In this document: positions 1-26,941 of the stretch, one piece after another
Numbering within the stretch: the stretch's first letter is position 1
Layout: the number at the start of each line of letters is the position of its first letter
IMG/VR virus record: IMGVR_UViG_3300045950_000051
Location: 1 to 26,941 of that record
Length of the DNA stretch: 26,941 bases
From: a virus
Direction: 5' to 3' (one strand)
The notes under the pieces: generated by a model
Databases searched by the model: none
What the model was told of the DNA's origin: nothing
Seen by the model: only the letters and a program-made list of their open reading frames with translations
Position numbers and translations under genes: made by a program

Positions 1-60
1 GCTCAGTTTGGGCCGGGCATATCGGCTCAGGGGCAAACCAGGGCTTGCGTGCCGGCTCAA
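1..60 (-). CDS. possible start of next leftward gene (partial)
   Basis: An open frame begins with a TTG codon at 60-58, overlapping the TGA stop of the preceding gene in a TTGA arrangement, and stays open to the window edge for 20 codons. The four-base overlap is the only support. There is no clear Shine-Dalgarno sequence and too little protein to recognise. Lysis genes often follow tail fibre genes in this kind of phage, but nothing seen here shows that. Confidence 0.3.
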   Translation of the reverse strand, partial: MSRHASPGLPLSRYARPKLS

Positions 61-389
61 CAACCGGTGTAGTTTTCGGCTTGACTCTGGGCTTTGTCGT
101 TGGCGTCGGCATAAGGTACTCCTGTTACAATAGATGCCAGTTTTTGTTTCAAGCTCAATCCCACGTCTGGCCCGGTCCCCCACCGGAAGGTGGTCGGTGT
201 TAGGGCTAATAATTGCCGGGCTTCGGTCTCCTCGATGACTAGCGAGCCTTGTCCCATGTATACCGCCCACGTACGCTGCCGCAATCCATCCCACATCATC
301 AGCTCACCCAGGTCAGCGCCAGGCACCATGCCCGATGCAGAGCAAAGCACCCAGTCCAGCAGGAGCAATTCCCCCTGGCTGAAAGACAC
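57..389 (-). CDS. small unknown tail-region protein, 5' end interrupted by an amber codon
   Basis: This is an unrecognised protein of 110 aa if started at GTG 389. The GTG has no Shine-Dalgarno sequence. A strong one (AGGAGGGATC) lies just before an in-frame ATG at 434-432, and reading from that ATG gives six codons, a TAG at 416-414, then uninterrupted coding into this frame. The natural product is therefore probably about 125 aa with a nonsense codon at position 7. Alternatives are reinitiation at GTG 24 bases after the TAG, readthrough, or a sequencing error. The N-terminal part is mixed hydrophobic (SFSQGELLLLDWVL) and no known domain is seen. It is the last complete gene after the tail fibre genes. 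Function unknown. Confidence 0.6.
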   Translation of the reverse strand: MSFSQGELLLLDWVLCSASGMVPGADLGELMMWDGLRQRTWAVYMGQGSLVIEETEARQLLALTPTTFRWGTGPDVGLSLKQKLASIVTGVPYADANDKAQSQAENYTGC

Positions 390-544
390 TGTTGGTTTGC
401 TCAGGGGCAGGTCCTATTCTTTGCCTTCTGTCATGATCCCTCCTGGCTAGATTTTAGCACATCCGTGCCGCGCACAGAATGCCCGTACAGCCTCGATTTT
501 GCCCCTGGGTGACCTTGGAGTGCACCCTCAGCCAGATTCGTCTG

Positions 545-808
545 CTACTCTAATCCCAGCAGTCGGGCAATAACCTGGACTTTGTCTATGACAGTTGTTG
601 CCGCTTGATATTCGGCCCTCCAGTCTAGCGCTGCAACTGACGCTTGATAGACTACCATACCCTCCTCGGACAACACATCCCCAAGTCCAGCCCCCTCAAC
701 GTAGTCCACAACCTGACTGCCATCGGGGGGGCGCCACTCTGCGCCATCTTCAAGCTCGATGACGTTGATAATTTTTCTGGTAGCACTGTCAATAGTTAGT
801 TTCTTCAT
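545..808 (-). CDS. small tail-fibre-associated protein, unknown function
   Basis: This 87-aa protein starts at ATG 808 behind a strong site (GGAGGACTG-ATG), 18 bases after the glycine-rich adhesin gene. The N-terminal half (KIINVIELEDGAEWRPPDG) resembles the short beta-rich proteins often found after phage tail fibre genes, and the C-terminal half (about residues 55-87) looks helical. By position it may help fibre assembly or cap the fibre, but this is inference; no catalytic motif is visible. It ends with TAG. The 110 bases before the next Shine-Dalgarno site hold no clear gene. Confidence 0.75.
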   Translation of the reverse strand: MKKLTIDSATRKIINVIELEDGAEWRPPDGSQVVDYVEGAGLGDVLSEEGMVVYQASVAALDWRAEYQAATTVIDKVQVIARLLGLE

Positions 809-826
809 CAGTCCTCCACAGAGCTA

Positions 827-1984
827 TTACCATGACCAGACCCGCACCTCGCCACGAGCGCCAGCCCCTCCTGCTCCTCCAGTAGGGCCTCCGCCGCCGC
901 CGCCGCCACCCCCCCCAGGGGCGCCCCCAGCCCCTCCGACACCACCAGTGCCGCTCCCACTGCTACCCCCACCCCCGCCGCCATCGCCAGCCCTGCCAGG
1001 ATTGGCGGTCCCGGCACCGCCGGCCCCACCGTTGGCAGCCCCCGCAGCGCCACCACCGCCATTACTATATGACGCTGTTTTGCCTCCCTGCCCGCCAGCG
1101 GTGTTGGCGTTACCACCGCCAGTCCCGCCACCACCGCCGCCGCCACCCCCAGCGTATATACTCGACCCGCCATCACTCCCATCAATATTTTCCTTCGCCC
1201 GCCCACCACTGCCGCCACCATATTCGGCATTGCCGGTAGTGCCAGTAGTTGTCCCGCCGCCGCCACCACCACCCAACCGGTTGCCATTGGAGGCCCCTTC
1301 CACATCGGGCACCCCCCCGGGGCTCGACACCCCATCATTGCCGACGGCTCCTACCCCTCCGGTCCCTCCGCCACCTCCTCCGGTTATTGCATTGGCTGAT
1401 CCAGGCCCTCCTCTACCTCCTCCACCTCCAAACGCTGACAGAATCAGTGCTCCAGCACTGAATGAGGTTGTTCCTCCGGCCGTGCCGTTCCCACCAGGAT
1501 TACCCGCTGCCCCGCCTGAGCCACCAGCTCCTATCGTCACCGTCTCTGTCGCTGCCAGGTCGCTGGCAGCATAGACTCGCCGAGCAATTGCTCCTCCACC
1601 CCCACCGCCACCACCTGGCCGTTGTATCGATCCTGCAATTTGACTACGGCCCCCACCGCCACCCCCACCACCACCAACACATTCTACGACAATCACAGTG
1701 GCACCATCAGGTTTCGTCCAGGTCCCGGAGGTAGTGAATCGCTCAAATTTGGTCGTCAAAAATCCTATTTCCACCCATGCCGAGCCTGAGTCCCAATACA
1801 CAAACTCGCCACCGCCGGTGCCCCCTTTCCCGTTACTGCTAATGAAGAGCACTCCTCTATTGCCAGCAACAGGGCGATTGGCAAACGTGTCCCGTTGTAC
1901 GTACAACGAGTTCATCAGGTTCGCCCGGCCCTCGTCTCCCGCAGCGATGGCCCCAAGATAGGCAGGCGCATTATTAAATGCCAT
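827..1984 (-). CDS. glycine-rich tail fibre tip / adhesin-like protein
   Basis: This 385-aa virion protein is probably involved in host recognition. Residues 1-75 form a non-repetitive head (FNNAPAYLGAIAAGDEG, then FVYWDSGSAWVEIGF) typical of fibre attachment regions. About residues 80-100 (FERFTTSGTWTKPDGATVIV) match the lead-in seen in many glycine-rich phage and bacterial surface proteins. From about residue 100 to the end, poly-glycine stretches (up to ten in a row) are separated by short variable segments, and the chain closes with RGEVRVWSW. This layout recalls poly-glycine sandwich adhesins such as gp38 of T-even-like phages, although no homology is claimed. GAGGA precedes ATG 1984. 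The complementary strand appears as a long proline-rich frame that is only a shadow. It lies last of the large tail genes, as expected for a receptor-binding tip. Confidence 0.85.
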   Translation of the reverse strand: MAFNNAPAYLGAIAAGDEGRANLMNSLYVQRDTFANRPVAGNRGVLFISSNGKGGTGGGEFVYWDSGSAWVEIGFLTTKFERFTTSGTWTKPDGATVIVVECVGGGGGGGGGRSQIAGSIQRPGGGGGGGGAIARRVYAASDLAATETVTIGAGGSGGAAGNPGGNGTAGGTTSFSAGALILSAFGGGGGRGGPGSANAITGGGGGGTGGVGAVGNDGVSSPGGVPDVEGASNGNRLGGGGGGGTTTGTTGNAEYGGGSGGRAKENIDGSDGGSSIYAGGGGGGGGGTGGGNANTAGGQGGKTASYSNGGGGAAGAANGGAGGAGTANPGRAGDGGGGGGSSGSGTGGVGGAGGAPGGGGGGGGGGPTGGAGGAGARGEVRVWSW

Positions 1985-1993
1985 AATCAGTCC

Positions 1994-2482
1994 TCAACCA
2001 AAGGTGATTTGCCAGACCAGGGTCAAGTCAACTGGGCTGGCCCCGCTGTTGTCAAAGGCGATAGCTGCTCTGGCAAACAGTTCTCCAGTGCCGATGGTAG
2101 CAGTCGCCGTCGAGTGTCCGAATATCCCGCATTCTTTGAGATTGGCGTTGCTCTCGCTGGCCAGGAAAAACGTCCGAAATTGCACCACGTTGCTGGCCCG
2201 CACTGTACGAGAGATCGCCTTACGCCTCAAGGCGGTCTGGAGTGCTGTATCCGCGGCTGCGGGGGCATTAGTGCCAGTCCCAATCTCTGCATAGGTCAGG
2301 CCGGTATCAAATCCCGATTCCTCCATCATCATTCGGGCCACCAGCACTTTCCCTGCGGTGACTACCAGGTTGTGTCCCTGTACTCGTTGCAACCAGCGGC
2401 CTGTTCTGGGGTCACTGGCGATGATGGCCACGTTGCAGCGTAGCCGGAAAAGCTCCCAGGAGTCGGACTCCTTCTGCCTCAT
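1994..2482 (-). CDS. tail fibre protein
   Basis: This 162-aa protein starts at ATG 2482, which overlaps the TGA stop of the preceding gene (ATGA), so translation is coupled. The frame is open further upstream, but those starts lie inside the preceding gene. The core reads HNLVVTAGKVLVARMM, then YAEIGTGTNAPAAADTALQT, a pattern common in phage tail fibre proteins: a 'GHN.VV..G' strand, then 'IGTGT.AP...DTAL'. The second half is beta-rich and ends with a polar C-terminus (DLTLVWQITFG). It probably forms part of the distal tail fibre upstream of the glycine-rich tip, ten bases before that gene. Confidence 0.75.
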   Translation of the reverse strand: MRQKESDSWELFRLRCNVAIIASDPRTGRWLQRVQGHNLVVTAGKVLVARMMMEESGFDTGLTYAEIGTGTNAPAAADTALQTALRRKAISRTVRASNVVQFRTFFLASESNANLKECGIFGHSTATATIGTGELFARAAIAFDNSGASPVDLTLVWQITFG

Positions 2483-3198
2483 GATACCTTCCATTCCCCA
2501 GCAACAATCCGTTGCTTCACGTCTCGCAGCGTCGCCGACTGTTCCGCCCGCACCAGGTCGAAGTAGGCTGTCCCAGTAGCTCCCACCGCTGTAGATGCTA
2601 GTCGGCAACTTACCCTGATTTTGGCTGTGCTGGCCGGCGCTGTGACGTTCAGGGCTTCCTCCCGCTGAAACACACTGGTAATGGCGGTCAAGGCTGGGCT
2701 TTCGTTTGTCTGAAGCACCGCATCGGCGCCATCCAGAAACTCAACTCGCAGCCTCACTGTAGCATTGCTGATTGCAGTGATATGCACCCAGGCCTCGATG
2801 GACCATGCCACCCCGGAGGATGTGGTGATGTCCTGGTAACGCCGGACGTGCTGGCCACTGGCCCCAGCATTGGTCATGGACAATTTCAGGCTCGCCAGCG
2901 ACCCAAGAACAGTTTTGGCTTGACTGGTATCCCGTGCGGTGCTGCCGGTGGCGGTGATGTCCTCGGTCCAATTCTGGAGGGCCGGCGATTCGGTCTCAAA
3001 GTTGGGATTCAGCAAATCGTTCCCGGCGACTGTGAAGTAGGGGCTACCCCGGTCATCCCGCTCCGGCGCGGCGTCGGTGAGAGTGATGGTCTCCAGACTA
3101 CGGACATATTCCTGGACGTTCTCTTCGTCCACCACCGGGAGCCGCCTGGTCTGCCGGTCAATGCCAGCGATGGCTCTGAAAAAATCATCCGCAACCAT
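2479..3198 (-). CDS. tail protein with carbohydrate-binding-module-like jelly roll
   Basis: This 239-aa protein starts at ATG 3198 behind AGAGG, overlapping the previous stop (TGATG); a GTG one codon earlier is possible. Residues 60-65 (LLNPNFE) followed by LQNWTEDI about ten residues later is the typical opening of carbohydrate-binding or F5/8-like jelly rolls ('L..NG.FE....W'). Later parts (YQDITTSSGVAWSIEAWVHI, then TAYFDLVRAEQ) are the usual inner strands and closing 'YFDDV' strand of such folds. It lies between a baseplate-type protein and the tail fibres. It is probably a fibre or baseplate component that touches cell-surface sugars; sugar binding itself is inferred. Confidence 0.7.
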   Translation of the reverse strand: MVADDFFRAIAGIDRQTRRLPVVDEENVQEYVRSLETITLTDAAPERDDRGSPYFTVAGNDLLNPNFETESPALQNWTEDITATGSTARDTSQAKTVLGSLASLKLSMTNAGASGQHVRRYQDITTSSGVAWSIEAWVHITAISNATVRLRVEFLDGADAVLQTNESPALTAITSVFQREEALNVTAPASTAKIRVSCRLASTAVGATGTAYFDLVRAEQSATLRDVKQRIVAGEWKVS

Positions 3199-4502
3199 CA
3201 CACAGCCTCTGGCTGCCGGACCAGCGTCACATCATACAGGGCCACTGTGCCTCCCAGTAGTCGGATTACAACCCGCTCCACCAGATCGGTGCGGTCAATC
3301 CCCAAAATGCTGTTCACAATGCGGATGGACTTCCCAGCCTCAATACCATCCTTGGTGGTTCGAAGTGTCACTTTTGTAACTGCCTTGACATGTTTCCGCA
3401 GCTCGGCATAGGCCCTCGCCTCGGCTTGCTCATCGGAGTTGATTGACTGGTCCTTGACCGTGTAGGTATAACGCCCGTAAGTGTCAATGCTCACCTGGTC
3501 CGAGGCCAGCCCCCGGAAACTTGTAATAAAGTCCCCCCTGACTTGGTAGCTGTTAGTGAAATTCGACGGTGCCGTATTCCATTGCAAGGTCTGCCCAAGT
3601 TGGTCCCAGAGCACATCTATGGTGCTGCCCAGATTGTTCTGGTCGTCGTCATTATTTTTCAGCCCAACGGCCTGGGCTGTCCAGGTGGGAGAGCCGTCAG
3701 TGCCGGTATTTTTGTTGACCTTGATCTTTGTATCTGTGCCCGTTGGCAACCACACCCGATGCGCTGGCGTGATTTTGGCTCCACCGCTGTTGGCGTAGGT
3801 TTCGGTCACGTCTATAGTCCGTTTCCGGCCCCCGTGTACTTCCACACGGTTGAATAGTCGTGTGATGTCCACCGTCGCCACCATTGCACTGTAGGCGAAA
3901 CTGCTAACATCATCGGGGTCATCCGAAAGGCTGAAGCTGTGAGTCTCGATACCGTAGGGCTTGTAATGCAACTTTTTGAAAAAGTCCACGTACCAGGCAT
4001 ACCCGCTCATATCGGCCAGGGTCTCTAATATCTGCCTGGTGTTCTCCCCTTTCACTTGCAAAAACCGAGTGTCAGTATACCCCTCCTGGACGTGGGTGGT
4101 GGCATCAAAGCTGCTGAGGTCAGCGTGAGAAAACAGCCCTTTCGGTGTGGCCACAGCCTCATTGATAATGTATTTGTCGCTTTTGTTCACATATTTGACG
4201 TTATGCACTGTGCGGCTCAGTATCCACTCCCACCCCAGGGCAGTGCACGTCAATCGTCTGCCCAGCCCCCGTGTGATTCTGGCAACCTGGACAATTTTCC
4301 CGCCGAAATAGCGAGTGTTAACATCATCAGACTTCTCGACGATGCAGTCCTTCCCCTCCACCACAGAGATGGACTTGTTCGGGTCGTCCAGGGTAAATCG
4401 AGCGTTGCAGATACTCCCCATGGCGTTGCACTCGATTTCCCACTCTTGCTCCAACAGGGCTGAGGTGCGGTCTACACCATCAATTAGCAGCTTGATTTGC
4501 AT
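3198..4502 (-). CDS. distal tail / baseplate hub-like protein
   Basis: This 434-aa protein is encoded directly after the tape measure in the late direction, where siphoviruses place distal tail and hub proteins. The N-terminus (MQIKLLIDGVDRTSALLEQE), then SICNARFTLDD, is typical of hub-like proteins that begin with a beta sandwich. A middle segment (ENTRQILETLADMSGYAWYVDF) matches the T4 gp27/Mu gp44-like hub layout, where an oligomerising domain is followed by a helix and more beta barrels. The C-terminus (KSIRIVNSILGIDRTDLVERVVIRL) is similar to that of other tail hub proteins. ATG 4502 has no obvious Shine-Dalgarno site, because the 260 bases upstream are occupied by an opposite-strand gene. 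Confidence 0.75.
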   Translation of the reverse strand: MQIKLLIDGVDRTSALLEQEWEIECNAMGSICNARFTLDDPNKSISVVEGKDCIVEKSDDVNTRYFGGKIVQVARITRGLGRRLTCTALGWEWILSRTVHNVKYVNKSDKYIINEAVATPKGLFSHADLSSFDATTHVQEGYTDTRFLQVKGENTRQILETLADMSGYAWYVDFFKKLHYKPYGIETHSFSLSDDPDDVSSFAYSAMVATVDITRLFNRVEVHGGRKRTIDVTETYANSGGAKITPAHRVWLPTGTDTKIKVNKNTGTDGSPTWTAQAVGLKNNDDDQNNLGSTIDVLWDQLGQTLQWNTAPSNFTNSYQVRGDFITSFRGLASDQVSIDTYGRYTYTVKDQSINSDEQAEARAYAELRKHVKAVTKVTLRTTKDGIEAGKSIRIVNSILGIDRTDLVERVVIRLLGGTVALYDVTLVRQPEAV

Positions 4503-4506
4503 GGAG

Positions 4507-4515
4507 TGTTATAAT
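4507..4515 (+). promoter_or_regulatory. extended -10 promoter for the plus-strand membrane gene
   Basis: The sequence TGTTATAAT is a perfect extended -10 element (TG, one base, TATAAT) in the plus direction, 28 bases before ATG 4543. No good -35 element is present, which is acceptable for extended -10 promoters. Transcription would start near 4522, just before the GGAGG site. Confidence rests on the match and on its position ahead of the only plus-strand gene in the structural region. Confidence 0.6.
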
Positions 4516-4542
4516 TTCCAAAATTACTGGAGGTCATACGAA

Positions 4543-4791
4543 ATGGAAGGATTGTTCCTCCTCGGTATCATCTGGTGGATAGCCATGGCAACTTTCGGAG
4601 CACGATTGGCTGGCGAAAAAGGGTATGCCCCATTAGCCTGGGGAGTTACTTGTCTTTTATTCGGCATCGTCGCCTTTATTGCCATTGCTGCCATGCCCCG
4701 CACCATTGAAGAACGACGATCAGATATGGACTACTTGGCCAGACGATTACGTGAAAGCCTTGCTAAGCCAGACCCGCCCCAGGCTCCCTGA
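4543..4791 (+). CDS. small two-helix membrane protein, candidate moron
   Basis: This 82-aa protein is on the strand opposite to all surrounding genes. ATG 4543 follows GGAGG by nine bases. Two hydrophobic segments are visible: about residues 4-22 (FLLGIIWWIAMATFGARLAG) and about 30-52 (APLAWGVTCLLFGIVAFIAI), separated by a short GEKGY turn. A charged tail follows (about 55-82, RTIEERRSDMDYLARRLRES). The 'KGYAPLAWG....FG' stretch resembles small bacterial inner-membrane proteins of unknown role. Its 3' end overlaps the end of the tape measure by 29 bases. Its own promoter, opposite direction and insertion between two late genes fit a moron, for instance a superinfection-exclusion or host-fitness factor; that role is inference. 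Confidence 0.7.
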   Translation: MEGLFLLGIIWWIAMATFGARLAGEKGYAPLAWGVTCLLFGIVAFIAIAAMPRTIEERRSDMDYLARRLRESLAKPDPPQAP

Positions 4792-6484
4792 GCCGTATCT
4801 GGTCGTTAAGCACCTCAATTACTGCCCTGGCAAAGGTCTGGCCACCGATCTGGATAAAGAGGGGAGCAGAAGAGATGACCTGCCTATCGGCAGACCTGCC
4901 GACAGGCAGGGAGCGTGGGGCTGGAGCTAATGAGTTCAGGTCAATATCAGGGCTTCTCATGCTCCCGATTCCCCGCTCTATGCCGGCCATGAGGTCCTGC
5001 CCGATCTGTATCCCCAATGGCGAGGGGGAGAAGCCAATGAGGTCTCCCAGCCCCGATTTGACCTCCGCAAGGATGGAGGTCGCGAACGCTCTTACACTGG
5101 CAAGAATCTGAGAGAACTGACTCATAAGGCCAGCCCAGAAGCTCCCCATGATCCCCACCCCTAATGACCACAACTGGCCCCCCAGACCTGCAAGGGCTCC
5201 CGGAATACCTTGCACAGCATTGCCCCACCAGGTGAGGATTGGAGCGAAGTTAGTGACAAGGGCCCCAGCCAGGGCCCCAAAGATGCCTGAAACCCCACTC
5301 CTCACATTGTCCCAGACACTTGTCCACAAAGAAGAGATCGCCTGGAAAATCGTCCCGAACCAGTCTTTAATCGGAGTCCAGACAGTAATAAGCACGGCGA
5401 ATACTCTTGTAATTAGACCCCCTGTAGCATCAGCTATGCTGCCCCATAGCCCACTCCAGGCCTGGGATATGGAGTCGAGACTTTGGCCCCACCACCCCTG
5501 GATGGTGGACCATGCACTCTTCATGGCGGTGAAGACCCCCAGGAAAAGACCCGCAATGCCATCGATGATAACCTGCCATGTCTGGCCCCACCAGGCCCGT
5601 ATACGGCCCAGGACCTCCTGCCACCACCCCTGGATGGTGGACCATGCTGTTTGCATCCCACTCCAAAGACCAGCGAAAAAGTTGGGGATAGTCGAGGTGA
5701 TGGCAGACCAGAGCCTACCCCACCTGGCTAAAAAGTCATCCGCAAAGGTTGCAAATCCGGCCTTTATATCGTTCCAGCCTTTCATCAGCCCGCTGACTAA
5801 TACCTGATTAGCAGCCTCCCACATCTCCAATGCCGTCACGAGTTTGCCTATGACAGCTTGTGTTCTGTGCATTGCAGTTTGCCATGGAGTATGGGACTTC
5901 TCATGTTCTTCCATAGCCAGATTCAGCCGGCGCATCGCCTCTTCCACAGAGTCGGCCCCGCCTGCCATTTGCAACAGTTGCTCTGGCGACCCTGCCGCCG
6001 CTTGCAGCAATGCCTCGATCCATTGCCTGGCGGGGATGTCGGTAACATGCTCCAGTTGCTCAGACAGGTCGGCAAAGCTGGCAAGGACGGGGCCGCCAAC
6101 AATCCCCATCAGCAAAAGCGCCTCCTCGCTCACGTTGCGCATCCCAGCCATGGCGGTGTTGCTCAAGGCAGCATTGAGAGTCTGGACAGCGCTGCGGGCC
6201 TGGTCCACGCTGAGGCCAGCCAGAATCATGCGGGTCTGTAACGTCGCAGCGGCCTGCCGTGCCTCCTGCATCCGTGACACCATCCCCTGTATCTGGTGGG
6301 CCGCGATGCCAGCGATAGACCCCAACCCGGCAAACCCCAGGACGAAGTTCAGGCCCTGCATTCCACGCTGCATATTCCGGGCACGGGTGTTCAGGTCCTC
6401 CATGCGCTGCCCTAGTTGGCGCAATGTCCCGCTGGCGGCATCCCTGGCCTGGATAGTGATAGTGGTTGTTGCCCCGGTTGTCAT
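4763..6484 (-). CDS. tail tape measure protein
   Basis: This 573-aa protein sets siphovirus tail length and is likely ejected with the DNA. It starts at ATG 6484 (AGAGGAAGTT-ATG), overlapping the stop of the frameshifted tail chaperone (ATGA). Residues 1-45 are a coiled-coil-like start (ARDAASGTLRQLGQRMEDLN), followed by a hydrophobic stretch (GLNFVLGFAGLGSIAGIAAH). Residues about 260-480 are rich in tryptophan and glycine, with repeated units such as AWSTIQGWW about 44 residues apart. Near the C-terminus come 'GLGDLIGFSPSPLG' and 'GIERGI', common closing motifs of tape measures. At about 0.15 nm per residue the tail would be near 85 nm. A DNA palindrome is embedded near the 3' end. Confidence 0.9.
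   Translation of the reverse strand: MTTGATTTITIQARDAASGTLRQLGQRMEDLNTRARNMQRGMQGLNFVLGFAGLGSIAGIAAHQIQGMVSRMQEARQAAATLQTRMILAGLSVDQARSAVQTLNAALSNTAMAGMRNVSEEALLLMGIVGGPVLASFADLSEQLEHVTDIPARQWIEALLQAAAGSPEQLLQMAGGADSVEEAMRRLNLAMEEHEKSHTPWQTAMHRTQAVIGKLVTALEMWEAANQVLVSGLMKGWNDIKAGFATFADDFLARWGRLWSAITSTIPNFFAGLWSGMQTAWSTIQGWWQEVLGRIRAWWGQTWQVIIDGIAGLFLGVFTAMKSAWSTIQGWWGQSLDSISQAWSGLWGSIADATGGLITRVFAVLITVWTPIKDWFGTIFQAISSLWTSVWDNVRSGVSGIFGALAGALVTNFAPILTWWGNAVQGIPGALAGLGGQLWSLGVGIMGSFWAGLMSQFSQILASVRAFATSILAEVKSGLGDLIGFSPSPLGIQIGQDLMAGIERGIGSMRSPDIDLNSLAPAPRSLPVGRSADRQVISSAPLFIQIGGQTFARAVIEVLNDQIRLREPGAGLA
4879..4910. repeat. nested palindromic element inside the tape measure gene
   Basis: The 32 bases consist of CCTGCC, TAT, CGGCAG, AC, CTGCCG, ACA, GGCAGG. 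The outer and inner arms are each perfect reverse complements, so the DNA folds into a long hairpin. It is read in frame as SLPVGRSADRQV in the tape measure. Related hairpins occur at 14051-14065 and 21504-21546. It lies about 90 bases downstream of the plus-strand membrane gene and might limit its transcript. Confidence 0.7.
5489..5647. repeat. two copies of a 27-bp repeat in the tape measure gene
   Basis: Positions 5489-5515 and 5621-5647 are identical over 27 bases, offset by 132 bases (44 codons), and encode the recurring AWSTIQGWW unit. This is the internal protein periodicity expected of tape measures, and recombination between the copies would change tail length in one unit. Confidence 0.7.
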
Positions 6485-7004
6485 AACTTCCTCTGCGCCT
6501 TATTCGCCACCGCCTCTGCCTCCAGCACCTTCTTGACCTTGTTGACCCAGGACCGTGGGGTTGCGAAATAGTCCTGTACTGTCCAGTGCATCTCCCGCAT
6601 AATCAGGATGTCCACCACGTAGGTGGGCACTCGCGAAGTCTTGCCAAGAAACCAGTTGAACGCCTCCAGGTCAAGCTCTACGCTAAAGGGGGATTGCGCT
6701 CCTGGATGGCTGTCAGGATTTGACGGAACGTCCGCCGGTCCAGGCTGCGGACCAGCTCAGGGGTGACTGGGATTTCGGCCCCTTGCGGGTCGGTAAGTTT
6801 GACCAGGTTGATTTCCACCAGTTTCATGTCCCCCATCTGGAGCACCATCTGGGGCTTGTCCCCGTTGCTGGACTCCATCCGCAACATGTAGTTCCGCAGG
6901 ACATCCTCGTCCCCCGCGGTCATCTCTTGCTTGATGTGCGCTTTGTACCCATTGGCAAAGCTGATAATGTCCAACTGCTGCTGGACAATCCGGAACTCAA
7001 TCAT
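6481..7004 (-). CDS. tail assembly chaperone gpGT-like, -1 frameshift product
   Basis: This is the predicted fusion of the 108-aa gpG-like protein with a second frame of 67 codons, reached by a -1 shift at the C-CCT-TTA heptamer (6690-6684), for a product of about 174 aa. The second frame has no start of its own near the junction. It contains conserved-looking segments (FNWFLGKTSRVPTYVV, then MREMHWTVQDYFATP) and ends at TGA 6481 overlapping the tape measure ATG. The arrangement is the well-known lambda gpG/gpGT one: the fusion binds the tape measure and recruits tail tube subunits. The total length and the position between tail tube and tape measure genes agree with the family. Confidence 0.85.
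6678..7004 (-). CDS. tail assembly chaperone gpG-like
   Basis: This 108-aa protein starts at ATG 7004 behind GAGGGTT, 7 bases after the tail tube gene, and ends with TAG at 6680-6678. Length, position between tail tube and tape measure, and the slippery site six codons before its end all identify it as the unshifted tail chaperone. The chain is acidic and helical in its C-terminal half (TPELVRSLDRRTFRQILTAI). No catalytic residues are expected. It should be made in large excess over the frameshifted form. Confidence 0.85.
   Translation of the reverse strand: MIEFRIVQQQLDIISFANGYKAHIKQEMTAGDEDVLRNYMLRMESSNGDKPQMVLQMGDMKLVEINLVKLTDPQGAEIPVTPELVRSLDRRTFRQILTAIQERNPPLA
6684..6690 (-). promoter_or_regulatory. 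programmed -1 ribosomal frameshift site
   Basis: On the minus strand the heptamer reads C-CCT-TTA in the gpG frame, a perfect X-XXY-YYZ slippery sequence (CCC, TTT, A). After slippage the next codon is AGC and the new frame stays open for 67 codons. The gpG stop TAG lies one codon beyond the heptamer. No strong downstream hairpin was noticed. Confidence 0.8.
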
Positions 7005-7010
7005 AACCCT

Positions 7011-7997
7011 CTATAGTGCTGTCTGTGTGTTGCGGACTAGGATGCGCAGGTCCCGATCTGCTGTGGGGTCGTGGTAGGTCTGCCCGCGCAAGACAAAAAT
7101 GTTCTCCCCGTTCATGTCCTCGAACAACGCCCCCGCCTCGTGCCACCGCACTGCCATGTCCACACGGAAGAGCTTGGTAAGTGCGCCCTCGATGGTGGAC
7201 CCGCTAGTCTCCAGCCGGATGAAATTCAGACTCTGGTCATCGAACTTTTCCAGAAAGTCGTCCCGACCTACCGCGGAGTGCTTCAGCGTCATCTCCACTT
7301 CCATTGAGCGTTTTGCTTCCCCGAAGCTGCTGAAGTTTAGGGACCCATCAGCATACTTGGTGCGTGTCAGCCCCGTGGGCAGGCGCAACGTGGCGTTCAC
7401 CAGCACCGCGTTCTTTTCGGTGGTCCCCAGGTTGGCCCAGGTGGTGTCCACATAGAGCTTGGTGTTATTGGTCACCACGTCCTCTACCGTGGCCAGGGTG
7501 GGCGAGGCTGTGAAGGTGGTCTGTGTGTACTTCCGGGCGAACATGCGGGCACGGCCAGTCATGACGGCATTCATGGCATAAGTGAACTCTAGCTCTTCCG
7601 CCATGGTGAAAACGTACTGGTACGCCTGCACGTCGTCCCCATACTGAAAAGTGAAAGCCTTCTGGCTGTTGGCGGCCGTCAGCGTTGGCTCATAGAGCCA
7701 GTCCCGGGAGGTAGTGCCGCCAGCGGGGGTGCTGATAGCCTCGGCCTTTACGCCCATCGAAAGAAAGACTATGACCTGCTCAAAGGTGAGACTGCCGGCC
7801 CACTCCAACTCCGAATGCTGCCCGACGTTGGTCAGCCGGTGGTACATCCCCAGGGAGTTACGCTCTTCGTCATCTGGGCGGTAAAGCTCGTACCGTGGCG
7901 TAGTTGAGAGCCGCCCCAGGAGCCGCTTGGATGCGCTGACCGCCGTCCCTCTGGTGGTCTCTACCCCATATTGTATCCGTCTGAGTGCTGTGACCAT
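7011..7997 (-). CDS. major tail tube protein
   Basis: This 328-aa protein starts at ATG 7997 behind AGAGGGG. The N-terminus (RRIQYGVETTRGTAVSASKR) is a typical start of siphovirus tail tube proteins ('..vqyG.EttrGTAv.a...l'). The following segments (GSLTFEQVIVFLSMGV, later AKRSMEVEMTLKHSA) are consistent with the tail tube beta-sandwich fold. It forms the hexameric rings of the tail tube. It sits between the tail terminator gene and the chaperones, as in HK97-like phages. Confidence 0.85.
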   Translation of the reverse strand: MVTALRRIQYGVETTRGTAVSASKRLLGRLSTTPRYELYRPDDEERNSLGMYHRLTNVGQHSELEWAGSLTFEQVIVFLSMGVKAEAISTPAGGTTSRDWLYEPTLTAANSQKAFTFQYGDDVQAYQYVFTMAEELEFTYAMNAVMTGRARMFARKYTQTTFTASPTLATVEDVVTNNTKLYVDTTWANLGTTEKNAVLVNATLRLPTGLTRTKYADGSLNFSSFGEAKRSMEVEMTLKHSAVGRDDFLEKFDDQSLNFIRLETSGSTIEGALTKLFRVDMAVRWHEAGALFEDMNGENIFVLRGQTYHDPTADRDLRILVRNTQTAL

Positions 7998-8021
7998 TTG
8001 CGACCCCTCTTGACTACATAG

Positions 8022-8450
8022 TTAGAAATTCTTGAGCACATACATGCCAAAGGAGCACGAAAACTCCCAGAACCGGTCGTTGACATCCCGGCCCCGTGAT
8101 GCTTCCCCGCTGCGAGTTACTTCAGCATGTCCCACCTTGCTATTCAGTGTGGCATTATCCTTGATAGCCTTCCGGATGCTCTTGGCCCCCGTCGGGGAGC
8201 GGTATTCATCCAGCTCCTTCCAACCATCGGTGCTGCTGTTAATGGCCAGGTATAGGACCAGGCTGAAATCTATGCGGATATTCTCACTGTTAATGGCCCG
8301 GTTGGCATACTCGATGTCTTCGGTTGGCGCCACTATCACACAGGGATACTCCATATATCCGTCCGGCTCGTAGGGATATACCCGGAGGCCACTGATGCCC
8401 GCCTCCAGCACGGTCTTGACTTCCTCCCGGATAATTGAGAGGTCTGACAT
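8022..8450 (-). CDS. tail terminator / tail completion protein
   Basis: This 142-aa protein starts at ATG 8450, two bases beyond the previous stop (TGAGATG); the frame is open further upstream, but that part overlaps the gp10-like gene. Residues 1-25 (SIIREEVKTVLEAGISGLRVY) form the N-terminal helix and first strand, followed by PCVIVAPTEDIEY, as expected of the HK97 gp11/lambda gpU-like group, which caps the tail tube and joins it to the head. The position between gp10-like protein and tail tube supports this. Sequence similarity alone is weak, so the assignment leans on context. Confidence 0.7.
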   Translation of the reverse strand: MSDLSIIREEVKTVLEAGISGLRVYPYEPDGYMEYPCVIVAPTEDIEYANRAINSENIRIDFSLVLYLAINSSTDGWKELDEYRSPTGAKSIRKAIKDNATLNSKVGHAEVTRSGEASRGRDVNDRFWEFSCSFGMYVLKNF

Positions 8451-8451
8451 C

Positions 8452-8880
8452 TCAGTTTCGTCCCAACCTCTGTGCGATGTCTCTGGCCATTTCCTGGGCC
8501 CGGGCCTGTATCTGCCCCTGGATGGCCTGGGCAGCCCTGGCAAAGGGCCTTCTGGCCGTCATCTTGCGGGTGCCGGTCTCCAGCAACCGGGCCACAAAGT
8601 AACGACTGGATACTATCGCCATCCCCTTCCCTGGCCGAAGCCGCAGACGGATACTCCGGCGAGTGTGGCCTGGCCTGCGCCATTTCTCCAATGCAGCCGG
8701 CGCTACTGGAGGCCGCAGTCGGGTCCGTCGGACGGGGATGTTGCTCCGCACAGTGCGCCGGGCCAGATTCCCAGTATCTCGTAGGAACTTCCGCATAGGT
8801 TCCCTGACCATTTTCGGGTCCTGGTAACGTTGCTTGAGGGCATCCAACCCCTCAACGCGGACTTGCACAACGATTGGCAT
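8452..8880 (-). CDS. HK97 gp10-like neck/tail component
   Basis: This 142-aa basic protein starts at ATG 8880 behind GAGGGACG. It shows the usual HK97 gp10 pattern: VRVEGLDALKQRYQ at the N-terminus, then RTVRSNIPVRRTRLR (a 'a...aP..tG.L..si' region), then SRYFVARLLETGTRKMTARRPF ('Y....E.GT..m.a.PF'), and a C-terminal helix. It takes part in joining head and tail. Its start overlaps the preceding zinc-ribbon gene by 29 bases. Confidence 0.85.
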   Translation of the reverse strand: MPIVVQVRVEGLDALKQRYQDPKMVREPMRKFLRDTGNLARRTVRSNIPVRRTRLRPPVAPAALEKWRRPGHTRRSIRLRLRPGKGMAIVSSRYFVARLLETGTRKMTARRPFARAAQAIQGQIQARAQEMARDIAQRLGRN

Positions 8881-9046
8881 CGTCCCTCTCGTACAACCAG
8901 CGGTAGAAAAATATCCACTGGGGCAAGGCAGGGCACCGGTCCAGATGGACTGCCTCTCCGCACTGGCTGCACACCCGGAGCAATCCGCACCAGGGACACC
9001 GCTCCAGTGTGTCGCCGCTGCGATGTCCGCAAACCTCGAACGTCAT
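8852..9046 (-). CDS. small zinc-ribbon protein
   Basis: This 64-aa protein starts at ATG 9046, overlapping the connector's TGA (ATGA). It holds closely spaced cysteines: C6-G-H8, C18-P-W-C21, C28-S-Q-C31 and C41, an arrangement expected to bind one or two zinc ions. The C-terminus is aromatic and basic (WIFFYRWLYERDDANR). It lies inside the neck gene cluster, overlapping both neighbours, so it is clearly part of the operon. Function unknown; small zinc ribbons in phages are often nucleic-acid or protein adaptors. Confidence 0.65.
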   Translation of the reverse strand: MTFEVCGHRSGDTLERCPWCGLLRVCSQCGEAVHLDRCPALPQWIFFYRWLYERDDANRCASPR

Positions 9047-9858
9047 GCCAGCACCAACATCCGGTATGGGTCCAGCATCTGCCGCACATCCATGTCCAGC
9101 CCGACCCAGGGCCGCATAATACCAGTCTCGGTCAGTCCCACCTGATTGGAGTATCCTGCCGCCCGCCGGGTCCACAGTCGTGACGCCTGCATCAGCGTTG
9201 CTTCGCTGATTTCATATGGATACCGATAGACCTTTATGGCCGCCCCGCTGCTGTGACTGGCGGCAGTGGTGCCATTGACACCACGCTCCACCGTCAGGTT
9301 ATTAGTGGCAATAGTGGTGACATACATCTGTTCGCTATCAATGATGATAGTCTGGAGCACTTCGAAATCGGTGCCAGCGGTCACGGGCACCGTCGTGGCC
9401 GTGCTGGTAAGTGCGCCATTCAACGTTGATGCCGATGTGACCAGGTCTTCCCAGTACCCCCACTTGCCGACGATTTCCACGCTTTTTTCAATGTTGCGTG
9501 GAAAGGCGTACTTCCCCAAAGGGCTGGTACGAATCTCCAGATAAGGTGCTCGGTCTACGCTAGCATTGAGGGGCATCAGGTCATAGTCTGTGGTGGCCCA
9601 GGTTACCTCGTAAGTCCTGTTGGCATCCTCGTCGGTCTTCAGGCTAGTCACAGCCAGCAGGTCGGCATCCAGGAGCAACTGGGCGCCCGAAGTGGGGGTG
9701 AAATAACGAGTAGCCTGGTAGATGCGGAATGTCCGCTCTACATAAGAGTCGATCTGACGCGTGACTGCCTCCAGGACACGCCGGTACTGGGCGTCATCTC
9801 CAGTCCCAGTGATGCCTCCTACTGATTTCAGCACGTTCCTGCTGGCGTAGCTGTACAC
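9043..9858 (-). CDS. head-tail connector, gp6-like, with inserted beta domain
   Basis: This 271-aa protein starts at GTG 9858 behind GAGG, sharing one base with the previous TAG stop. The N-terminus (DDAQYRRVLEAVTRQIDSYVERTFR) and C-terminus (ISEATLMQASRLWTRRAAGY, later DMDVRQMLDPYRMLVLA) match the helical HK97 gp6-type adaptor that docks beneath the portal. In between, about residues 140-215, lies an inserted small beta domain (TTVPVTAGTDFEVLQTIII, then NLTVERGVNGTTAASHSSGA), a module seen in many unrelated phage proteins, which explains a length more than twice that of plain gp6. Confidence in the connector role is good. Confidence 0.8.
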   Translation of the reverse strand: MYSYASRNVLKSVGGITGTGDDAQYRRVLEAVTRQIDSYVERTFRIYQATRYFTPTSGAQLLLDADLLAVTSLKTDEDANRTYEVTWATTDYDLMPLNASVDRAPYLEIRTSPLGKYAFPRNIEKSVEIVGKWGYWEDLVTSASTLNGALTSTATTVPVTAGTDFEVLQTIIIDSEQMYVTTIATNNLTVERGVNGTTAASHSSGAAIKVYRYPYEISEATLMQASRLWTRRAAGYSNQVGLTETGIMRPWVGLDMDVRQMLDPYRMLVLA

Positions 9859-10376
9859 TATTGCCTCACTTTACGGTCCTGGGTGTCAGAGAGCACCAGT
9901 TCCGCCGGCGGCCCCTCGATGAGTTCTCCCAGGCGCTCCAGGAGAATCGCAGAAGTGGCGCCCTTGAATGCACACGTCCCGTGTTCCGACACCCGTTCCT
10001 TCAACCAGGTCAGGGATTCGTCTTCCAAAGTGAGATAGTCGCCCCGTGTCCCATTCTTCCCTCCACCATTCACAGAGGCGAAGGCCCGGATTACTTTGAG
10101 GGCATGGCCAGTGTCTTGGGGAGTGATTTTGTCGGGGGGGTCATGGGTGATAGGGCAGGGGAGCCGGTTGGCGATGTAGATGATGGCGTCTGCGTAAGTG
10201 GGGGTCTCAAGAGTCGGGATTTCGTACGTGATTTCCGAGTCCTTTAGGCCGATTCTCCGGCCGGCCGTAACTGCGTCCTGGTACGCTTTCCGTTGCACTG
10301 CCCGGGACGGGTTCGGGACCTCTAACGTGTTCCCAAGGGCATCCGTAATCTTGTCGCTGTATCTCAGGTACTTCAA
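9858..10376 (-). CDS. unknown neck/head protein
   Basis: This 172-aa protein is given from TTG 10376, preceded by AGGAGAAAC. The frame is open to a TTG at 10451, which would add 25 mostly basic residues (NRRRVRGQKKQRRR). A strong GGAGGAGG at about 10430-10440 does not sit at a good distance from either start, so the true start is uncertain. The body contains TYADAIIYIANRLPCPIT and LTWLKERVSEHGTCAF and looks mainly helical; no known family is recognised. It sits between unknown small genes and the connector and ends with TAG, sharing one base with the next GTG. Confidence 0.65.
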   Translation of the reverse strand: MKYLRYSDKITDALGNTLEVPNPSRAVQRKAYQDAVTAGRRIGLKDSEITYEIPTLETPTYADAIIYIANRLPCPITHDPPDKITPQDTGHALKVIRAFASVNGGGKNGTRGDYLTLEDESLTWLKERVSEHGTCAFKGATSAILLERLGELIEGPPAELVLSDTQDRKVRQ

Positions 10377-10428
10377 GTTTCTCCTTCTCTGCTTCTTTTG
10401 CCCGCGTACTCTTCGGCGGTTTGAAATG

Positions 10429-10740
10429 TTATCCTCCTCCCCTCTCCCCAAACCTCATCCCTTTCAGGCTGCCCACAAAGTGACCAGACCCAAAAGCAAT
10501 GAGAGAAACAAGGTCTGCCAAGTTCCTGCTTTTGATGTGAAAAGTTGCATGAATGGAGACACCCGTTAGCCCTGCGCAGTCCTCCTTTCCCTCCCCTTCA
10601 ACGCTTGTGACCGAACCGTCAAGGATTATCGGGACTCTGAATAGGAAAGCGTAGAGAACTGAGAGTCTTGCTATCAGCGAGAAGTTGCTCAGATACAATC
10701 GTGTCCCAGTTGGCCCTCCCGTTTCTACGGTCCAGTTCAT
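10429..10740 (-). CDS. unknown 103-aa protein
   Basis: It starts at ATG 10740 behind GAGGTGAATCT, two bases after the stop of the small membrane gene. The middle is hydrophobic (LIARLSVLYAFLFRVPIILDG, about residues 22-42) and the C-terminus ends in glycine-rich FGERGGG. It could be a membrane-associated or beta-rich structural protein. No family is recognised, and codon use is like its neighbours. Confidence 0.6.
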   Translation of the reverse strand: MNWTVETGGPTGTRLYLSNFSLIARLSVLYAFLFRVPIILDGSVTSVEGEGKEDCAGLTGVSIHATFHIKSRNLADLVSLIAFGSGHFVGSLKGMRFGERGGG

Positions 10741-10744
10741 AGAT

Positions 10745-10906
10745 TCACCTCAACCAGTGGCCCAGTATCAGCCCCACCCATCCTGCCGCAGTAGCGCCCA
10801 TCTCGGGGTTCATGTTCCAGTCTACTGTCGCCACCACGTATATTCCCGCCGCCAGCGCTCCCAGACTCACAATTGCCTTTACCAGGATGGCGCTGCCGTT
10901 TTTCAC
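10745..10906 (-). CDS. tiny membrane protein (53 aa)
   Basis: The GTG start at 10906 overlaps the TGA stop of the preceding small gene (GTGA) and follows AGGAG by 11 bases. An ATG at 10966 opens a longer version of this frame, but that part is better explained by the overlapping upstream gene. The product has a hydrophobic segment at about residues 5-28 (AILVKAIVSLGALAAGIYVV) and a second weak one at about 38-52 (TAAGWVGLILGHWLR). Two short helices in a 53-aa protein would fit a holin-like or membrane-anchoring role, but this is inference. Confidence 0.6.
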   Translation of the reverse strand: MKNGSAILVKAIVSLGALAAGIYVVATVDWNMNPEMGATAAGWVGLILGHWLR

Positions 10907-11061
10907 GGGAAGAATATCTCCTGGAACGGAAGCAGCGGGGACCAGGAATAGCTGATAAGAAACCATAGCCCACCAGAAAGCACAAGCCCGCCAAGTACGA
11001 GCTTGCCAGTGCTGGAGAGACCATTTGCAGGTTGGTAGATGCGCTGCCGAAGCCTCTTCAC
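10903..11061 (-). CDS. tiny single-span membrane protein (52 aa)
   Basis: The GTG start at 11061 overlaps the previous gene's TGA (GTGA) and is preceded by GAGGTAAC. The product begins with a basic stretch (MKRLRQRIYQ), then has one hydrophobic helix at about residues 18-40 (TGKLVLGGLVLSGGLWFLIS), and ends WSPLLPFQEIFFP. The positive-inside rule predicts an inner N-terminus. It forms a tandem with the next membrane gene through a second GTGA overlap. No family recognised. Confidence 0.55.
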   Translation of the reverse strand: MKRLRQRIYQPANGLSSTGKLVLGGLVLSGGLWFLISYSWSPLLPFQEIFFP

Positions 11062-11351
11062 GTTACCTCTGCATCTATGGGCATTTTCCCAAGGTCTTTG
11101 AGAATCTGATAGGCCACGGTCTTGAGCGAGCTATATAGTGTGGGATTCGCTACCATATACGGCACGGCGTCCGTAGAGATAACCTCGGTACGCACAACTG
11201 TAATCGCAGAAGTGGCCGGGTCCTTGGAACAATACCGGACAGATATATCTACGACGAGGTTATCCGGGTCAATTCTGAGAAACCCGACCTCCCAATGGTT
11301 GACGGTCACTGCTGGCACCAGAGTGAACGGGGTAGTGCTATCTGCTGGCAT
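11058..11351 (-). CDS. unknown 97-aa protein
   Basis: The start is placed at ATG 11351 because AGGGG lies five bases before it; a GTG two codons earlier also reads in frame. It overlaps the end of the S74 fibre gene by 14 bases. The chain is beta-rich (WEVGFLRIDPDNLVVDISVRY) with a helical C-terminus (LYSSLKTVAYQILKDLGKM). No family is recognised. It may be a small companion of the fibre, judging only from the overlap. Confidence 0.6.
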   Translation of the reverse strand: MPADSTTPFTLVPAVTVNHWEVGFLRIDPDNLVVDISVRYCSKDPATSAITVVRTEVISTDAVPYMVANPTLYSSLKTVAYQILKDLGKMPIDAEVT

Positions 11352-13347
11352 AGTCACCCCTGCCTACTGCTTCTAAGTGTTGCAACCACGACTGCAACTG
11401 CTGAATCTGTTGTTTGATGTGGGTAACTTCGGAGTCCACTTCCTGTATCCCTTTTACCACCAGGGGGACAAGGTGCTCGTACTCAACCTGCCAGTACATG
11501 TGTGCTTTGCATGGCCTCCCCATGCGACATGCTTGACAGTCTCGTCCATCCCCGGCATTGATTATCCAGGGTGCCCACTGGATAGCTTCTTGCCCTAACA
11601 TCCCGACATAGCGGCCTCGTGCCCCCTTGCCGTAGGGATTCCGGTCCGAGGGGTCGTCCCATCCAAAATCTACTACTCTGGCCTGCCGCAACAGGGCCAT
11701 CGCAGGCCCCTGGAAGTCCCGAATATCCCTCTTTAGCCTCATGTCAGATGTGACATTGATGCTGGCATTGCCGATGTATAAGGTAGTGCTGGCGGCCCCC
11801 TGCGAGGCGTCGTCTATCTCGTTGTTGGTGGAATCGGCGCCTATCCTGATACCTACAGACGCAAGCACATCTATGGGGAGCGTCATCAGGGAGGAGGTGC
11901 TGGTCATTATGTCCGTTGCCCCGATGCTGATACCGCCAGTGGTAGCAGCAAACCGCAATCTGTCGTTGCCAATATACACAACCGACCCAAGCTCAGACTG
12001 AACGGCGAGTCTAGCATCGCCCGCTCCTATATCAACGCTAGCCATATGTACAAGGTCAGTAAACGACCCTGTAGGCATAGTTACAGTGCCAAGCTGGCCC
12101 AGGATAAGGCATCTGGCAGCGCTTGTCCCATTGCTGTTCGTATTTACCCGTACATTGAGACCTGTTGTACTACACCCAAAAGCATAATTGCTACCAACAG
12201 ATGAGCCTGTCCCAATTTTGAAGTCATCTGATTGGTCATTATCGATGCCAAGATACCAGGTAGTAGTGCTACCAGCACTGAGGTGGACTTTCGCATCACC
12301 TGTACTTCCTGCAACAACCTTCGCTTCCAGAATGGCATGGGACGCGCCAGTAGCAGTGGTATTTTCAATCAGTAGGGCGCTGTTGGAAGTGCTGTTGGCT
12401 GCGCTGAGTGTCCACGCGGTCCCGGTAAGACTGGACCCCGTATTGCCGATGTTGGTGAGGGTATTGGACTCAAGGGAGAGGGAGGTAGCAGTAAGGACGG
12501 ATTCATTTACCCCGTTCACCGACCATGCGAATCCAGCGCCCGCCGGCACATTTGTCTGAAGCTGCGTGACAGTGTTCTGCTGGAGGGAGTAGAGAGTTGC
12601 GGTGACGGCGGTGCCAACCCCGAAGATGAGGGCGTCGTCGAGGCGGACGGTCCCGGCATCAACGAAAAGGGCGTAGTTGTTTGTGCCCTCGGTGGGAGCG
12701 CCCCCGATGTAGAGAGTGACGGCAGTGGCAACCGTGCCGGTGCTGAGAGTGATGTTGGGTTCGGAGATTGAGACCATGGCAAGGACGCCAGCAAGTGCAG
12801 CGGTCACTGTGACCGCGTTCCCGTTTTCCCAGCCAGTGCGGAAGAAGTTGGCGGTGGAGGCGGTGCTCATGGCCGGAAGGCCGAAGACCACTTGACGGTT
12901 TGCTACTCTCGTCCCACCAATGGTAAGGATTCCAGTGTTGGCGTTCGCGTTGGCGTCAACGTCCAGAACGTTTGTTCCATCCAGGCTTTTGACCAGGAAA
13001 TCTATATTAGCTCCTCCCCCATTCACAACAAGGGAACTGACAGAGGAGTCGAGGCGAAGGTACTCGGTGGAGTTGGCGGCGCCTGCGAGGGTGGCTACGA
13101 GGATGATGTCGGCGTTTGCGGTGATGTTGGAGAGGATAAGGGAGTTGGCAGGGGTGGCGGCCACCAGTACGGTGCCCACGAGGACGCCGGTGAGGGTGGT
13201 GTTGGCGGCAAGGGCGGTACTCCGGTTGACAAGGACCGTATCCCCATCCGTACCTATGGCCAGGCGCTGGTCGTCGTGGACCGTGGGGACACCAATAAGG
13301 ATTGGGGAGTCGAGGACTTCTTTGCCGTCAAGTAGTGCAGTGGGCAT
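11338..13347 (-). CDS. fibre protein with C-terminal S74 intramolecular chaperone
   Basis: This 669-aa trimeric fibre-like protein starts at ATG 13347 behind GGGGGTACG. Residues about 40-520 are repetitive beta-helix-like sequence rich in T, S, N, A and G. From about residue 533 comes the endosialidase-type chaperone (Peptidase_S74): TSDMRLKRDI with the catalytic Ser534 and Lys539, then RYVGMLGQEAIQWAPWI, and a closing coiled coil (EVTHIKQQIQQLQSWLQHL). The family trimerises the fibre and cleaves itself before the serine, leaving a mature part of about 533 aa. An unusual cysteine cluster (DCQACRMGRPCKAH) is inserted in the chaperone. The gene lies in the head module rather than with the tail fibres, so it may be a head fibre. 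Confidence 0.85.
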   Translation of the reverse strand: MPTALLDGKEVLDSPILIGVPTVHDDQRLAIGTDGDTVLVNRSTALAANTTLTGVLVGTVLVAATPANSLILSNITANADIILVATLAGAANSTEYLRLDSSVSSLVVNGGGANIDFLVKSLDGTNVLDVDANANANTGILTIGGTRVANRQVVFGLPAMSTASTANFFRTGWENGNAVTVTAALAGVLAMVSISEPNITLSTGTVATAVTLYIGGAPTEGTNNYALFVDAGTVRLDDALIFGVGTAVTATLYSLQQNTVTQLQTNVPAGAGFAWSVNGVNESVLTATSLSLESNTLTNIGNTGSSLTGTAWTLSAANSTSNSALLIENTTATGASHAILEAKVVAGSTGDAKVHLSAGSTTTWYLGIDNDQSDDFKIGTGSSVGSNYAFGCSTTGLNVRVNTNSNGTSAARCLILGQLGTVTMPTGSFTDLVHMASVDIGAGDARLAVQSELGSVVYIGNDRLRFAATTGGISIGATDIMTSTSSLMTLPIDVLASVGIRIGADSTNNEIDDASQGAASTTLYIGNASINVTSDMRLKRDIRDFQGPAMALLRQARVVDFGWDDPSDRNPYGKGARGRYVGMLGQEAIQWAPWIINAGDGRDCQACRMGRPCKAHMYWQVEYEHLVPLVVKGIQEVDSEVTHIKQQIQQLQSWLQHLEAVGRGDYASR

Positions 13348-13355
13348 CGTACCCC

Positions 13356-13844
13356 CTACAAGGGTCTCACAACAATCCGCGCCCCAAAGGTCCGGCCATC
13401 GGTGTTGGTGTAGGCGAGGGTAAGCTGATCACCAGACTCATAGATTTCGTCAGGGTCTCCCAAGAAGACGGTGTCACCGGTGCCTGTACCCAGGGAAGGG
13501 TTGAGCCGGCGCAGGATTGCATCGTAAGCGGCCCCGCCGAGGGCGTCCAGGGTGAGGGTGACATCCTGGGAAGTCACGGGGAGGCTATTAAACTTGACCG
13601 AGGCCTGAACGAACTGAAAACGGCCGGACTCGCTGGTGGCCAGGGATAGGGCGCCCGTGCCGGTGGCGGTGTAGACCGTCACCGGTTTTGTGTGCAGGCG
13701 TCCCCACGCCGTCCCGTCCCAGATAAACTCGTCCCCGGTGTCCCGCTCATAGAACCTGCTTCCTTCCGGGACTCCCGCGGTGGGTTTGGTGTCTGCTTTC
13801 AGCCCCACATACCAGTTCGCCGCAGGGACTCTTGTGACAGCCAT
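13356..13844 (-). CDS. unknown structural protein, head-fibre-like N-terminus
   Basis: This 162-aa protein starts at ATG 13844 behind GGAGCACAAA, in the operon between capsid-linked genes and the S74 fibre, eight bases before the latter. The segment VPEGSRFYERDTGDEFIWDG with TAW is a common structural-protein motif ('G..f...dtg..y.wdGtaW') often found near fibre attachment regions. The rest is beta-rich. It may anchor the fibre to the capsid; this is inferred from adjacency. Confidence 0.65.
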   Translation of the reverse strand: MAVTRVPAANWYVGLKADTKPTAGVPEGSRFYERDTGDEFIWDGTAWGRLHTKPVTVYTATGTGALSLATSESGRFQFVQASVKFNSLPVTSQDVTLTLDALGGAAYDAILRRLNPSLGTGTGDTVFLGDPDEIYESGDQLTLAYTNTDGRTFGARIVVRPL

Positions 13845-13873
13845 TTTGTGCTCCTAAGTGGATAGATGTGAGC

Positions 13874-14035
13874 TTACGCGGTCTTGCTTCCAGCCGGAGT
13901 CCTGGCCTCCGGCGAACTGGCGCCATAGACGTTTTGCCGCCATGTGATGCTGGATGACGGCTCGCCGCATTCGGCGCAGACCAACTCCCCACCCCGCATC
14001 AAATATCCCTTGTGTTGACATTTGGTCTTGCTCAT
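13874..14035 (-). CDS. small zinc-ribbon protein (53 aa)
   Basis: This short gene has ATG 14035 behind AAAAGGGGAAAG. The product begins MSKTKCQHKGYLMRGGELVC, followed by AECGEP, giving C6, H8, C20 and C23, the spacing of a zinc ribbon (a CxH...CxxC form). The remaining 30 residues are polar. It lies between the decoration-like gene and the next structural gene, in the same direction. Function unknown; it resembles other small zinc-binding proteins scattered through this operon. Confidence 0.6.
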   Translation of the reverse strand: MSKTKCQHKGYLMRGGELVCAECGEPSSSITWRQNVYGASSPEARTPAGSKTA

Positions 14036-14050
14036 CTTTCCCCTTTTCGC

Positions 14051-14065
14051 GGACAGGCCTGCCGA
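14051..14065. repeat. palindromic repeat relative
   Basis: GGACAGGCCTGCCGA forms an imperfect palindrome around AGGCCT and shares the GACAGG/CTGCCG core with the elements at 4879-4910 and 21504-21546. It lies in the short intergenic space before the 53-aa zinc-ribbon gene. Confidence 0.45.
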
Positions 14066-14075
14066 GACAGAGAGG

Positions 14076-14546
14076 CTATCCCTGCGGTGTCGTATCTACT
14101 ACCCGATAGTCAATTTCAATGTTCAGCGGCGAGTCCCCGGTTGTGATCTCACCCACCAGCATGTGTAGCACCAGGGCGGCATTGGCCACCGGGGTGATTT
14201 GGGACGCCCCGGAGGTCGCCGTTTGGGCACGCACGTAGCGTATCTGGTTTGTGGTCTGGTCCAGGAACCCTGTAGTCTCGCACTGGCCCACTTCAGCCCC
14301 CGAGCCGTCGGTGTACTTCACTGCCAGGTCCTCGCCGGCGGCAATGCCGGCGTAGGCGGTGCCAACCGGTTTTTGTACCAGCATCCCCTCGAAAATCAGG
14401 GCTTTGTTGGCGCCCGGGGCAGCTACCAGGGTGATGGGGGTGGCATTCAAGGCCAGGAGTTGGGCTGAGGTGATTTGTAACAGTTTCCGATGGAACCGCT
14501 CGTGAGCGCCGGCAATTACTCCGTCGCCGTGTTCAATTACTGGCAT
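14076..14546 (-). CDS. probable head decoration protein
   Basis: This 156-aa protein starts at ATG 14546 behind GGAGCTGAAAAG, 13 bases after the capsid gene. The region LLALNATPITLVAAPGANKALIFEGMLV, given here only as a description of its beta-rich hydrophobic core (about residues 28-55), and the closing INIEIDYRVVD-like strand suggest a beta-barrel. Size, beta content and position immediately after the major capsid gene suggest a decoration or head-stabilising protein. No family match is certain. Confidence 0.6.
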   Translation of the reverse strand: MPVIEHGDGVIAGAHERFHRKLLQITSAQLLALNATPITLVAAPGANKALIFEGMLVQKPVGTAYAGIAAGEDLAVKYTDGSGAEVGQCETTGFLDQTTNQIRYVRAQTATSGASQITPVANAALVLHMLVGEITTGDSPLNIEIDYRVVDTTPQG

Positions 14547-14559
14547 CTTTTCAGCTCCT

Positions 14560-15867
14560 TTAGACCCCGGTAACTGTCCCAAAGGCTTTGGGACGGAAGT
14601 GGACCACGGATACTCTCATATCCGCCCGGATGGCCAGCATCCCCCGGGTGAAGTAGAAAGCATGGCTATCGCTTACTGCGATGTCGATGCCTCGCTTAAC
14701 ATAAACGGCCGCGTAGTTGGCATAATCGCCGGTGGTCATGGTGTTTTCTGTGGCCGCGGTGGTCTGCACCACCTGCACCCCCCAGATGCGCTCCGGCCCG
14801 GCCTCAGAAGGGCTGCCCCAGATGTAGATGCCATCAGCAGTCCGCAGCAGTCGCACATCCTCCCAGTCGTTGGGGTGTACAAAGATTACCGAAGGCTCAG
14901 CAAATCCATCGGCGCGGATTTTGCGGAATGTCTGGTATACCGCATCCGGCGTGGGCAGTGTGCCTTTGGCCGTGGTCTGGATGCCAGTCACGTTGTTGGT
15001 GCCCAGCAGGTTGGGAGCAGTGCCATTGCCAGCGATGATTTGGAGGTCCAACCTGGCACGGATGGCGTAGGTGAGACGGGCCGTGACGTATTCCTCGATG
15101 CCCTCTACGTCTTCCATCTGCTGCATCGTCACCGGCAGGAACACCGGGAGCCATTCCACGTTGCGGGTGCGTTCAGTTAGCTGGAGTGCCGCCTCGGGGA
15201 TTAAATCGGCGGCAGTGGTAGCGGTAGACTCGGCAGTCTCCGCAGCGGCTTGGGTGAAGGTGGTCTCCTCCATGTACCGGATGACATCGCTACCGGTAGG
15301 CAGCATCGGGACAACGTCGATGACCCGAATGGGACGTACTGGCGTCAATTCTACCCGGTCAAGTCTGATCTGAGGCGGGGACCAACCGGCGCCGGTCCGG
15401 AACACTGCTGCCCGGATGTCAAGGGTTGGGTAAGTAGCCACTGCCGGCCAGTTCCGCATCCCTTTGTATTGCTGATACTGCGGCGACTGCGTGAATAGCT
15501 GCCCCAGGGTCCGGGCATCCCGTACCGGGGACCGGTCTCCATTGCTAGCAGGATGCTCCAGGGGGAGTACTGGCTCGTGTTGTGCTCTGTACTCAGTTTC
15601 GGCCAGTTGCCGAGATGCCTCCAATGCCCGGAGGCTGTCTCGCTGCTGCCCAATCTCGGCCAGCTCATCATTCAGCCGTTTGATCTCCGCGGCTTTGTAT
15701 GCCGTGTCCCCAGTAATCGCCCTGACCCGGCTCAAGTCCAGAGACTCCTGACCATCAGGGTAGACTACTTTGGCCTCCGCGAAAATCTGCATCAACAATT
15801 TGCTCCGCTCGGCTAACGCAGCGTTAGCTTCCCGCAGGCTGCTGAATTTCATCGCTACTACAGACAT
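14560..15867 (-). CDS. major capsid protein, HK97 fold
   Basis: This 435-aa protein starts at ATG 15867 behind GGAG, 15 bases after the protease; the frame is open upstream, but there it overlaps the protease gene. Residues 1-100 are a charged coiled-coil delta domain (SSLREANAALAERSKLLMQI, then YKAAEIKRLNDELAEIGQQR) that acts as scaffold and is normally removed by the prohead protease. The remainder is the HK97 fold: VDVVPMLPTG-like region (IDVVPMLPTGSDVIRYMEET), the LTERTRNVEWLPVFLPVT E-loop/spine region, LDLQIIAGNGTAPNLLGTNN ('i..GdG.g.P.Gil'), VIFVHPNDWEDVRLLR, and WGVQVVQTTA near the end. It makes the icosahedral shell. Confidence 0.95.
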   Translation of the reverse strand: MSVVAMKFSSLREANAALAERSKLLMQIFAEAKVVYPDGQESLDLSRVRAITGDTAYKAAEIKRLNDELAEIGQQRDSLRALEASRQLAETEYRAQHEPVLPLEHPASNGDRSPVRDARTLGQLFTQSPQYQQYKGMRNWPAVATYPTLDIRAAVFRTGAGWSPPQIRLDRVELTPVRPIRVIDVVPMLPTGSDVIRYMEETTFTQAAAETAESTATTAADLIPEAALQLTERTRNVEWLPVFLPVTMQQMEDVEGIEEYVTARLTYAIRARLDLQIIAGNGTAPNLLGTNNVTGIQTTAKGTLPTPDAVYQTFRKIRADGFAEPSVIFVHPNDWEDVRLLRTADGIYIWGSPSEAGPERIWGVQVVQTTAATENTMTTGDYANYAAVYVKRGIDIAVSDSHAFYFTRGMLAIRADMRVSVVHFRPKAFGTVTGV

Positions 15868-15881
15868 AGCTAAATCACTCC

Positions 15882-16787
15882 TTACAGGCCACCATTCATT
15901 ATGGCCCGGAATCGTTCCCACTCAAGCTGAATCCCTAGAGTCTCTGGCCCACCAAACTCCGCCAGGACACGATTCGCCATGTCCTGTATTTGCTGCCAGT
16001 GGCCTCTATCCACATTTGAGAGTGCCCGGCCCGCGTTCCGCCGCGAACCGGCCCGTGCCAAAGTGCGCCGCTCAAACATTGCCAGCGCATTCAATACTGA
16101 CGCCGCCTGCGAAGTGTAGGCGGTCGTTCTCTGGTCCAACCAGAAGCGTGGTTTTTTTTGAAACCGCTCCAGATTGACCGCTCGACCGTTAACAAGCAGT
16201 ACATCCGGCGTCAACATGGACGCCTGGACTGGAGTGGTCTCCTCGATTTCGTCAGCAAACCCCATTTCCACCGCTTCATCTGCCGTCATCCAGGTCTCGG
16301 CTTCCAATAGCCCCAGCAATTCCTCTCGGCCCATGCCAGTCTTGCCCTGATAGGCCGCAATCATCGACTCCCGCACCTGGTCTAAGGTCTCCGCCATCTG
16401 ACGGTGTTTACTTGCATCCCCAATGGAGAGCGCCCAGGGATTATGTACCATGAGCATGGCATTTCGTGGCATGACCACCCGGTCCCCAGCCATGACCACA
16501 ATGGACGCGCTGGACGCAGCCAGACCATCCACGTAGACAACGATCTGCGCTTTATGGCGCTTGAGCATCGAATGGATTGCCTGGGCCGCAAAAACGTCCC
16601 CTCCCTCTGAGTTGATGAACACCTTGACCTGGGATACATCTCCCAGCCCATCCAGGTCAGCCTGGAGCTGCGACGGGGTGACTTCGTCAAATAGCCAACC
16701 CAGGCCTCCATCCGTGCCGATGGGGCCATACAGCCGGAGTTCACCAACCCCGGGTTCAGCAGCCGCTTTGATTTGCCAGAATTTCAT
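15882..16787 (-). CDS. ClpP-like prohead protease
   Basis: This 301-aa head maturation serine protease starts at ATG 16787. Residues 1-190 are the ClpP/S49-type domain: VFINSEGGDVFAAQAIHSML, then VDGLAASSASIVVMAGD with the nucleophile probably Ser92, then MLMVHNPW with His115, and TADEAVEMGFADEI holding the usual third catalytic residue. It cuts the capsid delta domain and itself during maturation. The C-terminal region (about residues 200-301) is helical and may act as scaffold. A run of eight A residues in the coding strand (16159-16152, codons for QKK) is a possible slippage site. It lies directly upstream of the capsid gene. Confidence 0.95.
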   Translation of the reverse strand: MKFWQIKAAAEPGVGELRLYGPIGTDGGLGWLFDEVTPSQLQADLDGLGDVSQVKVFINSEGGDVFAAQAIHSMLKRHKAQIVVYVDGLAASSASIVVMAGDRVVMPRNAMLMVHNPWALSIGDASKHRQMAETLDQVRESMIAAYQGKTGMGREELLGLLEAETWMTADEAVEMGFADEIEETTPVQASMLTPDVLLVNGRAVNLERFQKKPRFWLDQRTTAYTSQAASVLNALAMFERRTLARAGSRRNAGRALSNVDRGHWQQIQDMANRVLAEFGGPETLGIQLEWERFRAIMNGGL

Positions 16788-16835
16788 TCTCGTGCCCTTG
16801 CCGTCAGTAGACCCCGCCGGGGCCTTGGCCTGTGC

Positions 16836-16949
16836 TCACTCTTGCTCCCGTGCACCACAATATGCCTCCGGGTCATCAATGCTCTCCTGCTGACGTGCCC
16901 AGGAGATACATTCATCCCACGTCATCATGCAATCTGGCCCGGTTGGCAT
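16836..16949 (-). CDS. small phage protein with DPEAYC motif (37 aa)
   Basis: The tiny gene has ATG 16949 behind GAGAGGTGATAA, one of the better ribosome sites in the window. The product carries WDECISWARQQ and DDPEAYCGAREQ. The 'DPEAYC' signature (also 'DPYAVC') recurs as a short module in phage head proteins and proteases, although its role is unknown. It sits between the small-RNA terminator and the protease gene, 48 bases before the latter. Confidence 0.6.
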   Translation of the reverse strand: MPTGPDCMMTWDECISWARQQESIDDPEAYCGAREQE

Positions 16950-16970
16950 TTATCACCTCTCAACTATTGG

Positions 16971-17021
16971 ATAAACAAAAAGCCCCCAGAAGAGGGGGCA
17001 GTTTGCCTGCCTTCTGGGGGC
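16971..17021 (-). terminator. rho-independent terminator
   Basis: On the minus strand, GCCCCCAGAAG (17021-17011) and CTTCTGGGGGC (16992-16982) form a perfect 11-bp GC-rich stem enclosing a smaller hairpin (GGCAG/CTGCC), followed by TTTTTGTTT. It would end leftward transcripts between portal and protease, so genes downstream need antitermination, readthrough or another promoter. On the plus strand no comparable T-run follows. Confidence 0.85.
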
Positions 17022-17078
17022 GTCTCTCACCCTACAGGGTAGTCTGGCTACCTTATTCGATTTTCGATAACCACTATC
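16971..17078 (-). ncRNA. predicted structured small RNA between portal and protease
   Basis: About 105 bases between the promoter-like sequence at 17085-17114 and the terminator at 16971-17021 lack a reading frame. They can fold into successive hairpins. One is TCGATA/TATCGA with a five-base loop at 17064-17080, straddling the predicted start. The second is GGTAG/CTACC with a five-base loop at 17038-17052, and the third is the strong terminator. A short CCCT-AC-AGGG alternative overlaps the second hairpin, allowing two states. The layout fits a stand-alone phage small RNA or, equally, an attenuator leader. No known RNA family is recognised. Confidence 0.45.
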
Positions 17079-17081
17079 GAG

Positions 17082-17246
17082 TTAATGATTGCATTGTTTT
17101 GCTGATTTTGTCAAGGGCACCTTCGCAATGTGGGTTTTCCCATGTCGCCGACATTTAATGATGATATGATTGTTCACCACTTCAGCGACAATCTCTGTCC
17201 CGTGACAATCACACCTGACTTTTTGCCTATTATCCCTGGTGTCCAT
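17082..17246 (-). CDS. Com-like small zinc-finger protein (54 aa)
   Basis: ATG 17246 lies within the last codons of the portal gene, whose stop is at 17230. The product has CDCHGTEIVAEVVNNHIIIK followed by CRRHGKTH: cysteines 12 and 14, then C32 and H35, around a beta hairpin. This is close to the layout of Mu Com-like zinc fingers ('rC..CgklL......iEIKCpRCgt'), which bind RNA or DNA. The C-terminus is lysine-rich (PLTKSAKQCNH). A promoter-like sequence overlaps its end. The role here is unknown; translational control, as Com does for mom, would be an analogy only. Confidence 0.6.
   Translation of the reverse strand: MDTRDNRQKVRCDCHGTEIVAEVVNNHIIIKCRRHGKTHIAKVPLTKSAKQCNH
17085..17114 (-). 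promoter_or_regulatory. promoter-like sequence inside the Com-like gene
   Basis: On the minus strand, a perfect TTGACA at 17114-17109 is followed after 18 bases by TGC-AATCAT (17093-17085), an extended -10 with four of six matches to TATAAT. Initiation would fall near 17078 and would feed the structured RNA that ends at the 16971-17021 terminator, or any readthrough into protease and capsid genes. Confidence 0.5.
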
Positions 17247-18546
17247 TTCTTGCTAATGCCGCTTGTGGCTCTACCCGGTCTTGCTCCAGCGGCCTCCCTT
17301 CCTGGATACGCAATGGCCCAGTGGGAATTTGGGTTACATTGGCGGGCCGCAGATAGAGTTCATGCTCCGGTTTTACTGGCCACCCCAGAGCACGCCGCCC
17401 TTCAGCAATGGTCAGCAGGCCCTGATTGACCAGCGTAGTCATGCGCTGGGTCCGGACCATCTCGTCCTCCTGGAGCACCCGGATCGCCCGCAAGTCATGG
17501 ACTAGGCGGAACTCCTGCACATCTACGAAGTCATCCAGTAGTTGATGAGTCAATTCCGCCGCCGTTTCCCGGTACATCGGGATAATGGTGGACTCAAACG
17601 CTTCTTCCCTGTACTCCCTCAGAGTGGCCCCTACCTTCGTACTGGCTAGGCCAGCACCCAGACCCACCACTGCAGCGTTGACCCCCAGTACCGCTGTAAT
17701 ACGCTCTTCCGGTATACCGCGCAGTTCTCGTAGTTGCATTTGCTCGGGCGAAAAGCCAAATTGCTCAATTTTAGTTGCTCCCTCCATCACCAGGGGTTCG
17801 CCTTTCCGGTCACCGGAAAACTTCTCCAGATAGCTAGCTTTAATGCGTTCCGCCGCCGCTTGACTCACAATGCCCTGCTGCGGGCTGATGATGACCCCAG
17901 GCACTCCCATATTCCGCAGCAGGCTGGCAGTCATGTTGGAGGCTTCGTCATCGGTGAAAATCTCACGGAATAACCCCTTGATGGGGCTGAGACCTTTGCG
18001 CGGGTTCGCAGGGTCCATGCCATCTCGAAAATGCACCACATCCTCTACTCGCAGATTGATGATCCTCCCGTTGGGTGAATATTCGTAATGACTGATAAAC
18101 ACCGAGGTATCCTGATCATTCGCCCGTGGCTCTATCAGTGTTGATGGTGCCCACCACAGTTCCACCACCCGGCCACTCATGCCCCGGACCTTGAGCCAGT
18201 AGGCATTGCCAGTCAGCATCAAATCGGCCACCGTCGCCTTCCATAAGGTCGTCCCACCGTAGTAGCGATTGGGTCGGTCCAGCAAGTCCAGAACCGGGTC
18301 TCGATGAATGTCCTCCCATTCCGCCCGGTCCATCAACCATCGCTGGAGCATCAGAGGGGCCTCGGAATAGACCCGTTGCACCCAGCGCACACAAGCAATG
18401 ATGATACTATTGGCATCCGGTTTGACCTGGCTGGCGTAGTTGATATTGGTACGGTTTAACAGCAGCCAACTCGACCCGCCGCTGCGGGGGTGCATCATCC
18501 CACGCAACATCCCTACTGCCTGCGCTAGTATTCGTCCTAACATCAT
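17230..18546 (-). CDS. portal protein, HK97 family
   Basis: This 438-aa protein starts at ATG 18546, overlapping the TerL stop by four bases (ATGA). Recognisable portal features are VKPDANSIIIACVRWVQRVY near residue 45, PVLDLLDRPNRYYGGTTLWK near 85, GNAYWLKVRG near 115, DVVHFRDGMDP near 160, and the portal core 'ERIKASYLEKFSGDRKGEP' with VMEGATKIEQFGFSPEQMQL near residues 235-270, then RGIPEERITAVLGVNAAVVG. The dodecamer forms the DNA channel at one capsid vertex. The C-terminus (about 380-438) overlaps a Com-like small gene. Confidence 0.95.
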   Translation of the reverse strand: MMLGRILAQAVGMLRGMMHPRSGGSSWLLLNRTNINYASQVKPDANSIIIACVRWVQRVYSEAPLMLQRWLMDRAEWEDIHRDPVLDLLDRPNRYYGGTTLWKATVADLMLTGNAYWLKVRGMSGRVVELWWAPSTLIEPRANDQDTSVFISHYEYSPNGRIINLRVEDVVHFRDGMDPANPRKGLSPIKGLFREIFTDDEASNMTASLLRNMGVPGVIISPQQGIVSQAAAERIKASYLEKFSGDRKGEPLVMEGATKIEQFGFSPEQMQLRELRGIPEERITAVLGVNAAVVGLGAGLASTKVGATLREYREEAFESTIIPMYRETAAELTHQLLDDFVDVQEFRLVHDLRAIRVLQEDEMVRTQRMTTLVNQGLLTIAEGRRALGWPVKPEHELYLRPANVTQIPTGPLRIQEGRPLEQDRVEPQAALARNGHQG

Positions 18547-20087
18547 ACCGCTCCATACCCCCAGGTTTGCGGTTGCCCTTGCACCAGAGCCCGGCCTAGC
18601 CCCATGATGAGAGCGACCACGCCGTCGATTTTCTCAGTTGACTTCTCCTTGTCCGGTTTCAAGTTCCCAGCGGCGTCCTGACGCACAGCTACATTGGAGA
18701 CCATCCACCGCAGCACCGGGTTCTCTCCGTGCTGGATGCGCTTCCCCAGCACCAACTTTTCCAATTCCTTTGACGGACCAGTCATTGAGGCAAAGCCTTG
18801 CCCAAACTGCACTACTGTTAAACCATCTCCTTGCAACTGCGTCTGTAATTGTGTCGAGTTCCAGCGGTCTATCGCAATTTCCCGGATGTGATACCTCTGG
18901 TTTAGCTCATTTATCCTGCTCCGAATTATATCATAATCGACTACGTTGCCTTCTGTGGCCTCGATGTGCCCCTGCTGCGCCCACAGCGGATATGGCACCC
19001 GGTCCCGCTCGGCCCGCCGCCGGATGTTCTCCGCTGGCACCCAGAAATACGACAGCACAGCATAGTGCGCAGCTTGTGGGAAGACCAGCACCAGGGCTGT
19101 GATGTCCGTAGTGCTGGACAGGTCCAGCCCAGCGTAGCATGGTTGCCCCTCCAGTTCCGCCGGGTCCAGCGTGCCGCCGCAGTCGTCCCATTTCGCCATG
19201 TCCAGCCAGCGAGTTTCCTGCTCAGTCCAAATGTTCAGGTGTAGCCGCTTGAACGGGTTCTGATATCCGGGTGTCTCCTGGGCCTTCCGACATTCCTGCG
19301 CCAGATATTCCAGCTTGACTGTACTTCCCAGGCTAGGGTTCACCTTCCCCAACACATCCAGATTGGTCCAATCATCATCTTTATCCGCCGCATAAATGAT
19401 GGGCAAAAAAGAGTCATCCTGGATAATCCCATCCCGCACTTTGCAAGCATAGTCGTGGACTTCCCAGCAAATAGAGTTACGGTCATAGCCCGCTGTGGTG
19501 ATGGCAAATATTAGCGGTTGCCGCCGGGCACCCACTGATGTGGTCAGGACATCCCATAATTCCCGGTTGGGTTGGGCATGGAGCTCGTCGAAGATAATAC
19601 CATGTGCGTTGAGACCATCTTTGGTGTATGCCTCCGAGCTTAGCACTTTGTAACTGCTGGCCGTGGAGGGCACAATAATAGACCGCCGGTACGTCTGGGA
19701 GCGTTTCGCCAGGGCTGGAGCATCCCCCACCATTTGCCTCGCCGTGTCAAACACGATGGCGGCTTGCTCTCTGTCCGCCGCCGCGCTGTAGACCTCGGCG
19801 CCTGGCTCATTGTCGGCAAAAAGCAGGTACAGACCAATACACGCAGCGAGGCTTGATTTACCATTTTTTCGGGGCACTTCCACGTAACAGGTGCGGTAAC
19901 GGCGTGTGCCATCGAGCCGCCGCCAGCCAAACAGAGTCCAGACCAACTCTGCTTGCCATGGCAATAACACAAAAGGCTGTCCAGCCCACTCCCCTTTGAC
20001 GTGATGAAGGTATTCTCGAAAAAACCGGATGGGGCGTTCTGCCGATTCTGTATCAAACTTGTATGCGACAGATGGAATAGCAACCAT
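18543..20087 (-). CDS. terminase large subunit
   Basis: This 514-aa DNA packaging ATPase and nuclease starts at ATG 20087 behind GAGGATTTTTT. Walker A is VPRKNGKSS (residues 71-79), Walker B is GIIFDELHA (163-171) with the catalytic acid pair DE. The motif III-like strand is LIFAITTAG (192-200). The RNase-H-like nuclease domain begins at YAGLDLSSTTDI (318-329, catalytic D322). It also contains REIAIDRWNSTQ and closes with the acidic DGVVALIMGLGRA helix. Length and order match the HK97-type terminase. It acts with TerS, HNH and portal to package DNA. Confidence 0.95.
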   Translation of the reverse strand: MVAIPSVAYKFDTESAERPIRFFREYLHHVKGEWAGQPFVLLPWQAELVWTLFGWRRLDGTRRYRTCYVEVPRKNGKSSLAACIGLYLLFADNEPGAEVYSAAADREQAAIVFDTARQMVGDAPALAKRSQTYRRSIIVPSTASSYKVLSSEAYTKDGLNAHGIIFDELHAQPNRELWDVLTTSVGARRQPLIFAITTAGYDRNSICWEVHDYACKVRDGIIQDDSFLPIIYAADKDDDWTNLDVLGKVNPSLGSTVKLEYLAQECRKAQETPGYQNPFKRLHLNIWTEQETRWLDMAKWDDCGGTLDPAELEGQPCYAGLDLSSTTDITALVLVFPQAAHYAVLSYFWVPAENIRRRAERDRVPYPLWAQQGHIEATEGNVVDYDIIRSRINELNQRYHIREIAIDRWNSTQLQTQLQGDGLTVVQFGQGFASMTGPSKELEKLVLGKRIQHGENPVLRWMVSNVAVRQDAAGNLKPDKEKSTEKIDGVVALIMGLGRALVQGQPQTWGYGAV

Positions 20088-20096
20088 AAAAAATCC

Positions 20097-20408
20097 TCAA
20101 CCGAAAGGCAGAATAAGCTGGTGCCCACTAAACAGGTCGTTCAGACGCCCCTCTGGCGGGTCCTGTGTGTCAAGAGGCACCCGGCAGGTGCCGAACCCGT
20201 AGAACGCCCCCCAAGGGTCCAACTCCTCCGCCTTCTTCCTCACGGCCTCCACCATGTTCAGGGCCTTAACATGATCATTTTCGAAGGGCCCCAAAAGCAA
20301 GCCGAACCTGGTCCCATCTATTACTGACACATAGTAGTAGCCTGGTTGGGTATCCGGCTCCTGGGCAGCCGTTTCTATCTTGTGCCTGTAGGATGCTATC
20401 TTCTTCAA
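20097..20408 (-). CDS. unknown 103-aa protein between the terminase subunits
   Basis: The frame starts at TTG 20408 (TTG-AAG-AAG), nine bases after the TerS stop, without a clear ribosome site; no closer ATG fits. The product has SVIDGTRFGLLLGPFENDHV, a compact alpha/beta-looking segment (about residues 28-47), then VEAVRKKAEELDPWGAFYGFG. The sequence looks like a real globular protein, but no family is recognised. Its place between TerS and TerL is unusual. Confidence 0.65.
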   Translation of the reverse strand: MKKIASYRHKIETAAQEPDTQPGYYYVSVIDGTRFGLLLGPFENDHVKALNMVEAVRKKAEELDPWGAFYGFGTCRVPLDTQDPPEGRLNDLFSGHQLILPFG

Positions 20409-20416
20409 GGTTGAGC

Positions 20417-20899
20417 TTAGTTCTTCCCGAAAAAATAGGTGTCGGGGCTGTCCTGGTCTGGCCCTTTATGGACTGCTTTCACTCTGACACGGCTGGAGGG
20501 GGTGATACCAAACTCTGCCATATATGCCCTTAGTTGCCTCAGACACTCGTTCACAATGCCCATGTACGGAGATTGTTGTATCCAGCCATCTTTGTAGATG
20601 ACTAGACCAGTTTCCGTCAATTTTGTTTCTGCTTCCCTCCAGCGGGCATAAACGGTGCAATATGCCTCCAATGCCGGCAGGTCCACATCTGTCAGCACTC
20701 CCATCGCCAATAATTTGCGGCCCATGTTCCGCCAGGCTTTGCGGGCCTCACCTGTAATGTGCGATGGACAGGATGGCAACTTCTCCAGTACCGCCGGGGT
20801 TGGCTCATCCGGGTTGGCCCGGTCTGCCCTGTAGGTGCCTGCCAACAGCTTGAGCCGTGTCGGTTTTGCTTTGGCCCCCTGGCCTCGGTATGTGCTCAT
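20417..20899 (-). CDS. terminase small subunit, P27 family
   Basis: This 160-aa protein starts at ATG 20899. It has the P27-type pattern: KPTRLKLLAGTYRADRANPDEP at the N-terminus ('K...L.GnpgkR..n..eP'), PSCPSHITGEARKAWRNMGRKL ('P..L...ar..W......l...g.lt..D...l..yc'), VDLPALEAYCTVYARWREAE, and the C-terminal SPYMGIVNECLRQLRAYMAEFG ('P......... l.. ...efGltP.sR.r'). It recognises the packaging site and loads TerL. The HNH gene upstream and TerL downstream fit a cos-type packaging machine. Confidence 0.9.
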   Translation of the reverse strand: MSTYRGQGAKAKPTRLKLLAGTYRADRANPDEPTPAVLEKLPSCPSHITGEARKAWRNMGRKLLAMGVLTDVDLPALEAYCTVYARWREAETKLTETGLVIYKDGWIQQSPYMGIVNECLRQLRAYMAEFGITPSSRVRVKAVHKGPDQDSPDTYFFGKN

Positions 20900-20992
20900 A
20901 GTGCAAAGCCCCCGGCACCCCTGATTTTGACATCACATGCGTAAGGTTGCACACACGGTTCTGGGACTATGACGGAAAACGTTTTTCTCCCC

Positions 20993-21421
20993 TTATGGGG
21001 GATTGGATACATGCCCCCACCCTCCATCGGATTGCGCTGTTTTTATGCTGTGACATCTGTGGCACAGGCACTGAAGATTGCTCGCATCATCAGTCCCGCC
21101 CCGGGCCTTGGGGACGATATGGTCTACATCAGTCGCCGGAGTCAACCGTCCTTCAGCCATGCAAACCACACAATATGGTTGCTGTTGCAACATCAATTTG
21201 CGTAGTCGCTGCCAGTCAGCCCCGTACCCACGCTCCTGCCGTGTAGCACGTTGCTCATGCCGTGTAACATACTGCTTCTGCCGGATGCCACGTGTCCCTT
21301 GGTGGGCAGAGTGACCAGGACAGAGCCATTGCCCCTGCCCCACCAGGGCAGGACAGCCAGGCGCCGAACAGGGATGTGGTGCTGCCCATGCCATATTGTG
21401 ACTACTAGCACCCTCAATCAT
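20993..21421 (-). CDS. HNH endonuclease
   Basis: This 142-aa nuclease starts at ATG 21421, whose ATGATTGA overlaps the stop of the preceding gene; the frame is open further upstream, but that part lies inside the neighbour. The N-terminus has a CSAPGCP...C cluster (C18, C23, C34) that may bind zinc. The HNH domain is YCVVC (C84, C87), DVDHIVPKARGG (D100, H101), SNLQCLCHRCH (N115, C120, C123, H124). HNH proteins next to terminase genes are needed for cos cleavage in HK97-like phages, so it is most likely part of packaging rather than a homing endonuclease. Confidence 0.85.
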   Translation of the reverse strand: MIEGASSHNMAWAAPHPCSAPGCPALVGQGQWLCPGHSAHQGTRGIRQKQYVTRHEQRATRQERGYGADWQRLRKLMLQQQPYCVVCMAEGRLTPATDVDHIVPKARGGTDDASNLQCLCHRCHSIKTAQSDGGWGHVSNPP

Positions 21422-21680
21422 TCGGATCAGCTCTGAAGTACCAGGTAGCCCAACGCCCCGAAGCTCGGCCACCACCTGCTTGCTTCTCAGCGACTTGGTC
21501 CTGCCTGTCAACAGACAGGGTCTCAGTGGGCCTGTCGCCAGACAGGGCATTGAGCCGCTTCCACCGCTCAGGCGCTCTGTTGCAAAGCCAGAAAATCTGC
21601 GCTGTCACATTGCCGGAGACCGCTGATTCAAACAACGCTTCCTCTACTTGGATTAGTTGCTCATCGGATGACAACTCCAT
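21414..21680 (-). CDS. small terminase-like / DNA-binding protein, uncertain
   Basis: This 88-aa protein is given from ATG 21680, which overlaps the methyltransferase-like gene by 20 bases. An AGGAGG lies 13 bases before it; an upstream ATG 21737 is less likely. Residues 4-40 (SSDEQLIQVEEALFESAVSG, then NVTAQIFWLCNRAPERWKRL) match the end of small-terminase-like or helix-turn-helix phage proteins ('al...A.gGnvtAq.FWLknr.pe.W'). The remaining half is polar and contains two copies of a palindromic DNA repeat. The HNH and true P27-type TerS follow, so this is an accessory or relic packaging protein. Confidence 0.6.
   Translation of the reverse strand: MELSSDEQLIQVEEALFESAVSGNVTAQIFWLCNRAPERWKRLNALSGDRPTETLSVDRQDQVAEKQAGGGRASGRWATWYFRADPND
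21504..21546. repeat. two hairpin repeats with CCTGTC/GACAGG arms
   Basis: CCTGTC-AACA-GACAGG (21504-21519) and CCTGTC-GCCA-GACAGG (21531-21546) are perfect 6-bp stems with four-base loops, 27 bases apart, inside the C-terminal half of the 88-aa gene. Arms and flanks (CTGCCTGTC..GACAGG) resemble the elements at 4879 and 14051, suggesting a dispersed palindromic family. Confidence 0.65.
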
Positions 21681-22257
21681 AGTAGACCATTGACCTCCTG
21701 ATATAAGACTTAGTCTCCGTGATTGTGTAAGGAGCAATCACCTTGGCGATATGCACCAGTGCGTACCGCCGCAACCAGTAGTTATATTGGGTCCGGGCCT
21801 CATTCAGGTGGACCGATGGCCGGGCTTTCATTATGCCAAAGTCCCAGACCACGTCCCCCTTCACCACTCTCAATCTCAGTCCATCTGTGAAAAAACAGAC
21901 CAGCGGGAATATCTTGGGGGCTTCTCTCCAGAAGGCATGGAACGCAAGATAGGGGTTGCCGTAAGCATCGAAATCAGCTAGAGAGACCGAGATATCCAGA
22001 GCGGGGAATATCCAACGGTTGCAGTCGGCCACAATAAGATGGGCATTGGGTAAACGCTCACGGGCAGCCTTGATTCTCTCCGGGGCCAGATCAGCACCAT
22101 AGATAGTCCAGGTGCGGTAACAGGCATCGGCGATGTCTCCATCGCCGATGAACGGGACATAAGCCACACCGTCAGGACTTGCTTTAGACAAGAGTGAGTT
22201 GCGTAGCCACACCTTCCGGTGCAGCTCTACATGCTGCTTTCCCGTCTTCGATACCAT
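21661..22257 (-). CDS. small methyltransferase-like partner of the DUF5131 protein
   Basis: This 198-aa protein starts at ATG 22257 behind GAGGGAT, overlapping the DUF5131 gene by 74 bases. Residues 33-43 (YVPFIGDGDIA) look like the SAM-binding loop, with GADLAPERI (D56) and IVADC (D78) as the next two elements of a class I methyltransferase. DFDAYGNPY (95-103) occupies the catalytic-loop position and resembles the DPFG/DPYGSP-type motif of Trm1-like and TcmP-like proteins. It is shorter than most. The known pairing of DUF5131 proteins with a TcmP-type partner supports a two-gene module. Substrate unknown; methylation activity is inferred from motifs. Confidence 0.7.
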   Translation of the reverse strand: MVSKTGKQHVELHRKVWLRNSLLSKASPDGVAYVPFIGDGDIADACYRTWTIYGADLAPERIKAARERLPNAHLIVADCNRWIFPALDISVSLADFDAYGNPYLAFHAFWREAPKIFPLVCFFTDGLRLRVVKGDVVWDFGIMKARPSVHLNEARTQYNYWLRRYALVHIAKVIAPYTITETKSYIRRSMVYYGVVIR

Positions 22258-22966
22258 ATCCCTCTGGATATTGATGCCAGATTACTCCATCCAGCACTTT
22301 GTCGGAATCGGAGTACCTAGAGTTGCCCTGTTTGTGATAATAGGGCACTCCACTCATTATAGCCTGGTCACGGATGGAGCGAAACCAGTCGTAGTCTGCT
22401 GGGCGCCGGTCAGGTCCCGACTCTCCGCCATCAATGACCCACTGGATGCCTGGGAGGTAGCGTGTCAAATCCAGCGGCCCCAACAGCGGCTCGCATGATA
22501 AAAACCGGACAGCAGCAGGAATAGAAAGCAGGGCAGGAATCCGATTATTAGCGAAGGTCTGGTTCTCAACCGAGACCCCCAGCCATATCTGCCTGGGCAG
22601 GGGAAGACCAAGCCGGGAAATCAAATGGGCGGCCCGGTGTGGTCGCTTGGTCAAAATCTGGTAGATATGCTGTGGGGCCTCGATCATTATCTCCCAGACC
22701 TGTTTCAGGTAGTCAACCGGGATGTCCCGGTGGAAGAGATCGGACATGGAATTGACAAAGACCCGCTTCGGCTCTCGCCATTTCAGCGGGTCATGGAGGT
22801 GATGGGGCCGCAACTGGATGTCAAAGCCAACCGGGAAGGCTGGACTCCCACGCTTGGCCTCCGCTATGTTCTTGGCATAGCAGTGGTCACACCCAGGACT
22901 TATCTGGGTGCAACCCGTTACGGGGTTCCAGGTGTTCTGGGTCCAGGATATTTTAGAGTCTTTCAC
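22184..22966 (-). CDS. DUF5131 (phage Gp37/Gp68) three-cysteine protein
   Basis: This 260-aa protein is given from GTG 22966, because GGAGGGG lies six bases before it; a TTG five codons upstream has no such site. The signature is NPVTGCTQISPGCDHCYAK (C19, C26, C29), a radical-SAM-like three-cysteine motif. Further family features are RVFVNSMSDLFHRDIP, IYQILTKRPHRA, IWLGVSVENQTFANNRI, RFLSCEPLLGPL and WVIDGGESGPDRRP. The family is common in phages; the cysteines probably hold an iron-sulphur cluster or metal, and the reaction is unknown. It overlaps a methyltransferase-like partner in the same operon, downstream of the 95-aa gene. Confidence 0.9.
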   Translation of the reverse strand: MKDSKISWTQNTWNPVTGCTQISPGCDHCYAKNIAEAKRGSPAFPVGFDIQLRPHHLHDPLKWREPKRVFVNSMSDLFHRDIPVDYLKQVWEIMIEAPQHIYQILTKRPHRAAHLISRLGLPLPRQIWLGVSVENQTFANNRIPALLSIPAAVRFLSCEPLLGPLDLTRYLPGIQWVIDGGESGPDRRPADYDWFRSIRDQAIMSGVPYYHKQGNSRYSDSDKVLDGVIWHQYPEGYGIEDGKAACRAAPEGVATQLTLV

Positions 22967-22990
22967 AGATATCCCCTCCAACCAACCAGC

Positions 22991-23278
22991 CTAAACCTCA
23001 GCCTCAGCCTCTTTCAGCGCCTCCAGTGCAATCTTATTGCACTGGAGGTTGACACACTCTCGGAGCCAACTTTCGGAGAGGTTGGCTTCGACTGCCGACC
23101 GCCACTCGGCCATGCAGGCCGGCAGTTCCTTTTTGAGAGTTTCTCGGAGATGGCCGGAGATCACCTCACTGCTATCAAGTCCCAAGGCTTTCAGGTAGGG
23201 GAACCTGTTGGTCTTGTAGACCATGCTGACAGCAGCCAGCATGGTACCCTGCGTCAGTACCCCTATTAAGTCCTTCAT
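22991..23278 (-). CDS. unknown 95-aa first gene of the leftward operon
   Basis: ATG 23278 has a strong site (AAAGGAGAAAGAAG) and lies just downstream of a TTGACA promoter. The product is helical (YLKALGLDSSEVISGHLRET, later LNCNKIALEALKEAEAEV-like end) with cysteines in LPACMAEW, LRECVN and LQCNK. No family is recognised. The 3' part of the gene contains a perfect 13-bp inverted repeat and a second 7-bp one. As the first gene after the regulated promoter it may have a regulatory role; this is inference. Confidence 0.7.
   Translation of the reverse strand: MKDLIGVLTQGTMLAAVSMVYKTNRFPYLKALGLDSSEVISGHLRETLKKELPACMAEWRSAVEANLSESWLRECVNLQCNKIALEALKEAEAEV
23020..23048. repeat. perfect 13-bp inverted repeat (hairpin) inside the 95-aa gene
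   Basis: CCTCCAGTGCAAT (23020-23032) and ATTGCACTGGAGG (23036-23048) are exact reverse complements separated by three bases. It lies in the coding end of the 95-aa gene, about 55 bases before the DUF5131 start. A second inverted repeat (AGCCAAC/GTTGGCT, 23064-23087) is adjacent. No T-run follows in either direction, so it is not a simple terminator; it may be an operator, RNA processing or translational control element. Confidence 0.8.
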
Positions 23279-23313
23279 CTTCTTTCTCCTTTTGTAATTT
23301 CCTTGATATCTAT

Positions 23314-23325
23314 ATGGTATACCAT
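23314..23325. promoter_or_regulatory. palindromic operator in the divergent promoter region
   Basis: ATGGTATACCAT is a perfect 12-bp palindrome that overlaps the -10 region of the leftward promoter. A related half-matching sequence (TTGGTATATTGG, 23357-23368) lies about 43 bases away, between the -35 and -10 of the plus-strand promoter. Binding by the adjacent helix-turn-helix protein at one or both sites is the natural reading. Confidence 0.6.
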
Positions 23326-23342
23326 TTTAGGCTACTTGTCAA
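23314..23342 (-). promoter_or_regulatory. leftward promoter of the structural operon
   Basis: On the minus strand, TTGACA (23342-23337, perfect -35) is followed after exactly 17 bases by TACCAT (23319-23314, four of six matches to TATAAT). The -10 lies within the palindromic operator. Transcription would begin near 23307 and run into the 95-aa gene behind AAAGGAG. Confidence 0.65.
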
Positions 23343-23349
23343 TAGTTCA

Positions 23350-23378
23350 TTGCAAATTGGTATATTGGAGTTTAAAAT
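23350..23378 (+). promoter_or_regulatory. promoter of the plus-strand regulator, leaderless start
   Basis: TTGCAA (23350-23355) and TAAAAT (23373-23378) are spaced by 17 bases. The expected start point falls at about 23385, on or beside the regulator's ATG at 23386, and no Shine-Dalgarno sequence lies before the ATG. The messenger is thus probably leaderless, as known for some phage repressors. An alternative pair, TTGTCA (23336) and TATATT (23361), is spaced 19 bases. Confidence 0.6.
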
Positions 23379-23385
23379 ACAAAGT

Positions 23386-23640
23386 ATGACGGAAGCACAA
23401 CAACTGATAGAGAGCTTGACTAAGGCAGGGTGGACCTATGCAGCCATCGCAGACAAAACAGGGACCCATTGGCATACGGTACGGCGATGGCACAATGGTG
23501 AGAGCCGGGTAAACAAGGTGGCAGTTATAGGACTGCGTACATTGTTGGAGGAGACGCCTCCACCACGGAGGCGTTACAGGCCGGATACTCCCCGGAGGAA
23601 GACCAACCTGGCATCCCCACCGGACAACGACAGTATCTAA
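23386..23640 (+). CDS. small helix-turn-helix regulator (Cro/repressor-like)
   Basis: This 84-aa protein is one of only two plus-strand genes. The ATG 23386 start is chosen because the promoter places the transcript start there and because the domain begins immediately (TEAQQLIESLTKAGWTYAAI); an upstream ATG lies inside the operator. Residues 15-36 (GWTYAAIADKTGTHWHTVRR) are a clear helix-turn-helix of the XRE type, and WHNGES gives the usual 'W..G' end. The tail (about 57-84) is rich in proline and arginine (PPPRRRYRPDTPRRK). It is divergent from the leftward operon and convergent with the replication genes, and probably controls the shared operator. Confidence 0.8.
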   Translation: MTEAQQLIESLTKAGWTYAAIADKTGTHWHTVRRWHNGESRVNKVAVIGLRTLLEETPPPRRRYRPDTPRRKTNLASPPDNDSI

Positions 23641-23663
23641 ATGAAAATTTGATACTCATATAC

Positions 23664-24188
23664 TCATATGTCATAGTCAGACTGTATCCCGAACGCTTTT
23701 CTTGCCTTCGCCACTTGGCCGTGAGACAACCCAAGCACGGCCAAGAACTCCTTGTATAAGAGCCACAATATCATCTTTTTTTTATGTCCCTGGGCTAACA
23801 TAAAAACTACATCTTCTACACCATCAATAGCTAGGACAGAGACCTTGCCACCCCATTTTTGCTGTCTTTCGTTAGCCTGCTTGTATGTAATGGTCACATC
23901 AACCAGTGTTGTATCGGGATTGTTTGGTGTACTCAGCCCCCGCCGATGCACTGTGACTGGGATTATGATTTTATGTATTGCCTCCCCCTTTTTGTCATGG
24001 ATTCCATCGATTATGGCCAGCCTACGGATCACGGGGAGATCATTTGAGATATATGGCAATGGGCTGGGCGTATCTTTATAGCGCCCACAGAATATGCACA
24101 ACCAGAGAGACCCAATCTCGCTTATATCCTCAATATAGATACATTCGTGCCCTCCAACGGGGACGGTTGATTTCGTGGGTATGCTCAT
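23664..24188 (-). CDS. unknown 174-aa protein, possible frameshift gene
   Basis: ATG 24188 follows AAGGAATGTGAGAG. The product begins with a region holding C16 and a C31-I-F-C34 pair, then a helical and beta middle (TTLVDVTITYKQANERQQKW, KVSVLAIDGVEDVVFMLAQG), and a C-terminal segment (FLAVLGLSHGQVAKARKAFG) that looks like a helix-turn-helix. The coding strand has A-AAA-AAG at codons 136-138, a strong slippery heptamer; a -1 shift would replace the last 36 residues by 32 others. A 10-bp perfect hairpin lies about 30 bases downstream of it. Function unknown. It ends 24 bases from the plus-strand regulator's stop, convergently. Confidence 0.65.
   Translation of the reverse strand: MSIPTKSTVPVGGHECIYIEDISEIGSLWLCIFCGRYKDTPSPLPYISNDLPVIRRLAIIDGIHDKKGEAIHKIIIPVTVHRRGLSTPNNPDTTLVDVTITYKQANERQQKWGGKVSVLAIDGVEDVVFMLAQGHKKKMILWLLYKEFLAVLGLSHGQVAKARKAFGIQSDYDI
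23714..23745. repeat. 10-bp perfect inverted repeat in the 174-aa gene
   Basis: CTTGGCCGTG (23714-23723) and CACGGCCAAG (23736-23745) are exact reverse complements around a 12-base loop. No T-run follows. It lies downstream of the A-AAA-AAG heptamer in the minus reading direction and downstream of the plus-strand regulator in the other, so it could affect either transcript. Confidence 0.6.
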
Positions 24189-24202
24189 CTCTCACATTCC
24201 TT

Positions 24203-24604
24203 TCACAGGGTGTCAGACAACCTGTAGATGACCATTTCAAGCCGTGGGTCATGGGCGCCTAAGACGAGCCTAGCTATTATTTCCCTGACCTGAGAGTCAT
24301 CATTCCAGACATGGGCGTTAGTGCAAGCATCTAGGACATTTTTCAAGAGATTGTCCAGGTCCACTCGTATCTTGGTGGACCTGTAGAATGTAGCATGGAG
24401 TGCGAAGGCCTTTCCTTGGGCAGGCTCGTTCCCACGCTGGCCGATGATGCTCAAAGTCACGAAGTCCCGATAGTCCTTGCTAGCAGCAGGGGTATAGCTA
24501 TGCCGACCAGCGAGCCTGGGACGGGCCATTGGCACTGGCGAGCCAGGGATCGTCAGAGATAGCACTATTGGGCCGAGGGGTTCTCTCTCTATTATCGTCA
24601 TCAT
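24203..24604 (-). CDS. RusA-type Holliday junction resolvase
   Basis: This 133-aa nuclease starts at ATG 24604 (a second ATG follows at once) behind GGGAG. The RusA family pattern is present: LTIPGSPVPMARPRLAGRH with the 'G.P.pk.RpR' start, and the active site VDLDNLLKNVLDACT with D82, D84, K88, plus VWNDDSQVREI with D102/D103. These acidic residues match the catalytic set of E. coli RusA (D70, D72, D91 and K76). It cuts four-way junctions in replicating or packaging DNA. It is in the replication module downstream of the helicase loader. Confidence 0.95.
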   Translation of the reverse strand: MMTIIEREPLGPIVLSLTIPGSPVPMARPRLAGRHSYTPAASKDYRDFVTLSIIGQRGNEPAQGKAFALHATFYRSTKIRVDLDNLLKNVLDACTNAHVWNDDSQVREIIARLVLGAHDPRLEMVIYRLSDTL

Positions 24605-24626
24605 TATCTCTGTGTCTCCCTTTTAG

Positions 24627-24749
24627 CTATGGCCAATTAGTCACAAGGTGTTTCATTTCCCAAGCTACCTCTCTAGTTGGTAGTTGTTTACAGTCATCCA
24701 ACAATGTCAGCAACGATTCTTGGGCCTGGACTAGTTTAGTGAGCAACAT
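24627..24749 (-). CDS. small hypothetical protein (40 aa)
   Basis: An ATG at 24749 opens 40 codons up to a TAG at 24629-24627, filling the gap between the zinc-ribbon gene and RusA and overlapping the former by 19 bases. The product is an amphipathic helix with leucine heptads (MLLTKLVQAQESLLTLLDDC). GGAG abuts the ATG, a poor ribosome spacing, so the start may differ. Support is weak but the spacing and helical character fit a real small phage gene. Confidence 0.4.
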   Translation of the reverse strand: MLLTKLVQAQESLLTLLDDCKQLPTREVAWEMKHLVTNWP

Positions 24750-24982
24750 CTCCAACAATAGAAGCAGACGATGGTGGTTGTGGGGGATGTCTGGAGACCT
24801 ATTGTGTGGGCCTGTTTATTCCCGTGATGTATTGGCTCCCCGCATTTGCAGCAGAGTATAGGCTGGCCATCTCTCTGGTTGGGGTTTTGGGGGTAGCCGC
24901 TGATGTGGTAGACGAGTTTAGAGGTTACTGATGTACTCAAGTTGTTCCCCCTCCATTTCGGCGAAGTAGCCCTTAATTCCAC
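24731..24982 (-). CDS. small zinc-ribbon protein (83 aa)
   Basis: The start is GTG 24982, preceded by GGGGCAACG, and overlaps the helicase-loader stop by ten bases. The product has PILCCKCGEPIHHGNK and VCFYCWRCC, two CxxC pairs about 29 residues apart around a beta-type linker, the layout of a zinc ribbon. The N-terminal half is polar. Located between the helicase loader and RusA, it may bind nucleic acid or serve the replisome; function unknown. Confidence 0.6.
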   Translation of the reverse strand: MELRATSPKWRGNNLSTSVTSKLVYHISGYPQNPNQRDGQPILCCKCGEPIHHGNKQAHTIGLQTSPTTTIVCFYCWRCCSLN

Positions 24983-25764
24983 CGTTGCCCCGTGCGGTAA
25001 CTGGCCGCTGCGCTGACTACTACTCGCACCGTGCCGGACCGGCCATCAAACACCCTGTCTGTGATACGAGGCCCCAGAGCCTGGGCCATCTGGTCTAAGC
25101 GGAGATTCGTAGCTATTGCCAGCCGCCCATGACCGCTATAGCGGTTGTCAATTAGCATTTCCAACTTCTCCCTTGCCCAGGGAGTCACCCGCCCTGCGCC
25201 CAAGTCATCCAGTACCAAGAGGTCTGCGGAGTCGTACCGACCATATACCCGTTCATAGTTAGCCTCGGACTCCGGGTCGTAGCTATTCCGCAGGACATCA
25301 AGCAACATTGGGCAAAACTCGTATTTCACTACCTCTCCCCGGGTCAGGGATGCCCGGGCAATCGCTTCTAGCAGGTGACTTTTGCCGCAGCCGTTACGCC
25401 CCACCAGTGTCAGCAAACGGTAGGATGCATTGCCACTGGCAAACTCCTGCGCCGCCTCTAGCATCGTTTGGGTCCCTGGCAGTGGCTCGAAGTTGTCAAA
25501 TGTGCGTGGCTCATCAGGATGGGGTAAATTGGCGTACCGTTTCAGATGATCCCCCTGTCTGGAGGAATCCCGTTGGCACACACAGGGGAACGCCTGGCCG
25601 AAATCAGGGTGCCCCAAGTGGACCGGCCTGGAAACCCAACCAAAGCCTTGGCAAATTCGGCACAAGTCAGGAGGGGCCTCGCTCTGGGGCATGTCGCCGA
25701 TCGAGAGTGGCGATGCGTTCCGCTTCAGCTTCATACGGGTCAATATAGCTTGCAGGCTTTCCAT
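24973..25764 (-). CDS. DnaC/IstB-like helicase loader (AAA+ ATPase)
   Basis: This 263-aa protein is given from ATG 25764, which has GGAGG eight bases upstream; it overlaps the preceding gene by 98 bases. The N-terminus has CRICQGFGWVSRPVHLG and PCVCQRD (C35, C38, C61, C63), a zinc-binding pattern often found in phage and bacterial loader proteins. The AAA+ domain shows Walker A GRNGCGKSH (122-130), Walker B DLLVLDDLGAG (181-191), and the sensor region LAIATNLRLDQMAQALGPRI, then the arginine finger-like RVFDG. It loads the replicative helicase, working with the upstream replisome organiser. Confidence 0.9.
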   Translation of the reverse strand: MESLQAILTRMKLKRNASPLSIGDMPQSEAPPDLCRICQGFGWVSRPVHLGHPDFGQAFPCVCQRDSSRQGDHLKRYANLPHPDEPRTFDNFEPLPGTQTMLEAAQEFASGNASYRLLTLVGRNGCGKSHLLEAIARASLTRGEVVKYEFCPMLLDVLRNSYDPESEANYERVYGRYDSADLLVLDDLGAGRVTPWAREKLEMLIDNRYSGHGRLAIATNLRLDQMAQALGPRITDRVFDGRSGTVRVVVSAAASYRTGQRWN

Positions 25765-26719
25765 CCGGCATACCTCCAGACCCATTCAGGTATTTGCTGA
25801 TCTGGACTCCCACGGTCTTTGCAAATGCCTTCATTGGGTCTTTCCAGTTGTACCTGTACCTCTCCTTTCCGTAATAATCAGCAAAAGCTATAATGATTTC
25901 ATCAACCGGAACACCGGCGGCGGCGCACTCACCCTCAATCCGCTCGATGGCATGGGAGTGGTCCCCAGCCTTGTATCCTGGCAGAGCCTCGAAAGGTTTC
26001 CAGTGTTCGGGGAGTGACTCAAAAGTTTTGCGAATGCGTGTTTTTTTAGTTGGCGGCCCAGATGATGCTAGTGAGCGAAGCGAACTAGCATCATCTGTAA
26101 ACCCGGGTACGGGTACGGGGCTGGTTTCCGGCTGGTTTCCGGCTGGTGTTTCGGCTGGTGTGTGGCTGGTGGTCGTATTGACTCGGCTGGTGGCCTCATC
26201 GGCTGGGGGTGTAGTTAGTGCATCTGGTGTTTGGCTGATGACCTCGTTGATTGGGAGTGTAGCTGGTATACCGCTGGCAAGTGGTTGGTGGTCTGGTTGG
26301 TGGTCTGGTTGGTGGTCTGGTTGGTTAGCGGCTGGTATATTAGGGGCAAATCTCCCATGGATCCTCTGGGCAGATCGAGCACGTGCTTTGCCAGCCAATA
26401 CTTGACGACCTAGTAATTGTTCCCGCTGCTCCTCGACCTCCGCCCGTGACGGCTGATAGTCCAGGTAATCATGGATGCGATAGTAATTACCAGCATCCTC
26501 CCACAGCCCGACATCTACCAGCATCGAGGCCAATACATCAGCATTGGCAAGGCCAGTTAATTTGACAACATGGGCCTTCGGGACCAGCCCATCGGTGAGC
26601 TGACGGTTGCAATAGCACAGCCCGCAGATGTACAGCCACCCACAGAGCGGGGCGTCTTCGCCCAGCTCCGCCAATTTGTAGTGGTCCGGGAAGTTTTCCT
26701 CAAGCCGTACCCAGGGCAT
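25667..26719 (-). CDS. replisome organiser-like replication protein
   Basis: This 350-aa protein starts at ATG 26719 behind GAGAGG. The N-terminus (MPWVRLEENFPDHYKLAELG, then GWLYICGLCYCNRQLTDGLV) is the winged-helix of phage replisome organisers ('Wvkl.......k...l'). The middle (about 135-215) is low complexity: PDHQ repeats, then a P-, T- and E-rich linker. The C-terminus (FADYYGKERYRYNWKDPMKAFAKTVG) matches the DnaD-like or 'W.dp...F.k.v' region that contacts the loader. DNA repeats inside the linker form a candidate replication origin, as in lambda O-type genes. It lies directly upstream of and overlapping the helicase loader. Confidence 0.8.
   Translation of the reverse strand: MPWVRLEENFPDHYKLAELGEDAPLCGWLYICGLCYCNRQLTDGLVPKAHVVKLTGLANADVLASMLVDVGLWEDAGNYYRIHDYLDYQPSRAEVEEQREQLLGRQVLAGKARARSAQRIHGRFAPNIPAANQPDHQPDHQPDHQPLASGIPATLPINEVISQTPDALTTPPADEATSRVNTTTSHTPAETPAGNQPETSPVPVPGFTDDASSLRSLASSGPPTKKTRIRKTFESLPEHWKPFEALPGYKAGDHSHAIERIEGECAAAGVPVDEIIIAFADYYGKERYRYNWKDPMKAFAKTVGVQISKYLNGSGGMPDGKPASYIDPYEAEAERIATLDRRHAPERGPS
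26119..26191. repeat. phased GGCTGGT repeats, candidate origin iterons
   Basis: Six exact copies of GGCTGGT begin at 26119, 26130, 26141, 26153, 26164 and 26185, and a near copy at 26201. Spacings of 11, 11, 12, 11 and 21 bases keep them on one face of the helix. Because 11 is not a multiple of three, the copies are read in different codon frames, so the conservation is at DNA level. Confidence 0.6.
26282..26325. repeat. 12-bp tandem repeat block in the replication gene
   Basis: The unit TGGTTGGTGGTC is repeated at 26282, 26294 and 26306, and partly at 26318. It is in frame and encodes the PDHQ peptide repeats. It adjoins the phased GGCTGGT block and may extend the candidate origin or may simply be a variable linker. 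Confidence 0.65.
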
Positions 26720-26783
26720 ATCGGCCTCTCAATCTCGAAGACTTTGCAAGTATTCCTTGGGGGTTCTCTCTCCCATCAGCCAT
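26700..26783 (-). CDS. doubtful tiny gene before the replication protein
   Basis: GGAGGTTGTC precedes ATG 26783 and the frame gives 27 residues, ending inside the next gene. A second frame through the same DNA (MGERTPKEYLQSLRD, ATG at about 26776) looks more protein-like but is only 15 residues. Either may be a short leader peptide or an artefact. The strong ribosome site is the only reason to list it. Confidence 0.3.
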   Translation of the reverse strand: MADGRENPQGILAKSSRLRGRYALGTA

Positions 26784-26797
26784 GACAACCTCCAGGA

Positions 26798-26941
26798 CTA
26801 GGTCTCAAAAACAAGCCGTAATTTATGCGACTGGGAGTACCCGGCCCTCACCCATCCCGCTTTTAGGAAGCAGTAGCCAGGGTTAGGGCTGCGGACTTTG
26901 CGTGGGTCGATATAAGTATCGAGACCATCTGGTGGCGGCCC
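26798..26941 (-). CDS. C-terminal end of an unknown gene (partial, window edge)
   Basis: An open frame enters from the right edge and ends with TAG at 26800-26798, giving 47 residues. The segment DTYIDPRKVRSPNPGYCFLK followed by AGWVRAG resembles the closing region of a recurrent phage protein type ('V..kRdPG.CY.kAGwr..G.t'), sometimes found in Mom-like or GNAT-related DNA modification proteins. That link is from memory and uncertain. The rest of the gene lies outside the window. Confidence 0.5.
   Translation of the reverse strand, partial: GPPPDGLDTYIDPRKVRSPNPGYCFLKAGWVRAGYSQSHKLRLVFET

Follow-up and report, generated by a model that had tools for sequence, protein, structure and literature searches.

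Two overlapping genes of a tailed phage, one encoding a DUF5131 protein and the other a methyltransferase of 198 amino acids, probably make up a two-enzyme module for nucleic-acid modification, and the substrate we favor is the phage's own DNA at about the time that it is packaged. The computed support for this reading consists of two folds of SAM-using enzymes, a gene order that is kept among relatives, the replacement of one radical-SAM gene by another, and a link (in some loci a fusion) of the methyltransferase to the terminase small subunit (TerS). The enzyme classes and the linkage of the genes are well supported by these results, and from them we infer a substrate and a chemistry for the pair; fold searches give the class of an enzyme, not its substrate. 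DUF5131 proteins are common in phages and bacteria, and to our knowledge no reaction is known for them.

The gene pair and its surroundings

The window, by which we mean the whole stretch of DNA that was analyzed, is a complete IMG/VR record of 26,941 bases in which the tape measure, major head protein, protease, portal and terminase genes of a tailed phage are recognized. The features that are discussed below are as follows:

22184-22966, minus strand: DUF5131 (PF07505, E 3e-83) protein of predicted radical-SAM type, 260 aa, start codon GTG at 22966
22973-22979, minus strand: ribosome-binding-like sequence GGAGGGG, 6 bases ahead of GTG 22966
22880-22912, minus strand: CX6CX2C cluster motif CTQISPGCDHC; its three Cys columns are invariant in the DUF5131 alignment A5
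21661-22257, minus strand: predicted (by its fold) class I methyltransferase of an unnamed family, 198 aa, start ATG 22257, stop 21661
22184-22257, minus strand: overlap of the open frames of the DUF5131 and 198-aa genes, 74 bases
22135-22155, minus strand: SAM-loop motif PFIGDGD, residues 35-41 of the 198-aa protein; YVPFIGD is invariant in the alignment of its family, A3
21949-21975, minus strand: catalytic-type motif DFDAYGNPY, residues 95-103; D95, D97 and P102 are invariant in A3
21880-21894, minus strand: FFTDG motif after strand 5, residues 122-126; T124 and D125 are invariant in A3
21414-21737, minus strand: TerS remnant without its N-terminal HTH half (phrog_309 2.4e-8; family TerS profile 2e-15), possible start ATG 21680
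20993-21550, minus strand: HNH endonuclease (PF01844 7.5e-14; phrog_144 1e-33)
20417-20899, minus strand: second TerS, PF05119 Terminase_4 (PF05119 1.4e-24; phrog_83 6e-40)
18543-20087, minus strand: terminase large subunit (phrog_9 1.5e-186)

The open frame of the DUF5131 gene reaches back to a TTG at 22981 (22184-22981, minus strand), and GTG 22966 is the better start because GGAGGGG precedes it. An earlier note made from the sequence had placed a three-cysteine CX6CX2C protein of the DUF5131 (Gp37/Gp68) family at 22184-22966, and both the PF07505 match and the ribosome-binding-like sequence bear this out; the motif cysteines are C24, C31 and C34 when numbered from the TTG. The 74-base overlap with the 198-aa gene, the GDGD loop (residues 38-41) and the DFDAYGNPY motif that it described are likewise all present. 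The overlap likely reflects translational coupling of both genes. It is not a chance feature of the window, because in the close relatives L206, L219 and L212 the two genes follow each other in this order too and overlap by 80, 61 and 68 bases, respectively. Directly upstream of the DUF5131 gene and on the same strand lies a gene for a 95-aa protein (22991-23278), whose family matches are all sub-threshold.

Classes of the two enzymes

The window DUF5131 protein scores 279.5 bits with PF07505 (gathering cut-off 28.9), and the NCBIfam model TIGR04471, 'radical SAM mobile pair protein A', aligns with most of it at 1e-14, a score well below that model's cut-off. Pfam gives DUF5131 alone for this protein, and since PF04055 is unmatched in it, the radical-SAM relation rests on the fold and on a global profile alignment. 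The AlphaFold2 model (pLDDT 88.7), built from alignment A5 (the window protein and 42 relatives taken from fetched loci), has spore photoproduct lyase in all six of its best structural rows (Z 13.7-13.9 over ~200 residues, rmsd 3.0-3.2; the top row has Z 13.9, 198 residues and rmsd 3.0). Behind these come RlmN, two units lower at Z 11.7, and then viperin along with further radical-SAM enzymes, a class that fills nearly all of the 50 top rows, and Foldseek also ranks spore photoproduct lyase first. Global profile alignment of DUF5131 with a canonical radical-SAM set (P 6.7e-7, probability 85) superposes the cluster motif with a three-residue insertion, together with the downstream LTK and S-x-EP motifs. 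The CX6CX2C spacing is present in 158 of the 160 DUF5131 loci that could be read by pattern, and CX3CX2C is found in L011, L012 and L220. The model and the alignment thus support well a radical-SAM fold class with an enlarged cluster loop, and the cluster and the activity are predicted with it. The L220 protein, which is DUF5131-like, combines the canonical CX3CX2C with a weak PF04055 score and so is intermediate between DUF5131 and classic radical-SAM proteins; it adjoins a fused methyltransferase-TerS.

Might the DUF5131 protein act as spore photoproduct lyase does, reversing lesions in DNA or stripping marks from it, with the methyltransferase re-marking the DNA before packaging? That enzyme is its closest solved fold, and the packaging context described below would suit such a role, but a conserved hydrogen-donor cysteine like that of the lyase is probably absent: apart from the three cluster cysteines none is invariant in A5, and a fourth cysteine column (86%) is alanine in the window protein. 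Repair would also leave the fixed pairing with a methyltransferase unexplained, and we consider it improbable.

In the AlphaFold2 model of the 198-aa protein (pLDDT 94, pTM 0.89), strands and helices follow one another as in class I methyltransferases, giving a seven-stranded Rossmann fold with a SAM loop (YVPFIGDGD); this is the fold on which the earlier note had staked its reading. Foldseek gives 670 PDB matches at E<=0.001, and the 50 best shown are all of methyltransferase type. The first VIA-align row is Trm1 (3axs; Z 14.5 over 187 residues, rmsd 3.6), but PrmA, RNMT and others tie with it, and protein N-terminal methyltransferases (NRMT) are among the fold neighbors as well. Its assignment as a class I SAM methyltransferase is therefore well supported by the model, and methyl transfer is its predicted activity. 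By sequence the protein is harder to place. Its family has no matching family in Pfam, NCBIfam or PHROGs, and the generic Pfam methyltransferase models give weak matches only (the best across the family is 7e-5). No relatives were found by tblastn in named phages or by a single-sequence pattern search of IMG/VR, and the family was found by alignment-based pattern searches of virus contigs; direct search of the PDB gave no significant sequence relative of either this protein or the DUF5131 protein. Unfused family members are about 190-205 aa long, so the description of the partner as unusually small has to be dropped; it is small only beside TcmP. We assign motif I of the family to the P-F-x-G-x-G class known from nucleic-acid amino-methyltransferases; the PFIGDGD loop aligns with DPFMGAGG of aTrm11, a tRNA N2-guanine methyltransferase, at an E of 0.22, which is not significant.

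The earlier note drew on a known linkage of DUF5131 with TcmP. This linkage is real, in that 71 of 173 loci have TcmP close to DUF5131 (on chromosomes, 57 of 80), but the partner here is not TcmP: NCBIfam finds no TIGR04474 match in it (true TcmP neighbors of DUF5131 score 122-213 bits on that model), and hhalign gives a probability of 1.2-1.4. That the 198-aa gene is a degenerate TcmP, an idea that came from its D-x-[YF] motif, likewise gets no support from profile comparison.

The resemblance of DFDAYGNPY to the DPYG type of motif in Trm1 stands in part. Trm1 is the top structural row and the D-x-[YF]-x-x-P and T-D motifs are in register with it, but the row is a tied one and the profile alignment is statistically weak (hhalign probability 31-42, P 2.6e-4 to 5.2e-4). 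This alignment sets DFDAYxxP on DxDPFGSP and FFTD on TATD; D-A-Y-x-x-P and T-D are thus in register, and the P and G of DPFG are not conserved in the family. Furthermore, no member of A3 matches PF02005 (Trm1), and the 198-aa protein is without the C-terminal Trm1 domain. TcmP (alignment A4) aligns with Trm1 at probability 81 and P 1.2e-5, with DPFG on the DPWG of TcmP. Judging from these motif alignments, both types of partner found with DUF5131 may have a catalytic motif of Trm1 type in common while having no detectable direct similarity to each other, and the likeness of TcmP to Trm1 gives a hint at the reaction that the DUF5131-TcmP defense candidates may carry out.

The main rival to a DNA substrate is RNA. 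A methyltransferase resembling Trm1, together with a radical-SAM enzyme resembling RlmN, could modify tRNA or rRNA and in this way change translation in the host or protect that of the phage from a tRNA-cutting defense. The top structural row of the 198-aa protein with its motifs in register, the tRNA enzyme in its weak profile match, and RlmN as second fold neighbor of the DUF5131 protein all point this way. Set against them are the tied and statistically weak nature of the Trm1 match, the lack of a recognized RNA-binding domain, the lack of a tRNA gene in the window and fusion or adjacency to TerS in 45 of 50 loci (below), which has no obvious role in tRNA modification. We regard an RNA substrate as unlikely, and of the targets left open in the earlier note (tRNA, DNA or a phage product) the packaging context favors DNA.

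Linkage across virus contigs and the terminase small subunit

The 198-aa family is present in 49 virus contigs besides the window, and whole-record searches find DUF5131 in 27 of these, upstream and on the same strand; the pair is thus conserved together in relatives, as the earlier note had expected. PF04055 proteins above the cut-off are found in 11 of the 49 contigs, one of which also has DUF5131, leaving ten with PF04055 alone, and those examined belong to the PA0069/Rv2578c/Spl branch; GP88 is found in two near-identical contigs. All linked virus loci have their radical-SAM-type gene upstream of the methyltransferase and on its strand. Co-occurrence of DUF5131 and PF04055 in a single contig of 49 is rarer than expected (Fisher p 6e-4 before correction for relatedness). 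Clustering at 70% identity of the loci with at least 1 kb of upstream DNA gives 36 lineages, of which 24 have DUF5131, 8 a radical-SAM gene, 1 GP88 and 3 none of these; with 90% clustering, 4 of the 39 lineages with sequenced upstream DNA have no radical-SAM-type gene. The tree, many branches of which are weak, requires a minimum of 5 exchanges between DUF5131 and radical-SAM genes. That a canonical PA0069/Spl-type radical-SAM gene can replace DUF5131 upstream of the methyltransferase is supported by these results.

An exception to the gene order was found in one of 400 sampled Chloroflexota genomes, where the radical-SAM gene lies on the opposite flank of a fused methyltransferase-TerS, at a distance of 1.4 kb; this carries no host assignment for the window. 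In L191 and L192 (1336-2121), which have no DUF5131, the gene ahead of the methyltransferase encodes GP88 (PF17338); this protein contains three cysteines in a stretch that ends with CYA, and its family may be a further divergent branch of radical-SAM proteins.

DUF5131 itself usually occurs without a methyltransferase of the 198-aa type (79 of 80 viral loci), so its reaction need not require the methyltransferase. Pairing of DUF5131 with a methyltransferase is also not a general rule in isolated phages, where 12 loci include one TcmP-like neighbor (L002, convergent) and none with an adjacent partner of the 198-aa type. ASCH-like or 'KTQTRR' proteins are encoded at or near lone DUF5131 genes of a cyanophage, a Burkholderia phage and a Labrenzia phage (L006 4112-4798, L010 4789-5508 and L007 4023-4472), and they are a possible second kind of DUF5131 partner.

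On the downstream side the usual neighbor is TerS. A TerS profile applied to the 50 loci finds TerS fused to the methyltransferase in 13 and encoded by the next gene in 32, and PHROGs finds a TerS domain in 9 of the 10 long methyltransferase proteins (C-terminal in eight, N-terminal in L188). Are both enzyme genes simply found near TerS? As a control, the same TerS family was fetched separately and its loci were split by presence or absence of the methyltransferase: a DUF5131 or radical-SAM gene is present in 13 of the 17 TerS loci with it and in 0 of the 52 without it (p 6e-11, an optimistic value because the loci include a few near-copies, although the contrast is still large). Location bias is ruled out by this control, and the enzyme-enzyme link is therefore not a positional side effect. 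TerS of the cassette family is found in only 2 of the 80 viral DUF5131 loci.

The control bears on two further alternatives. In one, an ordinary orphan methyltransferase sits at a packaging hotspot and an unrelated DUF5131 gene lies upstream of it by chance. Orphan methyltransferases of packaging modules are known in lactococcal 936 phages (PMC4190342), and DUF5131 is often alone, but independence does not account for the control contrast, for the upstream position on the same strand in every linked virus contig, or for the canonical radical-SAM gene that fills the place where DUF5131 is absent; it is the reading to which we give the least credence. In the other, both enzymes would modify a protein such as TerS or another packaging protein. 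The methyltransferase-TerS fusions and the presence of NRMT and PrmA among the fold neighbors agree with this, but motif I and D-A-Y are of a type that belongs to nucleic-acid amino-methyltransferases and TerS of the same family is usually without the pair (the 52 loci), and we think a protein substrate very improbable.

In the window itself the TerS next to the pair has lost its N-terminal, DNA-binding half, and it is followed by the HNH gene and then by the Terminase_4-type TerS ahead of the large subunit. A TerS other than the remnant probably serves the terminase here, and the packaging tie is weaker in this phage because the adjacent TerS is a remnant without the DNA-binding half. The presence in one phage of two unlike TerS genes, the truncated cassette-family one and the Terminase_4 one, with HNH between them, looks as if an HNH-terminase segment had replaced the packaging start.

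Proposed reaction and comparison with known systems

Modification of phage DNA could proceed as follows: The DUF5131 protein, as a radical-SAM enzyme of the spore-photoproduct-lyase branch, would hold a [4Fe-4S] cluster with its three cysteines, cleave SAM and attack a substrate carbon that is unreactive. The 198-aa protein, translated together with it, would be a conventional SAM enzyme of base-amino-methyltransferase type and would methylate the same or a nearby base. Because the methyltransferase of this family is coupled or fused to TerS, phage DNA is most likely marked around packaging, and the modification would be set shortly before or during it; it might shield the DNA from host nucleases at the next infection, or it might mark the packaging site. 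We infer, then, that both enzymes are active, that they share a nucleic-acid substrate, that this is phage DNA, and that protection or a packaging mark is the purpose. A more specific form of the proposal, which we put forward tentatively, is a packaging-coupled DNA hypermodification in which an exchangeable Spl-type radical-SAM enzyme and a methyltransferase dedicated to the task, both brought to phage DNA through the TerS linkage or fusion, would make a base that is so far undescribed. The radical-SAM class of DUF5131, its replacement by canonical radical-SAM genes and the link to TerS all go beyond the earlier note, and the Spl-type class, the exchangeable gene and the TerS tie lead to a testable question: does the packaged DNA contain a new base? 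If so, radical chemistry would be added to the means by which phages mark their DNA, and DNA modification would be physically tied to packaging.

How does the module differ from systems already known? Spore photoproduct lyase and the PA0069/Rv2578c families share with DUF5131 the fold and collinear motifs, and PA0069-like members stand in for it in the ten contigs above; most DUF5131 proteins differ from them in having CX6CX2C and not CX3CX2C, and they probably lack the extra conserved cysteine of lyase type. Methyltransferase genes beside TerS have precedents in restriction protection or packaging control: the packaging-module enzymes of lactococcal 936 phages give protection, and GATC methylation is needed for efficient packaging of P1 (PMC4190342). 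These are ordinary m6A enzymes, and the text that we read mentions neither TerS fusion nor radical-SAM pairing for them. DUF5131, TerS-methyltransferase fusion and GMT-wHTH were each looked for in the open-access literature, and nothing was found. For Sinorhizobium, a list of upregulated genes places a TcmP gene beside the Hna helicase (PMC12445080).

The DUF5131-TcmP pairs (PDC-M30 and PDC-M41 in PADLOC) have the same DUF5131 beside a SAM methyltransferase-like protein. DUF5131 matches the PADLOC B components (PDC-M41B/M30B) and TcmP the A components (PDC-M30A/M41A), whereas the 198-aa protein matches neither A component; it belongs to another, smaller methyltransferase family without profile similarity to TcmP. 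The TcmP pairs are mostly chromosomal, and the module here is phage-borne and lies at the terminase. It has DUF5131 in common with those pairs but no TcmP and is thus distinct from them; the present results also bear on these pairs, which appear in defense catalogs without a mechanism. In the genome loci L094-L172, TcmP lies upstream or downstream of DUF5131 or convergent with it (with an overlap of a few bases), so that the order is free and the pairing is kept.
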